Shown in pieces: positions 1 through 64,000 of a DNA stretch of 64,000 nucleotides. The DNA comes from Nitrospirota bacterium (GTDB lineage Bacteria; Nitrospirota; Thermodesulfovibrionia; SZUA-242): contig JACRHH010000007.1 of NCBI GenBank assembly GCA_016212095.1, forward strand, positions 1-64,000. The letters are read 5' to 3'. Numbering within the stretch: position 1 is the first letter of the stretch; each line of letters starts with the position of its first letter. The position numbers were made by a program, and so were the translations under genes. Under the pieces are notes generated by a model. It saw nothing but the letters and a program-made list of their open reading frames with translations, was not told the DNA's origin and did not search any database.

Positions 1-1
1 A

Positions 2-2206
2 AACGGCGGCGCGGTGATCTTCAGCCTGCGGCACTTGCGCGCGGGGCTGGATGTATCGGCGTTAGACACCGCCGAAGACCGGGTGCTGTACCGCAGTTCC
101 GAGCCGGGCGGCGCGTTCGACATAAGCGAAGACGGCAGCCTGTTGTATGCGGCGAACGGTTCGACGGGGGTGATGAGGGTGGTTAAGGTGGGGGAGATGG
201 TGGAGCTTTCGCTTACTCCCGATTACACGCGGGACGGTGTGGTTGACGGAAGCGACAAGGGATCGGTTACGTGGGACAAGCCGTGGCGGTTTTGGGTAAA
301 CGACGATGACGACGGCGCGGCTGATGCGGCTACAGGGCTTGACGGCGAAGACCTTCCTGGCAGCAACAAGGACAACTCCGATGCCGTGGTCAACGGAATA
401 CGCGACCTTGTGGATCTGTTTCCGCTTCGCATTGATCTTGCCGAGGCGTTGAAGGCATGGCCGCCGGGCGAGGGTTTCCGCTATCGGCTGAAGCAGGCGG
501 ATTCGGCAGTTACGGTTTTCGAAGGCATGGCCGGTGATTTGGTGTTGACCACAGAGACAGCAGGCAGCTATCTGACCGACCTTGATGTTGCGTCTGCCTT
601 CCGGAGTGCGCGTGGAAAGGTTGTCGGGCCGAATGGCGTAGAGCTTTCGCCTGAGTTTCTAGCTTTGACAAGCGCAAACGCCGCAAGCGGCATTGTGTTG
701 GTTGAGGGCCGGGCGAGATCGGCACAGCCGCTTGTGCTTGAGATAAGCGACAGTAACGGTCGTTTTGTTCGCAGCGCATCGATGGCGATGGAGTTGGCCG
801 GCGTGGAGGAGATGTACGGGCGCAAGGATTTGCGGAGCGTTGCGGGCGGAACAAACGACGCGGGCGACCGTCAGGACATGGAAAAACTGCCGTACAACAT
901 GGCGGATTCGGGAAAAAGCCTTGTGTGGGTTCACGGTTACAGGGTTTCTCCTGAAAATGCAAAAGCTACGTTTGCCGAGGTTTTTAAAAGGTTTTACCAG
1001 TCGGGCTTGAAAGGGCGGTTCTACGGTGTGAGCTGGTATGGCGATCCACTCTCGCTTTCGCTTGGGGAGGCAGATTTGGGAGTTAACTACCACCAGAGCG
1101 TTGTGAACGCTTTTGCGACAGCCGACGCTTTCGCCGCATTTGTGAAAACCCTTGGCGATGATGTAAGCGTTGCGGCCCACAGCCTTGGCAATCTTGTGGC
1201 TGGCGAGGCGCTCCAGAACGGGCTGGCGGTTAAAAACTACTTTGCGGTGGATGCGGCTGTTGCGCTTGAGGCGTATGGGGAGACGCCGGATTTCGAGGCC
1301 GACGGCAAGTTCAACAGCGGCGGCAAGCACGCAAGCATGGTAAAGGTGAAGGACTGGCCGGATTACATAGATGCCGGGCAGTCGCGGCTTCTTGCCAGCG
1401 AGTGGCACAAGCTTTTTGGCGAAGGCGACGGACGCAGCGGGCTTACCTGGCGCGGTCGTCTTGGCGGAGTTCCTTCGGGGAACGTGTACAACTTTTACTC
1501 AAGCACGGAGGATGTGCTTCGGGCGTATGACGGAGACAATCTTGTGGTTGATGAAGCCGGAAGCGCTTGGGGCATGTACTCGTGGGTGAAGCAGGAGAAG
1601 TTCAAGGGTCGGCTGGACGAGGTTGTAAACATTGCCGGAGCCGCAAGCCCGTACTGCGGCTGGAGCTTGAACCCATACTGGACGATAATTGGCGAAGGCG
1701 GCGCGATCAGGACATTGTCGCCATCCGAGGCCCGCGACCGCATATCCGATACTGATCTTAAAACACATCCGTTTTTCCGGCTGCACCAGACAGGGCTTTT
1801 CAGCGGCCCTGACATTAACGAACTCGTCGCTGACGACAACGGCGCAACGGCAAGCGCGTTTCTGTCGAAGCCGGTTTCCGCAACCAGCCTTACAAACTAT
1901 TACGAAAAGAACAAGGCGGCGCACGGCAAGGTAACCGTGCGCGACTGGCTGCTGGCCGAGGCGTTCCCGGCTACGACGCTGGCGGCGGGAGGGAATAGGA
2001 GTGAACAAATGGCACAGAAGGAAAACAACATCGACATGTCAACTGATATCAAAGCAAACGGCTTCATGACGAATGCGGCCCGGTGGCCGAGAAGAGAAAC
2101 TATTGAGAATATGGGGCGAGACTGGCGGCACAGCGATTACAAAGATATAGCATATCAGCATGTTTTTACGTTCTACAAGAAGATTGATGAGTTGATTGGT
2201 CATTGA
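2..2206 (+). CDS. Secreted/surface protein with C-terminal alpha/beta-hydrolase domain (5' end outside window)
   Basis: The frame is open from base 2, so the gene very probably begins upstream; the GTG at 14 is only the first start-like codon. Numbering from it, residues ~30-60 resemble a beta-propeller strand (ISEDGSLLYAANG). An aspartate-rich stretch follows (WRFWVNDDDDG, ~93-100) and may bind calcium. The C-terminal half looks like an alpha/beta-hydrolase: LVWVHGY (H307-G308, oxyanion-hole region), the nucleophile elbow AHSLGN with Ser390, and a possible catalytic His706 in DWRHSDY. The elbow begins with Ala rather than Gly (A-H-S-L-G). A lipase/esterase-like activity is inferred; the substrate is unknown. 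It lies just upstream of two genes for exported proteins and may share their transcript. The domain assignment rests on motifs only. Confidence 0.7.
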   Translation, partial: NGGAVIFSLRHLRAGLDVSALDTAEDRVLYRSSEPGGAFDISEDGSLLYAANGSTGVMRVVKVGEMVELSLTPDYTRDGVVDGSDKGSVTWDKPWRFWVNDDDDGAADAATGLDGEDLPGSNKDNSDAVVNGIRDLVDLFPLRIDLAEALKAWPPGEGFRYRLKQADSAVTVFEGMAGDLVLTTETAGSYLTDLDVASAFRSARGKVVGPNGVELSPEFLALTSANAASGIVLVEGRARSAQPLVLEISDSNGRFVRSASMAMELAGVEEMYGRKDLRSVAGGTNDAGDRQDMEKLPYNMADSGKSLVWVHGYRVSPENAKATFAEVFKRFYQSGLKGRFYGVSWYGDPLSLSLGEADLGVNYHQSVVNAFATADAFAAFVKTLGDDVSVAAHSLGNLVAGEALQNGLAVKNYFAVDAAVALEAYGETPDFEADGKFNSGGKHASMVKVKDWPDYIDAGQSRLLASEWHKLFGEGDGRSGLTWRGRLGGVPSGNVYNFYSSTEDVLRAYDGDNLVVDEAGSAWGMYSWVKQEKFKGRLDEVVNIAGAASPYCGWSLNPYWTIIGEGGAIRTLSPSEARDRISDTDLKTHPFFRLHQTGLFSGPDINELVADDNGATASAFLSKPVSATSLTNYYEKNKAAHGKVTVRDWLLAEAFPATTLAAGGNRSEQMAQKENNIDMSTDIKANGFMTNAARWPRRETIENMGRDWRHSDYKDIAYQHVFTFYKKIDELIGH

Positions 2207-2217
2207 AAGGAGTTAAC

Positions 2218-3153
2218 GTGAACAGATGTCGTTTTTTGTTCTTAATACTGTTATTTGCGATGCCGACTTATGCCAATGCGTTTATGCTTCCAACGGCAAA
2301 ACTAACCGTTAAAGTTGTTGACGAACAAGGAACCCCGATAAAGGACGCCTATGTAGTTATGGCATTTGTAGTGCCTGCAAAATCCGGATGGGGTACAGGT
2401 GATGTCTTTCGTAAAGGGAACACTGATGGAAGTGGCCTGTTTACGGCAGATAGTGAATGTTCATCCATCGTTGGATTTTCAGCCGAAAAGGAAGGTTTTT
2501 ATCACAGTGACGAAAATTTCCACTTCAAATCCCGCTCCCTTTTAAACCGCTGGGAGCCGTGGAACCCTACGGTGGAGGTAGTGCTGAAGAAGAAGCGGAA
2601 TCCGGTGGCGATGTACGCGTACTACACCGATTGGATGAAAATACCGGCGTTCGACAAGCCGGTTGGGTACGATCTTGAAAAAAGAGACTGGGTTGCGCCG
2701 TATGGCAAAGGAACAACGAATGATTTTATTTTTACGATTCATGGCGATATCACTTCGTGGAGGGACTACGAATGTTCATACACGCTTTCGTTCGAAAATG
2801 ACGGCGATGGAATCCAGGAGTATGTGTTTCCGGCCAAGGAGCAAAGCTATTACAAATGGCCTTTTGATGCCACAACGGATGGATACGTATATCTCCTGCA
2901 AAAAAGTCATGCCAACAGGCCGAATAAACCAACTCAATCAACCCTGAACGATAAGGCAAATTACCTTTTCCGGGTTCGAACAAAGAAAGACAGGCAAGGG
3001 CGAATTATATCTGCGATGTACGGCAAGGTTTCAGGGGAAATCGATATCTCATCAGAAAGCATTAAATTCCATTACTACTTCAACCCCGACGGCACGCGGA
3101 ATCTTGAAGAAGACGACAAGCGCAACCTGTTTGAGGACAAGGCGCGGAAGTGA
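2218..3153 (+). CDS. Exported protein with N-terminal carboxypeptidase-regulatory/Ig-like domain, function unknown
   Basis: I chose the GTG at 2218 because AAAGGAG lies five bases upstream and the product then begins with a signal peptide (MNRCRFLFLILLFAMPTYANA, cleavage near Ala-Asn-Ala). A TTG at 2203, overlapping the stop of the preceding gene, is the alternative. Residues ~25-110 (KLTVKVVDEQGTPIKDAYVVM) match the beta-sandwich pattern of carboxypeptidase-regulatory-like or Big domains: V-x-D-x-x-G-x-P-I-x-x-A. The rest is rich in aromatic and charged residues and I do not recognise it. The short gap to the previous gene suggests one operon, so the protein is probably exported together with the hydrolase upstream. 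Confidence 0.65.
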   Translation: MNRCRFLFLILLFAMPTYANAFMLPTAKLTVKVVDEQGTPIKDAYVVMAFVVPAKSGWGTGDVFRKGNTDGSGLFTADSECSSIVGFSAEKEGFYHSDENFHFKSRSLLNRWEPWNPTVEVVLKKKRNPVAMYAYYTDWMKIPAFDKPVGYDLEKRDWVAPYGKGTTNDFIFTIHGDITSWRDYECSYTLSFENDGDGIQEYVFPAKEQSYYKWPFDATTDGYVYLLQKSHANRPNKPTQSTLNDKANYLFRVRTKKDRQGRIISAMYGKVSGEIDISSESIKFHYYFNPDGTRNLEEDDKRNLFEDKARK

Positions 3154-3239
3154 TTTCAGCCTTTGAACGCATCTTGCCTGTGAGGCGTATTTAGCAAAAA
3201 ATTATTCAATTCCATCCGGCAATATTTGAGGGGGATGAT

Positions 3240-6200
3240 ATGAGGGTTCGGAAAATAGCTGTTCTGGCGCTGGCGCTTTGTCTGGGGCTTCTGCCAGTGT
3301 CGGTATCTGCGGCGCAGTCAGCATCAATAGGCAAGGGCGTTTTGCATGTGCTTGGCATAGGGTTTCTGGCCGAGCCGGAGCATCAGACCGCGCCGGTGAA
3401 CATGGGAACCGCCGTGAACACGCGGCTGTTTACGCCGGAGTATGAAGGCGCGGAAAGCGCAATCCCGCCGGAGATGACGGCAGGCCTGACGGTTGTGGCC
3501 GACCTGTCCGGCCCCGGCATCTCCACGCCGCGCAAAATCGAATCTGCGCCCGGCGAGCAGCTTGTGATCCCGCCACTGCCGCAGGAGGGAACATACGTTC
3601 TGGACAACATCCGGCTGATGCGCGGCGAGCAGGTGGTGATGTACGCCAGTCCCGCTATCGCCCGCATCGACACTATCAGGAAACTTCTTGTTACACAGGT
3701 AACCTCGCGCGCCTTGAGCATCGATGAGATCGAAAAGCTGGGCATAAGCGTCACTTCCGACAACTTCACCGCCTATAAGTTTACTGTTGGCTTCGGCACA
3801 GAAACCGGCGTGGTGAACATGGACATTCCGATTGTGATGGGTAACACTCAATATCCTGAGGGGACAAGGCTCCCCGACATAGATGAAGCTCCCGATCCCG
3901 ACATCACACCCGCGCCACGCCTCAATGCTCCCAATCTGCAACTCAATGGCATTCCATTTACACGACCAGAAGATGATGACGGCGGTGAGATCGGATTCTT
4001 AAACATTCCAGTTGCCGGGGCGATCATTATTCCTGGCGACATCGCCTTTTTGAACCAGTTTTTCGAGGTGATGCTTCTGGTCACGAACAACGCGCCTGAC
4101 GGAAGCGCTCTCAAGGTGACCGGCATCAACGCCGAGATCGTTCTGCCTGCCGGTGACGACAACATGCCGGGCAGCAGCGACGATCCGCTCAGGCTTGCGG
4201 ATGCTGGTTCAGGAACTCAGCCGATTGCGAAGGTGCTCAATGCTGCAGGCGGCGGAAGCGCTGTCGGGCCGCATGAATCCGGCGAGGGGCGGTTTCTTGT
4301 GGAGGGTTTGCGGGAAGGAACGCACCGGCTGGAGATAAAAATAACCGCAACGCTCACCGGTCTGCCGAGCGGGCCGGTGCAGGTTTTCGGCAGCGCAACC
4401 GGCACGGTGATTGTGCGGAATCCGAACTTCACGCTTACTTTCGGCCAGCCGGACGTTGTGCGCGACGGCGAGGAGTATTCCCTGTTCGTTACGGTTCACA
4501 ACACATCAGAGGTGGCGGCGAATCTTGTTCAACTTACGCTTCCGCCTCAGGCGGTTTACGGCGCAACAATAATCGGCGATTCCGACCCGGCAACGCCTGT
4601 CGGCGCTGTCGCAATGCGCACGATAGCGGCTGGAGATTCGGCTGTGGCCGAGTTCCGGCTGATCGCGCGCAAAACCGGCAAGGTGACGTCTGCCGCTTTT
4701 GCCGGAGACGAGGGCGCAAAGGGAGTGTTTCGTCTGCGAACCGGCGTGGACGAGCGCGGCGTTCCGCTTTCGCCCGATACGATTGTGCTTCAGGAGTGGG
4801 TGAAGGAGCTGCCGCGCGATCTTTTCTATCATGCCATGCGCGTGCTTGGCCTTGCGCACAGCGCGGCCACCGCGCCGGTTATGCCAAAGGACGCTGTCCG
4901 CATACCCAAGCAGAATGTTGTGAAGCGGGCCTGGGAGCTTAGCGAGGCCGGGCTTCGCGTGAAGATGGGCGAGACGCTGGAAAAATCGGTTGCCGATCTT
5001 GTGATCGGCTGGCTTGGCAGCGGCTTCCGCGACAAGGGTTTTGAACAGATTCTCCGCACAACCGACGCCGGAAGGAGCTTTCTGTTTGAGGCCGGGAAGA
5101 TACTTGCGAAGTCGGGCGATTTAATGGCGGCGCAAAGGGCGTTTGGCGAAACCGTGAAGTACCGGGGGCCGTTTGTATCCGCCGTTATCGAGAACGCAGG
5201 CGGCGCGCTTGCGCACATGGAGATGACCGATGCGGACGGATTGTCGCTTGGCAGGCGGTCAGGCGGATCGGCTGTCCGGGAAATACCGTATAGCGCGCTT
5301 ATCGACATGGACGGCGACAGCGCTGCGGCATCCGGCGAGATGGCGCTTGTCGATGCGGATGAAGGCAATGCGTATGACCTGAAGATCACCGGAATTCAGA
5401 CCGGCGAAATCAATTTCGGCGTGATTCTGCCGGTTGAAGGCGGCGGCTTCGTTCACGTCGAGTACCGTAATGTGTCTGTGCGGGCCGGTGAGACAATAAC
5501 AGGGCGGATTATTGCGGGCGGAGCGGTTCCGGTTCTCATGCTTGGCTCGCTCGAAATCGGGCCGACGGGAACATATGCGTATGAATATCCGGCAGGGCCT
5601 CGCGCGGTAGCCGCGATGCAGCTTGCCGAGGCCGATGAGGATGGCTTCGGGCGCGTTGTCGCGGTGCTATTTGACGAGAAGGTAGATACCGCAAACGCTA
5701 AAAAGCTTGCGAATTACGGGCTTGCATACCGGTCGGAAGACCGGGCAGTGCTGAACGATCCGAAGAACGTAAAGGTGTTTCCAGGCGGAAGAATCGTCGA
5801 GGTCATATTCGAAGGAACGGTTTCGCCGTTTTTCGAATACGATCTGACTATTTCAGGGATGACAGACCCGGACGGCAATGCGCAGGAGCCGCTTTCGGCG
5901 AGGATACCGGTAAAAACCACGATTGATACTCCGGGCGGTATTGTGTCGGGGAAGGTGCTTAGGGCCAACGGCGAGGCGATAGCACACACTCAGGTAACGC
6001 TGTGGGAGATGAACCGTTACGGCATCTACATATTTGCCGGTCGAACACTGACGGACGATGAGGGTAAATATCGCCTTGATTTCGTGAAGATAGGCACGCC
6101 GTTTATTGTTGAAAGCGGCGATCCGTCAAACGGCCAGACCGGAAACATCTCGTCGCGGATACTCATGGATCGGCAGGAGATGCGGCTCGACATCATACTA

Positions 6201-9200
6201 TACGGTCTGGGCACGATACGCGGACAGGTGGTTCGGGCCGACAACTCCATGCCGGTTTCCGAGGCGGTTGTGGAACTTAAAAGCCTGACATCAAGCGTGA
6301 AATATCTCACCAAAGCCGACACTGCCGGGCGATTCAGCTTCGACATGGTTCCTGTAGGCAACGTGAACCTGAACGCGGCGCGCAAGGAGTTTCGCGGCGC
6401 AATCGGCGTGAACATCCCGAAGGCAGGCGATTCGGTGAATGTTACGCTTCCGGTCTATTCGATGCTTGGCGACACGGGATCGTTGCAGGGGCGGGTGTTT
6501 GCTTCGGACGGAAAAACTCCGATGGCCAGGGTTCCGGTTATCGTGAACGCTGCATCATATTCATATCAAGACTGGCGGGAGACCGATGCGGACGGATACT
6601 ATTTTTTTGAAAGCGTCCCGCAGCGCGAGATTTCGGTTTATTCCTTCCGGCAGGAGACAGGGGAAACCGCCAGAACTACCGTAACGCTGGAAGGCAACGA
6701 GACAGCCGTTGTGAATCTTGTATTTCCGGGCACGGCGAAACTTGCCGGAACTGTGTATGACCATACAGGGGCAAAAGTGGCCGGGGCGTCGGTCATATCC
6801 GGCGTCAGCCTTGTAAAAACCGACGAAAACGGGAATTTCGTTATCGAGGCGGTTCCGACCGGACACATAAAGGTGGATGCCCAGCATCCGGATACACAAG
6901 CCATAGCAACCAGCTACATAGACATCGGCGGCGTGGGTGAGCTGGCGCATGTGGCGCTGACGTTCGATCCTCCGCTTAGCTACGGCGTAATTCAGGGATA
7001 CGCGCTCGATGCCCACGGCAACGCGCTAAGGCATCAGGCCATTAATTTCAAAAGCTATCTTGTTAGGAGGGAAGCGTATACCGATTCGAGCGGCTTCTAT
7101 TCCATAGAGCTGCCACTTGAAAGATATAGCGTCTGGATGCTGAATTCCGACAGCACGGATGCGGACAAGAAATCGGCGATCGATCTTAAGGTGGAAGGCC
7201 AGGTCATAAACCTTGCGGCGCTAAGGTTCAAGGGGTTTGGCCGGATAACCGGCACAATATATCAGCCCGACGGCGAATCGCCGACCATAGCGAGCGTATT
7301 GTTTACACGAACCACTTTCAACCAGTACGGCAACCCGAAATATCGGCAGGAACGCTATCTCAGCGACCAGCTTACCGCCGAGGGTCTCACAGGCAGGTTT
7401 ACGATAGACAAGGTGCTGGTGAGCGATTTCAGGCTGGAAACCTTCAACGCGTTCAATTCGGAGCCTGTCGCATATGTCGGCAAGGTAAGAAACCCCGACG
7501 AGGTTGTGACTGTGGATATGGTGCTCAGGCCGACTTCTGTTGTGCGCGGACAGGTATTTCTGGCCGACGGCAACAGGGCTGGGGCGGATGTCGTTGTCTC
7601 ATTGAAAACGCTGACCATCTCTGAAATGCAGGTAAAAACCGCCGCAGACGGAACCTATCGGTTCGATCTGGTTCCCCCCGGCACATTCACACTGGAGGCG
7701 TATGATCCGGTGACAGGTAACTTCGGCGTATCTCGCTGCGCGGTGGGGACGGGCGACGAGGCTGTCGTGGATATTCATATTCTCGGACGCGGAACTGTTA
7801 ATGTCAGCGTGGTGGATGGGGGCGGCAATCCGGTTGCGAACGCGAGGGTAAAGCTCGAAAGCGGGTCGGCAATCGCATATCTGTCCGGCGAATTTCCCAC
7901 GCTTGTTACCGGTCAAACCGGCGTGGTTACTTTCAGAAACGTGCCTGAAGGCGGCTATTCCGTTACGGCTGAAGACCCGGCGACACTGACCGGCGGCAAA
8001 TCTGGCGGCTCGATACCAGAAGACAACATTGAGATGCACTCAACTGTTGTGGTGTCTGCGGCAGGAACAGTTTCCGGAAGGGTATTGATGCCGGACGGCG
8101 TAACTCCGGTTCCATACGCGCAGGTCAAGCTCACCAGAAATTTCCGCCCGCCGTTTTTCACAACATCGGATGCCGAAGGACGCTACCTGCTTGATTACGT
8201 GCCGCTTGGCGGTTTCGGTCTGGAGGTGTTTCACCCGGCAACCGGACGAACCGGCGTCGCAAGCGACACGGTTGACTACGACACCCAGAAACTGACTGTT
8301 GACATAAAACTTCGGGCCAACGGCACGGTTGAGGGTTACGTTCTGATGTCGTCCGGCGAGCCTGTTGGAAGCGCGATGGTGACGCTGACAAGCAACACCG
8401 TGTCGAATGCCGGAGCCATCGTCATGACATCGAACATGGAAGGCCGGTTCAAGGTTTCTGGCATTCCGGAGGGCAGTTATACAGTGACGGCTCAGCACCC
8501 GTTCTGGAACATTGCCGGAACAGCGGACGGCGAGATCAAGACGGAAGGCGAGACGGTAAAAACCGATGTTCCCTTCGAGCCGACAGGAACAATCTCCGGC
8601 CGCACACTTGCCGCCGACGGAGTGACGCCGGTTCCATATGCCGAGATCGAGGCGAAAACGGTATCGGGCGGCGATTACGCCGTGCTGATATACGACTACA
8701 AGTGGAACAAGTACGATCGTGTGCCTGTAACCACCATATCCGATGCAGACGGCAATTTCGAGTTCGTGACAGTGCCGCTTGGCAAGTTCAAGCTGATCGC
8801 CTCGGAGCAAAACGGCCTTGATGGCGGAAGCGTTAATGTTGCGATGACGACCGGCGATTCTGTCGTCAATGCGGATATTGTTTTCGTTGGAACTGGCAAT
8901 ATCGCAGGCCGTGTGGTGAACTCTGACGGAACATCGCCGGGCAGGAGCGTTGAGCTTGCACTTCAGGTTACCGGGCCGCTTGCAAACAGCTTCACGGCAT
9001 TCAGCGATTCCGATGGCAACTTCGCGTTTTACGGCGTTCCGGCTGGGGATTTCAGCATCTATGCGCATATTCCGGGAAGCAGGCTTGGCGGAATTTACAA
9101 CGGCGCGCTTACGGAAGATGGAGAAACCATAGGCGGTGTTTTGATACCGATTGAATCCTCCGGCGAGATAAAAGGCACTGTTTTCCGCGAGGATGGCGTT

Positions 9201-12200
9201 ACGCCGGTTCAGGAGGCGCTGATAACCTGCTATGTCACGAGGGCATCCGGCAGCGGCGGCGTGCTGGTCTATGCGCTCACTGATAAATCCGGCGGCTTTG
9301 CCGTTAAGGGAATTCCGCTTGGAGCGTTCCGGATTTCCGCCATCGATTATTCAAGCGGCGGAATCGGTGCGGTAATTGGATCGCTTGGCAATGAGGCATC
9401 GACGCTTGTATTGCCGCTGATAATACTTGATGAACATAAGCCATACGTTGTTGCGATGCGGCCCAAGCCCGGATCGATTCAGGTTCCGCTTGATTCAGCC
9501 ATCACAATTCAATTCTCCGAGCCGATGGACGCGACGCTGATCAACCGGGGCAACGTCCGGATTACAAGCAACGGCAAGGATATAGCAGGCGCGCTGTCGC
9601 TTTCTCCGGATAGAAAAAGCGTTACGTTTACCCCGGCTTCCCGGCTTCCTGAGTTCGCGCCGGTTACCGTATCGGTGTCATACATGCGCGATGACATCGG
9701 CAAGTCCATGGAAGAGCCGTATGTAGCTTCATTTACTACGGCGGATATAACGCCGCCTTCGGTTGTGTCTGCCAGACTGATAAAGGGCGCGTTTGTTGTC
9801 GAGTTTTCGGAGTCTGTGGCGAAGGCCACGGCAACTGTTGACATAACGAGGGCGGACACCGGAGAACCGGTTTCCGGCATTCTTGCATTCTCGGCTCAGG
9901 ATATGGTCGTAACCTTCTATCCCGACAATCCGTTGGCTGACGCAACGTCGTTCATGTTCGGCCTGTCCGGCATAGCCGATGCGTTCGGGAATGCGGCGCA
10001 GGATTACAGCGCCGTTTTCTCGACCGGCGACAAGACAGCGCCGGTAATTACGCTTGGCCTGTCATCCGGCATGGCAATCGAAGGCGTTCCGGTGACGGTG
10101 ACCGCTACGCCGCAGGCACCGCCCGATCTCTTTGTTGTGGATTTCAGCGTGAACGGGCAGCGAGTAAAATCGGTCAACAGGCCGCCTTACAGGATAGACA
10201 TTTCGCCAACTGAAACAATAACGGTTTCCGCCACGCCGATGGACTATGCCGGAAACATGGGGCAGGAGGTTTCCACGACGATCACCGTTGTTCCGAACAA
10301 TCCGCCGACTGCTGCGATACTTGCGCCGCAGACCGGAACCGCCATAGGCACAGGGCAGGCAATTGGAGTGCGGGTGGAAGCGTCCGACGATCTTGGGCTT
10401 AAAGAGATCGAGATGCGCGTGCGAAGCACGGATATATCCGATACCGTTGTCTACGCCGTCGGCACAGGCGCTTTAAGCGCGGAGCGGATTTTCCCGGTCA
10501 GCGTTCCCGCGTCGTCGAAGTCGGGCGTGGAGATTTCGGTTGAAGTGGTGGCCAGAGACATGCGCGGCGTGGAAAGCGCGCCGGCAAGGCTGTTGCTGCA
10601 TACCATCGACAAGACGCCGCCAAACGTTGAGATAACCTCATTCAAAACCGGGTTCAATGTTTCGCCCGGCGATTCGATACCGGTAAACGTGTTTGCCACG
10701 GACAATGAAACAATAAACCGCATCGAATTCCGCACGGAAGGCGGACTGCAACTGACTGCAACAGCGATTCCGGATGCCCCGGCATCGGATGCCATTGGCA
10801 AATTCACCCTGAACGTGCCGCAGAACTACGCGGGCGGAACAAAAATCATTGTTGCGCCGTATGCCGTGGATGCCGCCGGAAACATTGGCCGGGCAAGGCC
10901 GGTTACGCTTACGGTGGATGATGTTGTGCCGCCTACGGTTTCCATCGCGTCGCCTGCAACCGGCAGTTCGGTGATTGCGCGGGACACTGTAACCGCGCGC
11001 GTTCGGGCAGCGGACAACGATGCCGTGGATCGGGTGGAGTTTTTCCTAAGCGGCAAAATATTCGCCACCGACAGGTATGAAAGCGGCGGATATTACGAGA
11101 CGACGTTTATCGCTCCGGCGGAACCGGGCAATGTTGAGCTTTCAGCTAAAGCATTTGATAAATCGGGGAAAAGCGCGGAATCCACCCCGCTTGCGCTCAA
11201 TGTTGTGAGGGACGGCGTTGCGCCCATTGTCGGGATGATCTCAAACATTCCATCCATGAAATTCGCCGAAGGACACAAAGTCGGCATATCCGCGAGCTTT
11301 TCTGACAACATCGGAATTTCTTCGGTGGAGTTCCTGTCGGGCGGTGTTGTGGTGTCCAGAATAGAAAAACCAACCCGGAGCGATGCCGCGTTCGACTATA
11401 CGATTCCGGCAATCATTCCGGAGGGACAGGGCAGCGCAACAACAACGCTTGAGGTTCGCGCTACCGACCTTGACGGCAACATCGGAACAACAGGCGCATT
11501 GCCTATAACCGTAATCCGGGACAATCCGCCGACTGTAAGTTTTATTGCCCCGGTTGACGGGCAGAACGTGCTCGGCGGCGCGAGGATAAACATTCGCGCC
11601 GAGTTGCAGGACGATTTCGGCGTGAATTCGTGGATATTGAAAGTAAACAGCGCAAAAGTTGCCGAAGGAACCGGCGCTTTAGTCTCGGCGAGCTACGATG
11701 TTGCGGCGACCGCGCCCGGCTCAACGCTTGCGGTAGAGATCACGGCGGCCGATTCGATGGAAAAGATCACAACGGCGACTATCAGCCTTAATGTACCGCT
11801 GGTTGTTTCTCTGGATGCCGGTTATTCCAGCGGAGCCGATATTGTTGACGCAATACCCTACGGCGGCTATGTGTACGCGCTGGAAAAGGGCGTCGGCATT
11901 TCCGTAATCGACATGTGCAATGTTGCCGGGCCAATGAAGGCTGGCGGCGTTCAGCTTACCGGCGATTTCAGCGGAATTCGTGTATTCGACAGGACTGTTT
12001 ATGCCTATGGAGCATCCGGGATTGCGCTGCTTGCAACAGCCGAGCCTGCAAATCCGGCAATGATCGGTCACGTAGACACGCCGTCCCCTGTCAGCGGCAT
12101 GGCTTTTGGAAACGGCCATGCCTATGCCGCAATGGGCGCGGCTGGGCTAATGGTGCTCGATCCGCATGATCCGGCCTCCGCGTATGGCCTGACCGTGAAG

Positions 12201-15200
12201 TTGCCGAACGTTGCCGGGGTGGATGTCGAGGGCGACATGCTTAATGTTGCCCATAATGCCGCGTCTTCATCGCTGGATGCCTATTCCATCGCCACGCCGT
12301 TTTCGCCGGTATTGCGTGCCACAGCCTCCACCGGCAGTGTTCGTTTGTTCGATGCGGCCCACGATTTCGGCATCGGAACAGAGGGCGCAAGCACGCTGAA
12401 ATCCTTCACATACCACCAGGCTTCCGGATTCAAGAGTATTCAATCACTTGCCCCGGACGGCGTTGTTTCCATCCGCACGATCGACCTTAGCGACGGATTT
12501 GTTCTTCATGCCTCCGGGCATAGCGGATGGGGCATGGTCGGCGTAAGCAACAACGGCATGTTGTCGGACATGGGAATGGTGCAATCCGGCGCGAATGTCG
12601 GCAGCGTATTCTTGCGGGGCGGATATATTTACTCGACAGAAGGCACTGCCGGGCTTAAGAGTTACAGGATAGTTTCGTCTGCATCGCCATCCCCGGCGGT
12701 TTCAATCGCTCAACCCATTGACGGCGCAAGCGTGGAAGAGGGGGCCGAGGTGGAAGTAGTTGCCGATGTGGCAAACGGCAATTCTGCGGTTGTGACGTTT
12801 TTTATCGACGGCAAAGAGGTGTTTGCCGATAAGACATCTCCGTATTTGTACCGCTTCCGTGTGCCGCGAGATATTGCGGAAATTGATTTGCAAGCAAAAG
12901 TGGAAAACCTGAACGGCGCATCGGCACTCTCCGGCATCGTTCACCTGAATGTAGCCAGCGAGACCGTACCGCCTTCGATTGCGCTTTCTTCACCAGTCGG
13001 GATCGATACGCCGCTTGCGATGTTCGAAGGTGAAAAGCTGAGAATTGAAGGAACCGCAACCGACAAGTACGGCATTGAAAAAGTGGAGCTGTATGTTGAC
13101 GGTGTTCTTATACGAACAAGCCGGTTCCCGGCCTTTGTTTTCGAATACCCCGTCGCGGATGACGGCGTCGAAAACACCGAGTACACGCTTGGTGTTCTTA
13201 TCCGGGCCACGGATGTGTCCGGCAATTCCGCAGACAGACAATTTACCGTTCACGTTGTCGAGGACAATCCACCGCAAATAAGCATATTGTCTCCTCGTTC
13301 AGGCGCTGCCGCGTACAGCGGCATGACAATTACCATTATTGCAAACGCAACCGACGACCGGAATCTGCAAAACGTTCAGTTTTTCGATGGTAATGCTTTG
13401 CTTGGAACCGGAACAGCCTCTGGCGCGAACAGCTATTCTCTTGCCTGGCGCGTACCGGCTGTCGTTGAAGATACGTTAAAGACCATCAACGCCGTCGCCA
13501 CGGATAACTCTGGACAGACGGCGTCCGCAAGCATTGCAATCACGCTCAGGCCTTCAATGATCGGCGCGATTACATCAGTAGGCAGCAACGCGGAGGCGAT
13601 TGATGTTGTCGGCAATGTTGCAGTTACGGGCGGCAGTAATGGGCTTGTATCTGTATATGACGTTAGCGTACCGGCATCGCCTGTTTTGCTTGCGACTTTG
13701 AACACCGGCTATGTGATCCGTCAGGTTCGGATTATCGGAAACATTGTGTATGTAACTGAGGATGGCTGGCGGACGTGGATTGTGGATATAAGCGATCCGG
13801 CGCATCCGGTTTCGCTTTCGTCCATCTCGAACAGCAGTCATTACAGCGTTGATGCATATGACGGGCTGGCGTTTGTCGGCGCGTACTACTCGGTTCAGGT
13901 GTTTGACGTGCATGATGCCCGGAATCCGGTGCTAATAGCGTCCAAGTCGTTGCAAGGCTCTGTCAACGATGTTCATGTTGACGGCGTTTCCGGTCAATTT
14001 TATGCAGTGGCGGACAACGGGACGAGTTCATATCTTTACGTTCTGGATGTGCAAAATCTGTCGAACATTGTGGAGATTGGCAAGGTTGCGCTTTCCAGCA
14101 GGCCGGAACGTATGGAGGTCACTGACGGTCTTGTATATGTAACAACAAACAGCGGACTGGTTATTGTTGACACGGCAAATCCATCGTCACCAAGCATTAT
14201 TGCCACCATGCAATTGCCGGGCGCTTCAATGGGAGTTACCGTTTCCGGCAACTTGGCAATTGTGGCTGGAGGCGAAACGGTTGGCATGTCGCTGATAGAT
14301 GTATCGGCTCCGGCACAGCCTGTTTATGTCGCATCGATAGATACGCCCGGCGCGGCGAAAGACGTATCGGTTTCGCGCGGTCTGGTTTATGTGGCGGATG
14401 GAGCTAAAGGTTTGACTGTTGTCAATGCGGGTGATCTGCCGCCTGTTGTACATCGTGATCGGATTTCGCTTTCGATGCGTAAACCGGATGGCACTGTTGA
14501 TGTCATCGGATTGCCGATGGCTGTTGAGGATGAGAGTGCTTATGTGGATATCAAGCTTACGAACACAACAAGCGGAGCCGTTTCGATGTCAAGGATTACC
14601 TCCGGAGCCGCTTTCAGTCTGAATGTATCTGCCGGTCTTGGCGATGCATTCATGGTTGAGGCCATTGAAACAGAAAGCCCATTCCAAAGCGTTGGCCCCG
14701 TTTCCCTTGGCCGTATACCGGTTGGCGAGGTTCCCGGCAGCTTTGTCATAAATAACGGGGTTCAGGCGGTGGACGCAAGCGGCGGTCTGGCGGTGACCGG
14801 CGACAAAAGCGGCAATGTGCGGGTGTTTGATGTGAGCGACCCGGCCAATCCGTTGCAGCTTGGCACCCTGAACACCGGCTATTCGATCCGTCAGGTTCGG
14901 ATAATCGGAAACATTGCGTATGTAACTGAGGACGGCTGGCGGACATGGCTTGTGGATATAAGCGATCCGGCGCATCCGGTTTCGCTTTCGTCCATCTCGA
15001 ACAGCAGTCATTACAGCGTGGATGCATATGACGGGCTGGCGTTTGTCGGCGCGTACTACTCGGTTCAGGTGTTTGACGTGCATGATGCCCGGAATCCGGT
15101 GCGGATTGCGTCAAAATCGATGACTGGGTCTGTCAACGATGTGTACGTTGATGGTGTTTCCGGGCGTCTTTATGCCGTGGCGGACAACGGGACGTACTCA

Positions 15201-17852
15201 TACTTATATGTTCTGGATGTGCGGAATCTGTCGAACATCGTTGAAGTCGGCAAGGTAAAGGTTAACGGTAGCGCCAGGCGGTTCGAGCTGATCGACGGCA
15301 AGGCGTTCATTGCGGCGAAAACCGGCATGGCGATAGTGAGTCTGGAACGTCTCGACACGTCAGCCTTCGGCGCTGATGGAAACGGCGACGGTGTTGCCGA
15401 TGATGTTCTGAGTTTCACTCCGACAACCGGAGTTGCCTATGACGTGGCTGTTCAGAACGGCTACGCGTATGTAACTGACGGTTTATATAACGGCATCCGT
15501 GTGCTGGAGTTTGCAGACCCGTCAGCGCCTGTCGAGGTCGGGTTTATACGCACAGGCGGCGAGCCGATGGATATTGACATGGCCGGGGCGACAATCTTCG
15601 TCGGCGACAGTAGGGGAATAAGTGTTGCAGATACCTATCTTGGCGCGGTTCCGGCGCTTGATACGCGGCTGATCGACATGACCGTTTCCCTCGATGCCAC
15701 AACGGTGACGGTTGCAGGCTCTGCAGACGCGGTTACCGACGACGTTTATCCGGTTATTGTGAAGGTTCAAAGCGGCATAAGCGGTCAGGCTTATACAACA
15801 ACGGTTGCCGCTTCGGATAACGGGGCGTTTAGCGTGAGTTTGCAGTTTATAGCAAATGACCACCTGTCGATCAGTCTGCAGGAATCCACGCCAAACCCTG
15901 TGACGACAGGGCCGTTCGAGCTTGGATCGATTCCCGTTGTGCCGACACTGAATCAGGGACTGGTGAGAATGGAATTGGTTCCATCCTCCGCCAGTGTTGC
16001 GGTTATCGGCGCGTCAGGGGCGGTTGCGGATGACGTGTATCCGGTCATGGTCAAAGTCCAAAGCGACATTAGCGGCCAGTTTTATGCGACAACTGTCGCC
16101 GCTTCAGATAAAGGAGCGTTCAGAATCAATGTCCCCTGGCTTCTGGGTGACAGGTTCTCCCTTACGCTTCAGGAGTCCACAAAAAACCCTGTAACAGTCG
16201 GGCCGATCGATCTTGGGCCGATTCCGGTTGTCCCGGCCTTGAACACGGCCCTGATAAGGATGCAGGTTGATCCTTCGACATCGAGCGTATCGGTCATCGG
16301 TTCTGCCGGTGCGGTTTCCGACGACGTGTATCCTGTTACGGTCGAAGTGCAAAGCAGTATAAGCGGAACGGTGTACACAACGACAGTTGCTGCCACTGAC
16401 AACGGCGCGTTCAATCTGAACTTGCCGTGGTTGTTGGGTGACAGGCTCTCGATTGCGTTGCAGGAATCAACACCGAACCCCATAACGGTCGGGCCGATAG
16501 ATATTGGGTCTATTCCCGTCGTGCCAACACTGAACACTGCGCTGATAAGAATGGACGTTGATCCTTCGACATCAAGGGTATCGGTTATCGGCTCAGCCGG
16601 TGCGGTTACCGACGACGTGTATCCGGTTACTGTCAAAGTGCAAAGCGGCAGAACGGGGCAGTTTTATATGGCAAGCGTGGCTGCTACGGATAACGGCGCT
16701 TTCAGCGTAAGTCTGCCATGGCTGTCCAGTGACGATATTTCCATAAGCGTGCAGGAATCCACGCTGTATCCGGTCACGGTTGGGCCGGTCGCGTTAGGCA
16801 CGGTTGCCGCGCTTCCTCTGGCGAATGTTGTGCGAAGGGTAGTGTCCGGCAGTCAGGTACAGGCATTCGATACCAGCGGCGGCCTGGCTGTTTCAGGCGA
16901 CATGGCCGGGCATCTGAAGACGTATGACGTATCGAATCCCGAAAACCCGATTGTTTTGGGTGATCTGGCTACCGGCTATCCGATAATGCGGGTCAGACTG
17001 ATCGATAACGTTGCTTATGTCGTATACAACAATAATTATGGTACGGCATTTGATATTGTTGACCTTGGCGATCCGGCGCACCCCGCCATTGTGGTTATGG
17101 CGCTTGACTCACTTGGCTTCGGCTCATACTGTGTCGATGGAATAGATGACTATTCGTTTTCTCCCCCGAATGAATATTTCACGGACGCAAGCTATGCTGT
17201 GCAGGTCAGCGGAGGGAGGGGGCATCTTTCAATATACCTGTCCGATCCAAAGATGGATTGGTTTTTCGCGGGAGGCGCATTGCGCTATCCTGTCAGATGG
17301 TATCCGGCATGGTATTTCCATGGGATTTGGGATAAATTCATCGACATCGTGGTGGACAAGAACTCCCGGTATCTGTATGCAATGACCGATTCAACTTTGC
17401 TGATTCTCGATCCTTTCGACGGGGATATTCTGTCCGAGTGGGGAGAAATCGGCCTGATCGATCTCAGTATCATTGGACATGCAAAGCGGCTGAAGCTCAT
17501 TGATGGATATGCTTATGTGGCAACCAATAACGGTGTAGGGATTATAAGCCTTGCCCGTTTAGGCACTCCAGATTTCGGCTCTGATAACGACGGCGACGGC
17601 AAGCCCGACGATATAATAGGCAACTTTGAAACACGCGGCCCGGCGTATGACATGGCGATTGCCAACGGCGTGGCATATGTGACGGACAAGGATAACGGTG
17701 GAATTTCCGTGGTGGATATTTCAGATCCGTATGCGCCTGTCGAGATAGGCGTAATCGGGACGGACGGCGAGCCGCTGACGGTAAAGGCTGTCGGCAACAC
17801 GCTTTACGTCGGCAACAGCAAGGGGATAAGTGTAATCGAAATAGAGCCATAA
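3240..17852 (+). CDS. Giant modular surface/secreted protein (carboxypeptidase-regulatory, Ig-like and LVIVD repeats)
   Basis: A 4,870-residue ORF with no interruption. The ATG follows GAGGGGG by five bases and opens a signal peptide ending near VSVSAAQ (~26). In order: a unique and CARDB/DUF11-like N-terminal part to ~900; thirteen carboxypeptidase-regulatory-like repeats at ~900-2060 (pattern G-x-I-x-G-x-V-x-x-x-D-G-x-P-V-x-x-A-x-V); two SbsA/Big_5 Ig-like domains at ~2067-2264; six Ig-like domains at ~2266-2857 (pattern PPTVSI...P, then D-x-x-x-V-x-x-V-E-F); an LVIVD-type propeller at ~2858-3150; three more Ig domains to ~3437; then LVIVD propellers alternating with ~97-residue modules to the end. 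Calcium-type D-x-D-x-D-G segments occur near 4050 and 4780. A role as adhesin, matrix or envelope protein is inferred. No sortase, autotransporter, type 9 or type 1 signal was recognised, so its anchoring is unclear. Confidence 0.85.
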   Translation: MRVRKIAVLALALCLGLLPVSVSAAQSASIGKGVLHVLGIGFLAEPEHQTAPVNMGTAVNTRLFTPEYEGAESAIPPEMTAGLTVVADLSGPGISTPRKIESAPGEQLVIPPLPQEGTYVLDNIRLMRGEQVVMYASPAIARIDTIRKLLVTQVTSRALSIDEIEKLGISVTSDNFTAYKFTVGFGTETGVVNMDIPIVMGNTQYPEGTRLPDIDEAPDPDITPAPRLNAPNLQLNGIPFTRPEDDDGGEIGFLNIPVAGAIIIPGDIAFLNQFFEVMLLVTNNAPDGSALKVTGINAEIVLPAGDDNMPGSSDDPLRLADAGSGTQPIAKVLNAAGGGSAVGPHESGEGRFLVEGLREGTHRLEIKITATLTGLPSGPVQVFGSATGTVIVRNPNFTLTFGQPDVVRDGEEYSLFVTVHNTSEVAANLVQLTLPPQAVYGATIIGDSDPATPVGAVAMRTIAAGDSAVAEFRLIARKTGKVTSAAFAGDEGAKGVFRLRTGVDERGVPLSPDTIVLQEWVKELPRDLFYHAMRVLGLAHSAATAPVMPKDAVRIPKQNVVKRAWELSEAGLRVKMGETLEKSVADLVIGWLGSGFRDKGFEQILRTTDAGRSFLFEAGKILAKSGDLMAAQRAFGETVKYRGPFVSAVIENAGGALAHMEMTDADGLSLGRRSGGSAVREIPYSALIDMDGDSAAASGEMALVDADEGNAYDLKITGIQTGEINFGVILPVEGGGFVHVEYRNVSVRAGETITGRIIAGGAVPVLMLGSLEIGPTGTYAYEYPAGPRAVAAMQLAEADEDGFGRVVAVLFDEKVDTANAKKLANYGLAYRSEDRAVLNDPKNVKVFPGGRIVEVIFEGTVSPFFEYDLTISGMTDPDGNAQEPLSARIPVKTTIDTPGGIVSGKVLRANGEAIAHTQVTLWEMNRYGIYIFAGRTLTDDEGKYRLDFVKIGTPFIVESGDPSNGQTGNISSRILMDRQEMRLDIILYGLGTIRGQVVRADNSMPVSEAVVELKSLTSSVKYLTKADTAGRFSFDMVPVGNVNLNAARKEFRGAIGVNIPKAGDSVNVTLPVYSMLGDTGSLQGRVFASDGKTPMARVPVIVNAASYSYQDWRETDADGYYFFESVPQREISVYSFRQETGETARTTVTLEGNETAVVNLVFPGTAKLAGTVYDHTGAKVAGASVISGVSLVKTDENGNFVIEAVPTGHIKVDAQHPDTQAIATSYIDIGGVGELAHVALTFDPPLSYGVIQGYALDAHGNALRHQAINFKSYLVRREAYTDSSGFYSIELPLERYSVWMLNSDSTDADKKSAIDLKVEGQVINLAALRFKGFGRITGTIYQPDGESPTIASVLFTRTTFNQYGNPKYRQERYLSDQLTAEGLTGRFTIDKVLVSDFRLETFNAFNSEPVAYVGKVRNPDEVVTVDMVLRPTSVVRGQVFLADGNRAGADVVVSLKTLTISEMQVKTAADGTYRFDLVPPGTFTLEAYDPVTGNFGVSRCAVGTGDEAVVDIHILGRGTVNVSVVDGGGNPVANARVKLESGSAIAYLSGEFPTLVTGQTGVVTFRNVPEGGYSVTAEDPATLTGGKSGGSIPEDNIEMHSTVVVSAAGTVSGRVLMPDGVTPVPYAQVKLTRNFRPPFFTTSDAEGRYLLDYVPLGGFGLEVFHPATGRTGVASDTVDYDTQKLTVDIKLRANGTVEGYVLMSSGEPVGSAMVTLTSNTVSNAGAIVMTSNMEGRFKVSGIPEGSYTVTAQHPFWNIAGTADGEIKTEGETVKTDVPFEPTGTISGRTLAADGVTPVPYAEIEAKTVSGGDYAVLIYDYKWNKYDRVPVTTISDADGNFEFVTVPLGKFKLIASEQNGLDGGSVNVAMTTGDSVVNADIVFVGTGNIAGRVVNSDGTSPGRSVELALQVTGPLANSFTAFSDSDGNFAFYGVPAGDFSIYAHIPGSRLGGIYNGALTEDGETIGGVLIPIESSGEIKGTVFREDGVTPVQEALITCYVTRASGSGGVLVYALTDKSGGFAVKGIPLGAFRISAIDYSSGGIGAVIGSLGNEASTLVLPLIILDEHKPYVVAMRPKPGSIQVPLDSAITIQFSEPMDATLINRGNVRITSNGKDIAGALSLSPDRKSVTFTPASRLPEFAPVTVSVSYMRDDIGKSMEEPYVASFTTADITPPSVVSARLIKGAFVVEFSESVAKATATVDITRADTGEPVSGILAFSAQDMVVTFYPDNPLADATSFMFGLSGIADAFGNAAQDYSAVFSTGDKTAPVITLGLSSGMAIEGVPVTVTATPQAPPDLFVVDFSVNGQRVKSVNRPPYRIDISPTETITVSATPMDYAGNMGQEVSTTITVVPNNPPTAAILAPQTGTAIGTGQAIGVRVEASDDLGLKEIEMRVRSTDISDTVVYAVGTGALSAERIFPVSVPASSKSGVEISVEVVARDMRGVESAPARLLLHTIDKTPPNVEITSFKTGFNVSPGDSIPVNVFATDNETINRIEFRTEGGLQLTATAIPDAPASDAIGKFTLNVPQNYAGGTKIIVAPYAVDAAGNIGRARPVTLTVDDVVPPTVSIASPATGSSVIARDTVTARVRAADNDAVDRVEFFLSGKIFATDRYESGGYYETTFIAPAEPGNVELSAKAFDKSGKSAESTPLALNVVRDGVAPIVGMISNIPSMKFAEGHKVGISASFSDNIGISSVEFLSGGVVVSRIEKPTRSDAAFDYTIPAIIPEGQGSATTTLEVRATDLDGNIGTTGALPITVIRDNPPTVSFIAPVDGQNVLGGARINIRAELQDDFGVNSWILKVNSAKVAEGTGALVSASYDVAATAPGSTLAVEITAADSMEKITTATISLNVPLVVSLDAGYSSGADIVDAIPYGGYVYALEKGVGISVIDMCNVAGPMKAGGVQLTGDFSGIRVFDRTVYAYGASGIALLATAEPANPAMIGHVDTPSPVSGMAFGNGHAYAAMGAAGLMVLDPHDPASAYGLTVKLPNVAGVDVEGDMLNVAHNAASSSLDAYSIATPFSPVLRATASTGSVRLFDAAHDFGIGTEGASTLKSFTYHQASGFKSIQSLAPDGVVSIRTIDLSDGFVLHASGHSGWGMVGVSNNGMLSDMGMVQSGANVGSVFLRGGYIYSTEGTAGLKSYRIVSSASPSPAVSIAQPIDGASVEEGAEVEVVADVANGNSAVVTFFIDGKEVFADKTSPYLYRFRVPRDIAEIDLQAKVENLNGASALSGIVHLNVASETVPPSIALSSPVGIDTPLAMFEGEKLRIEGTATDKYGIEKVELYVDGVLIRTSRFPAFVFEYPVADDGVENTEYTLGVLIRATDVSGNSADRQFTVHVVEDNPPQISILSPRSGAAAYSGMTITIIANATDDRNLQNVQFFDGNALLGTGTASGANSYSLAWRVPAVVEDTLKTINAVATDNSGQTASASIAITLRPSMIGAITSVGSNAEAIDVVGNVAVTGGSNGLVSVYDVSVPASPVLLATLNTGYVIRQVRIIGNIVYVTEDGWRTWIVDISDPAHPVSLSSISNSSHYSVDAYDGLAFVGAYYSVQVFDVHDARNPVLIASKSLQGSVNDVHVDGVSGQFYAVADNGTSSYLYVLDVQNLSNIVEIGKVALSSRPERMEVTDGLVYVTTNSGLVIVDTANPSSPSIIATMQLPGASMGVTVSGNLAIVAGGETVGMSLIDVSAPAQPVYVASIDTPGAAKDVSVSRGLVYVADGAKGLTVVNAGDLPPVVHRDRISLSMRKPDGTVDVIGLPMAVEDESAYVDIKLTNTTSGAVSMSRITSGAAFSLNVSAGLGDAFMVEAIETESPFQSVGPVSLGRIPVGEVPGSFVINNGVQAVDASGGLAVTGDKSGNVRVFDVSDPANPLQLGTLNTGYSIRQVRIIGNIAYVTEDGWRTWLVDISDPAHPVSLSSISNSSHYSVDAYDGLAFVGAYYSVQVFDVHDARNPVRIASKSMTGSVNDVYVDGVSGRLYAVADNGTYSYLYVLDVRNLSNIVEVGKVKVNGSARRFELIDGKAFIAAKTGMAIVSLERLDTSAFGADGNGDGVADDVLSFTPTTGVAYDVAVQNGYAYVTDGLYNGIRVLEFADPSAPVEVGFIRTGGEPMDIDMAGATIFVGDSRGISVADTYLGAVPALDTRLIDMTVSLDATTVTVAGSADAVTDDVYPVIVKVQSGISGQAYTTTVAASDNGAFSVSLQFIANDHLSISLQESTPNPVTTGPFELGSIPVVPTLNQGLVRMELVPSSASVAVIGASGAVADDVYPVMVKVQSDISGQFYATTVAASDKGAFRINVPWLLGDRFSLTLQESTKNPVTVGPIDLGPIPVVPALNTALIRMQVDPSTSSVSVIGSAGAVSDDVYPVTVEVQSSISGTVYTTTVAATDNGAFNLNLPWLLGDRLSIALQESTPNPITVGPIDIGSIPVVPTLNTALIRMDVDPSTSRVSVIGSAGAVTDDVYPVTVKVQSGRTGQFYMASVAATDNGAFSVSLPWLSSDDISISVQESTLYPVTVGPVALGTVAALPLANVVRRVVSGSQVQAFDTSGGLAVSGDMAGHLKTYDVSNPENPIVLGDLATGYPIMRVRLIDNVAYVVYNNNYGTAFDIVDLGDPAHPAIVVMALDSLGFGSYCVDGIDDYSFSPPNEYFTDASYAVQVSGGRGHLSIYLSDPKMDWFFAGGALRYPVRWYPAWYFHGIWDKFIDIVVDKNSRYLYAMTDSTLLILDPFDGDILSEWGEIGLIDLSIIGHAKRLKLIDGYAYVATNNGVGIISLARLGTPDFGSDNDGDGKPDDIIGNFETRGPAYDMAIANGVAYVTDKDNGGISVVDISDPYAPVEIGVIGTDGEPLTVKAVGNTLYVGNSKGISVIEIEP
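13701..15253 (+). repeat. Direct repeat, two copies 1,170 bp apart, inside the giant gene
   Basis: Bases 13701-13931 recur at 14871-15101 with about eight mismatches by eye, at an offset of exactly 1,170 bp (390 codons). Weaker similarity runs on to about 14083 and 15253. A long block from the GTGGATATAAGCG sequence to the CATTACAGCG sequence is identical. The unit is one LVIVD-type propeller segment plus one ~97-residue module, so a whole module pair was duplicated in frame, or the copies have been homogenised by gene conversion. Confidence 0.9.
15657..16820 (+). repeat. Four tandem 97-residue (291-bp) repeats in the giant gene
   Basis: Successive units start at 15657, 15948, 16239 and 16530, a constant period of 291 bp. 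Each reads L-N-x-x-L-I-R-M, then V-x-V-I-G-S-A-G-A-V, D-D-V-Y-P-V, a central G-A-F, an L-x-x-S-L-Q-E-S-T strand and V-G-P-I-x-L-G-x-I-P-V-V-P. Units 2-4 are the most alike. A diverged fifth copy lies at about 14440-14750 between two propellers. They look like a beta-sandwich spacer family; I cannot assign it to a named family. Confidence 0.9.
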
Positions 17853-17873
17853 TTCCCTGCGTTAAGGCCAAAT

Positions 17874-17916
17874 GGCATAGTGCAATATGCGATCAACAGG
17901 CATCTTGCACTATGCC
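17874..17916. repeat. 12-bp perfect inverted repeat (hairpin) after the giant gene
   Basis: GGCATAGTGCAA at 17874-17885 pairs with TTGCACTATGCC at 17905-17916 around a 19-base loop. It lies 21 bases after the stop codon of the giant gene. It could act as a terminator, although no T-run follows, or be the end of a lost mobile element. Confidence 0.6.
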
Positions 17917-18123
17917 GCCACCTTCCTCTGTCCGGCGCTTCGATCAAGCGCTGCTGGAATTGGGACGGCTTGTCATGCGAATTCCGGAGATTCCGGCAGG
18001 TCAAGGAGAAATCTCCAGGCCGGGATCACAGTGATGGTTCCGTTATTCAGACCCAATTCAGCCATGGCCTCGCTTAGTGCCGCCGCTTCCCGTTTATTCC
18101 ATCTTCAGATCAAACGTTCAACA

Positions 18124-18166
18124 ACACCTCCCAAACCCTCCCATTACAAAGGGGAGGGCAGGGTGT
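18124..18166. repeat. GC-rich imperfect palindrome, REP/MITE-like
   Basis: ACACC-TCCCAAACCCTCCC on the left and GGGGAGGG-CAGGGTGT on the right form an imperfect hairpin around ATTACAAA. This C/G-run layout is typical of short dispersed intergenic repeats. Only one copy was noticed in this window. Confidence 0.5.
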
Positions 18167-18231
18167 GGTTATGGTTTGTTGATTTAGAATCGAAATTAGA
18201 GCACGGAGGTGAAATTGACTTAGAAATAAAA

Positions 18232-19434
18232 TTACACGCAACGATGCCAGGGACGAACCGCACAATTATTGCGCCGATACATTTCGCCGCCGCCGTGAAT
18301 GAGAACCCCGGTTTCCGCCGCCGGCGAACCCAGAGATGAAAACCAGGCCAAACCGTCGAAAAAAGACCTGTCCAGCGTCTCGCCAGACTTCACCTCGACC
18401 GGAACAAGTCTTGAACCGGCGTCAATCACAACGTCAACCTCGTGTCCGGTCTTGTCGCGCCAGAAATAAAGCGGCGGCGTCTCCCCTCTGTGGGCAAACG
18501 CCTTGACGAGTTCGGCAACGACAAAGGTTTCAAAGATTGCGCCCCTCATGGCATGAATGACTATCTCCTCCGGCTCCCGCACCCTGAGCAGATAGCAAAG
18601 GAGCCCGGAATCCATGAAATAAATTTTCGGGCTTTTCACAATCCGTTTCGAGAAATTGGCGAAATGCGGCGGCAGCAGATGAATTATGAAACCGGCCTGA
18701 AGCACCGACAGCCAGTTCCGCGCCGTGGTGTGCGAGATGCCCGTGTCTTGGGCAAGCGACGAAAGATTCAGTAATTGCCCGCTTCTTCCGGCGCAGAGCC
18801 GCACAAAACGCTGAAACGTTTCGAGATTGCCGATGTTGACCACATCGCGAACGTCACGCTCCACGTAGGTTCGGTAATAGGCCGAAAGCCAGTCGTGCGG
18901 CTGAATGTTCTTGTCGTGAATGCGCGGATAAAAGCCCTTGAAGATGATCTCCTCAAGGCTGAACGACGGCGGGGCGGACGAGGCGGGCAGTTCGTCAATC
19001 CGCAACGGGTCTGCCGTTTCGCGCTCCAGCAACTCGTCCATGCTGAACGGGAGAAGATTAACAATCGCCGTTCTTCCGGCAAGCGTCTGGCTCACCTTCG
19101 CCATAAGCTGAAACTGCTGTGAGCCGGTAAGCACAAAACGCCCTGGCCGGTCATCCCGGTCAACAATTCCCTGAATATACGACAGTATTTCCGGCGCGCG
19201 CTGCACCTCGTCGAGTATTACGCCGACATCGCCATCGAAGCGGCGAAGAAAGCCCTTCGCGTCGGAAATGGCGAACTCCCGCTCGTTCGGGTCTTCCAGG
19301 CTAACGTATGCGTGATCGGGAAACACCGCTTTCGTCAGAGTTGTTTTTCCAGCCTGCCTTGGCCCGGTGATCGATATTACCGAAAACTTCCCGGCCAGTC
19401 CGGCCAGCCTGGTTGAAATTGTTCGCTGCAACAT
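18232..19434 (-). CDS. AAA-type ATPase with C-terminal DUF4143 domain
   Basis: This 400-residue protein has a Walker A motif GPRQAGKTT at ~24-32, a Walker B motif VGVILDEVQR at ~72-81, the sensor-like VLTGSQQF at ~102-109, and a C-terminal half of the DUF4143 type (YVERDVRDVVNIGN, YFWRDKTGHEVDVVID, LVPVEVKSGETLD). The last part looks like a restriction-endonuclease-like fold. Such ATPases are widespread in accessory DNA and often occur singly; their physiological role is not settled. The length is normal for the family. No strong ribosome-binding site precedes the ATG at 19434. A 9-bp inverted repeat lies 17 bases upstream and may be its operator. It is the first gene of the accessory island. 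Confidence 0.85.
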   Translation of the reverse strand: MLQRTISTRLAGLAGKFSVISITGPRQAGKTTLTKAVFPDHAYVSLEDPNEREFAISDAKGFLRRFDGDVGVILDEVQRAPEILSYIQGIVDRDDRPGRFVLTGSQQFQLMAKVSQTLAGRTAIVNLLPFSMDELLERETADPLRIDELPASSAPPSFSLEEIIFKGFYPRIHDKNIQPHDWLSAYYRTYVERDVRDVVNIGNLETFQRFVRLCAGRSGQLLNLSSLAQDTGISHTTARNWLSVLQAGFIIHLLPPHFANFSKRIVKSPKIYFMDSGLLCYLLRVREPEEIVIHAMRGAIFETFVVAELVKAFAHRGETPPLYFWRDKTGHEVDVVIDAGSRLVPVEVKSGETLDRSFFDGLAWFSSLGSPAAETGVLIHGGGEMYRRNNCAVRPWHRCV

Positions 19435-19450
19435 GCAGGAAGTATAAAGA

Positions 19451-19478
19451 AATTTCGATGTTCAGTCAAATCGAAATT
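19451..19478. promoter_or_regulatory. Candidate operator: 9-bp inverted repeat upstream of the DUF4143 ATPase
   Basis: AATTTCGAT (19451-19459) and ATCGAAATT (19470-19478) form a perfect dyad with a 10-base spacer. The AT-rich DNA lies just 5' of the minus-strand ATPase start at 19434, where a promoter or regulator site is expected. No cognate regulator is identifiable. Confidence 0.4.
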
Positions 19479-19688
19479 CTGATTTTCAATTTGGACGATT
19501 GGGAATTTAATTTCTCTCTTTATGGGGCATTAGATTAACTGCATACGTATGAACTGCCACGGGTGACGCCAGTGAACGTTGTGGCACTAGTGATCCACTG
19601 CAAAAGGATATAATGTCATCCCGGTTGCCTGGCGGCAAGGCAGTGGAAGCCGGAATAGCCTCGAAAAATGTTCTACGGAGCGTGATAT

Positions 19689-20260
19689 ATGCGATTATCC
19701 GGGTCAGTCGATCAGTTCGCCGATTTTCTGCGGGTTCAGGGCGTCAGGCATGGCGTTTCCGATTCAACCGTCCATGCCTACACATCCGCCGTGCGCCGGT
19801 TCATCGGCGTTGTCGGCGACATCGAGGCGCATGAACTGACCGCTTCGCATGTGATCCGGTACAAGGCGCATCTGTTGAAGCCCGTCGTCAGGGACAATCC
19901 GCCGCCTTACGATGGGAATAATCCGCGGGACAGGCAGCAATACATTTGGCGCAGGCCGTGAGGCCGTTGCTGCTTGAACGCATGGCCGAACTTGATGGCA
20001 GGGCACGGGAGAACCCGCTGATCGTGGAGGTTGGCTACCAGAACATATGGAAACGTATCCGGACGGTCGCGCGGAAAGCCGGAATCGCGGAGAACATGCA
20101 TCCGCACATGCTGCGGCATACGGCGGCAACCGTCATGCTGGAGCAAGGCGAGAACATCCGCATAATCCAGACGTTTCTGGGGCATGAATCAATCCAGACC
20201 ACTGCCAGGTACGCGCAGGTTCGGGACGGCCGGGTGAAGAGCGCGGTGGGGAAGTTGTGA
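19689..20260 (+). pseudogene. Tyrosine recombinase/integrase, internally deleted and frameshifted
   Basis: Two fragments in different frames belong to one tyrosine recombinase. The first (19689 to ~19961, ATG with GGAG upstream) encodes an N-terminal SAM-like core-binding domain (VDQFADFLRVQG...DSTVHAYTSAVRRFIG). The second (~19946-20260) encodes the C-terminal catalytic part with HPHMLRHTAAT, the LGHESIQTTARY box and the nucleophile Tyr. The middle of the catalytic domain, about 100 residues carrying the first active-site Arg and the Lys, is missing. The gene cannot make a functional integrase. It marks the island as a former mobile element. Confidence 0.85.
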
Positions 20261-20283
20261 TTCAAGGAAGGTGAGGCGACAGC

Positions 20284-20970
20284 TTATGCGCCTGTCATGC
20301 TCAACGCGTGAGAGGCAATGTGGGCGGATGGCAGATCGCGCACCGCGCTTGCCGCCTGAATCAGCGTTTGCCGTTCGGCATGGGAGAGGGCATGCAGATC
20401 GCCGCCCTTGAAATAAACCATTGCCTTGAGCCCTTCGCTTGGCTGGAAATCCTGGCCGAATAGCGCCCGCGCCGAGGCCAGGCCCTTGGCAAGACTGACG
20501 TTTGCTTTAATCATCGCGGCGATGTCCTGATAATCTTTGGCTTCGATTCGCTGCAAAATTACCTTGACCTTGGTTGCCATCAGGTCGTCCAGCGAGGCAA
20601 CCTGCAAGATACCGTCTTCAGTCAGTTCCGGCTCTCCAATGCGGCCAAAGCCGACGGTTCCGAAAAACGATACCTTCACATGCTCGCGCCGGTCATCACT
20701 TCCGGCAACCAGCACGGTGAGCGTTTCCGGTTGCTCTTGCAGAACAGTGGCCCTGGCGAGAAACGGAAAAGCCGCTTTCATGGCCTTTCTGTCCAGTGGT
20801 CTGTCGGTGAAGAAATCAAAGTCAACCGATGCGCGGTGGCCCAGGCGCAATGCAATGGCTGTGCCGCCATACAGCACGAAACCAAGTTCCTGCGCCGGAC
20901 GCAACGCCGGCCAGAGCCGTTGTTGGGCCGGGGGCAAAGTTTCCATGCGCGCCTTGAACGTACGGATCAT
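20284..20970 (-). CDS. Nucleotidyltransferase, AbiEii/AbiGii-type toxin
   Basis: I chose the ATG at 20970: GGAGG lies eight bases upstream, and its ATG overlaps the TGA of the preceding gene (ATGA). This gives 228 residues. The hallmark of AbiEii-like nucleotidyltransferases is clear at ~32-52: FVLYGGTAIALRLGHR followed by SVDFDFFTDR. Later motifs (VASLDDLMATKVKVILQRIEAKDYQDIAAM) also fit the family. AbiEii toxins are nucleotidyltransferases that inhibit growth and act in type IV toxin-antitoxin and phage-exclusion loci. The upstream coupled gene is the likely antitoxin. All core motifs are intact, unlike the neighbouring remnants. Confidence 0.85.
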   Translation of the reverse strand: MIRTFKARMETLPPAQQRLWPALRPAQELGFVLYGGTAIALRLGHRASVDFDFFTDRPLDRKAMKAAFPFLARATVLQEQPETLTVLVAGSDDRREHVKVSFFGTVGFGRIGEPELTEDGILQVASLDDLMATKVKVILQRIEAKDYQDIAAMIKANVSLAKGLASARALFGQDFQPSEGLKAMVYFKGGDLHALSHAERQTLIQAASAVRDLPSAHIASHALSMTGA

Positions 20971-21272
20971 GCCGTTTGCCTCCGGGGCATCGCGGGCACT
21001 TGGCCCGGTTCGGCCAAACCCAGCCGGTAATGCCAATAAAACCACGACCGTTCGCTGTACTGGCCGATCTCGGCGCGGGCAAGAACTTCCCGCAGATAGT
21101 CGTCACCGGCTTGAGCGGCCAGCATCTGAACATCATCGTAGTCGCCAATGTTCATCACCTGCGCCACCACGCGCTCAGGCTGCCCGATGGCCTCATCCGG
21201 GGTTTTCCACCAGATGTACTTTGCGGCAAGCCGCTTTAATATATCTCGATCGATTTGGCCCATGCGATTCAT
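20967..21272 (-). CDS. Small protein coupled to the AbiEii toxin, probable antitoxin
   Basis: This 101-residue, mainly helical protein (KYIWWKTPDEAIGQPERVVAQVMNIGDYDDVQML) precedes the nucleotidyltransferase with a four-base ATGA overlap, which suggests translational coupling. Proteins with this WWKTPDEAI pattern are regularly found next to AbiEii-like toxins. The antitoxin role is inferred from position and pattern, not from a known fold. AAGGAG lies only two bases before the ATG at 21272; a second in-frame ATG at 21263 has a spacing of eleven, so the exact start is uncertain. Confidence 0.7.
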   Translation of the reverse strand: MNRMGQIDRDILKRLAAKYIWWKTPDEAIGQPERVVAQVMNIGDYDDVQMLAAQAGDDYLREVLARAEIGQYSERSWFYWHYRLGLAEPGQVPAMPRRQTA

Positions 21273-21351
21273 TGCTCCTTGCCCCTATTATAATCGGAGC
21301 GCCAGCGCAATGCCTTAATGGGCGGCAGTGGCTGAACAGGCGCAATGGCGG

Positions 21352-21843
21352 ATGAAGGGGGCGACTTACGACACTGTTGACCGTGCGTAGCAACTGCGCG
21401 AGGAGAATACCCGTCTCAAGGCACTGCTGATCAGCCACTGCATCGCCTGGCAAGCAGCGTCTACCTCCATTCCGGAATCGTCACCGGCAGAACCGGAACC
21501 AGCCACACCACAACTTACCACAGCCGACAAGATCGCATTATTTCGCCGCCTGTTCCAGTGGCGCGCCGATGTCTATCCCGTGCGCTGGAAGTCGGCCAAG
21601 GGCAAGTCGGGCTATTCACCAGCTTGCGGCAATGAATGGAAGCCTGGCATCTGCCACAAGCCGAAGGTGAAATGCGGCGATTGCGAACAGCGCCTGTTGA
21701 TGCCGGTTACCGATCCGGTGATTTACGATCATCTGGCGGGAAAGCATACGGTTGGCGCTTATCCGCTGCTGGCCGATGACAGTTGCTGTTTTCTTGCCGC
21801 AGACTCCGCGATTCCAAGAGCTTTGAGGCGGGGTGGCAAATAG
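21352..21843 (+). pseudogene. Truncated TOTE-conflict-system primase/helicase remnant
   Basis: A single frame reads MKGATYDTVDRA, a TAG at 21388-21390, then QLREENTRLKALL (a short coiled coil), a linker, and a stretch strongly resembling the start of the TOTE archaeo-eukaryotic primase domain: ALFRRLFQWRADVYPVRW, KSGYSPACGNEW, KVKCGDCE, HLAGKHTVGAYPLLADD and CCFLAADS. Directly after LAADS, where catalytic residues should follow, the frame diverges and stops. A complete protein would be several times longer, with helicase and nuclease parts. An internal stop plus loss of the rest marks a pseudogene of a large anti-parasite or conflict protein. Confidence 0.75.
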
Positions 21844-21968
21844 TTGCATTGGTTTACTTAGACGCCCCTGCTCCCTTTTCGATGTGGCCGTGATTGAAGT
21901 AGTTCCGTGCGATGTTGCACTTGGAAAATTTTCAACCCATGCCGGAAAGCTTGTGATGTATTAGGAAA

Positions 21969-22160
21969 ATGGCTGTCATAGCGATACCTAAACCATTACG
22001 GGACAAACTTGGCGACGAAGGCGCTGACGCCTTCGTGCAGATCGTCAAGGAAATCGATTCCAATGCGCGTATTGACACGCTTGGCGTGGTTGAGGAGCGA
22101 TTCGAACGCAGGTTGTCCGAGGAAAATGCCAAAACAAACAACCGGATTACCGATCACTGA
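21969..22160 (+). CDS. Short coiled-coil protein, probably C-terminally truncated
   Basis: The 63-residue product starts MAVIAIPKPLRDKLGDEGADAF and continues into a charged helix (VVEERFERRLSEENAKTNNRITD). It resembles the N-terminus of a common small family (start MAxIxIPxxLRxKLG) that normally continues through a longer coiled coil into a C-terminal membrane helix. Here it ends before that part. The ribosome-binding site is weak (AGGA only two bases from the ATG). It is last in the accessory island and may be a broken gene; family membership is from memory of the pattern. Confidence 0.5.
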   Translation: MAVIAIPKPLRDKLGDEGADAFVQIVKEIDSNARIDTLGVVEERFERRLSEENAKTNNRITDH

Positions 22161-22167
22161 ATTGCCG

Positions 22168-23274
22168 TTACGGCATCAACCGCATGAATACCTCGTTTGA
22201 AAGCATGACGCCGCGTTTCGTAAGCGCGATACGTCCGCCAGCCTCAACCAGCAGCCCATCTCCAAGCATTTCGCCGATTATGCCCGTGTAAACATGCGGC
22301 AGATCGTGCCGCGGAATTCCCGCCGAAGTGCGAAGCGCAAGCATGACGCGCTCGAAACGGGCGGTTTCCACGGAGAGACTCTCCGCATTTTCCGGCGGTA
22401 ATTGCCGTTGCTCCAGAGCGGTCAGGTATGCGCCGAGTTCCGGCAAGTTATAACGGCGAGTACTTTCACGGAACGAATGAGCCGACGGGCCGACGCCCAG
22501 ATACGAGCCGCGCCGCCAGTAGTTCAGATTGTGCATGCATTCATGTCCGGTTCGGGCAAAGTTGGAAATTTCGTAACGGTGTATTCCAGCGCTTTCGAGC
22601 ATGGCTACGGCGCTTTCGTACATGGAGATTGCGCTTGCATCGTCCGGCATTGCAACTTTATTGCCATGAACCAGTCCGGAAATCGGCGTGCCGTCTTCCA
22701 CTGTCAGCTCATACATGGATACATGATCCGGCCCAAGCGATATGGTTTCGTTAATGGTGCTTGCCCACGATTCCGGCGTCTGCCCCGGAATGCCGTAGAT
22801 CAGATCAATGCCGACATTGGCAAGTCCGGCGTTTCGCGCCGCCTCAAACGCGCCGCGCGCCGCATCGGCGTCGTGAATTCGTCCGAGAAACGAGAGCACG
22901 CTGTTATCGAATGACTGAACGCCGATGCTTAACCTGTTTATCCCGGCTTCCCTGAACCGGCAAAGGCCCTCCATGCTGATCGTGCCGGGATTGCATTCGA
23001 GCGTGACTTCAACCGGATGCATTGCCAGATGGCGGGAAGCTGTGTCCAGCAGCCAGGCAATATCGCGCGGATCGAGAAGCGACGGCGTTCCGCCGCCGAA
23101 ATAGATGGTGGAAAAGACGGCGTCCTTCCACTCATCCGCGCGCAGTTCGATCTCGCCGAAAACCGCGCCGACAAAGCGTTTCATTAACGATTCTTCGAAA
23201 TTTACCGAGAAGAAATCGCAGTAGCCGCATTTTCTGATGCAGAACGGAATGTGGAGGTAAAGCCCGGCGGTCAT
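22168..23274 (-). CDS. hemW: HemW-like radical SAM protein (heme chaperone; coproporphyrinogen-oxidase-like)
   Basis: A 368-residue radical-SAM protein. From the ATG at 23274 it begins MTAGLYLHIPFCIRKCGYCDF, giving the CX3CX2C cluster motif with HIPFC typical of HemW/HemN. The SAM-binding GGGTPS and the HemW motifs ECNPG, GVQSF and YGIPGQT follow. A C-terminal HemN_C-like winged domain ends the protein (ARFERVMLALRTSAGI). HemW transfers heme to apoproteins and does not oxidise coproporphyrinogen. A TTG at 23301 would add nine residues but has no better ribosome-binding site. It abuts the accessory island on its 3' side. Confidence 0.9.
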   Translation of the reverse strand: MTAGLYLHIPFCIRKCGYCDFFSVNFEESLMKRFVGAVFGEIELRADEWKDAVFSTIYFGGGTPSLLDPRDIAWLLDTASRHLAMHPVEVTLECNPGTISMEGLCRFREAGINRLSIGVQSFDNSVLSFLGRIHDADAARGAFEAARNAGLANVGIDLIYGIPGQTPESWASTINETISLGPDHVSMYELTVEDGTPISGLVHGNKVAMPDDASAISMYESAVAMLESAGIHRYEISNFARTGHECMHNLNYWRRGSYLGVGPSAHSFRESTRRYNLPELGAYLTALEQRQLPPENAESLSVETARFERVMLALRTSAGIPRHDLPHVYTGIIGEMLGDGLLVEAGGRIALTKRGVMLSNEVFMRLMP

Positions 23275-23361
23275 GTGGTATTCTAACGCGCTTGGCGGCA
23301 AACGGGGAAATCGTGACCGGCTGGATGCTTCAAAATTGTTCGGAAGGAATTTTTACAAGTA

Positions 23362-23940
23362 ATGCACGCAAAAACCGAGGAGACCAGGGACAAGGCGGCG
23401 ATCGAAAAAACAGCCGGGAAAATACGCGGAAGGCCATTTCTGTCGGAGCGCAGGATTCAGGCAAGGGTGCGTGAACTGGCCGCCGAGATTTCGAAGGATT
23501 ACGAGGGCAAGAACCCGCTTGTCGTCGGGCTTCTGAAAGGCGCTTTCATGTTCTACGCCGATCTCACGCGCCACCTGCAGATGCCCATAACGATAGATTT
23601 CCTGATCGCCTCCAGCTATGTGATGGCAAGTACTACCGGGAAAATCAAGATTCATGCCGACATAAGAGAGCAGGTGCGCGGACGCCACGTTATACTTGTC
23701 GAAGATATCGTGGACACCGGAATCACGCTGAACCATCTGCGCCAGAACATTCTGGGCAGATCGCCTGAATCGTTGAAGATATGCTCGCTGCTCGACAAGA
23801 AAGACCGGCGCGAGGTTGATGTGCCGATCGACTATGTGGGATTTACCGTGCCGAACGAGTTTTTGGTCGGCTACGGCCTCGATTACGACAACCGTTACCG
23901 CAACCTGCCTTATATATCGGTGTTCAAGAAAAGCGAGTAG
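23362..23940 (+). CDS. hpt: Hypoxanthine phosphoribosyltransferase
   Basis: Purine salvage enzyme making IMP (and GMP) from hypoxanthine (guanine) and PRPP. The PRPP-binding loop VILVEDIVDTGITL is at ~112-125, and GLLKGAFMFYADL and YVGFTVPNEFLVGYGLDY are family signatures. At 192 residues it carries a charged N-terminal extension of about 20 residues compared with most homologues; the core could start later. AAGGAA lies twelve bases before the ATG. It is transcribed divergently from hemW, with a short gap between them, and ends at a palindromic terminator shared with pyrD. Confidence 0.9.
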   Translation: MHAKTEETRDKAAIEKTAGKIRGRPFLSERRIQARVRELAAEISKDYEGKNPLVVGLLKGAFMFYADLTRHLQMPITIDFLIASSYVMASTTGKIKIHADIREQVRGRHVILVEDIVDTGITLNHLRQNILGRSPESLKICSLLDKKDRREVDVPIDYVGFTVPNEFLVGYGLDYDNRYRNLPYISVFKKSE

Positions 23941-23965
23941 TTGAAGAGCGAGTAGTAATTGAGGA

Positions 23966-23985
23966 GGGCGGTTCGCGAACCGCCC
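23966..23985. terminator. Perfect 20-bp palindrome between convergent hpt and pyrD
   Basis: GGGCGGTTCG and its exact reverse complement are adjacent, between the ends of the convergent hpt and pyrD genes. The position fits a bidirectional transcription barrier, although the flanking T-runs are poor. Confidence 0.6.
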
Positions 23986-23996
23986 CGTTAATGAAT

Positions 23997-24905
23997 TTAA
24001 ATAATCATCCCGCCCACGATCTCCCTGATCGAGTGCAGTCCGTTTTCGTCCACGTAACATTCCAGTCCGTCCACGATTCGCTCACAAGCGTCGGGCTGCA
24101 CGAAATTCGCGGTTCCCACGGCAACGGCGGTTGCGCCGGCAAGAATGAACTCGATTGCGTTGTCGCTGTCCATGATTCCGCCCATGCCGATAATCGGAAT
24201 CTTGACCTTGCGAAAAACCTCCCAGACCATCCTTACCGCTATCGGCCTTATCGCCGGGCCTGAAAGTCCGCCGGTGATGTTTGCAAGCCTCGGACGTCTG
24301 GTTTGCGGATCGATTGCGAGTCCGAGCAGGGTGTTTATCAGTGACACAGCGTCGGAACCGGCATTCTCGGCAACGCGCGCGAATTCCGCGATGTTTCCGG
24401 CGTTCGGCGAAAGCTTTGTGATTATCGGAATGCGCGTTGCCGCCCGCACCTGCTCAACAAGACCGCCCATGGCTGAAAGATCGGTTCCGAACGCTATGCC
24501 ACCCTTCTTGACGTTCGGGCATGACACGTTAAGCTCTATGGCGTCAACCGCCGCCTCTTCAAGATGACGCGCAAGCTCGACGTATTCCTCTACGGTATTG
24601 CCCAGAATATTGACAATCACCTTCGTGTCGAACCGCCGGAGGAACGGGAGTTTTTCCTCGATAAACACCTTAAGGCCGACATTCTGGAGACCGATGGCGT
24701 TTAACATGCCACTAGGTGTCTCGTAGATGCGCGGAACCGGATTGCCCTCCATCGGATTAAGGGAAATGCCCTTCACCACAACCGCGCCAAGCCTGTTGAG
24801 GTCGATGAACTTCGAATACTCCTCGCCATACCCGAACGTTCCGGATGCGGTCATGACCGGATTTTTCAGCTTCAACGCGCCTATGCTTGTTTCGAGCTTG
24901 TTCAT
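23997..24905 (-). CDS. pyrD: Dihydroorotate dehydrogenase, class 1B catalytic subunit
   Basis: This 302-residue FMN enzyme oxidises dihydroorotate to orotate in pyrimidine synthesis. The sequence shows GTFGYGEEY, GISLNPMEGNPVPR, NVSCPNVKKGG (active-site Cys of class 1), and phosphate-binding GMGGI and AVAVGTANF near the C-terminus. The four-base gap after pyrK, the electron-transfer subunit, shows the NAD-dependent class 1B form. This suits an organism that passes electrons to NAD rather than directly to quinone. It is third in the minus-strand order greA-pyrK-pyrD. Confidence 0.95.
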   Translation of the reverse strand: MNKLETSIGALKLKNPVMTASGTFGYGEEYSKFIDLNRLGAVVVKGISLNPMEGNPVPRIYETPSGMLNAIGLQNVGLKVFIEEKLPFLRRFDTKVIVNILGNTVEEYVELARHLEEAAVDAIELNVSCPNVKKGGIAFGTDLSAMGGLVEQVRAATRIPIITKLSPNAGNIAEFARVAENAGSDAVSLINTLLGLAIDPQTRRPRLANITGGLSGPAIRPIAVRMVWEVFRKVKIPIIGMGGIMDSDNAIEFILAGATAVAVGTANFVQPDACERIVDGLECYVDENGLHSIREIVGGMII

Positions 24906-24909
24906 GGCG

Positions 24910-25683
24910 TTAAAGTATCACCTCGCCGATGCGGAAGACCGGGCCTTCCTTGCAGACCCTGCGGTAGCCGCCGGCTGTTTTTGTGACGCATCCAAGGCAT
25001 GCGCCAACGCCGCATGCCATATACTCCTCAAGCGAGACGTAGCCTTCGATTCCGTATCTATCGGACAGACCGGCCAATGCCCGGAGCATTCCGCGCGGGC
25101 CGCAGCCGTAAATCACATGATCCTGCGCCGATGTTCCGGCTGACGCCAGATATTCATTGACAGCATCGGTGACAACCCCCTGGATGCCCATGCTGCCGTC
25201 GTCGGTGGATATGGATATGTCGCTGTCGATAGAGGAAAGGATGTCGGTTGCAAGCACGTCTCCGGCATAGCGGGCTCCCACGAAAATGCGCGGCGAATCG
25301 AAACGTAGCGACTCGGCCAGAGCGGTAAGCGGAGCCACGCCAAGTCCTCCCGCCACGATGATCGGGCGCTTTCCCTCAACATTGGGGAAGCCGTTTCCAA
25401 GCGGGCCAAGCAGGTTCAGGACGCTGCCTGGCTGAAGCCCCGTCATGATCTGCGTTGCCTTGCCCTTGACGCGGTAAAGAATGTTTATGGCGCCGTTTTT
25501 CCCAAGGCGGAAAAGACTGAACGGACGTTTGAGAAGCGGATCTGTTCCGCCCGTGATGCCGAGCATGTAAAACTGTCCGGGAGCTGGCAGGGTAACTTCC
25601 TGATCCGGCGCGAGCGTGAGGCGGAAATGGTTTACCGCCACCTCGCGGTTCTCGGTGACGACGGCTTCGAACGATCTAGACAA
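24910..25683 (-). CDS. pyrK: Dihydroorotate dehydrogenase electron-transfer subunit
   Basis: This 257-residue FAD/[2Fe-2S] protein passes electrons from PyrD to NAD. It has the flavin-binding RPFSLF, the NAD-domain GGLGVAPL and a C-terminal cluster motif CGVGACLGC with a further Cys in RRVC. The start is a TTG at 25683 that overlaps the 3' end of greA by eight bases, so translation is probably coupled. Its position between greA and pyrD is unusual; pyrK-pyrD more often sits in a pyr operon. Confidence 0.93.
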   Translation of the reverse strand: MSRSFEAVVTENREVAVNHFRLTLAPDQEVTLPAPGQFYMLGITGGTDPLLKRPFSLFRLGKNGAINILYRVKGKATQIMTGLQPGSVLNLLGPLGNGFPNVEGKRPIIVAGGLGVAPLTALAESLRFDSPRIFVGARYAGDVLATDILSSIDSDISISTDDGSMGIQGVVTDAVNEYLASAGTSAQDHVIYGCGPRGMLRALAGLSDRYGIEGYVSLEEYMACGVGACLGCVTKTAGGYRRVCKEGPVFRIGEVIL

Positions 25684-26149
25684 ATTTTATATCCAGTATT
25701 TCGTAGTCTATGCTGCGAGTGGGGGTGGTTACAGTAACCTCGTCTCCCACGGATTTGCCGATAAGCGCTCGCGCAAGCGGCGATTCTATTGAGACCCTGC
25801 CGTTCTTAACGTCGCCCTCATCCGGGCCGACAAGCGTGTACTGCTTCTCTTCATCGGTATCGACATCCATAATGCTGACGGTAGCCCCGAAGACGACCCT
25901 GTCGCTGACAATGCGGGAGGGGTCGATCACCTCGGCCATGGCTATTTTGGCCTGCAATTCGGTTATTCGCCCGGCGATGAAAGACTGGCGCTCCTTGGCG
26001 GCATGGTATTCGGCGTTTTCGGAAAGGTCGCCATGAGCGCGAGCCTCCTCGATGTCCTTGATGTTTTTGCCACGTTCAACCTTTATAAGCTGTTCAAGCT
26101 CGCTTTCGAGCTTTTTGTAGCCACCGGGAGTCATCGGTATCTTATGCAT
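25676..26149 (-). CDS. greA: Transcription elongation factor GreA
   Basis: A 157-residue protein of standard length. It opens with the antiparallel coiled coil (MTPGGYKKLESELEQL...ARAHGDLSENAEYHAAKERQ), whose acidic tip enters the RNA polymerase channel to stimulate cleavage of backtracked RNA. The C-terminal FKBP-like domain carries SPLARALIGKSVGDEV. The ATG at 26149 has GAGAGG just upstream; the longer open frame upstream of it is not coding. It heads the greA-pyrK-pyrD transcript and is divergent from lysC. Confidence 0.95.
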   Translation of the reverse strand: MHKIPMTPGGYKKLESELEQLIKVERGKNIKDIEEARAHGDLSENAEYHAAKERQSFIAGRITELQAKIAMAEVIDPSRIVSDRVVFGATVSIMDVDTDEEKQYTLVGPDEGDVKNGRVSIESPLARALIGKSVGDEVTVTTPTRSIDYEILDIKFV

Positions 26150-26359
26150 TGTATCCTCTCGGATTTGTCGTGAAATTGTTTGTTTGCAGCAAATATTACG
26201 CGCAGCGAGGTGCGCGAAAAACAATTTTAGCAATCCGCTTCCGCATATGTAAAGCGCGCCAAAAGCGATTAGGCATTTTCGTGATTCCTGCTGTAAAATA
26301 TTCAGCGTTGTGCTTTGCTCTGCCTGAACATCAACAGGATTTACCGGAGGATACGAAAA

Positions 26360-27613
26360 GTGCTTATCGTTCAGAAATACGGCGGAACTTCTGTCGCCAA
26401 TGTCGAAAGGATTCAGAACGTCGCGCGGCGCGCCGTCGAGACAAAACGCCAGGGCAACGATGTTGTTGTGGTGGTTTCGGCGATGTCGGGCGAAACCGAC
26501 AAGCTTATCGGGCTTGCCAAAACAATTTCGGAGATGCCCGACGAGCGCGAACTCGACATGATAATGTCCAGCGGCGAGCGTGTGTCGAGCGCGCTTACCG
26601 CGCTTGCGGTGAAGGAGCTTGGCGAGAAATCCATAAGCTTCACCGGCAGGCAGATCGGGCTTATCACCGACGCTGCGCACACCAGCGCCCGCATCGAGCG
26701 CATTACAGCCGAACGTCTGAAAAAGGCAATCGCCGAGGGATTTATCCCGATAGTCGCCGGTTTTCAGGGCATAAGCCCCGGCGAAGACGTGACAACGCTC
26801 GGACGCGGCGGATCGGACACATCGGCGGTTGCGATAGCCGCGGCTATCGGCGCCGACAGGTGCGAAATCTACACCGACGTGGACGGCGTTTACACAACCG
26901 ACCCGAATATCGTGCCGGAAGCGCGAAAGCTGGATAAAATCTCATACGACGAGATGCTGGAGATGGCAAGTCTGGGCGCGAAGGTGCTTCAGACGCGCTC
27001 AGTCGAATTTGCTAAAAACTACAACGTGCCTGTTCTGGTGCTGTCGAGTTTCAATTACAATCCGGGAACATTGGTCACCAAGGAGGATGCCGAGATGGAG
27101 AAGGTGGTTGTGGCGGGTATCGCCTACGATAAGAATCAATCGAGAATAACGGTGGTTAACCTGCCCGACAAACCGGGTATTGCCGCCGAGATTTTCAAGG
27201 GATTGGCCGACGCCAATATAAATGTTGACATGATCGTGCAGAACGTATCGAGCGACGGAAGCACCGCCGACATATCGTTCACCGTGCCGAAGACCGATGT
27301 GCTGAAGGCGCTGAAAAACACCGAGGACACCGCCGGAAAGCTTGGCGCAATGAGAATCGACCGCCGCGACGACATCGCAAAGGTTTCGATAATCGGCGTG
27401 GGCATGAGATCGCATTCGGGCGTTGCGTCGAAAATGTTCACAACGCTTGCCTCGCACGGCATAAACATCATGATGATAAGCACGTCGGAGATCAAGGTTT
27501 CGTGCGTGGTTGACGCCAAGTACACCGAGCTTGCGGTGCGCGTGCTGCACGAGGCTTTCGAGCTGGACAAGCCCTACGCCGGAGCAACAGCCGGTTTCGA
27601 GGCGACGGACTGA
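26360..27613 (+). CDS. lysC: Aspartate kinase
   Basis: The first enzyme of the aspartate family pathway (Lys, Thr, Met, diaminopimelate), 417 residues, phosphorylating aspartate. The GTG at 26360 is chosen: GGAGG lies nine bases upstream and the product then starts [11 protein letters not shown], the kinase signature. Further motifs are [31 protein letters not shown] and [11 protein letters not shown]. Two C-terminal ACT domains ([17 protein letters not shown] and [19 protein letters not shown]) suggest feedback control by lysine and/or threonine. The same coding region could give an internal regulatory beta subunit, but no obvious start was verified. Confidence 0.95.
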
Positions 27614-27668
27614 AGCGGGTTCAGTGCGGATTTCGCAAGCGAATATAGCAATTATGATATAATTGCAA

Positions 27669-27782
27669 ATGCAATGGGTCGTCACCTATTACAGTTTCAT
27701 TAAAAAGACCGATAAGACTCCGCCAAGGGAGCTTGCAACCGCCCGAAGGCGCATGAAGGAGGTCAAACATGCTTACGCATAA
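27669..27782 (+). pseudogene. RelE/HigB-type toxin remnant (internal deletion)
   Basis: A 37-codon frame starts MQWVVTYY, the usual N-terminal strand of a RelE/HigB-like toxin, and jumps to SFIKKTDKTPPRELATARRRMKEV, its usual C-terminal tail (pattern F-x-KK-T-x-KTP-x-x-E-x-x-x-A). The roughly 70 residues between, holding the RNase core, are absent. It overlaps the start of the HTH antitoxin gene by 14 bases, the normal toxin-then-antitoxin order of higBA loci. Confidence 0.7.
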
Positions 27783-28071
27783 GGAATTAAAGGCTTGCGC
27801 TCTGGCTCGTCCGGATGTCTGCGCGGAATACACCCGTCTTGAAGAGGAATTCGGTTTTCTCGATGAGCTTTTAAAGGCCCGCACCGCCGCCGGTATCACT
27901 CAATCGGAACTCGCGGAGCGCATCGGAACCACTCAATCGGCGATTGCGCGTCTTGAGTCGGGCAACGGCAAGCATCTGCCGTCGCTCACGACGTTGCGCA
28001 AATATGCGAGCGCGCTTGGCTGCAAGCTCGAATTGCGTCTTGTTCGGCAAGGCGGTGGCAACGCATCATGA
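27769..28071 (+). CDS. XRE-family HTH antitoxin (HigA/MqsA-type), orphan
   Basis: A 100-residue DNA-binding protein. The ATG at 27769 follows GGAGG by seven bases. Residues ~45-95 are a Cro/C1-type helix-turn-helix ([24 protein letters not shown], then [16 protein letters not shown]). Its toxin partner upstream is reduced to 37 codons, so it is now an orphan. Its stop overlaps the start of cimA by four bases (ATGA), which couples its translation to the citramalate synthase gene. It may autoregulate the joint transcript, a role inferred only from the arrangement. Confidence 0.88.
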
Positions 28072-29303
28072 ACCGCATAATCGAAATCTACGACACAACG
28101 CTCCGTGACGGCGCGCAGTCTGAGGGCGTTTCGTTCTCGGTGGAGGACAAGCTTCGCATAACGCAGAAGCTCGACGAGCTTGGCGTTCATTTCATCGAGG
28201 GCGGCTGGCCCGGATCGAACCCGCGCGACGTTGAGTACTTCGAGCAGGTGAGAAAGCTGCGGCTTTCGCACGCGCGGGTTGCGGCGTTCGGCAGCACGCA
28301 TCATGCCAAGTTCAAGGTTGAGGACGACCCGAACATGCGTGCGCTGGTGGATGCCGAAACGCCGGTGATCACCATTTTCGGCAAGACGTGGGACTTGCAT
28401 GTGCGCGACGCGCTCGGCATATCGAACGACAAGAACCTTTTACTTATAAGTAATTCCATCCGGCATCTTAAAAAACATGCCGAACTGGTCTTCTTCGACG
28501 CCGAGCATTTCTTCGACGGCTACAAGGCGAATCCGGAATACGCGATTAAGTGCCTGAAGGCTGCCGAGGAGGCTGGAGCAGATTGCGTGATACTGTGCGA
28601 CACAAACGGCGGAACGCTTCCGCACGAGGTTGAGGCGATTGTGACGCGCGTGCTTTCGGAGCTTCGCGCGCCGGTGGGCATTCACGCGCACAACGATTCC
28701 GAGGTTGCGGTTGCCAATTCGCTTGCCGCGATTAACTTGGGAGCCATGCAGGTGCAGGGCACGATAAACGGCCTTGGCGAACGCTGCGGAAACGCGAATC
28801 TCTGTTCGGTAATAGCGTCGCTCAAGATCAAGATGGGCATGGACTGCATTCCGGACGACAGGTTGAAGACCTTGCGCGAGACATCGCGGTTTGTCACCGA
28901 GATAGCCAACATGCGCCACTTCGCGCGCCAGCCGTTCGTTGGCGACAGCGCGTTTGCCCACAAGGGCGGCATTCATGTAAGCGCCATAGCCAGAAACCCG
29001 CTCACCTACGAGCACATTAAGCCGGAACTTGTTGGCAACGCGCAGCGCGTGCTTGTGTCAGATCTGGCCGGCAAGAGCAACGTCATCCGCAAGGCAAGGG
29101 AGTGCGGCATGAAGCTCGACGCCGACTCGCCTGAGCTTGACGCGATAGTGAAGTCTTTGAAAAAGCTGGAAAATCAGGGCTATCAGTTCGAGGGCGCGGA
29201 TGCGTCGTTCGAAATCCTGATGAAGAAGGCGATGGGGTTGCACAGGTCTTTCTTCGATCTGATCGGCTTCCGCGTGATTGTGGAAAAACGCCGCGAGGGC
29301 TAG
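28068..29303 (+). CDS. cimA: Citramalate synthase, catalytic part (split gene)
   Basis: Condenses pyruvate with acetyl-CoA to (R)-citramalate, the entry to threonine-independent isoleucine synthesis. The 411 residues contain the HMGL-like TIM barrel: [14 protein letters not shown] (metal and catalytic Arg-Asp), [13 protein letters not shown] (metal His pair) and [12 protein letters not shown], then the subdomain [12 protein letters not shown]...[11 protein letters not shown]. Complete CimA proteins are about 520-540 residues with a C-terminal LeuA-type dimerisation/feedback domain. Here the frame stops at TAG (29301-29303) just before that domain, which follows in the same frame as a separate ORF. 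It overlaps the upstream HTH gene by ATGA. Confidence 0.92.
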
Positions 29304-29309
29304 GAGCCG

Positions 29310-29654
29310 ATGAGCGAGGCGACGATTCAGGTGAAAGTGGGCGGGCATGTGGAGCACACGGCGGCCTCCGGCAACGGCCCTGTGAACGCGCTCGACATGG
29401 CTTTGCGGAAAGCGCTGGAGAAATTCTACCCGCAGTTGAAGCAGGTTCGGCTTATCGACTACAAGGTTCGGGTGCTGACGGCATCCACAGGCACTGGCGC
29501 GAACGTGCGGGTGCTTATAGAATCTGGCGACGGGCAGAACAAGTGGGGTACGGTCGGCGTGTCGGAGAACATCATAGAGGCGTCGTGGCAGGCGCTGGTT
29601 GACGGCATCGACTACAAGCTTTTACGAGAAGACGCAAAGGTTGTGGAAGGGTAG
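29310..29654 (+). CDS. Citramalate synthase regulatory (LeuA dimerisation) domain as separate ORF
   Basis: The 114 residues ([66 protein letters not shown]) match the C-terminal allosteric domain of citramalate and isopropylmalate synthases, which binds isoleucine or leucine. It is in the same reading frame as cimA, separated only by TAG-GAG-CCG. The ATG at 29310 has AGGAG overlapping the cimA stop, three bases upstream, so re-initiation after termination is plausible. It may act as a trans-acting regulatory subunit or be the lost tail of a broken gene. The conserved sequence argues against long decay. Confidence 0.88.
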
Positions 29655-29684
29655 AGGGACATTATTCCCTCGGAAACATAACCC

Positions 29685-30125
29685 ATGGCTCTTGAAGAAG
29701 AAGGCACTGTCATCAGCGTGCAGGACAACGAGGCTGTCGTTGCCCTCGGCGTGAAAAGCGCCTGTTCCGGCTGTCCGTCGTCGGCCATATGCAGCTCCGA
29801 CGAAAACGAGCGGCGGTTGACGGCCATCAACGCTGCAAACGCCAGGCCCGGCCAGAAAGTGCTTGTCGTGATGCATTCGCGCATGTATCTTAAGGGAACA
29901 ATAATCGTTTACGGCCTTCCGGTTGTCACGCTCATGGCCGGGGCGATTATCGGAAAATATATAGCTGATAATCTTGTCCACGGAAGCAATCCCGATCTTT
30001 GGGCAGCCGGTGTGGGCTTTTCGGCGATGACAGCAGTTTTTATGGCGGTTAGGCGCTGGAGCCAGACGGTTGGGGGAAAAGCCGAATATCAGCCTGTGAT
30101 TGAAAGGATTCTTGACGAACAATAG
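29685..30125 (+). CDS. RseC/MucC-family inner-membrane protein
   Basis: A 146-residue protein with the RseC/MucC layout: a cytoplasmic N-terminal beta domain (EGTVISVQDNEAVVAL), a cysteine cluster CSGCPSSAIC at ~27-36, a short strand, then two membrane helices (~68-88 and ~100-120). RseC members link to SoxR reduction, sigma-E control and Rnf-type electron transfer in other bacteria. No such partner is visible here, so the function is open. It sits between the split cimA and the EF-G gene, all on the plus strand. Confidence 0.8.
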   Translation: MALEEEGTVISVQDNEAVVALGVKSACSGCPSSAICSSDENERRLTAINAANARPGQKVLVVMHSRMYLKGTIIVYGLPVVTLMAGAIIGKYIADNLVHGSNPDLWAAGVGFSAMTAVFMAVRRWSQTVGGKAEYQPVIERILDEQ

Positions 30126-30153
30126 CCGTTAAAATCTCTGTTTGGGAGGGCTT

Positions 30154-32244
30154 ATGGCCAATTTCGATGTGACGAAGATTCGTAACGTGGGAATTATCGC
30201 GCACGGCGGCGCGGGAAAGACATCGCTTGTGGAGGCGATGCTTTTCAGTTGCAAGGTTATCGACCGCATGGGCCGGGTTGAAGACGGCAACACGGTGTCC
30301 GACTTCGAGCAGGAAGAGATCAACAAGAAAATTTCGCTTTCGACAGCGCTTGCTTTCGTGGAGCGAAACGGCCACCGCATCAACCTTTTCGACACTCCGG
30401 GCTACATCAATTTCCTCGAAGACACCAAGGCAAGCATGAGCGCCATGGACGGCGCGGTGGTTATCGTGAGCGCGCTTTCGGGCGTGAAGGCCGAGACGCA
30501 GAAAATCTGGTCTTTCGCCTGCAAGTACGAAATTCCGCGCATCGTTTACGTGAACAAGATGGACAAGGAGAACGCCGATTTCGAAAACGCCCTGAGCGAG
30601 ATCGAGAAGATTTACGAAACCCCGGCGTTTCCGCTACAGATGCCGATTGGCGCGGGCGAAACTTTCTCCGGCCTTGTCGATTTGATCAAAATGAAGGCCA
30701 TCAACGCAAAGGGCGCGGAGATGGAAATGCCGGCCGATGTGCGCGAGCAGGCCGACGATTACCGCAAGCGCATGGTTGAGCGCATAGCGGAATCGAACGA
30801 CGCGCTTCTTGAAAAGTACCTTGAAGGCGGCGAGCTTTCGGAAGATGAACTTCTAAGCGGCATCCGCGATGCATCGAACACCCGACGATTCATTCCGGTT
30901 GTTTGCGGCGCGGCTACCGCAAACATCGGCACCGAGCAGCTTCTGGACGCAATATTGCTCTGCCTGCCGTCGCCCGATATCAAGGCCAAGATCACGCCTG
31001 TTCTGGGCACGAACCCGAAGGACAACAGCCAGCATGAGCGCAAGCCCGCCGCCGATCAGCCGTTCTGCGCGCAGGTGTTCAAGACCATCGCCGATCCGTT
31101 CGCCGGAAAGCTCACGCTGTTCCGCGTGTATTCCGGCGTGCTGAAGGCCGACTCGAACGTGCTCAATTCAACAAAGGGCGCGAAAGAGCGCATCGGCCAG
31201 ATTTTCTATATGCAGGGCAAGAAGCATATGCCGGTTGGCCAGGTTGGGCCCGGCGAAATCGCTGCGGTGGCAAAGCTGAAGGCCACATCCACCGGCGATA
31301 CCCTCTGCGACGAAAACGCGCCGTTAATCCTGCCGTCGATTGAGTTTTCCGATCCGCTCATTTCCTACGCCATCGCGCCGAAGAATCAGGGAGAGGAAGA
31401 CAAGGTCAGCAACGGCCTTCACCGCATTCTGGATGAAGACCCGTCGCTCAATTTCCATATCGACCCCGAAACGAAGGAGATGATACTTGGCGGCATGGGA
31501 CAGGTGCATCTTGAGGTCACGCTCGACCGTCTTAAACGCAAGTTCGGAACCGAGGTTGTGATGAAGACGCCGCAGATAGCCTACCGCGAGACGATCAAGG
31601 GCAGCGCGAAGGTGCAGGGCAAGTACAAAAAACAGTCCGGCGGGCGCGGACAGTTCGGCGACTGCTGGATAGAGTTCGAGCCGCTTCCGCGCAACAGCGG
31701 GTTCGAGTTCGTGGACAAGATAGTGGGCGGCTCGATACCGCGCCAGTACATTCCAGCGGTGGAGAAAGGGCTGAACGAGGCGATCAAGGACGGCGTTCTT
31801 GCCGGTTATCCGACGGTTGACATCCGGGCGACACTGTACGACGGTTCGTTCCACACGGTAGATTCGTCGGAAATGGCATTCAAGGTCGCTGCGTCGATGG
31901 CCTTCAAGAAAGCTGTGCCTATCGCAAAGCCGGTGATTCTGGAGCCGGTAATGAAGGTGGAAACTGTCACGCCCGACGATGTGCTTGGCGATGTGATCGG
32001 CAACGTGAACTCGAAGCGGGGCAAGGTTCAGGGCATGGAGCCGCAGGCCGGCGGCAACCAGAAGATCATCTCGCAGGTTCCGATGTCGGAGATGCTCACC
32101 TACGCCAACGAACTAAACGCGCTCACCAGCGGGCGCGGCATCTACACGATGGAGTTTTCGCACTACGACGAAGCGCCTGCGCACATATCGCAGAAGATCA
32201 TCGAGGAACGCGCGAAGACGCGCAAGGAGAAGGCGGAAGAGTAG
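30154..32244 (+). CDS. Elongation factor G, second type (EF-G II-like)
   Basis: A 696-residue translational GTPase. The ATG at 30154 follows GGAGGG by three bases. G-domain motifs: P-loop AHGGAGKT (16-23), switch region VSDFEQEEINKKISL, DTPGY and NKMD; domains III-V follow (GGMGQVHLEVTLDRL, GGRGQFGDCWIEFEPL, GGSIPRQYIPAVEKG, YDGSFHTVDSSEMAFK). Ordinary EF-G has AHIDAGKTT; the Gly-Gly-Ala-Gly-Lys-Thr-Ser form and VEDGNTVSDF are typical of the EF-G II/FusA2 paralogue group. It is probably not the str-operon fusA, because no rps or tuf genes adjoin. It may specialise in translocation or recycling. Confidence 0.88.
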   Translation: MANFDVTKIRNVGIIAHGGAGKTSLVEAMLFSCKVIDRMGRVEDGNTVSDFEQEEINKKISLSTALAFVERNGHRINLFDTPGYINFLEDTKASMSAMDGAVVIVSALSGVKAETQKIWSFACKYEIPRIVYVNKMDKENADFENALSEIEKIYETPAFPLQMPIGAGETFSGLVDLIKMKAINAKGAEMEMPADVREQADDYRKRMVERIAESNDALLEKYLEGGELSEDELLSGIRDASNTRRFIPVVCGAATANIGTEQLLDAILLCLPSPDIKAKITPVLGTNPKDNSQHERKPAADQPFCAQVFKTIADPFAGKLTLFRVYSGVLKADSNVLNSTKGAKERIGQIFYMQGKKHMPVGQVGPGEIAAVAKLKATSTGDTLCDENAPLILPSIEFSDPLISYAIAPKNQGEEDKVSNGLHRILDEDPSLNFHIDPETKEMILGGMGQVHLEVTLDRLKRKFGTEVVMKTPQIAYRETIKGSAKVQGKYKKQSGGRGQFGDCWIEFEPLPRNSGFEFVDKIVGGSIPRQYIPAVEKGLNEAIKDGVLAGYPTVDIRATLYDGSFHTVDSSEMAFKVAASMAFKKAVPIAKPVILEPVMKVETVTPDDVLGDVIGNVNSKRGKVQGMEPQAGGNQKIISQVPMSEMLTYANELNALTSGRGIYTMEFSHYDEAPAHISQKIIEERAKTRKEKAEE

Positions 32245-32267
32245 GGCGGCTGCCGCCGATTTATGAC

Positions 32268-32289
32268 GGGCCTGCCGGAAGGCAGGCCC
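32268..32289. terminator. GC-rich hairpin between convergent EF-G and copper ATPase genes
   Basis: GGGCCTGCC (32268-32276), loop GGAA, GGCAGGCCC (32281-32289): a perfect 9-bp stem with a stable tetraloop, 24 bases after the EF-G stop. There is no T-run, so it may be a bidirectional barrier rather than a classic intrinsic terminator. Confidence 0.65.
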
Positions 32290-32359
32290 GGATGTCTGAA
32301 AGAGCAGATTTTACAGCAATCGATGGTTAAATTTGTTATATGATTAGCTTCGGATTTTT

Positions 32360-34852
32360 TCAGCGCCCATTCAGACTGGAAGAAATATTACGTACGGATG
32401 CAGTTGCCATTGCCGCCCGGCTCACCCTCATCGAATTCGCGGCCACGCTTGCCGAACTGAGCGCCATCGCGCAGGCCGACAGTATCGGATGCAGCAGTCC
32501 GGCCATCGCAAGCGGAATGATGACGGCGTTGTAGGCAAACGCCCAAAACAGGTTCTGCCTGATGATTCGCCACGCTCGCCTGCCAATTGCGATAATTTCC
32601 GGAACCGCTGAAATTCTGCCTGAAACGATAACTATATCAGCGCTTTCGAACACAGACGCAGACCCTTGCGCCATTGCAACGCCAATGTCCGCCGCCGCAC
32701 GCGCGGGCGCGTCGTTCACGCCGTCGCCCACCATCATCACGCCGCCTTTTAGCCGGAACTCGTTGACAATGTCAAGCTTTTGTTCCGGAAGAAGTCCGGC
32801 GCGATACTCTGGAATCCCACACTCGCGCGCAACGCGAGCGGCGGATGCCTCGATGTCGCCGGTGACGATAATCGTATCAAGCCCGTGCAGGGTGCGTGAC
32901 GCCTGCGCCGCATCGGCGCGTATGCTGTCGGCAAGGTCGAATCGGGCGATTACGCCGGTATCGGCGCGGCCCAGAAAAACATGTGTGACGGAGCCGTTCA
33001 TAGCTTGGCCGTCCGGCGAATCGGGCCGCAGTCCATCAGGCATGGCAATATTGTTCATACACATGAATGTTTCATTTCCAGCGAAATATCTGTAACCGGA
33101 ACGATCGCCGCTTGCTCCAAGGCCTGGCGAATACGAAGCATTTTCTGCGGCAGCCACAATGTTCTTCCCCATTGCCGCGCCGGTAATCGCCTGCGCAACC
33201 GGATGGACAGAGCCATATTCAAGCGAAGCGGCGATTTCGAGCGCGTCGTCAGGACTTATGCCGCCTGCGGGAACGGTATTCACCAACCGCATTCGTCCGG
33301 TTGTGAGCGTGCCGGTCTTGTCGAACATGACCGTTTTGACGCCTCGGAGGCGTTCGAGAATGTCGCCGCCGGCAACGATTATTCCGCGTGACGCAGCCCT
33401 GCCTATGGCGGTTACAACCGCAAGCGGCGTTGCAAGCCCAAGGGCGCACGGACAAGCGGCCACCAGCACCGACACGGCGGTGAGAACGGCGCGGGACAGA
33501 TCCGCGCCTCGCCAAAGCGCCGCCGCAAGCGCAAGACCGGACAGAACAAACACAGCCGGAACAAATATCGAGGAAATGCGGTCTGCCATGCGTTCTACCG
33601 GAGCCTTCGACGACATCGCGTTTTCGACCGCCCTTGTTATTCCGGCCAGAATAGTCTCGTCGCGGTTTTTCGTCACCCGGAAGATTACTGCTCCGGATAC
33701 CACAACAGTTCCGCCGATAACCATTGCGCCAGCGCGCTTCGCAACAGGCGCGGCCTCGCCGGTGAGCATCGATTCATCAATTTCGCACGCTCCGAGTTCA
33801 CTCACTCCGTCGCGGGCAATAAACTCGCCGGGCAAGGCTTCGACCATGTCGCCAAGCCGCAGTTCGGCTGCGGAAACGGTTTGACGCGCGCGTTCCGCAA
33901 AATCGCCATTCCCTGCGTCAAGCCGCCGCGCCGTGTCCGGAGCCAGCCGCGCCAGCCGCGAAATTGCCCCGGAAGCTCGTCCGCGCGCGCGGTTTTCGAT
34001 GTATCGCCCCAGAAGAACGAAGGTGACGATCATGGTTGCGCTGTCGAAGTAGACGTCGCGGCCATGTAGAAGCTCGAACAGGCTGAAAAGAAAGGTTATT
34101 ATCGTTCCAGCCGAAATCAGGGCGTCCATTCCGAACGCGCCGTATGCAAGCGACCTGAACGCGGAAAGGTGAAACGGCATGGCACAGTACGTGACAACCG
34201 GCGCGGAAAGAACCAGCGCAAGCCATTTGAGCATGGCGGACATGCGCAGATCGATGCCGTCGAAATATCCGGCGTACAATCCGGCGGCATACATCATCAC
34301 CTGCATCGAAAAAAACGCGGCGGTTCCGAAGCGAATCAGCAGATCGCGGCTTTCGCGTTCAAGTTCGCGTTCCGCTCTTCCGGCGTCTGCGGGGAGCGGA
34401 CGGTAGCCGATTGACGCGATGCGCTGAAGAATTTCGCCAAGGTTCGTGATGGAGGCGTTCCATCGTATGTTGGCGCTGTGAGTGGCGTAATTTATTCGCG
34501 CATCGATCACGCCCGGCAGCTTGCCCATCATCCGCTCTATCAACCAGACGCACGAGGCGCAGCGAATGCCGCCTATGTTTATGCCGATTGCGCGGGAACC
34601 GTCGCTGGAAACACGTACCGATCCGGTAAAAACATCCGCGTTAGGAGTGTTGGCTGTATCGGACGGCCCGGCGCTCCAGCCGTCTCGCCGGGTGTAAAAA
34701 TCGTCAAGTCCGGCGTCGTTGACAAGGCGGTAGATGCCCCGGCATCCGGCGCAGCAGAATTTTTTGTCGGCGCCGCCGAAGTTGTCGATAACGGCGTCGC
34801 GCTCGTTGAACTCAAGCAGGCAGTGAGCGCAGCGAATTTTCGTAAAGCTCAC
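32360..34852 (-). CDS. CcoI/FixI-type copper-transporting P1B ATPase
   Basis: An 830-residue copper pump. The GTG at 34852 is chosen because it overlaps the TGA of the upstream DUF89 gene (GTGA) and leaves the N-terminal cysteine domain intact; the longer frame upstream is non-coding. In order: a cysteine-rich ATPase-associated domain (RCAHCLLEF, KFCCAGCRGIYRL), a heavy-metal domain (GGIRCASCVWL), membrane helices, the actuator TGE, the intramembrane ACPCALG, phosphorylated Asp511 in DKTGT, the SVHPVAQ His-Pro motif and GDGVNDAPA. The N-terminal cysteine domain is typical of CcoI/FixI pumps, which supply copper for cbb3-oxidase assembly. No oxidase genes lie in the window. Confidence 0.9.
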   Translation of the reverse strand: MSFTKIRCAHCLLEFNERDAVIDNFGGADKKFCCAGCRGIYRLVNDAGLDDFYTRRDGWSAGPSDTANTPNADVFTGSVRVSSDGSRAIGINIGGIRCASCVWLIERMMGKLPGVIDARINYATHSANIRWNASITNLGEILQRIASIGYRPLPADAGRAERELERESRDLLIRFGTAAFFSMQVMMYAAGLYAGYFDGIDLRMSAMLKWLALVLSAPVVTYCAMPFHLSAFRSLAYGAFGMDALISAGTIITFLFSLFELLHGRDVYFDSATMIVTFVLLGRYIENRARGRASGAISRLARLAPDTARRLDAGNGDFAERARQTVSAAELRLGDMVEALPGEFIARDGVSELGACEIDESMLTGEAAPVAKRAGAMVIGGTVVVSGAVIFRVTKNRDETILAGITRAVENAMSSKAPVERMADRISSIFVPAVFVLSGLALAAALWRGADLSRAVLTAVSVLVAACPCALGLATPLAVVTAIGRAASRGIIVAGGDILERLRGVKTVMFDKTGTLTTGRMRLVNTVPAGGISPDDALEIAASLEYGSVHPVAQAITGAAMGKNIVAAAENASYSPGLGASGDRSGYRYFAGNETFMCMNNIAMPDGLRPDSPDGQAMNGSVTHVFLGRADTGVIARFDLADSIRADAAQASRTLHGLDTIIVTGDIEASAARVARECGIPEYRAGLLPEQKLDIVNEFRLKGGVMMVGDGVNDAPARAAADIGVAMAQGSASVFESADIVIVSGRISAVPEIIAIGRRAWRIIRQNLFWAFAYNAVIIPLAMAGLLHPILSACAMALSSASVAANSMRVSRAAMATASVRNISSSLNGR

Positions 34853-35709
34853 CCGCCTGCCGTCATCCTCAACATCATCGCGCCCTTCGGAACCGAAAGA
34901 TAGCGCGAAAGAACGTCGCACTTCGACTGAAGCAGGAACGCGGTTGTTTTGCCTGTTTTCTCTGTTTCGAGCGTCTCTAAGTTGCCCTGCCCCTTGCTTA
35001 TTACGAGGTCGCACCGGGCAAGCTCGTCGTGAAACTCCGGCGAGCACCACAGAAGTATAGTGCCGATGCCGTCGGAGCCGTTGTCGATCACGCGGCAGGC
35101 ATTCGTCAGGCCAGTGTATTCGGCGTCTTCCATCGTTGCGTCGTTTAGAACCGGGCTGCCCTTCACCACCGCCGTCACGTTTTTGCCTAGCCCGGCCAGC
35201 GCTTCGATGAAAAGCCTGTCGAAGACGATTTCCCCTGCGTTATCGCAGAGATAGAGAATACGGCTGGATTGATTCACCGCCATGCGGAAGGCTTGGAGAT
35301 CATCGACAAAAAGATCGTCGTTTACTGCGCGGCTGATCGTTCCGTCGAGGTCAACCTGCGTGAATATGCCGAAATCGATTATGTTTCCGGCAATTGCAAG
35401 GCGCGACGCGAGCCTGAGCGGATCGGCAGCCGAAGCTATGCGCGCTTTCAGCTCCGGATAAAGCGCGAGCGCGGAATTGTTGAACTTGCGCTTGACGCCT
35501 GCGTAAGGATCGATGCCAAGCCCCTCCCGGATTACGCGATGAATGCTGGTGGTAGTCCATGCCGGAGGCATTGAAAAGTCAGTATTTTCGATCACCGGCA
35601 TGACGCTTCGCATGACTTGGCGCTTCAGGTCTATGTCGTCCGTTGCCAGATCGAGGGCGATGATCGACTGACGCACAAAGCATGTAAGGCAGTCGATTGG
35701 CGTGTTCAT
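34849..35709 (-). CDS. DUF89 family protein, ARMT1-like metal-dependent phosphatase
   Basis: A 286-residue protein with the DUF89 signatures: N-terminal CLTCFVRQ, the metal-site motif LYLCDNAGEIVFDRLFIE and the C-terminal DLVISKGQGNLETL. Family members are metal-dependent phosphatases proposed to remove damaged sugar-phosphate metabolites. The substrate here is unknown. The gene overlaps the copper ATPase by four bases, an arrangement implying co-translation. It is 18 bases from purE on the same strand, so purD, purE, this gene and the ATPase may share a transcript. Confidence 0.85.
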   Translation of the reverse strand: MNTPIDCLTCFVRQSIIALDLATDDIDLKRQVMRSVMPVIENTDFSMPPAWTTTSIHRVIREGLGIDPYAGVKRKFNNSALALYPELKARIASAADPLRLASRLAIAGNIIDFGIFTQVDLDGTISRAVNDDLFVDDLQAFRMAVNQSSRILYLCDNAGEIVFDRLFIEALAGLGKNVTAVVKGSPVLNDATMEDAEYTGLTNACRVIDNGSDGIGTILLWCSPEFHDELARCDLVISKGQGNLETLETEKTGKTTAFLLQSKCDVLSRYLSVPKGAMMLRMTAGG

Positions 35710-35726
35710 TGTGAGATCGAGCCCGG

Positions 35727-36227
35727 TTAAGACCAGCCGCCTGATTCCACGCGCGCCGCTTTCTCCTCAACCTCTGCGGCCATCTTGCGTTTCATGGCAT
35801 GAAGCGCTGCTGCGATTGCGGAGTCGGAGCGCGCGATAATCTGCGCGGCAAGTATCGCTGCGTTCTTCGCGCCCGCCTTGCCGATGCTCACGGTGGCAAC
35901 CGGAATGCCGGGGGGCATCTGCACGGTGGAAAGAAGCGCGTCGATTCCATTTATCGACGATGCATCCATCGGCACGCCGATTACAGGCAGGATGGTGTGC
36001 GCCGCGACAACTCCGGCAAGATGCGCGGCCATGCCGGCAGCCGCGATTATCACCTGCACTCCCGCTTCTTCCGCGCCGGAGGCAAGCTTCATGGCGCGTT
36101 CGGGCGTTCTGTGCGCCGAGGCTACAGTCATCTTGTACGGTATGCCGAAACCGGCAAGCGTTTTGCCGGCAGCTTCCATCACCGGAAGATCGGAATCGCT
36201 GCCCAATAATATGAGTACCTTTGCCAT
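35727..36227 (-). CDS. purE: N5-carboxyaminoimidazole ribonucleotide mutase
   Basis: Class I PurE, 166 residues, moving the carboxylate of N5-CAIR to give CAIR in purine synthesis. The motifs are GSDSDLPVM (7-15), the SAHRTPER loop with the catalytic His, AAAGMAAHLAGVVAA and the conserved VPMDASSINGIDALLSTVQMPPGIPVATV. The ATG at 36227 follows GAGGAGA; the longer frame upstream lies in the GC-rich repeat and is not coding. No purK is seen next to it. It follows purD after a repeat-containing gap. Confidence 0.94.
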   Translation of the reverse strand: MAKVLILLGSDSDLPVMEAAGKTLAGFGIPYKMTVASAHRTPERAMKLASGAEEAGVQVIIAAAGMAAHLAGVVAAHTILPVIGVPMDASSINGIDALLSTVQMPPGIPVATVSIGKAGAKNAAILAAQIIARSDSAIAAALHAMKRKMAAEVEEKAARVESGGWS

Positions 36228-36245
36228 CGAAATTCTCCTCTCACC

Positions 36246-36313
36246 GTAGGGGCGGGGTCTCCCCGCCCGGATTCCCGCCCAAAACCCCCGTCCCAATAAA
36301 TCCCCGCCCCTAC
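36246..36313. repeat. Nested GC-rich inverted repeat between purD and purE
   Basis: GTAGGGGCGGGG (36246-36257) pairs perfectly with CCCCGCCCCTAC (36302-36313). An inner hairpin, GGCGGGG-TCT-CCCCGCC, occupies 36251-36267, so two alternative foldings exist. The layout is that of short dispersed intergenic repeats common in some environmental bacteria. It fills nearly the whole gap between two pur genes. Confidence 0.7.
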
Positions 36314-36318
36314 GTCGC

Positions 36319-37593
36319 TTATTTTTTCAATGCCCGCGCGCCGATGTCCTTTCGATACTGCGCGCCGTCCCACGAAATCACATCCGTCGCCTCGTAGGCC
36401 CGTTTTATCGCGCCCGCGATGTCGTCGCCTATTGCCGTCACGCCAAGCACTCGGCCTCCGGCAGTCACAACGTTGCCGTCGTCCTGAGCTGTTCCGGCGT
36501 GGAAAACCATCACATCTTCCATCCGGGCAGCTTCATCGAGGCCGCTGATAACCTTGCCGTTTTCGTATCTGCCCGGATAGCCGCCCGCAGCCATCACAAC
36601 GCAGACCGACGCCTTCTCCTTCCAGACCGGCAGAACCTCCGAAAGCGTGCCGTCGATGGACGCGTTCATGAGCTCGAACAGATCGGAATCGAGCCGCGAA
36701 AGAATGGGCTGGGTTTCCGGGTCGCCGAAGCGGCAGTTGAACTCAAGCACGAAAGGCTTTCCGTTGCAGATCATCAGCCCGGCGTAGAGCACGCCCTTGA
36801 ACACAATGCCTTCCTTCTTCATGCCGTTAAGCACAGGATACATCACCGTTTCCATAACTTCGGCGGTAAGCTTTTCGTCAACTATCGGAGCCGGGCTGTA
36901 CGCGCCCATGCCGCCGGTGTTCGGGCCTCTGTCGCCGTCGAATATGCGCTTGTGATCCTGCGACGAGGCAAGCGGAACGAAGACCTCGCCGTCTGAAATC
37001 GCCATGAACGAGGCCTCCTCGCCCACGAGGCACTGTTCGACAACCACGGTGTCGCCCGCGTCGCCAAACTCCCTGTTGCGCATGATGCGCTTCAGGGCAT
37101 CGACCGCCTCCTCAAAAGTGGCGCAGACAAAAACGCCCTTGCCCGCCGCCAGTCCGTCGGCCTTGATCACAATCGGCGCACCCATGAGGCGTACATACTC
37201 CTCGGCCTGAATGTAGGAGTTGAAAACCTTGTATTCGGCGGTTGGAATGCCGTATGTCCGCATGAAATCCTTGGCGAACTGCTTGCTCGATTCAAGCTGA
37301 GCCGCATCCTTCGACGGCCCGAACGCGCGCAAGCCCTCTTTGCGGAAGGCATCCACAATGCCGCGCGAAAGCGGAGCTTCCGGGCCGACAACCGTGAGGT
37401 TTATCCGTTCGAACTTGGCGAACTCGCGGAGCTTGTAAATATCATCCGCCTTGATATTCACGCACTCCGCAATCTCGGCGATGCCCGCGTTTCCGGGCGC
37501 GCAATAAACCTTTTTCACACGCGGGCTTTGCGAAAGCTTCCACACAAGCGCGTGCTCGCGGCCTCCGCTGCCGACAACAAGAACTTTATCCAT
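36319..37593 (-). CDS. purD: Phosphoribosylamine-glycine ligase (GAR synthetase)
   Basis: A 424-residue ATP-grasp enzyme making glycinamide ribonucleotide. It starts MDKVLVVGSGGREHALVWKL (family signature) and carries VVGPEAPLSRGIVDAF, the ATP-binding IVIKADGLAAGKGVF, the PurD signature RGPNTGGMGAYSPAP, and metal-binding EFNCRFGDPETQ. Full length. GGAG lies about eleven bases before the ATG. It is first of the purD-purE pair and follows argB by 37 bases on the same strand. Confidence 0.96.
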   Translation of the reverse strand: MDKVLVVGSGGREHALVWKLSQSPRVKKVYCAPGNAGIAEIAECVNIKADDIYKLREFAKFERINLTVVGPEAPLSRGIVDAFRKEGLRAFGPSKDAAQLESSKQFAKDFMRTYGIPTAEYKVFNSYIQAEEYVRLMGAPIVIKADGLAAGKGVFVCATFEEAVDALKRIMRNREFGDAGDTVVVEQCLVGEEASFMAISDGEVFVPLASSQDHKRIFDGDRGPNTGGMGAYSPAPIVDEKLTAEVMETVMYPVLNGMKKEGIVFKGVLYAGLMICNGKPFVLEFNCRFGDPETQPILSRLDSDLFELMNASIDGTLSEVLPVWKEKASVCVVMAAGGYPGRYENGKVISGLDEAARMEDVMVFHAGTAQDDGNVVTAGGRVLGVTAIGDDIAGAIKRAYEATDVISWDGAQYRKDIGARALKK

Positions 37594-37630
37594 ATATTGT
37601 TGACTCCTTCAGGGAAAACCTGGTTACGGA

Positions 37631-38521
37631 TTACTGACCGATGATTTCGGTGCCGATGCCCTCTTTGGTGAAGACCTCAAGAAGCAGGCAGTGGGGAACG
37701 CGGCCATCAACTATATGCACTTTCGACACGCCGCCGTCGATGGCCTTCAGTGATGCGTCAACCTTCGGCATCATGCCGCCGGTTATTGTGCCATCCTTGA
37801 CAAGAGCGTTTATCCGTTTGCGGTTCAGCGACGAAAGAAGCCCGCCCTGCTTGTCGAGAATGCCTGGGGAATCCGTAAGCAGCAGCAGTTTTTCCGCTCC
37901 CACAGCCGAGGCAACAGCCGACGCCACATAATCGGCGTTGATGTTGAACGTTTCGCCGTGCGGGCCCACGCCAACCGGCGCGATAACCGGAATGAAACCG
38001 GAATCCATCAGCGCCGAAAGCACCTTCGGATCGACATGCTCGACTTCACCCACAAGCCCAAGGTCGATGATTTCGGGCGCGCCGGTTCCGGATTCGTCCG
38101 ACATCTTGCGCACGATCTTCTTTTTCGCCTGAAGAAGCGCGCCGTCCTTGCCGGTAAGCCCGATAGCCTTGCCGCCGTGGCTGTTGATGTATGCGACAAT
38201 TTCCTTGTTTATCAGGCCGCCAAGCACCATCTCGACTATCTCCATCGTCTCCTTGTCGGTGAAACGCTGGCCATCGATGAAGGTCGGCTTCTTGCCCATG
38301 CGCTCCATTGTTTTGGAGATTCTGGGGCCGCCGCCGTGGACGACAATCGGGCGGATGCCGATGAAGTTCAAGAGAACTATATCCTGGGCGAACGATTCCT
38401 TCAGTGATTCTTCCACCATCGCCGCGCCGCCGTATTTGATTACGACGGTCTTTCCCGAAAAACTTCGTATGTACGGCAGCGCCTCGATGAGTACGCCGGC
38501 CTTTTCAAGCGGTTCTTTCAT
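37631..38521 (-). CDS. argB: Acetylglutamate kinase
   Basis: A 296-residue amino-acid kinase, the second step of arginine synthesis. The evidence is [10 protein letters not shown] near the N-terminus, [62 protein letters not shown] and [27 protein letters not shown]. The N-terminal helix preceding the core is of the kind found in arginine-inhibited hexameric enzymes, so feedback control by arginine is likely. Neighbouring genes are unrelated to arginine. Confidence 0.96.
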
Positions 38522-38634
38522 AGACGGTTAGGCTACCACGATGCGGAATGCCGGTTCAAGTGGAGCTTGCCCCGGCAGCGGAGAAATCCCCAATAAAGGG
38601 CTATTGGGTTTGATGTTTCGGCAAGACGCCCGAT

Positions 38635-40659
38635 TTAATTACGGGCAACCCGGTTTCTGCCTGTGTTTTTGGCTTCATAAAGAGCCCTGTCCGCGGCTCC
38701 GATAAGTGATGTCGTGTCCGAGTAATCCTGAAGCTCAGCCACGCCGCAACTGAAGGTCAGTGAGAAATCGTCGCCGTTGCCGGCAGGATGACGAATCGAA
38801 GAAAAACCGTTTCTCACGATGTCGAGCACGCGCGAAGCGGAATCCGCGTCGGTGTTCGGAAATATCACGGCAAACTCCTCGCCTCCGTAGCGGCCTATTA
38901 TGTCGGTGCGGCGCATTCTCTGCCGAAGCACGCGCGATACGGTTTTAAGCACCATGTCGCCGATGGCATGTCCGTATGTGTCGTTGACAACCTTGAAGAA
39001 GTCCAGATCAATCATGGCAAATGCAAGCGGCTTGTTGTCACGCTTGGAACGGGCTATCTCGATTCCGAGGCGTTCGATGATGCGTGTGTGGTTTAAAAGC
39101 CCGGTCAGGCCATCCTTGACCATATACGACCTAAGAATCCGGTAGCGCTTCACGCGGGCGGTTATCAGCAGCACAAGATGCGCCGGATTGATCGACTTCA
39201 CCAGAAAATCGTCGCCGCCGTGCATGAGGGCTTCCATATGGCGATCCGGATTAAGCTCCGCCGAGAAAAATACTATCGGGATGCTGTCGTATGCCCCGTA
39301 TTGGCGGATGACGGAAGCCAGCTCCATGCCGTCGCATTCGGTCATGTACAAGTCCATGAGCACCAGATCGGGATTGAATTCGGACAGCACCGGCATGGCG
39401 TCGAGCGGGTTCGTGACTGTTCGGGTTATCATGCCAGCCTGCTCGATGATCGAAGAGTTCAACGCGGCGGTTGACGGATCATCCTCGACAATGAGAATGC
39501 GGTAGGGTTCGGGTTCGCGGCGTTCGGCAAGCACGTTAAGCCGGTCTATCAGGTTCTGCGGATCTATCGGCTTGGTGAAAAATTCGTCGGCGCCCGCGCG
39601 GGCGGCCTGAAGGCGCGTGACAAGGTCGTCCTTGAATGTGACCAGTATTATCGGAAGCTTGTCCTTCCGCATCTGCCTGATTGTTGCCGCCGCCTCTATG
39701 CCGGCCAGTCCGCCTTCCGGGAACATGATGCCCAGAATGACCGCCGCCGGAGACGAATTGCGAAGAGCGTCTATCAGTTCGGCAGGACGCGTGAAACGGC
39801 GGATTTCGTAGCCGAAGTTTTCGATCTGCGCCTCCATCTCAAGCGCGTCTGCCTCATTCTCGTCGGCCAGGAATATGAGTCTGTCGGAGAGCTTGGGATG
39901 AATATCGAGAGCACTAACTCCGTGATCGACGCCTGAAGCAACCGATGGAACCAATGAGGGAATCGAAGCGGCAAGCGATGCAAGCATCGCGCCCATGTCC
40001 GACGCATCGAACGTTGCCGGAGTTGCCAGGGATACCCGCAGCTTTTTTTCTATTTCACGGGCGATGGAGCTTATTGCAGGATAGCCGTAAACAGCCGCCG
40101 AACCGGCAAGCGAATGAAGTTCGTTGCCAAGCGCCGCCACCGATTTTTCGTCGAATTCGCGTAACGAGACTTTGCGGATGTCGTCAATGATGCCGTCGAT
40201 TCTTCCGGGAAGTTCGCGGCGGTAGCTTTCACGAATCGCTGCCGAACGGCTTTCCTTCGGAATCGCCACGCTCTCCGTTGACTGAATCGCCCTGTTTATC
40301 ACTTCGAGCACCCGCTGCGAGGTCAGCGGCTTGACGATGAATCCGTCAGCGCCTCTGGCGGAAGCCTCGCCCATCTTTTCGAGCGTCGAGAAAGCGCTGA
40401 GCATGATCACGATTGCCCGCGGATTGGCTGCCTTGATCTCTTCGAGCACCTGAATGCCGTCGCGCTTCGGCATCACCATGTCGAGGCATACGATGTCGGG
40501 ATGCAGCCTGCCGCACAAAAGAAGGGCCTCGTCGCCATCGGATGCCTCGCCAACCACGTCAAATCCTCCTTCACGGAGGATGGTGTCCAGAATACGGCGC
40601 ATGAGCGGCTGGTCATCCGCGATTAGAACACGACGAGGGGCGGGTATTGCGTTCTTCAT
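38635..40659 (-). CDS. Multi-receiver diguanylate cyclase (REC-Hpt-REC-REC-GGDEF)
   Basis: A 674-residue cytoplasmic signalling protein. Receiver 1 (~8-125) has Asp60 as phosphate acceptor and a KP motif. An Hpt-like domain follows, with His182 in LHSLAGSAAVYG. Receiver 2 (~262-375) is degenerate: the acceptor position reads ILGIMFPEG with Gly in place of Asp. Receiver 3 (~383-505) is intact (LVLMDLYMTECDG). The GGDEF domain ends the protein, with the active site GGEEF at 592-596 and an RxxD inhibitory site in RRTDIIGRY just before it. It should make cyclic di-GMP with product inhibition. No histidine kinase adjoins. Confidence 0.92.
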   Translation of the reverse strand: MKNAIPAPRRVLIADDQPLMRRILDTILREGGFDVVGEASDGDEALLLCGRLHPDIVCLDMVMPKRDGIQVLEEIKAANPRAIVIMLSAFSTLEKMGEASARGADGFIVKPLTSQRVLEVINRAIQSTESVAIPKESRSAAIRESYRRELPGRIDGIIDDIRKVSLREFDEKSVAALGNELHSLAGSAAVYGYPAISSIAREIEKKLRVSLATPATFDASDMGAMLASLAASIPSLVPSVASGVDHGVSALDIHPKLSDRLIFLADENEADALEMEAQIENFGYEIRRFTRPAELIDALRNSSPAAVILGIMFPEGGLAGIEAAATIRQMRKDKLPIILVTFKDDLVTRLQAARAGADEFFTKPIDPQNLIDRLNVLAERREPEPYRILIVEDDPSTAALNSSIIEQAGMITRTVTNPLDAMPVLSEFNPDLVLMDLYMTECDGMELASVIRQYGAYDSIPIVFFSAELNPDRHMEALMHGGDDFLVKSINPAHLVLLITARVKRYRILRSYMVKDGLTGLLNHTRIIERLGIEIARSKRDNKPLAFAMIDLDFFKVVNDTYGHAIGDMVLKTVSRVLRQRMRRTDIIGRYGGEEFAVIFPNTDADSASRVLDIVRNGFSSIRHPAGNGDDFSLTFSCGVAELQDYSDTTSLIGAADRALYEAKNTGRNRVARN

Positions 40660-40704
40660 TCTGCTAATTATAACAATGGAACCTCGCGGAATGACATGAA
40701 AAAT

Positions 40705-41283
40705 TCAAGACTCGCCCATTTCCCGAATTTCCTCGATGGACGGATGCGGCGTTTCAGTGGCTCCGGCGATGTCTTCCATGTCGCGGAGGGTGGGCAGTTC
40801 GGCGATGTCGCGCAGGCCGAAATAGCGCAGGAATTCCGTGGCCGTGCCGTAGAGAAGAGGTCGGCCCGGCATCTCCTTGCGTCCGAATATCTTTATCAGC
40901 CTGCGGTCGAGGAGGGTTTTCAGCACGCCGTCGGAACCGACTCCGCGAATCTGGTCGAGTTCGGCCTTGATGATCGGCTGCTTGTAGGCGATTATCGCCA
41001 GCGTTTCGAGCGCGGCCTGAGACAGCTTGTTCGAAACCGTAACTGTCTTGAGCTTCCTGAGCCATGGCGAGCACTCAAGGCGCGTCATCATCTGGTAGCC
41101 GCCCGCAACCTTGGCAATCTGGATGCCGCTTCCGCGCTCGTCGTAATCGGACGCAAGCTCCTCGATCATGACCGAGACCTCAAGCTCGGTCACGCCATCC
41201 AGCAGTTCCTTCACCTGCGCCGGAACAAGCGGCTCGGTGGAAACGAAAAGAAGCGCCTCAAGGATGGATTTGTTGTTGGTCAT
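40705..41283 (-). CDS. scpB: Segregation and condensation protein B
   Basis: A 192-residue protein with the two winged-helix domains of ScpB: SILEALLFVSTEPLVPAQV, GYQMMTRLECSPWLRKL, the hallmark LSQAALETLAIIAYKQPIIKAELDQIRG-like region, and RPLLYGTATEFLRYFGL. It joins the SMC-ScpA complex that organises the chromosome. scpA, usually directly upstream, is absent; an orphan CcdA-type antitoxin gene occupies that place, so the locus may have been rearranged. Confidence 0.94.
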   Translation of the reverse strand: MTNNKSILEALLFVSTEPLVPAQVKELLDGVTELEVSVMIEELASDYDERGSGIQIAKVAGGYQMMTRLECSPWLRKLKTVTVSNKLSQAALETLAIIAYKQPIIKAELDQIRGVGSDGVLKTLLDRRLIKIFGRKEMPGRPLLYGTATEFLRYFGLRDIAELPTLRDMEDIAGATETPHPSIEEIREMGES

Positions 41284-41347
41284 TGTTGTTATGTGACACT
41301 ATCAAATGAAATCCGGGGAAGTCAAACAAAAGCCGATGAAGAGGCCA

Positions 41348-41527
41348 TCAATAGCGGCGAAGTCCCTTGCTGAATTCACCTTGCGTCCCAATGCGCCGGT
41401 TATACGCATCAATGGCATCACTGTTTTCCTCAAGCCACTTGCGATGTTTAGACTCCTGCGTGTTTTCTTCACTATGGCTTTCATTTGCCGTATTTAGCCG
41501 GGCTTCGACAGTATTATCGTAACGCAT
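41348..41527 (-). CDS. CcdA-type antitoxin, orphan
   Basis: The ATG at 41527 follows GGAGG by nine bases and gives 59 residues. The C-terminus carries the CcdA toxin-binding pattern: RKWLEENSDAIDAYNRRI, then G-x-F-S-x-G-L-R-R-Y. The N-terminus is charged and lacks a clear ribbon-helix-helix, so DNA binding is uncertain. The expected ccdB toxin should follow, but only 64 bases lie before the end of scpB's start region. It is therefore an orphan or decayed module. Confidence 0.75.
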   Translation of the reverse strand: MRYDNTVEARLNTANESHSEENTQESKHRKWLEENSDAIDAYNRRIGTQGEFSKGLRRY

Positions 41528-41560
41528 AATAAACAACCTCCATCAGTAGATAAGTAAATG

Positions 41561-41586
41561 CCGCGCAAGCATTTTCGCTTGCGCGG
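41561..41586 (-). terminator. Hairpin terminator after the RCC1 lipoprotein gene
   Basis: CCGCGCAAGC, loop ATTTTC and GCTTGCGCGG form a perfect 10-bp stem 12 bases beyond the stop codon of the minus-strand lipoprotein gene. On that strand a moderately T-rich tract follows. Confidence 0.7.
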
Positions 41587-41598
41587 TCTGTCGGTTGC

Positions 41599-43101
41599 CT
41601 AAAACGTGCCTACCAGTTCCGGCGCTTTAACAATATCGCTCTTGAAGCCTGTGCCAAGCCGTCCCTGTTCGTAATTGCCCCACGAGAACACGGTTCCGTC
41701 GCTGCATAGCGCAAGGCTGAAATCCTCTCCTGCCGCAAGATTTGCTACGGTTTTGGTTGAAAGGTTAATAACCTGAACCGGAGTTGCCACGTTAGCGCCG
41801 TTTTCGGAACCATGCCCGCTTCCAAGCTGTCCGTAGTATATGTTTCCCCAAGCCCATGCGGTATAGCCGCTCTTGAGCGAAAGATTATGCCAGTCTCCGG
41901 CGGCGATGGATGCAATGCCGCTCAGTCCGGCAACCTGTGTTGGTATTGGGTGGAAATTCTGCCCGGATACATACTCGAAACCAAGCTGATCGTTGTCATT
42001 TCGCCCCCACGCCCAGACAGTGCCGTCGTTCTTGAGCGCAAGGCTGTGATTATAGCCAGAACTGACAGCCACGATTCCGGTCAATCCGGCCACCTGAACC
42101 GGAACGGAACTGAGATCACCCGAAGAAACGCCAAGCTGGCCGTATGTGTTGTTGCCCCATGTCCAGACGGTGAAATCGCTCTTGAGCGCGATGCTGTTCT
42201 CTACTGCCGCCGCAATTGCGATAACGTTCGATAACCCGCTCACCTTTACCGGAACGTAGCTTCCATCGGTGGAGCCGCTGCCGAGCTGCCCCCTGCCATT
42301 TGCGCCCCAAGCCCAGACCGTGCCGTCGTTTTTCAGCGCAAGGCTGTGGAATTCGCCTCCGGCTATTGCCGTGATGCCGGTCAAGCCCGACACCGAAACC
42401 GGCGATGTGACCGGTGAAAATGTATGCTCCCCATTGCCAAGCTGGCCATTTCCGTTATATCCCCAGCCGATAACCGTGCCGTCGTCCTTAAGCGCAAGGC
42501 TATGATAGCCGCCGCCTGCCACTGATGCGAAGGTTGTGCCGGAAAGTCCGGCGAGCTGTGTCGGAGTCGTCAAGTCCACAGCCGTTCCATCGCCAACCTG
42601 CCCATAATTGTTTCTGCCCCATGCCCATACTTTGCCGTCGCTTTTAAGCAGAAGCACATGCCTTCCGCCCGCCGACATTACAGGGCCGGTGATGAAATCC
42701 CATTTGTAATCCGCAGCCAAGGCGTTGCCTGCCGTGTCTTTGACTCCGGTTGTTACGGTTACCGAGTATTTCGTCAGCTTCTTCAGTGAAGCCGATGGCG
42801 TGAACGTGGCGGTTTTCGTGGCGGAATCGTACGCGATTGAACCGGTTATGCCCTCGATCCTGAACGTGGATGTGTTGATTGTGGTGGAGTTCATGGGCTC
42901 GGAAAATACCGCCGTTATCTTCGAGTTGATCGCCACGCCGGTTGCATTGCTCGATGTGCCTGAGATCATGAAGCTGCTCGACGGAATTGTGGACAGAATG
43001 GTCGGCGCGGTGTTGTCCGGCGCGGTTTCCGCGCCGCACGCCGCAAGAAACGATACCAGCAGGATTGAAACAACGAATCTGGAAATGGAAGTTGACTTCA
43101 T
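41599..43101 (-). CDS. RCC1-repeat lipoprotein with N-terminal Ig-like domain
   Basis: A 500-residue lipoprotein. The ATG at 43101 follows a GGGGGG stretch and opens a signal peptide with lipobox LAAC (Cys22). Residues ~30-140 form an SbsA/Big_5 Ig-like domain (APTILSTIPSS...VFSEPMNSTTI...TATFTPSASLKKLTKYSVTVTTGVKDTAGN). Then come seven RCC1-type repeats of ~50 residues (H-S-L-A-L-K-x-D-G-T-V-W-A-W-G-x-N-x-x-G-Q-L-G), a closed seven-blade propeller. RCC1-like exported proteins are common in environmental bacteria without known targets. The Ig domain resembles those in the giant protein. A function in surface binding is inferred. Confidence 0.88.
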   Translation of the reverse strand: MKSTSISRFVVSILLVSFLAACGAETAPDNTAPTILSTIPSSSFMISGTSSNATGVAINSKITAVFSEPMNSTTINTSTFRIEGITGSIAYDSATKTATFTPSASLKKLTKYSVTVTTGVKDTAGNALAADYKWDFITGPVMSAGGRHVLLLKSDGKVWAWGRNNYGQVGDGTAVDLTTPTQLAGLSGTTFASVAGGGYHSLALKDDGTVIGWGYNGNGQLGNGEHTFSPVTSPVSVSGLTGITAIAGGEFHSLALKNDGTVWAWGANGRGQLGSGSTDGSYVPVKVSGLSNVIAIAAAVENSIALKSDFTVWTWGNNTYGQLGVSSGDLSSVPVQVAGLTGIVAVSSGYNHSLALKNDGTVWAWGRNDNDQLGFEYVSGQNFHPIPTQVAGLSGIASIAAGDWHNLSLKSGYTAWAWGNIYYGQLGSGHGSENGANVATPVQVINLSTKTVANLAAGEDFSLALCSDGTVFSWGNYEQGRLGTGFKSDIVKAPELVGTF

Positions 43102-43178
43102 TTGCTGCCCCCCTGAAGAAAATCGGTTGCCGGACGGCAACCGCAAACGATTTTAGCATATGGCCGAATTCTTTCGGA

Positions 43179-43209
43179 TTGAGTAGCGAAACGAAACCTC
43201 TTGTATAAT
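43179..43209 (+). promoter_or_regulatory. Candidate sigma-70 promoter upstream of amtB
   Basis: A perfect TATAAT at 43204-43209 with TTGAGT at 43179-43184 (spacing 19). It points toward amtB, more than 200 bases downstream, and would give a long leader that includes the hairpin at 43248-43295. A weak sigma-54-like TGACAC-N5-CTGC overlaps it but lacks the key -24 GG. Confidence 0.4.
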
Positions 43210-43247
43210 GACACGCAATCTGCCTCTTCCCTGACCACCCCGTGCCC

Positions 43248-43295
43248 ATAATTTAAGCATGCCGCCTGTGTCTCCGGCGGGCGGCATCAAATTAT
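43248..43295. promoter_or_regulatory. Long stem-loop in the amtB leader region
   Basis: ATAATTT (43248-43254) pairs with AAATTAT (43289-43295), and the inner ATGCCGCC (43259-43266) pairs with GGCGGCAT (43280-43287). A four-base bulge separates the arms on one side. It lies between the divergent lipoprotein and amtB genes, about 140 bases before the amtB start. It could be an attenuator, a bidirectional terminator or an RNA switch. Confidence 0.5.
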
Positions 43296-43432
43296 ATCCC
43301 GCTCAACTCCTTGATTTCATGACAATTACCACCTGCCGCACAGGAATATGAGCCATGGCCCACGGATTGCAACTGTTTGCCGACCATCGGAATGGATGGC
43401 GGCAATCTGTTCACCAGAGGGAGTTATTGTTC

Positions 43433-44668
43433 GTGAATATCGAAGAGCTTCACAAAAGTAACGATGTGCTTTTCCTGATGCTTGGCGCTGTTATGATATT
43501 TGCCATGCACGCCGGTTTCGCCTTCCTTGAGGTTGGCTCTGTCCGGAAAAAAAGCCAGGTCAATGCGCTGGTGAAAATTCTTTCCGACTGGTCGGTCTCG
43601 ACCGTGGTATATTTCATCATCGGATTTCCGCTGGCTTACGGGCTTTCGTTCCTGAGACCGGCGGGTGAGCTGGCCGGGGCAGCCAAGGGTTTCGATCTGG
43701 TGCATTACTTTTTCCTGCTCACGTTCGCCGCCTGCATTCCGGCGATTATTTCGGGCGGAATAGCCGAACGCGCCAAATTCTGGCCGCAGCTTGCGGCGGG
43801 CGGCATATTCGCCGCGCTTGTATACCCGTTTTTCGAGAGCCTGATATGGGGCCGGATGGGTGTTGGAGAAGGCGGCGCGTTGATAGGTCTCCAATCGTTT
43901 ATAAAAAATATCGGCGGCGTTGGGTTTCACGACTACGCCGGATCGGTTGTTGTGCATTCGATGGGCGGCTGGATAGCGCTCCCGGCGATCATTCTGCTTG
44001 GCCCGCGTCTGGGCCGCTATTCCAGATCGGGGAAAAGCCATCCGATTCCGGTAAGCGACATTCCGTTTCTGGCGCTTGGATCGTGGATTCTCTGCGTTGG
44101 CTGGTTCGGTTTCAACGTGATGAGCGCCCAGTCGATCACGGCAATATCCGGTCTCGTAGCTGTGAATTCCCTGTTTGCGATGGTTGGCGGAGTGCTGGCC
44201 GCGCTTTTCATCACGAAGAAAGACCCCGGATTCATTCATAACGGCGCGCTTGCCGGACTGGTGGCCATCTGCGCCGGAAGCGACATCGTTCATCCGTTTG
44301 GCGCTCTGGCAATCGGCGCCATCGGCGCGGTCATATTCGTTAAGATGTTCACGATAGAGCAGGAAAAGCTCAAGATCGACGACGTTCTCGGCGTATGGCC
44401 GCTTCACGGACTGGTCGGCACATGGGGCGGAATATCGGCGGGCATATTCGGTCAGGAGATGTTCTGGGGCATGGGCGGCATCTCGTTTGTCAGCCAGCTT
44501 ATCGGAAGCGTTGTCGCCATATCGATTGCGCTTGCCTCAAGTTCGCTGGTTTACGGCGCGCTCAAGGCCACGGTCGGCATTCGGCTTTCCGAGGAAGAGG
44601 AGATGGCAGGGCCCGACCTTGCGATTCACAGCATTGAAGCCTACCCTGAGGAAACATCGGGAAGATGA
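43433..44668 (+). CDS. amtB: Ammonium transporter
   Basis: A 411-residue Amt/Rh/MEP channel with about eleven membrane helices. I chose the GTG at 43433, nine bases after GGGAG, since the product then starts at the first helix (NDVLFLMLGAVMIFAMHAGFAFLEVGSVRKK). Diagnostic parts: GGIAERAKFW, DYAGSVVVHSMGGW (first pore His), GWFGFNVMSAQ and the second pore His in WPLHGLVGTWGG. A frame running back to 43355 has no ribosome-binding site. It forms a nitrogen module with the PII gene and glnA; ammonia uptake is probably closed by the PII protein when nitrogen is plentiful. Confidence 0.94.
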   Translation: MNIEELHKSNDVLFLMLGAVMIFAMHAGFAFLEVGSVRKKSQVNALVKILSDWSVSTVVYFIIGFPLAYGLSFLRPAGELAGAAKGFDLVHYFFLLTFAACIPAIISGGIAERAKFWPQLAAGGIFAALVYPFFESLIWGRMGVGEGGALIGLQSFIKNIGGVGFHDYAGSVVVHSMGGWIALPAIILLGPRLGRYSRSGKSHPIPVSDIPFLALGSWILCVGWFGFNVMSAQSITAISGLVAVNSLFAMVGGVLAALFITKKDPGFIHNGALAGLVAICAGSDIVHPFGALAIGAIGAVIFVKMFTIEQEKLKIDDVLGVWPLHGLVGTWGGISAGIFGQEMFWGMGGISFVSQLIGSVVAISIALASSSLVYGALKATVGIRLSEEEEMAGPDLAIHSIEAYPEETSGR

Positions 44669-44720
44669 TATTGCGAGAGATTGCCGAATTTGCAATGAAT
44701 CCATATATTTGTTACGTTAA

Positions 44721-45101
<381 letters not shown>

Positions 45102-45159
45102 TGCTATTTTCAGAACTTACGGATTGTAAGATTCTTATTAATCAAGAGGAGGTCATTCA

Positions 45160-46572
45160 ATGACGCCGAAAGACGTAATCAAGATGGCTCAGGAGAACAA
45201 GGCCGAAATGGTCAACTTCAAGTTCCTTGACTTTCCGGGCATTTGGCAGCACTTCGCCGTGCCGGTAGCGGAACTGAAGGAGGAGGTATTCGAGGAGGGC
45301 CTTGGTTTCGACGGCTCGTCAATCAGGGGCTGGCAGGCGATCAACACTTCCGACATGCTTATTATCCCGGATGCGTCAACCGCTTTCATGGATCCGTTCA
45401 TGAAGTACCCGACCATCAGCCTTGTCTGTAACATTATTGATCCGATCACCAAGGAGTTTTACACCCGCGATCCGCGTTTCATAGCGCAGAAGGCCGAGAA
45501 GTATCTCCAGTCCACCGGACTTGGCGACACCGCCTACTTCGGCCCGGAAGCCGAGTTTTTCATCTTCGACGGCATCCAGTTCGACCAGAACGCACACAGC
45601 GGCTACTACTTCATCGATTCCGTTGAAGGCATCTGGAACTCCGGACGCGACGAAGGCCCGAACCTCGGATACAAGCCGCGCCACAAGGAAGGCTATTTCC
45701 CGGTTCCGCCGACTGACAGCCAGGTTGACATTCGCACCGAGATGGTGCTTGAGATGCAGAAGTGCGGAATCTACGTGGAGCGCGAGCACCACGAGGTTGC
45801 CACCGCCGGTCAGGCCGAAATCGACATGCGTTTCGACTCGCTCGTCAACATGGCCGACAAGAACATGCTCTTCAAGTACATCGTTAAAAATGTTGCCAGA
45901 AGAAACGGAAAAACCGCCACATTCATGCCGAAGCCGCTATTTGGCGACAACGGCTCCGGAATGCATGTGCATCAGTCCATATGGAAAGACGGCAAGCCGC
46001 TTTTCGCCGGCAATAACTACGCGGGCCTTAGCGAGATGGCGCTTTACTACATCGGCGGCGTGCTGAAGCACGCGAAGTCGCTGGCCGCGCTCACCAACCC
46101 CACAACCAACTCCTACAAGCGCCTCACGCCGGGCTTCGAGGCTCCTGTGAACCTCGCATATTCGGCCCGTAACCGTTCTGCCTCCATTCGCATCCCAACC
46201 TATTCGGCAAACCCGAAGGCAAAGCGCGTTGAGGTTCGGTTCCCCGATCCGTCGTGCAACACCTACCTGGCGTTCTCCGCCATGCTGATGGCCGGACTTG
46301 ACGGCATCGAGAACAAGATTCATCCGGGGGAGCCGCTCGACAAGGACATCTACGATCTCGCTCCGGAAGAGCTCGCATCGGTCCCGACCATGCCGGGCAG
46401 CCTCGACGAGGCGCTCGACAACCTCGAAGCCGACCACGAGTACCTCCTCAAGGGCGACGTTTTCACCAAAGACGCCATCGAGACATGGATAAGCTACAAG
46501 CGCACCCGCGAGGTTGACGCGCTGCGCCTCCGCCCGCATCCTTACGAGTTTTTCCTGTACTACGACATTTAA
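45160..46572 (+). CDS. glnA: Glutamine synthetase type I
   Basis: A 470-residue dodecameric enzyme joining ammonia to glutamate. Evidence: [29 protein letters not shown], the ATP-site [33 protein letters not shown] and [10 protein letters not shown]. Tyr398 in DIYDLAPEE matches the adenylylation site of the GSI-beta group, so control by GlnE-type modification is likely. GAGGAGG gives a strong ribosome-binding site. The gene ends 26 bases before an intrinsic terminator that closes the amtB-glnB-glnA unit. Confidence 0.97.
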
Positions 46573-46597
46573 TCTCTTCCGAATCGGAGCGGTTAGC

Positions 46598-46630
46598 AAA
46601 ACCCCATGCCATTGCGGCATGGGGTTTTTT
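46598..46630 (+). terminator. Intrinsic terminator after glnA
   Basis: AAAACCCCATGCC and GGCATGGGGTTTT form a long stem around ATTGC, and the right arm runs into a T-run. It is a textbook Rho-independent terminator 25 bases beyond the glnA stop. Confidence 0.95.
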
Positions 46631-46716
46631 GCTTTACGGAGGAAAATATTTCCAGCAAGGCATTTTGTTCCCCCGAACCTGCAACCCGGAACAACGCAAT
46701 TCACTTGTTTCAAGAC

Positions 46717-46732
46717 TGGCACGCCTGTTGCC
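46717..46732 (+). promoter_or_regulatory. Sigma-54 (RpoN) promoter of the fliK-flgD-flgE genes
   Basis: TGGCACGCCTGTTGCC matches the RpoN consensus TGGCAC-N5-TTGC exactly in both the -24 and -12 elements. Counting twelve bases from the C of TTGC puts the transcription start at about 46743, two bases before the fliK ATG. RpoN control of hook genes is established in many flagellated bacteria. Confidence 0.9.
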
Positions 46733-46744
46733 TAAACGTTCGGC

Positions 46745-48310
46745 ATGAACATACCAAACATAGTTCTAAACGCTCTTTCGACGGCCAACACGCCCGCAGT
46801 TGCAACGGCTGACGCCGGAAATCCTCAATTAGCCGCAACGTTCAGCAATATTCTTGACGCAGTGGGCAGGGCTGAAACTTCCGCGCCGGCAGAGGCAAGC
46901 CTGATTCCTGTTGCCGAAACATCTGATGGTGATGACAACAGCGGCGTTATCGACTCCGTCGCGGCATCCATAATCCTTCTGTTTAGCGGATTCGAGTTTC
47001 CGGCCAACACGCTTCCGGCTCAGATGGAACAAGTGCCGAACGAAATGCCGGTTGGCCAAGACGTTCCGGTTGCGGATTCATTAACGGCTGCCACCGGTTT
47101 GATTTCCAGCTTTCCCATTCAGGCGGCGGTAACAGCGCCAATGGACATAGCCGCGCCTGTTTATCCGGAAACTGTCGGCAATATGGAGATTCCCCCCAAT
47201 GAGAATGCCGTCGCGCCGGTGGCCGATGCCAACGCAATGAATATGCCTGCCGATGCAAGCGGCGAGGCATTTGCCTCACAAATCGCACAGACTTCAAACG
47301 GCGAATCAACGGCAATAAATTTAATCTTTCCGGCAAAGCCGGATGCGCCGATGAAACAGGCGGCGTCCGCAATGCAAACCGGAGCCGGCAACAATCCGGC
47401 AGTTGCGGACGCTGATGACATCGGCAAGGCGAATCAGCAGACCGGCATGAAATCTCAATTAGCCAATCTCGCGCCTGAACCTGCTCCCAAACCTGCTCCT
47501 GAACTGGCGCCGATAATGACTGCATCAAACGTTTTCGTCATTGAATCATCAGCGAAAACAGGCATCCCCGTAGCGCATGTTATGCCTGATGGCGTTTCGA
47601 GCGAACGAGGCAGGGCAAGCACACAGAATGTCGCCAGGCAGAAGCATGGCGAAATAAAATACGAAGGCGAGGCCCCAGAAATGAGAACCGAGGCGATATT
47701 CGCGGATACGGAGTCTGAAGCTCTGATCCACGCAGACATGGCAAAGGGCAACAGCATGGAGGGCATCATTAACCGGGTGGGGTTGCCTGAAAAGCATGAG
47801 TCCGCCCAAAGCGCCATCTCTCCCGGCAATGTATCCGCCATAAGCGCATACGAGACGGTTCGCACGATGGATCATGCATTCGGCATTGCCGAATCGGCCA
47901 AATTGGCCGAATCGGCTGAATCGCCGGATGTTCGGGCGAATGTCGTCGCGCAGCTTCAGGAGCCTGTAACCCGCGCGATCAACCGTGGCGCGGATAATAT
48001 TCGCATGCGGCTACAGCCTGAGGGGCTTGGAGAGCTTCGCGTCAATATCAGAATGGTTGACGGAGGCGTGCGCCTCGAAATCATTACGGACAAGATCCTT
48101 TCCCGCCAGATTCTGGAACAGGGACTGCCTGAGCTTCAGAGCCTCATGCGTGAGGACGGCATATCGCTGAAGAACGTGCGCGTTGAATATGGCGGCGCTG
48201 ATGGCGGCGGAGATCGTGAAACTCCGCGCCGGCGGGATGAACATCCGCCTTACCGGCATAACAATGGGAATGGAAAGCGACGCGAGAACTTCGCCGGATA
48301 TTTCGCCTGA
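46745..48310 (+). CDS. fliK: Flagellar hook-length control protein
   Basis: A 521-residue FliK. The long N-terminal and central part is Ala/Pro/Asn-rich and unstructured, as expected of the molecular ruler. The C-terminal Flg_hook domain is clear at ~415-485 (MRLQPEGLGELRVNIRMVDG...LEIITDKILSRQILEQGLPELQSLMREDGISLKNVRVE). It is exported during hook assembly and switches FlhB specificity at the right hook length. No Shine-Dalgarno sequence precedes the ATG, and the sigma-54 site puts the RNA 5' end almost on the start codon. flgD and flgE follow in order. Confidence 0.9.
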   Translation: MNIPNIVLNALSTANTPAVATADAGNPQLAATFSNILDAVGRAETSAPAEASLIPVAETSDGDDNSGVIDSVAASIILLFSGFEFPANTLPAQMEQVPNEMPVGQDVPVADSLTAATGLISSFPIQAAVTAPMDIAAPVYPETVGNMEIPPNENAVAPVADANAMNMPADASGEAFASQIAQTSNGESTAINLIFPAKPDAPMKQAASAMQTGAGNNPAVADADDIGKANQQTGMKSQLANLAPEPAPKPAPELAPIMTASNVFVIESSAKTGIPVAHVMPDGVSSERGRASTQNVARQKHGEIKYEGEAPEMRTEAIFADTESEALIHADMAKGNSMEGIINRVGLPEKHESAQSAISPGNVSAISAYETVRTMDHAFGIAESAKLAESAESPDVRANVVAQLQEPVTRAINRGADNIRMRLQPEGLGELRVNIRMVDGGVRLEIITDKILSRQILEQGLPELQSLMREDGISLKNVRVEYGGADGGGDRETPRRRDEHPPYRHNNGNGKRRENFAGYFA

Positions 48311-48331
48311 TTCGTGGAGGCTTGACAAGAG

Positions 48332-49009
48332 ATGATTACATCGGTAGCAAAAACGGACGCATCACCGGCACAGTCGCAGATAACCGGCGGCAAGGACATC
48401 GGAAAACAGGATTTCCTGAAGCTGTTCATAAAACAGTTGCAGTCCCAGGATCCGCTGTCGCCGATGGACAGCGCCGATTTCACGGCGCAGCTTGCACAGT
48501 TCAGCTCGCTGGAACAGCTTACCAACAGCAACGACAAGCTTGGACAGCTCATATCCATGCAGAATTCCCAGACCGGCCTGATGGCCTCGTCCATAATCGG
48601 GAAAACTGTCATGGCCAACGGCGATTCCGTTTACATGAACGGCAAGAATGGTGTTGATCTTGCCTACTCGATAGGCCGTGACGTGGACAAGGTGAACGTG
48701 AACGTATACGACACGGACGGCAAGCTTGTTCGAAGCCTGAGCGGCAATGCAGTATCTGCCGGAAGCCGTTCGATTCGATGGGATGGAACCGACAATAACG
48801 GTAACAGTCTCCCGGCGGGAACCTACGACTTCACCGTATCGGGAACCGATTCAGGCGGAGTAACAGTGGATGCCGCTACATTCACGACCGGAACGGTCGA
48901 GCGGGTCTCATTCGCAAACGGCATCCCCATGGTTACGGTTAACGGAAGCACACTGCCCATGAGTTCAGTGGTCAATATCGAGGATATGAAGCAGCAAGGA
49001 GGATATTAA
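48332..49009 (+). CDS. flgD: Flagellar hook assembly (capping) protein
   Basis: 225 residues with the FlgD N-terminal signature (GKQDFLKLFIKQLQSQDPLSPMDSADFTAQLAQFSSLEQLTNSN) and the C-terminal FlgD Ig-like/tudor part (VNVNVYDTDGKLVR, IRWDGTDNNGNSLPAGTYDFTVSG). It caps the growing hook and is lost on completion. It lies 21 bases after fliK and one base before flgE, so the three are co-transcribed. Confidence 0.95.
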   Translation: MITSVAKTDASPAQSQITGGKDIGKQDFLKLFIKQLQSQDPLSPMDSADFTAQLAQFSSLEQLTNSNDKLGQLISMQNSQTGLMASSIIGKTVMANGDSVYMNGKNGVDLAYSIGRDVDKVNVNVYDTDGKLVRSLSGNAVSAGSRSIRWDGTDNNGNSLPAGTYDFTVSGTDSGGVTVDAATFTTGTVERVSFANGIPMVTVNGSTLPMSSVVNIEDMKQQGGY

Positions 49010-49010
49010 A

Positions 49011-50618
49011 ATGGCAATTCTCACATCGCTCTACACAGGAATCAGCGGGCTTGGCACAAACGGATCGTCGCTCAGCGTTATCGGCGACAACATCGCCAAC
49101 ATGAATACAGTTGCGTTCAAAGGCTCGCGCGCCAGCTTTGGCGATATTCTGAGCGGCTCGCTGACAGGCGGAGGCGGAGGCCAGTCGCAGGTTGGCAGAG
49201 GCGTTTTCCTCACATCCGTGGGTTCAGACTTCAGCCAGGGATCGTTCCAGACAACTTCAAACACGCTCGACATGGCGATCGACGGAGACGGCATGTTCAT
49301 AGTCGATTCCGCCGAGGGCAGGCGCGCATATACTCGCGCGGGTTCTTTTCGTCTAAACAAGGACGGCTATATAACAAATCCTGAGGGCATGAGGCTGCAG
49401 GGGTATGCGTTCGACGCCAACGGCGTATCAACAGGTGTGTTAGGCACAATCAATCTTGGCACGCTCGGCAGCTCGCCGAACCCGACATCGTCAATCGCCA
49501 TCACCGCCAATCTCGATTCGCGGTCGAGCGGCAGCAATATCGTGGTGGACGCCACGAACAATACAATAGTATTTACCGACACCGCGTCGCGCACAGCCAC
49601 GATAACCGCCGGAACCTACACCGGAGCCGGACTTGCCACGGCGATAAAGACAGCATTGGAAGCGGCCAACGCGGCTGCCGACACATACACAGTGACGTTC
49701 GATTCAAGCAGTAACCGCTTCAATGTGGCCAACGACGCTGGCAATGCCAATGCAATCGACCTGAACTGGGAAGACGCGTCAACAACTGCCGGAACGATTC
49801 TTGGATTCAATAACTCGAATCATGCGGCGATTGCGGTGGGAAGCTCAGGCAACAGCGACACTGCGGCGTCGTTATACAAAGCCCCGTTCGATGCCGACAA
49901 TCCGGCCACCACATCCGATTTCTCGGCAGCCGTAACCGTTTACGACTCGCTGGGCAACGACAACCAGGTTACGGTTTACTTCCGCAAAAATCAGGTTTTA
50001 TCTACCGGCAACGCTTGGCAGTGGTATGCCGTTACTCCGGCTTCGTCATCGACAAGCGGCGTCAACACGATCGGCGCATCCGGAACCCTGACGTTCTCGG
50101 TCAATGGCGCATATTCCGACATGACCACGGATACCGGCCCGGATTTCGATTTTTCGGGCGGCGCCACGCAGAGCCAGACAATAGACTTCGATTTCACCAC
50201 GCTCACGCAGTTTGCAACAACATCGTCAACAACATTCCAGAGCCAGGACGGGTACGCGCCCGGATCGCTTCAGAGCATGTCGATCAATACGGACGGAGTG
50301 ATTTCTGGAAGCTTCACAAATGGCCAGAGTCGTAATGTGGCGCAGGTGGGCCTGGCGAAATTCACCGCGCCTGAAGGCCTTGTGAAACTCGGCGGAAACC
50401 TCTTTACCGAATCGCCTAATTCTGGCCAGCCGCTTATCGGCGAGCCAAACACCGCCGGACGCGGGAAACTGCTGTCCGCCACGCTGGAGCTTTCGAACGT
50501 TGACCTCGCAAGCGAATTCGTGGCGATGATAGCGGCACAGCGCGGATTTCAGGCAAACTCCAAGGTGGTGAGCACCACGGATGAGATCATGAACGAACTT
50601 GTGAACCTCAAACGCTAA
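49011..50618 (+). CDS. flgE: Flagellar hook protein
   Basis: A 535-residue hook subunit. The N-terminal rod/hook domain reads LYTGISGLGTNGSSLSVIGDNIANMNTVAFKGSRASF; middle FlgE domains follow (LDMAIDGDGMFIV, RAYTRAGSFRLNKDGYI, VYDSLGNDNQVTVYF); the C-terminal part is LELSNVDLASEFVAMIAAQRGFQANSKVVSTTDEIMNELVNLKR. The central region is somewhat enlarged and contains an NNTIVFTD/TITAGTYTGAGLATAI segment like that in FlgE of several anaerobic lineages. The gene ends at a strong terminator. Confidence 0.95.
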   Translation: MAILTSLYTGISGLGTNGSSLSVIGDNIANMNTVAFKGSRASFGDILSGSLTGGGGGQSQVGRGVFLTSVGSDFSQGSFQTTSNTLDMAIDGDGMFIVDSAEGRRAYTRAGSFRLNKDGYITNPEGMRLQGYAFDANGVSTGVLGTINLGTLGSSPNPTSSIAITANLDSRSSGSNIVVDATNNTIVFTDTASRTATITAGTYTGAGLATAIKTALEAANAAADTYTVTFDSSSNRFNVANDAGNANAIDLNWEDASTTAGTILGFNNSNHAAIAVGSSGNSDTAASLYKAPFDADNPATTSDFSAAVTVYDSLGNDNQVTVYFRKNQVLSTGNAWQWYAVTPASSSTSGVNTIGASGTLTFSVNGAYSDMTTDTGPDFDFSGGATQSQTIDFDFTTLTQFATTSSTTFQSQDGYAPGSLQSMSINTDGVISGSFTNGQSRNVAQVGLAKFTAPEGLVKLGGNLFTESPNSGQPLIGEPNTAGRGKLLSATLELSNVDLASEFVAMIAAQRGFQANSKVVSTTDEIMNELVNLKR

Positions 50619-50672
50619 CCAATAACCGGCTGAACACCGAAGACAGGAATCCCCCCGATACCTGTCACCGCT

Positions 50673-50700
50673 GGGCCTGCGCAAAGCAGGCCCTTTTTTT
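50673..50700 (+). terminator. Intrinsic terminator after flgE
   Basis: GGGCCTGC, loop GCAAA and GCAGGCCC are followed by seven T residues. It is a strong Rho-independent terminator closing the hook operon. Confidence 0.95.
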
Positions 50701-50707
50701 GTAGCGA

Positions 50708-50953
50708 TCAGCCGATCTTTTTGCGTTTCATCAGCCTGTCGTACTTCTCGGCTCCGATGCATTCGCGGGCATGCGGACACCAGTCTATACATGTGGGGCC
50801 GATGAACCGGTCAGCCGTATTCCCGCAGTGCGGGCAGATGGTGTCGGTTTCGTCAGACCATATTTCCAGAGGCATCCCGCAGGTTTTGCAGGTTATCTCC
50901 TCCGGATACGGCTGGCGTATCTCAGAGCTTCCTGGGCAACTTTCCTTGAACAT
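50708..50953 (-). CDS. Small zinc-ribbon protein
   Basis: An 81-residue protein with eight or more cysteines: SCPG near the start, CKTCGMP, CPHCGNTADR and a C-terminal CIDWCPHARECIGAEKY segment. The two CxxC pairs suggest one zinc ribbon and the later cysteines a second metal site. Similar short proteins ending CIDWCPxAxECIGxEKY occur in many anaerobes, often beside HD-domain or signalling genes. Function unknown. It converges on the flgE terminator and is upstream of nothing obvious. Confidence 0.75.
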   Translation of the reverse strand: MFKESCPGSSEIRQPYPEEITCKTCGMPLEIWSDETDTICPHCGNTADRFIGPTCIDWCPHARECIGAEKYDRLMKRKKIG

Positions 50954-51009
50954 GATTCAATCGTACACGGGCGTATTCAACAAAACCATGATGAAGATCA
51001 TAACCGGCG

Positions 51010-51570
51010 TTAACCTCGTGTTTTTTTCATGATCGCCTGAAGTTCCGTGCAAAAGAAAGCAACAAGCGGGCCGCCAAGCAGACAGACATCAACGCGCCTG
51101 AGGCTTCCACCCGGATGAGCAGCAAGATAAGACGCCATGGCGGAAACCATGACGCGGGCGCATCGATCCTTCGGAAAGCCGAATATGCCTGCGCTGACTG
51201 CCGGAAACGATATGGATGCCATCCCGCGCAGTTCGGCAAGCTCAAGGCTGCTTCTGACCGCATTTGCCAGCTTCGCGTCCTCGTCTCTCTCGCCCCATCG
51301 CGGCCCCACAGTGTGAATTACCCATGCAGCCTTGAGGCTTCCGCCGCCTGTAATCACCGCAGTGCCGACAGAAGTGAAGCCAATTGCGTCGCTTTCATCC
51401 TGAATAATACGTCCGCCCTTGCGCACAATCGCTCCGGCCACGCCGCCGCCGTGCTGCAAATGCTCGTTTGCCGCATTGACGATGGCATCGGCATCCTGCT
51501 CCGTCAGATCCCCCTCGACTATGCGAACCGCTCTCCCGGCGATTACTGCTTCGGCATGTACCTTGTTCAT
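51010..51570 (-). CDS. Macrodomain protein, O-acetyl-ADP-ribose deacetylase-like
   Basis: A 186-residue single macrodomain. It has the YmdB/MacroD pattern: VEGDLTEQDADAIVNAANEHLQHGGGVAGAIVRKGG, GTAVITGGGSLKAAWVIHTVGPRWG and SISFPAVSAGIFGFPKDRCARVM. Such proteins hydrolyse O-acetyl-ADP-ribose or remove ADP-ribose from proteins and nucleic acids. The catalytic Asn and Asp regions seem intact. No ADP-ribosyltransferase or toxin adjoins. Confidence 0.9.
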   Translation of the reverse strand: MNKVHAEAVIAGRAVRIVEGDLTEQDADAIVNAANEHLQHGGGVAGAIVRKGGRIIQDESDAIGFTSVGTAVITGGGSLKAAWVIHTVGPRWGERDEDAKLANAVRSSLELAELRGMASISFPAVSAGIFGFPKDRCARVMVSAMASYLAAHPGGSLRRVDVCLLGGPLVAFFCTELQAIMKKTRG

Positions 51571-51654
51571 GCGCTATCTCCTTATGAATGCAGATTATAA
51601 CAGTATCCGGGGCAGTTTCTTGACATTTGCCACCCACGCGCCGATAGGAAACGC

Positions 51655-52782
51655 ATGAAAGTGGTTGATGTTGCGCCGCGCAATATTGTTGCCGCGCCGG
51701 GTGTCGAGCCGCGCTTCCGCATTGCCGAGGGCGAAATGCTGGTGGCGCGTGTTGAGCGAGTGGAAGAGGGCGGCATGGTGCGCCTTGCCCTTGACGGGGG
51801 GCGAAGCGTTCTGGCAGAAACCACGCTCAAGAATCTCGCGCCTGGCGATACCGTCCGCGTGAGGGCGGAGTTGCCGCCTGAGCAGATCATTCTGCGCGCA
51901 GAAAAGACAATGGCGGAGTCGCCTGAGGCGGGAATCCTGCGGAACCTGCTTTCGCAGTTGAAGCCTGCCGATCTTGCCGATCCGTCCGGTTCCATGCTTG
52001 CCGGGCTTGCACGGCTTGCCGGTTTCCTCCAAACGCCGGAGGCCTCGGCATCTCTGCCGGTGGCGTTGCGCGCGAAGCTTGCCGCCATTGCCGACGCAAT
52101 GGCCGCGCTCCTGAAAAGCGGCGACGCCGACGGCATTGACGGTGAAACGCTCAGAAGCATGATCGAAAACTCAGGACTTTTCATGGAGTCCCGGCTTGCA
52201 TCTGGCAAGGACATTTCCCGCGATCTGAAGGCTATGCTGCTGCAATTGAAGCAGGGGCTGGATGATGCAGCCGAGGGCAGTTCAGCGAAAAGCACGATGA
52301 AGCCGGGCGATGTCGTTGTGGCATCGTTCGGCAAAGCCGTGGGCGACGAGATCGGAAACATCGAGGCCCGTCAGGCCGTGAACGTGCTGAACCAGAGCGT
52401 TGAGCCGCGTCAGGTGGTGATACCTATCCCGCTTGGGCAGGATTTCCGGGAAGCCGAACTGGTCATATCGGAGGATGACCAGGCCGCAATTGAGCACGGA
52501 GATGCAAAACGATTCAGGGTGCGGCTGATACTGACGATGTCGAATATCGGGGAGATCAGGGCGGATGCGGTGCAGGGACGCGATGGTGTTTCCATCGGCA
52601 TAAGGACAGGAAACGAAAAGGCGTACTCGCTGCTCAGCGCAGGTCTCGATGAGCTTGAAACCAGCCTCAGGGAGAAGGGCGTCAGCGTAAGCACCGCCGT
52701 TTCGCTGCGTCAGGAGGCGCGGGAGATGGAGGCGCGACCGCAGGTTCACGCAAAGAGTCTGCTGATAGATGTGAGGGCATGA
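51655..52782 (+). CDS. FliK-like hook-length/secretion-control protein, second copy
   Basis: A 375-residue protein with AGGA five bases before the ATG. The N-terminus is a small beta barrel (FRIAEGEMLVARVERVEEGGMVRLAL...LKNLAPGDTVRVRAEL), the middle is helical, and the C-terminus (LILTMSNIGEIRADAVQGRDGVSIGIRTGNEKAYSLLSAGLDELETSLREKGVSVS) has the fold pattern of the FliK C-terminal domain. It overlaps by ATGA a gene for a stand-alone FlhB cytoplasmic tail, the arrangement seen in YlqG/YlqH-type pairs. A role in export-gate control is inferred; the partner of this pair is not known for certain. Confidence 0.7.
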   Translation: MKVVDVAPRNIVAAPGVEPRFRIAEGEMLVARVERVEEGGMVRLALDGGRSVLAETTLKNLAPGDTVRVRAELPPEQIILRAEKTMAESPEAGILRNLLSQLKPADLADPSGSMLAGLARLAGFLQTPEASASLPVALRAKLAAIADAMAALLKSGDADGIDGETLRSMIENSGLFMESRLASGKDISRDLKAMLLQLKQGLDDAAEGSSAKSTMKPGDVVVASFGKAVGDEIGNIEARQAVNVLNQSVEPRQVVIPIPLGQDFREAELVISEDDQAAIEHGDAKRFRVRLILTMSNIGEIRADAVQGRDGVSIGIRTGNEKAYSLLSAGLDELETSLREKGVSVSTAVSLRQEAREMEARPQVHAKSLLIDVRA

Positions 52783-53069
52783 GGGAAGAAGACGCAAAAC
52801 CGGAACGCCGACGCGAGGCTGTCGCGCTTCGTTACGACGGGAAAACCGATGAAGCGCCGAAGGTTACGGCCAAGGGGCAGGGACTTGTCGCTGAACGCAT
52901 CATCGATGCCGCGCGCGAGCATGGAATTCCGATGCGTGAAGACCCTGACATCGTCGCGGTTCTTGCGAAGCTTCAGCTTTACGAGGAGATTCCACCTGCG
53001 CTTTACAAGGCGGTGGCGGAGATACTGGCGTTTGTTTACAGGATGAACCGCGTGGCGGCGGCAAAATAA
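52779..53069 (+). CDS. Stand-alone FlhB cytoplasmic-domain homologue (FhlB/YlqH-type)
   Basis: A 96-residue protein like the C-terminal cytoplasmic domain of FlhB: AVALRYDGKTDEAPKVTAKGQGLVAERIIDAAREHGIPMREDPDIVAVLAKLQLYEEIPPALYKAVAEILAFVYR, with the NPTH auto-cleavage segment not present. Such FlhB-C paralogues can partly replace the FlhB tail in export-gate function. It overlaps the upstream FliK-like gene by four bases and converges on the DUF3786 gene. Confidence 0.85.
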   Translation: MREEDAKPERRREAVALRYDGKTDEAPKVTAKGQGLVAERIIDAAREHGIPMREDPDIVAVLAKLQLYEEIPPALYKAVAEILAFVYRMNRVAAAK

Positions 53070-53088
53070 ACAGGCTGCTGCTACTTTG

Positions 53089-53673
53089 CTACAAAAACGA
53101 AAGAACGCTCATCATGGCCACGCTCCAGATGATGTCCAGCGGCAGTTGTTTCTCTATGCCATCATCGAAAAGAATGTCGGCGCGCGGCGGAAACTCGTCG
53201 TCTCCGCGCCAAAGAAGCAGCGTTACCGGAATGCGCGGAAATGGCCGCAACTCCACGGCTTCGTCGCCATGGGAGACGCGAACTCCGCCAAGTCGCAGCC
53301 CCCGTTCGGTGAATGCGCCTGGATTATCGTTGTATTTCGCCGCGACTGCCGGAAGCGGCAGAACATGTGATCCGCGAAAAAATAGCTGCCCGCCTTTCAG
53401 GTTTGACGGGCCGAGCAGCCGTCCGGAAGGGGAAATCGCTTGCGCCTTCACCAGATACCACACGGAAGACAGGCGATAGAAATAGCCGAGACGGCCAAGA
53501 TATGCGGCGCCGCGTTCGTCGTCCGCTAACATGTCCATGCTTGCCGGCCTGAACCGGAACTTGATTCCGAACGAGTCCATCAGATACACGCCTTCGGAGG
53601 CGTCATACGCCGCTCCGGCGTTGCGGCATACGTCGGCGGGATCGAGCCGCGAAAGCTCATCCCATGCCGCCAT
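53089..53673 (-). CDS. DUF3786 domain protein
   Basis: About 194 residues from the ATG at 53673; a TTG at 53700 inside the prmA stop region is the alternative. The DUF3786 features are visible: DPADVCRNAGAAYDASEGVYLMDSFGIKFRF, LPAVAAKYNDNPGAFTERGLRLGGVRVSHGDEAVELRPFPRIPVTLLLWRGDDEFPPRADILFDDGIEKQLPLD. The family occurs mainly in anaerobes and is linked by context to corrinoid or iron-sulfur proteins; its biochemical function is unknown. It directly follows prmA on the minus strand, overlapping or almost touching it. Confidence 0.82.
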   Translation of the reverse strand: MAAWDELSRLDPADVCRNAGAAYDASEGVYLMDSFGIKFRFRPASMDMLADDERGAAYLGRLGYFYRLSSVWYLVKAQAISPSGRLLGPSNLKGGQLFFRGSHVLPLPAVAAKYNDNPGAFTERGLRLGGVRVSHGDEAVELRPFPRIPVTLLLWRGDDEFPPRADILFDDGIEKQLPLDIIWSVAMMSVLSFL

Positions 53674-53686
53674 CTCGCCCGGTATC

Positions 53687-54550
53687 CTATTTTCTCCCAA
53701 CTATCGTCACCCAGTTTCCGTTTTCGATCTTTTCCACAACATAAATGCCGTTGTCCGCCATCGCCGAGGCAACCATTTCATCCTGCCCGGAAAGCATCCC
53801 GGACGCAATCAATAGCCCGCCTGCTGCTAGTTTTTCGGCAAAATGCGGCATGAACTCAACAAGCAATCCTGAAAGAAGATTGGCCGCAATCATGCCGCAC
53901 CCGTCAGGGCATTCCCCAATGCTGCCGAGTATTACATCGACCACGCTGTTCAGACTGTTTAATGCAACATTTCCAACCGCCGCGGATACGGCATCCGGAT
54001 CGTTGTCGATTGCGGCCACGGACGCAAATCCGCATTTTGCCGCCGCAATGGCGAGCAGTCCGGTTCCGGTTCCGATGTCGGCGAATGAAGACGCCGCGGC
54101 GATTGCTCCGGCTGCGTATTTATGAATAAGCATCACGCAGTCGCCGGTTGTCTCGTGGTGGCCGGTTCCGAATGCCGAGGCCGGATCGATGATAATCACT
54201 TTTTCGCCGGACGCCGCAGCCGGAACATCCCACGGCGGCGCGACCGTAACTCCGCCGCCAAGCCTGAGCGGGCTGAAATGGCGTTTCCATTCCAGGTTCC
54301 AGTCGGCATCGGCCACATGCCCGCAGGAAACTGAAATGCCGCTTGTGTCGAATCCGGCGGTTTTCAATCTCCCGGCAATCTGCATGATCTTTTCGACGAC
54401 GGTTTCGGAAGTCTCGCCTTCGGACGGAAACCATGCCTCAAGGCCGCGCGCGTTTTCGACCGCGCCGGTTGAGCCGATGTCGGGGAGAAGTCCGGATAAG
54501 ACATCTCTTAAATCAATGGGAACAATAATCTCGCAACGATACCAATCCAT
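53687..54550 (-). CDS. prmA: Ribosomal protein L11 methyltransferase
   Basis: A 287-residue SAM-dependent methyltransferase modifying L11. From the ATG at 54550 it has the PrmA N-terminal domain (MDWYRCEIIVPIDLRDVLSGLLPDIGSTGAVEN), DPASAFGTGHHETTGDCVMLI, SAM-motif DIGTGTGLLAIAAAKCGF, AIDNDPDAVSAAVGN and the PrmA-specific NLLSGLLVEFMP (the Asn-Leu-Leu catalytic stretch). The frame upstream of 54550 crosses the preceding terminator and is not coding. No clear ribosome-binding site. Confidence 0.92.
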   Translation of the reverse strand: MDWYRCEIIVPIDLRDVLSGLLPDIGSTGAVENARGLEAWFPSEGETSETVVEKIMQIAGRLKTAGFDTSGISVSCGHVADADWNLEWKRHFSPLRLGGGVTVAPPWDVPAAASGEKVIIIDPASAFGTGHHETTGDCVMLIHKYAAGAIAAASSFADIGTGTGLLAIAAAKCGFASVAAIDNDPDAVSAAVGNVALNSLNSVVDVILGSIGECPDGCGMIAANLLSGLLVEFMPHFAEKLAAGGLLIASGMLSGQDEMVASAMADNGIYVVEKIENGNWVTIVGRK

Positions 54551-54580
54551 TGAATTATTACCCGAAATTCTTATATCACA

Positions 54581-54610
54581 AAAAAGCCCCGGCCATGGGC
54601 CGGGGCTTTT
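54581..54610 (-). terminator. Intrinsic terminator after the PPIase lipoprotein gene
   Basis: A long stem of AAAAGCCCCGGCC and GGCCGGGGCTTTT around a CATG-type loop. On the minus strand it is followed by a T-run and sits 18 bases after the isomerase stop codon. It lies immediately upstream of prmA. Confidence 0.9.
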
Positions 54611-54627
54611 CAAGCAACACTTGACTG

Positions 54628-55551
54628 CTAGATATTGCGAACGATCTTCGCGGCCTGCTTCTTCTTCTCAAGCCACATATGTTCCTGACCCTCGCGCTTC
54701 TGCATGAGCACCATTGCCTTGACCTTCTCCTTGGCCTCGTCGAAGCTTTCAGGCCGCGAGCCTTCCTTTGCCTCGATGCGGAAGAGGAAGAATCCGCCCA
54801 TTCCCTTCATCGGGCCAACGATATCTCCGGCCTTGGCAGCCTTGATAATGTCGGCGGTGGCCTTTGAAAATGTGTCGGGCTGAACCCAGTCGGGCTTTGT
54901 CACCACGATCTTCCTGGTTGTATCTTTGGAGAGTTCGGCGGCAACCTTGTCGAAGCCCTTGCTCTTGATGGCGTCGGCAATCTTCTTTATCTCGGCCTCG
55001 TCGCCGGTCTGAACCATGCGAAGCTTGACCCTGTCCGGCGACATCATCGGCGTCGGCGATTCCTTGTAGAATTTCTTCAGCTCCTCATCCGTCACGCCGG
55101 AAGGATCGGAAAGCGATGCCCTGAACTTGGCTATCCGCATCTTTTCCTTGACAAGTTCGCTGTACTGGGCCTCTGTAACGTTCTTTCTCTTGAGGTAATC
55201 CTGAAAAGCCGCCTCATCCTTGTATGCGGCCTTCAGGCGCTTCACCTGATCGGTCAGTTCCGCATCCGTAACGTTGAGGTTCTTCTCGACCGCTCCCTCA
55301 AGAAGAAGCTTGTCGTTGATCAACTGTTCGACAACCGCCTTCTTGAGCTTCGTCTGATCGAGTTTGGCGGCATCTTCCGTCGCATGGCGATCGACCTGTT
55401 CCGAAAGCATTATGTCGAGTTCACCAGGTGTTATTTCCTTGCCGTTCACAACCGCGACAGCATTGGTCTTTGCAACCTCTTCCTTCTTCTGCGCGCAAGC
55501 CGAAAAAAGCATCATTGCCGCAACCGGCACAACCAGCAGTTTCCTTATCAT
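54628..55551 (-). CDS. SurA/PrsA-like peptidyl-prolyl isomerase lipoprotein
   Basis: A 307-residue lipoprotein: signal peptide MIRKLLVVPVAAMMLFSAC with lipobox Cys19, a SurA_N-like chaperone helix region (AVAVVNGKEITPGELDIMLSEQ...VEQLINDKLLLEGAVEKNLNVTDAEL), and a parvulin-type rotamase part, MSPDRVKLRMVQTGDEAEIKKIADAI...DIVGPMKGMGGFFLFRIEAKEGSRPESFDEAKEKV. The parvulin domain is short and lacks some family positions, so chaperone activity may dominate. It should help fold envelope proteins in the periplasm. It is divergent from nosL and ends at a strong terminator. Confidence 0.88.
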   Translation of the reverse strand: MIRKLLVVPVAAMMLFSACAQKKEEVAKTNAVAVVNGKEITPGELDIMLSEQVDRHATEDAAKLDQTKLKKAVVEQLINDKLLLEGAVEKNLNVTDAELTDQVKRLKAAYKDEAAFQDYLKRKNVTEAQYSELVKEKMRIAKFRASLSDPSGVTDEELKKFYKESPTPMMSPDRVKLRMVQTGDEAEIKKIADAIKSKGFDKVAAELSKDTTRKIVVTKPDWVQPDTFSKATADIIKAAKAGDIVGPMKGMGGFFLFRIEAKEGSRPESFDEAKEKVKAMVLMQKREGQEHMWLEKKKQAAKIVRNI

Positions 55552-55679
55552 CCGTTATCTCCCGATGCAAATTGGAATTCCGCCTAAAGCGGTAGCTATA
55601 AACCAATGACTAATGTGGCATATCAAACAGTAATTGTCAATTTTGTATCAGTTCCGGAACCTGGGCGCTCAATAATGAT

Positions 55680-55709
55680 TTGACCCCCCGGCGGCGTATT
55701 CGTTAAGAT
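55680..55709 (+). promoter_or_regulatory. Candidate promoter of the NosL-like/DUF4418 genes
   Basis: TTGACC (55680-55685) and TAAGAT (55704-55709) are separated by 18 bases, 33 bases before the NosL-like ATG. The match is fair, not strong. A TTGACA element on the opposite strand near 55635-55640 may belong to the divergent isomerase gene. Confidence 0.4.
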
Positions 55710-55741
55710 TCTGCAACCAGTTCAGATTCCGGAGGATTTCA

Positions 55742-56167
55742 ATGCGCCGCGTTACGATAGCCATATTGTTGTCAATACTTGCGTTTCATGGAGTTTCGGT
55801 GTCTGATGCAGCAGATACCGTAATTTTTCCGGCAAAGGGCAGATGCATCGAGTGCGGCATGAAGGTTGCGGCAGACTCGCCGTTTTCTTCGGCCATGATC
55901 AAGGCGGACGGCGCGGTTGTGCCGTTCTGCGACATCGGCGACATGCTGGCATTCCGCAAGGACGGCAAGGTTCCGGCTAACGCCAGACTGATGGTTCGCG
56001 ATTACATGAGCCGCGAATGGATAACCGCTGGAACAGCCTTCTTCGTGAAAAACGCCCAGTTTCATTCGCCAATGGGATGGGGAATCGCGGCGTTCAAGGA
56101 CAGAAACAATGCGGCGGCCATAGGTTCCGCGATGACTCTGGACGAAGCGATGAAGGCGCTTAAATGA
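55742..56167 (+). CDS. NosL-like copper-binding protein
   Basis: A 141-residue exported protein: a signal peptide ends near VSDAAD, then the NosL pattern GRCIECGMKV (two Cys and Met for copper), VPFCDIGDMLAF, LMVRDYMSREWITAGTAFFVKN, HSPMGWGIAAFKDR and a C-terminal helix. NosL delivers copper to nitrous-oxide reductase or handles copper in related systems. No nosZ, nosD or nosF is seen here, so a copper-chaperone role in another respiratory context is possible. The stop overlaps the DUF4418 start by four bases (ATGA). Confidence 0.88.
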   Translation: MRRVTIAILLSILAFHGVSVSDAADTVIFPAKGRCIECGMKVAADSPFSSAMIKADGAVVPFCDIGDMLAFRKDGKVPANARLMVRDYMSREWITAGTAFFVKNAQFHSPMGWGIAAFKDRNNAAAIGSAMTLDEAMKALK

Positions 56168-56565
56168 GCCGCAACCGAATCTACGCAATCGCATTCGCCG
56201 TTTTCGGCCTGCTGCTTGTTCTTGCTCCGCGTTTCATCCTGCCTGTCTGCGAATATCACGGCAAGCAGGTGATGAACTGTTCGCACACCGCCCATTACGA
56301 AATGACGCTCGGCGCGTTCGTGATGCTGTGCGCCGGACTGCTCGCGTTTTTGAACGCTCCACTTGCCAAATGGCTTTTCCCTGCGATTTTCCTGCTTGCC
56401 GGCGCGGCGGCCATGGTCATTCCTGAAGCCGTCGGTTACTGCCGCAACCCTGAGATGCCATGCAACTACGGCACGGTTCCGGCGCTCAGGCTTATTGGCG
56501 GCGCGCTGTCGATTACGGCAATCGTGTCGTTTTTCTCGCTTCGAAAACCGGATTCCGGCAAGTAG
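56164..56565 (+). CDS. DUF4418 family membrane protein
   Basis: A 133-residue protein with about four membrane helices. Its signatures are the cysteine pairs VCEYHGKQVMNCSHTAHYE and YCRNPEMPCNYGTVPALR, typical of DUF4418. Four conserved cysteines on the same side of the membrane suggest a metal or redox site. It is co-translated with the NosL-like protein through an ATGA overlap, the usual partnership of this family, and probably works with it in copper handling. The function is not established. Confidence 0.85.
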   Translation: MSRNRIYAIAFAVFGLLLVLAPRFILPVCEYHGKQVMNCSHTAHYEMTLGAFVMLCAGLLAFLNAPLAKWLFPAIFLLAGAAAMVIPEAVGYCRNPEMPCNYGTVPALRLIGGALSITAIVSFFSLRKPDSGK

Positions 56566-56592
56566 ATGACATACCCGAAAGGTTACTGAAAA

Positions 56593-57726
56593 ATGTCGAA
56601 GGTTGCGCTGATTACGGGAGTTACAGGGCAGGACGGGGCCTATCTTGCCGAGTTTCTATTAGCCAAAGGTTATACTGTTCACGGCATCAAGCGCCGGGCG
56701 TCGTCGTTCAATACCGCGCGCGTGGATCATATATACGTGGATCCGCACGAAAAAGAACCGAAATTCCGTATGCACTACGGCGACCTCACCGACGCCACGA
56801 ACCTCATCCGCATCATTCAGGAGGTTCAGCCCGACGAGATATACAATCTCGCCGCGCAGTCCCACGTGATGGTCTCGTTCGAGACGCCCGAATACACGGC
56901 CAACTCCGACGCCGTTGGAACACTTCGCATTCTCGAAGCCATCCGGATTCTGGGGCTTGAGAAAAAGACAAAATTTTATCAGGCGTCAACCTCGGAACTA
57001 TTCGGCAAGGTGCAGGAAATTCCGCAGAAGGAGACAACGCCGTTCTATCCGCGCTCGCCCTACGGCGTGGCAAAGCTCTACGCCTACTGGATCACGGTGA
57101 ACTACCGCGAGGCATACGGCATGTTTGCCTGCAACGGCATTCTGTTCAACCACGAATCCCCGATTCGCGGCGAAACCTTCGTTACCCGCAAGGTTACGCG
57201 CGCCGCCTCGCGGATAAGCCTCGGCCTTCAGAAGAAGCTTTTTTTAGGCAACCTTGGCGCGCGGCGCGACTGGGGCCATGCCCGCGACTATGTTGAAGCG
57301 CAGTGGCTTATGCTGCAACAGACGGAGCCGGAAGACTTCGTTATCGCAACCGGGGTTCAGCATTCGGTTCGCGAGATGTGCGAAATCGCGTTTCGCGAAG
57401 CCGGAATCGGGTTGCGATGGGAAGGCGAGGGCGTTGGCGAAAAGGGCGTCGTGTCGGAGATAAGGCTGAATGAGACGGCAGATGGTCTGGATATGCCGCT
57501 TCGCGTTGGCGATGTTGTCGTTGAGATCGATCCGAAATACTTCAGGCCCACCGAGGTTGAAACCCTGCTTGGCGATCCGTCGAAGGCGAAGGAAAAGCTT
57601 GGTTGGGAGGCAAAGATCACCTTCGACCAAATGATCGCCGAGATGGTGGCCGAAGACCTCGCAATCGCGATGCGCGACGATTTATGCCGCCGCGAAGGTT
57701 TTAAAACCTATAAGTACCATGAGTAG
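56593..57726 (+). CDS. gmd: GDP-mannose 4,6-dehydratase
   Basis: A 377-residue short-chain dehydratase, first step of GDP-L-fucose synthesis. Evidence: NADP-binding [17 protein letters not shown] (GxxGxDG), [29 protein letters not shown] catalytic Ser/Glu region, [19 protein letters not shown] (YxxxK), [19 protein letters not shown], and [13 protein letters not shown]. Length normal. It overlaps fcl by eight bases. The products would supply fucosylated or perosamine-type surface glycans. Confidence 0.95.
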
Positions 57727-58675
57727 CTGCGCACTCCGGCCAGATTCGAAGATATTCATAGCCGGGCATCGCGGCCTTGTCGGATCGGCTATTATGCGCC
57801 GCCTTCGGGCCGACGGATGCGGCAACATCATCACCAAGGGCCATGCCGAACTGGATTTGACGCGTCAGGCCGATGTTGAGCGCTTCTTCGAAGCCGAGCG
57901 TCCGGAGCTTGTGTTTCTGGCCGCCGCGAAGGTTGGCGGCATTCACGCAAATAACACATATCCAGCCGAGTTCATCCATGTAAACCTGTCCATACAGTGC
58001 AACGTCATCCATGCGGCGTACAGGTTTGGCGCGAAAAAGCTCATGTTTCTGGGCAGTTCCTGCATATATCCGAAGTTCGCGCCGCAGCCCATGAAGGAAG
58101 AGCATCTTCTCACCGGAGTTCTTGAACCCACAAACGAGCCTTACGCCATAGCCAAAATCGCCGGGATAATCGAGTGCCGGTCTTACCGGCGGCAGTATGG
58201 CGCGGATTTCATCTCGGTTATGCCGACAAACCTCTACGGAGTCGGCGACAACTTCGACCTCGAAAACTCGCACGTCATTCCGGCGCTCATCCGCAAGTTT
58301 CACGAGGCCAAAATCTCCGGCGCTCCTACTGTCACGGTCTGGGGAACCGGCGCGGCGAAGCGGGAATTCCTGCATGTTGACGACATGGCCGACGCCTGCG
58401 TGTTTCTGATGAACAGCTACGACGGCGAGGATTTCGTCAATATCGGCACAGGCGAGGACGTTAGCATCGGCGAAACCGCCGTGCTTGTGCGCGAAGCGGT
58501 TGGATTCAATGGTGACATCGTGTTCGACACGAGCAAGCCCGACGGCACGCCGCGCAAGCTTCTTGATGTGTCGAGGCTGCGCGCGCTTGGCTGGCGTCAC
58601 AAAATCGGGCTTCGGGAAGGCCTGGCCGCCACCTACCGCTGGTATCTGGAAAACGAAGCGTCGGCGCGCAGGTAG
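57719..58675 (+). CDS. fcl: GDP-L-fucose synthase
   Basis: A 318-residue epimerase/reductase converting GDP-4-keto-6-deoxymannose to GDP-L-fucose. It starts [19 protein letters not shown] (NADP site), with the [65 protein letters not shown] (YxxxK) and [30 protein letters not shown] signatures of the family. Co-transcribed with gmd through an eight-base overlap. No glycosyltransferase lies in the window. Confidence 0.95.
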
Positions 58676-58711
58676 TACGGCCAATCAATAATCTCTTTTA
58701 TTAATATTCCG

Positions 58712-58748
58712 TTGACATCCCAATCCGCCGCATATACCATATGATATA
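58712..58748 (+). promoter_or_regulatory. lexA promoter with a candidate LexA operator over the -10
   Basis: TTGACA (58712-58717) and TACCAT (58735-58740) are separated by 17 bases. A 16-bp near-perfect dyad, TATACCAT/ATGATATA (58733-58748, one mismatch), covers the -10. LexA normally represses its own gene, so this dyad is the natural operator candidate. It differs from the known E. coli (CTGT-N8-ACAG), Gram-positive and alpha-proteobacterial boxes. Confidence 0.5.
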
Positions 58749-58778
58749 GTTGTCATTCGATATATACGGAGGCGACAC

Positions 58779-59402
58779 ATGGAAGAAATTACCGACAGGC
58801 AGCGTCAGTTACTCGACATCATCGGAAAGTTCATGGAGAACCGCGGCTATCCGCCAACATTGCGCGAAATGGCCACGGGGCTTGGGATCAGCGGCACGGT
58901 CGGCGTGCTCAGGCATCTTGAGGCGCTTGAACGCAAGGGCTTCATACGAAAGACGCCGGGCAGTTCACGGGGAATCGTGATCGCCGGGCGTCCGTCGCGC
59001 GTGATAATGATTCCGGTGGTCGGAACGATACGCGCCGGTTCGCCGCAGCCGGCGGTGGAAGACATCGAGGGCTGGCAGGCTGTCGATCCGGAGTGGGCAC
59101 AGGGCGACGGATGCTTTTTCCTGCGTGTAAAAGGCGAATCGATGCGCGACGCGCATATCCTTGACGGCGACCTTGCCATGATCAGGCCGCAGAGCGTGGC
59201 CGAGAACGGCGAGATCGTGGCCGCCATGATCGACGGCGACGCAACCCTGAAACGGTTTTTCCGCGAACCTGACGGTATCAGGCTTCAGCCAGAAAACAGC
59301 GAGTTCGCGCCGATAATCGTGAAGGCGGGCGCCATTCACGGCGACTTCACGCAGGCGGCGATAATCGGCAAGCTGGTGGGCATAGTGAGGCGGATGGCGT
59401 AG
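58779..59402 (+). CDS. lexA: LexA repressor (SOS regulator, self-cleaving)
   Basis: A 207-residue protein of normal length. GGAGG lies six bases before the ATG. The N-terminal winged helix (TDRQRQLLDIIGKFMENRGYPPTLREMATGLGISGTVGVLRHLEALERKGFI) binds DNA; the C-terminal peptidase has the cleavage site Ala86-Gly87 in TIRAGSP, nucleophile Ser121 in VKGESMRD and general-base Lys158 in ATLKRF. It represses SOS genes until RecA filaments trigger autocleavage. dinB follows 23 bases later and is probably in the same transcript. Confidence 0.95.
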   Translation: MEEITDRQRQLLDIIGKFMENRGYPPTLREMATGLGISGTVGVLRHLEALERKGFIRKTPGSSRGIVIAGRPSRVIMIPVVGTIRAGSPQPAVEDIEGWQAVDPEWAQGDGCFFLRVKGESMRDAHILDGDLAMIRPQSVAENGEIVAAMIDGDATLKRFFREPDGIRLQPENSEFAPIIVKAGAIHGDFTQAAIIGKLVGIVRRMA

Positions 59403-59425
59403 GCGAAGCCGGAGGATTTTGTAAT

Positions 59426-60661
59426 ATGCCGACTGACCGGATGATCTTGCAAGCAGACCGGGTGATCATGCATGTTGACATGAACGCATTCTTCGCGTCG
59501 GTGGAACAGCAAGCCAATCCGGCGCTTCGCGGAAAGCCGATAGCCGTGACCGGAAGCGGGCGGACGGTTATAACTACAGCGTCTTACGAGGCGAGGGCGT
59601 GGGGCGTGAAAACCGGCATGAACAAATACGAGGCGCGAAAACTCTGCCCGGTCATCATCTTTCTAAACGGAGATTACGCAAAATACGCCGACACATCCAC
59701 AAGAATAATCGCGATTTTGCGCGACTACACGCCGATGGTCGAGGTTCTCTCTATTGACGAGGCGTTTCTCGATCTGACCGGATCGCTCCGGCTTTTCGGC
59801 TCGGCGGAGCGGATTGCGTATCTGCTGAAGGCAAGAATTCGCCAAGCCATGGGGCTGACCTGTTCAATAGGCATCGCGCCGAACAAGCTGCTTGCCAAGC
59901 TTGCCTCGGACATGAAAAAGCCCGACGGCCTCACGATCATCCGCCCGGAAGACCTGCCCGGCGCGCTGGAGAATATCCCGGTTGGCGATCTATGCGGCGT
60001 TGGCCGGAACCTGAAGGCTCAGATCGAATCGTTCGGGATAAGAACATGCGGCGAGCTTGGCCGCTATCCGGTTGACGTGCTCCGGCGGCGGTTCGGCGTT
60101 GTCGGCCAGAGACTTCATTTCATGGGGCTTGGCATCGACGACAGTCCGGTTGTGCCTGACGAGAAGGCGGACGCGATAAAATCGGTCGGCCACACAATGA
60201 CGCTCAGGAACGACACCACCGACATGGATTTCATCCGCAGGCAGATCCAGCTTCTGTCGGAGATGGTTGGCAGAAGAGCCAGACGCGCGGAAATGGCCGG
60301 GAAAACCGTTACGCTCACGATCCGCTACGCCGACTTCACGACATTCGACAGGCAGCAGAGCCACGCCAAACCCACAAACGAGACGGGCGAAATTTACCTC
60401 CGGGCGCTGAAAATCCTCGACACGCTCCAGCTTGTTCAGCCAGTGCGGATGATTGGCGTGCGGCTTTCCGGTCTGGAATATGGCCGGACGCAGCTTTCCC
60501 TGTTTCCGGAAGAGCGAAAAAAGACGCTGATAACAGAGGCGATGGACGGCGTGAACAACCGCTACGGCGATTTTACCGTAACCTTTGCCACCCTGATCGA
60601 GGCTGAGGGCAGGGGGAGGCGGGTTATCTCGCCGTCGTGGCGGCCCGATGCGGATACATGA
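59426..60661 (+). CDS. dinB: DNA polymerase IV (Y-family, translesion)
   Basis: A 411-residue Y-family polymerase. Catalytic residues are visible: Asp18 in VIMHVDMNAFFASVEQ and Asp111-Glu112 in LSIDEAFLDLTGS; the steric-gate region and YEARAWGVKTGMNKYEARKLCP follow. The thumb helix-hairpin-helix (LPGALENIPVGDLCGVGRNLKAQIESFGIRTCGELG) and little-finger domain are complete; QLSLFPEERK near the end fits a beta-clamp-binding motif. It makes error-prone bypass and -1 frameshifts. Its place after lexA implies SOS induction. Confidence 0.95.
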   Translation: MPTDRMILQADRVIMHVDMNAFFASVEQQANPALRGKPIAVTGSGRTVITTASYEARAWGVKTGMNKYEARKLCPVIIFLNGDYAKYADTSTRIIAILRDYTPMVEVLSIDEAFLDLTGSLRLFGSAERIAYLLKARIRQAMGLTCSIGIAPNKLLAKLASDMKKPDGLTIIRPEDLPGALENIPVGDLCGVGRNLKAQIESFGIRTCGELGRYPVDVLRRRFGVVGQRLHFMGLGIDDSPVVPDEKADAIKSVGHTMTLRNDTTDMDFIRRQIQLLSEMVGRRARRAEMAGKTVTLTIRYADFTTFDRQQSHAKPTNETGEIYLRALKILDTLQLVQPVRMIGVRLSGLEYGRTQLSLFPEERKKTLITEAMDGVNNRYGDFTVTFATLIEAEGRGRRVISPSWRPDADT

Positions 60662-60704
60662 TCCATATCATGGTTACATTCCTCGCGCTCCTTTAAGCTC
60701 ATGT

Positions 60705-60722
60705 CATCGTATCGTGACGATG
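60705..60722. promoter_or_regulatory. Candidate operator dyad upstream of hcp
   Basis: CATCGT-N6-ACGATG is an exact 6-bp dyad about 30 bases before the hcp ATG. Its position fits a repressor or activator site, for example for an NO/redox-responsive regulator. It does not match NsrR, FNR or HcpR boxes well, so the binder is unknown. Confidence 0.3.
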
Positions 60723-60754
60723 CGGCGACAACTCTACCCAACAAGGAGAACATA

Positions 60755-62395
60755 ATGTTTTGTAACCAGTGTGAACAGGCGGCAAACGGCGGGTGTCAGA
60801 AAATTGGAACCTGCGGCAAGAATGACAAGGTATCGGCGCTTCAGGATCTGCTCATATACGCGCTTAAGGGCCTTTCGCTTTACGCGGCAGAGGGACGCAA
60901 GGTTGGCGTGACCGATCTCGCCGCCGACAGGTTCGCGGTTGACGCGCTGTTTTCCACGCTCACGAACGTGAATTTCGATCCGGACAGGTTTACCGTGATG
61001 ATAGGCGAATGCGCGGCTCACAGGGATCGCCTGAAGGCGAAAGTTGCGGCGGCAGGCGGAAACTCCGAAATCAGCGATCCGGCTGCCCGCTTCTCGCCGG
61101 CGCACGACATGGCCGGTGAAATACGGCAGGGCCACGACACCACGATCACGCCGCCGGAAGTCGATCCCGACATTTCATCTCTTGAGCAGACAACGCTTTA
61201 CGGCCTGAAAGGCGTTGCGGCTTACGCGTATCATGCCCGAACGCTTGGACATGAAAGCGGCGAGGTTTACGCCTATATCCACAAGGCGCTTGCCGCAATG
61301 ACCGATAAAACGCTCACGCTAAACGACTGGGTTGCGCTTGCGCTGGAATGCGGCGCGGTAAATCTAACCGCAATGGAGCTTCTCGACGCAGCCAACACCG
61401 GAACCTACGGGCATCCAGTTCCAACGCCCGTGCCGCTTGGCGCAAGGAAGGGCAAGGCCATCCTGGTTTCCGGCCACGACCTGAAAGACATCGACGAGAT
61501 TTTACGGCAGACCGTTGGGAAGGGCATCAACATTTACACGCACGGCGAGATGCTGCCCACGCACGCCTACCCGGAACTGAAAAAGCATCCGCATTTCTTC
61601 GGACACTACGGAACAGCGTGGCAGAACCAACGCGTGGAATTCGAAAAATTTCCGGGATCCATCGTAATGACAACCAACTGTCTGCAGAAGCCGAAGGATT
61701 CTTACGCTGAAAACGTCTTCACCTGCGGCGTGGTGGGCTGGCCCGGCGTGGCGCGGATAGAAAACCACGATTTCACGCCCGCAATCAACAGGGCGCTTGA
61801 GTTGCCTGGATTTGCTGAGGATGTTGCCGGTAAAAGCGTGTTGACCGGTTTCGCGCGCAACACCGTCATGTCGGTGGCCGACAAGGTGATCGACGGCGTG
61901 AAAAGCGGCGCAATCAGGCATTTTTTCCTCGTTGGCGGATGCGACGGCGCGAAGCCCGGACGGAGCTACTACACCGAACTTGTTGAAAAGATTCCGGAAG
62001 ACTGCATCGTGCTTACGCTTGCGTGCGGCAAATTCAGGTTTTTCGACAAGGATATGGGCGACATCGGCGGCATTCCGCGCCTCCTCGATGTCGGGCAGTG
62101 CAACGACGCCTATTCGGCTATCAAGATTGCGCTGGCACTGTCGGAGGCATTCGGAGTTGGCGTAAACGAGCTTCCGCTTTCGCTGATTCTTTCGTGGTAT
62201 GAACAGAAGGCGGTTTCTATTCTGCTTACGCTTCTGCATCTCGGCGTGAAGAATGTCAGGCTTGGCCCGACGCTTCCCCAGTTCCTCTCGCCGAACGTGG
62301 TCAATTTCCTTGTGGAAAATTACGGCATCAAGCCGATTACCACGCCTGACGAGGATCTGGCGGCGATTTTGAACCCGGCAATGGCGGCAAACTGA
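60755..62395 (+). CDS. hcp: Hybrid cluster protein (hydroxylamine reductase/NO detoxification)
   Basis: A 546-residue iron-sulfur protein. The ATG at 60755 has AAGGAG six bases upstream and starts the product at MFCNQCEQAANGGCQKIGTCGK, the CX2CX7CX5C N-terminal cluster motif of the class found in strict anaerobes. The hybrid-cluster ligands occur in the later parts, for example TNCLQKP, FTCGVVGWPG, VGGCDGAKPGRSYYTE, LACGKFRFF and LDVGQCNDAYSAIKIALAL. It reduces nitric oxide to nitrous oxide or hydroxylamine to ammonia. hcr, the reductase partner, is absent next to it. Confidence 0.96.
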   Translation: MFCNQCEQAANGGCQKIGTCGKNDKVSALQDLLIYALKGLSLYAAEGRKVGVTDLAADRFAVDALFSTLTNVNFDPDRFTVMIGECAAHRDRLKAKVAAAGGNSEISDPAARFSPAHDMAGEIRQGHDTTITPPEVDPDISSLEQTTLYGLKGVAAYAYHARTLGHESGEVYAYIHKALAAMTDKTLTLNDWVALALECGAVNLTAMELLDAANTGTYGHPVPTPVPLGARKGKAILVSGHDLKDIDEILRQTVGKGINIYTHGEMLPTHAYPELKKHPHFFGHYGTAWQNQRVEFEKFPGSIVMTTNCLQKPKDSYAENVFTCGVVGWPGVARIENHDFTPAINRALELPGFAEDVAGKSVLTGFARNTVMSVADKVIDGVKSGAIRHFFLVGGCDGAKPGRSYYTELVEKIPEDCIVLTLACGKFRFFDKDMGDIGGIPRLLDVGQCNDAYSAIKIALALSEAFGVGVNELPLSLILSWYEQKAVSILLTLLHLGVKNVRLGPTLPQFLSPNVVNFLVENYGIKPITTPDEDLAAILNPAMAAN

Positions 62396-62408
62396 TTTAG
62401 ACCAATAT

Positions 62409-62441
62409 CGTCTGAACCGTAGTCGATCTGCGGTTCAGACG
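62409..62441 (+). terminator. 11-bp perfect hairpin after hcp
   Basis: CGTCTGAACCG (62409-62419) and CGGTTCAGACG (62431-62441) form a perfect 11-bp stem with an 11-base loop, 14 bases after the hcp stop. A weak T-rich tail follows. It probably terminates the hcp transcript. Confidence 0.75.
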
Positions 62442-62492
62442 GCCTTTCATGCTATAGTAAGCCATGCGCTATAACGTAAGGAGGCTAAGCCA

Positions 62493-62741
62493 ATGTCCGT
62501 AGCAAGAATGACAAGTAAGGGGCAGGTTACTATACCGGCAGATGTGCGTAAACGGCTGAATATTCGAAGCGGTGACGATCTGGATTTTCGAGTTGAGCCG
62601 AACGGCACGGTCATCATCCTGCCGATTACAAGAAGAGCGCAGGACGTGTTCGGCATGTTATCCAAAGACCGGCAACCGGCTGTTTCAATTGAAGACATGC
62701 ATACGGGACTCCAAAACGCTTTCCGGAGCGGCAAAATTTGA
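62493..62741 (+). CDS. AbrB/MazE-type antitoxin
   Basis: An 82-residue protein with a swapped-hairpin AbrB DNA-binding domain: MTSKGQVTIPADVRKRLNIRSGDDLDFRVEPNGTVIILP. A short acidic/hydrophobic C-terminal tail would bind and block the toxin. The start at 62493 follows AAGGAGG. Its stop overlaps the PIN gene start by four bases (TTGA), the standard VapBC-like arrangement. It probably represses its own transcript with the toxin. Confidence 0.9.
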   Translation: MSVARMTSKGQVTIPADVRKRLNIRSGDDLDFRVEPNGTVIILPITRRAQDVFGMLSKDRQPAVSIEDMHTGLQNAFRSGKI

Positions 62742-63133
62742 AGGCTCTGGACACGAATATATTAGTGAGTTTTTTGGTCAACGACGATCAGGAACAGGCG
62801 GAGCGGGTAAAGGAGTTGTTTGTTCAAGCCGAGTCAACAGGAGACAGGTTTTTCGTTCCTGCCGTCGTGCTGCTTGAGTTGATATGGGTGCTTTCTGCAA
62901 TTTACGATCATTCACGCGAGAATATCCTTCGGGGAATACACGAATTATCGCTCATGCCAATTCTTGTTTTCGAAGACATCGAGGCCGTGCGCCAATTTGT
63001 ATCGGAAAGTTCTTCGTCCGGCATTGACCTGCCGGACTTGCTGATTGCGCTCAAATCTCGTGTTTGCGGATGCGACACGGTGCTTACGTTCGATAAGAAA
63101 GCGGTTCGTTCCGGCTATTTCTCCGCTGTTTGA
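62738..63133 (+). CDS. PIN-domain ribonuclease toxin (VapC-like)
   Basis: A 131-residue PIN domain; start TTG overlapping the antitoxin stop. The acidic active-site residues are present: Asp in KALDTNILVSFLVND, Glu in AVVLLELIWVL, Asp in IDLPDLLIALKSRVCGCDTVLTFDKKAV and the following Asp. Length is typical of VapC. It should cleave RNA when freed from its antitoxin. The complete pair lies between hcp and the last gene. Confidence 0.9.
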   Translation: MKALDTNILVSFLVNDDQEQAERVKELFVQAESTGDRFFVPAVVLLELIWVLSAIYDHSRENILRGIHELSLMPILVFEDIEAVRQFVSESSSSGIDLPDLLIALKSRVCGCDTVLTFDKKAVRSGYFSAV

Positions 63134-63138
63134 AACGA

Positions 63139-64000
63139 TTATCTAAGTAATTTCAGCAGGATACCGTCCAAAACATCAAGCAAATCCTTAAACTCACCGC
63201 CGTGGCTTTTCGATTTCGAAAACAACCGCTCCCGTAGCGATGCGATTTCCGGATCAGCGCAGTCCCGGAACGTCATTTTGCCGCGTTGAAGCTCCAGCCG
63301 CTCCATAAACAAAAGACGTGCCGCGTCTGTCGCGAATCTGGTCATTAGCGTTTCGGCCTTCCCTATATCGGCCAATAATTGCGGCAATCCTGACGGATTC
63401 CGGTCGATTAAGCGGCCAATCTCACGCGCAACCACGTATAGCGAGCAGAACTCCAGCCCGCGCACGCCGCGCCGCCATTGGGTGAGATAATCGTTTCGCC
63501 AGCGCCACAGGAGATTGCGCTCGCCGGTTTCGATTAGTCCAGCGGCAAGGTTGAATAATTTAAACCCTTGAGGATCGGCTGATCCAAACCATTGAGAATC
63601 GGCAGTGCATGGCATTCCGGCAAGCGACCAGATATTTCGAAGCGCTCGCCTGCCGTTTGCATCGTTTGGCGTGTCGAAGTGCAGGAGCGACAGTATTGCA
63701 TGGCCGCGCCCGAATGCGGCCTCGATCACCGCAGGCTCACCTTTCAACCGCGCCGGATTTAGCAAAATACCGTAATCGTCTTCCAGTTGCCGCCATATTT
63801 CGGCGTTGCCGCCTACATCAAGCACCGGAACGTCCGAACTCATGGCATCCGGCGTGGGATTGCCGTAACGCGCAAGAACGCGGGCGGCATCGTCATTTAT
63901 CGAGAATTGGGACGGCCACCAAGCGTGAAATGCGACAGGGTAGGTGGCAACCGGAATTCCCTTCCAGAGCGGATGGCCGGGTGCTGCAATCGACACGCCG
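63139..64000 (-). CDS. BPL_N/glutamine-amidotransferase-like protein, 5' end outside window
   Basis: The frame runs to the window edge, so the start is missing; a GTG at 63996 is only the last visible candidate. The visible N-terminal part (HPLWKGIPVATYPVAFHAWWPSQFSI, then LDDYGILLNPARLKGEPAVIEAAFGRGHAILSLLHFDTP) resembles the end of a BPL_N-type, class-I-amidotransferase-like domain, in which such proteins test for a free GHP and WWPGQF pattern. The remaining ~150 residues are helical with no motif I know. It converges on the PIN toxin gene. Confidence 0.55.
   Translation of the reverse strand, partial: GVSIAAPGHPLWKGIPVATYPVAFHAWWPSQFSINDDAARVLARYGNPTPDAMSSDVPVLDVGGNAEIWRQLEDDYGILLNPARLKGEPAVIEAAFGRGHAILSLLHFDTPNDANGRRALRNIWSLAGMPCTADSQWFGSADPQGFKLFNLAAGLIETGERNLLWRWRNDYLTQWRRGVRGLEFCSLYVVAREIGRLIDRNPSGLPQLLADIGKAETLMTRFATDAARLLFMERLELQRGKMTFRDCADPEIASLRERLFSKSKSHGGEFKDLLDVLDGILLKLLR

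Follow-up and report, generated by a model that had tools for sequence, protein, structure and literature searches.

The flagellar gene fliK in the window (the whole 64-kb stretch of DNA that was analyzed) most probably begins where its mRNA begins, with a sigma-54 fliK-flgD-flgE transcript running from the fliK AUG, a leaderless fliK, and flgD and flgE driven by Shine–Dalgarno sequences (SDs). RNA polymerase with RpoN would start this mRNA at the A of the fliK AUG or 1–3 nt before it; because the mRNA would start 0–3 nt before the AUG, fliK would be leaderless, translated from a 5′-terminal AUG without SD pairing, and the other two genes of this mRNA, flgD and flgE, would be translated via their strong SDs. 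The arrangement would have been inherited and maintained in most Thermodesulfovibrionia, with one lineage having a leader and an SD instead. The box, its spacing, the missing SD, their conservation, and the ways in which flgD and the leadered lineage differ are read directly from the sequences; from them we infer the actual 5′ end, the co-transcription of the 3 genes, and leaderless initiation. The features of the region are as follows:

46598–46628, forward strand: terminator-like hairpin 3′ of glnA and upstream of the fliK promoter, a 13-pair stem followed by a T-rich tail.
46717–46731, forward strand: sigma-54 (−24/−12) box TGGCACGCCTGTTGC, exact consensus, with box and spacing conserved in relatives.
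46743–46745, forward strand: predicted transcription start.
46745–48310, forward strand: fliK, hook-length control protein, predicted leaderless (PF02120 at residues 410–486, E = 5.1e-15; no SD).
48316–48320, forward strand: SD (GGAGG) of flgD, seen in the sequence (duplex energy −9.3 kcal/mol).
48332–49009, forward strand: flgD, hook cap protein (PF03963 and PF13860).
48996–49002, forward strand: SD (AAGGAGG) of flgE, seen in the sequence (duplex energy −11.4 kcal/mol).
49011–50618, forward strand: flgE, hook protein (PF07559, PF06429, PF22692, and PF00460).

The protein encoded by fliK has the C-terminal Flg_hook domain of FliK, and its gene is followed by flgD and flgE. A second protein with a FliK Flg_hook domain (E = 3e-8) is encoded on the forward strand at 51655–52782. 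It is followed by a short open reading frame (ORF; 52779–53069), whose product may be an FlhB C-terminal-like protein.

The sequence-only reading, made earlier without database searches, had proposed an exact RpoN consensus with a start at about 46743, two bases before an ATG at 46745 that has no SD, and each of these points was borne out, the start as a prediction. The motif TGGCAC-N5-TTGC, with the GG and GC of a sigma-54 promoter at −24 and −12, occupies 46717–46731. It is the sole zero-mismatch match in the window and one of 18 exact boxes in the 2.97-Mb genome (the genome-wide counts coming from pattern searches). Matches with 1 or 2 mismatches occurred at the chance level of shuffled sequence in both window and genome; the fliK box alone is therefore weak evidence, and we relied on positional conservation rather than on motif frequency. 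What raises the fliK box above chance is that, throughout the class, a strong box stands equally far from the start of fliK. The genome contains a single RpoN (PF04552) and 22 strong RpoN-activator domains (PF00158).

The sigma-54 transcription start lies 19 bp downstream of the motif center (PMC4591121), which puts the predicted start at 46743 and leaves a 2-nt leader (GC-AUG), and a pyrimidine-purine initiator (C46744/A46745) would leave a leader of 0 nt. The fliK ATG lies 13 nt past the −12 C, and no start before 46745 is possible because an in-frame TAA occupies 46733–46735. The anti-SD duplex energy before this ATG is +1.2 kcal/mol, that is to say, no SD precedes it. By comparison, for 19 of the 36 long ORFs of the window, one of the first starts is preceded by an SD of −7 kcal/mol or stronger, versus 3.8% of random positions. 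Over its first 90 nt, the predicted fliK mRNA folded no better than shuffled sequences (z = 0.25).

The genome of the window is assigned to the class Thermodesulfovibrionia of the phylum Nitrospirota. The stretch upstream of flgD was collected from 110 places in genomes of the class, with the window as an extra. For each region, a 500-base stretch was searched with a hand-made weight matrix, the sigma-54 box with the highest score close to where the fliK frame begins was chosen on that score alone, and the distances from its −12 C to the in-frame starts were measured. A scorable box (at least 22 of 28) was present in 99 of the fliK-flgD regions, comprising 19 regions of the bulk of family f5, which are leadered, and 80 others. 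In 65 of these 80 regions, spread over 12 families, a fliK ATG or GTG lies 12–14 nt past the −12 C (12 nt, n = 26; 13 nt, n = 33; 14 nt, n = 6), which is the fixed, short, conserved spacing of a leaderless gene. The start codon is ATG in 62 and GTG in 3, and a C or T immediately precedes it in 63 of the 65. The genus g30 belongs to this set, unlike the bulk of its family f5. In G151, a single-contig genome of the class, the fliK spacing is 13 nt. Any other single distance holds at most 10 in-frame ATG or GTG codons among the 80 regions, and chance placement would not put an in-frame start at 12–14 nt in so many of these sequences. The near-leaderless fliK of the sequence-only reading, which had also suggested comparing this spacing among relatives, is thus strongly supported as a prediction.

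The remaining 15 regions depart from 12–14 nt: f18 often has 15–16 nt, two f19 regions have weak boxes, and there are a few others. Many boxes of f10, f15, and f20 carry TTGA or TTGT in place of TTGC, a weaker −12 element. Gene crowding was considered as a cause of the short spacing and rejected, since in 58 regions an interval of 77–486 nt separates the stop codon of the upstream gene from the leaderless start. At one locus, L210 (G075:C169), the leaderless position holds an AUG that runs straight into a stop (ATGTAATG), and the fliK ATG overlaps that AUG; in its relatives L213 and L214, the first ATG is absent.

The conserved spacing also bears on whether most fliK mRNA could instead have a long leader, being made by read-through or at a different promoter, with the sigma-54 box in a secondary role. 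Read-through is possible in some relatives, in which fliI (flagellar export) and its neighbors lie upstream on the same strand. In the window, however, the terminator-like hairpin lies after glnA, and the interval from there to fliK yielded no sigma-70-like site, although the hairpin is modest evidence because 0.7 such hairpins are expected in shuffled sequences. Furthermore, a longer mRNA would still have no SD before the fliK AUG, and this origin leaves the conserved box-to-ATG spacing without a reason. We therefore consider it very improbable.

The leaderless reading is further characterized by the contrast in SD strength between fliK and flgD. Before the 65 leaderless fliK starts, the anti-SD energy has a median of +0.6 and a minimum of −4.0 kcal/mol, so an SD of −7 kcal/mol or stronger occurs in none of them, as in the window. 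By contrast, flgD has such an SD in all 65 of these regions (median −10.8 kcal/mol). In the bulk of f5, the fliK start lies 33–44 nt past the −12 C and is preceded by a strong SD in 19 of 19 regions, each with an anti-SD energy of −8.3 kcal/mol or stronger. This leadered lineage shows that a leaderless fliK is dispensable for a flagellum.

An unrecognised start farther inside the gene, which the sequence-only reading had offered as an option, was not supported. If translation of FliK truly began there, at an in-frame codon preceded by an SD, an ordinary leader would have been mistaken for coding sequence. FliK N-termini do vary fast, and 6 of the 65 leaderless relatives, three of them in one genus, have an in-frame ATG or GTG with an SD within 60 codons. 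However, (i) among the first 119 fliK codons of the window, no in-frame start is preceded by an SD; (ii) the other 59 relatives have none within 60 codons; (iii) in the same-family G002, the next in-frame start is 444 nt past the −12 C; (iv) the residues just past the leaderless ATG are similar within genera; and (v) the recurrence of the in-frame start at 12–14 nt exceeds chance. An internal start is accordingly highly unlikely in our estimate. Substitutions after the ATG numbered 198, 164, and 254 by codon position, and they are not a main argument because the third-position bias is weak. In genus g64 (L227, L229, and L230), all 3 genomes have the leaderless ATG together with an in-frame ATG at codon 38 preceded by an SD of −11 to −12 kcal/mol, and this codon is a possible second FliK start.

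Beyond the class, a leaderless fliK was found in none of 24 boxed regions from other groups (Deltaproteobacteria, Alphaproteobacteria, Nitrospinota, and others), and readable Nitrospirota outside Thermodesulfovibrionia mostly had a leadered fliK or no clear box. In family f25, which belongs to the same phylum and lies outside the class, fliK starts 13 and 15 nt past the −12 C in 2 genomes (L328 and L352), so that a near-leaderless fliK may extend past the class.

Within the genome of the window, the exact boxes before flgF, flgB, nifH, and other genes have leaders of 29–97 nt, most with strong SDs; at flgF (L034), the spacing is 29 nt and an SD is present. A search of this genome for a second leaderless RpoN gene gave no convincing case, and the candidate L082, before a UDP-GlcNAc-epimerase-like ORF, was dropped for its poor box. 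Since the other RpoN genes read in this genome have ordinary leaders, fliK is special there. In several families of the class, flgF-like rod genes have an ATG 11–13 nt after a sigma-54 TTGCW and are predicted to be leaderless, and a few other genes share this spacing:

L330–L333, L335, L286, L287, L291, L342, and L343: flgF-like genes with leaderless spacing.
L348, 904–1803, reverse strand: nifB-like radical SAM gene with leaderless sigma-54 spacing.
L301, 1529–3031, forward strand: cNMP-binding/CBS/DUF294 gene with leaderless sigma-54 spacing.
L334, 628–2400, forward strand: TPR protein gene with leaderless sigma-54 spacing.

These genes favor the reading that a leaderless fliK is merely tolerated, with no regulatory role, in a class that readily uses leaderless sigma-54 genes. 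Hand-made sums, covering the families f4, f5, f12, and f15, likewise gave an excess of matches at leaderless over control spacing in f4 (123 versus 68), f12 (65 versus 30), and f15 (29 versus 12), with little excess in f5 (51 versus 42). On the other side, fliK is the sole convincing case in the genome of the window, and conservation over 12 families suggests some maintenance. Mere tolerance is quite possible, if just short of probable in our judgment, and it carries a weight similar to that of a reading in which the arrangement limits FliK. If the leaderless start does serve a purpose, it is likely that it would keep the FliK yield low against FlgD and FlgE, and it is plausible that it would restrict FliK to mRNA from the sigma-54 promoter, that is to say, to the hook stage. 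As the sequence-only reading had suggested, fliK may be regulated at translation.

A stronger proposal, which we put forward tentatively and regard as rather unlikely, is that a set of RpoN genes in Thermodesulfovibrionia, with fliK foremost, is leaderless by design. With no SD at the AUG, good translation would be confined to mRNA that starts exactly at the activator-controlled sigma-54 promoter; the choice of start would then gate translation, and mRNA reading through from earlier operons would be kept from yielding FliK too early.

That RpoN drives hook genes is textbook knowledge, and leaderless mRNAs have been described mostly for housekeeping promoters, scattered or genome-wide. The RpoN-dependent middle flagellar genes of Proteobacteria and Campylobacter likewise place hook-stage genes behind a sigma-54 promoter, but with leaders of ordinary length and often an SD, of which the Deltaproteobacteria fliK regions read here are examples. 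Leaderless genes are known in bacteria (PMC3160421), and in Deinococcus-Thermus a −10 element lies next to the ORF (PMC12340547). The fliK arrangement resembles both in having a core promoter element whose short distance to the start codon is fixed. It differs from that of Deinococcus-Thermus, in which the −10 hexamer of the housekeeping sigma factor fills this role and does so widely in the genome; at fliK the role falls to the activator-requiring sigma-54 −24/−12 element, which the genome of the window shows in leaderless form at fliK alone, as far as tested. The primary transcriptome of Leptospira interrogans contains many mapped leaderless mRNAs, genome-wide, and cell-motility genes were under-represented among its leaderless genes in one condition (PMC5243855). 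This Leptospira is also a bacterium with both RpoN and leaderless mRNAs, which are mapped there and predicted here; its leaderlessness spans the genome and has no tie to RpoN, unlike that of fliK in Thermodesulfovibrionia. Nothing in the open-licence literature searched described a sigma-54 flagellar gene, fliK included, with a conserved leaderless start.

For work on the class, gene callers that demand an SD may misplace the fliK start in Thermodesulfovibrionia, and the f5 lineage, with its leader and SD, provides a natural control. If true, a class-wide, gene-specific leaderless sigma-54 start would couple a flagellar checkpoint to the way in which translation is initiated.
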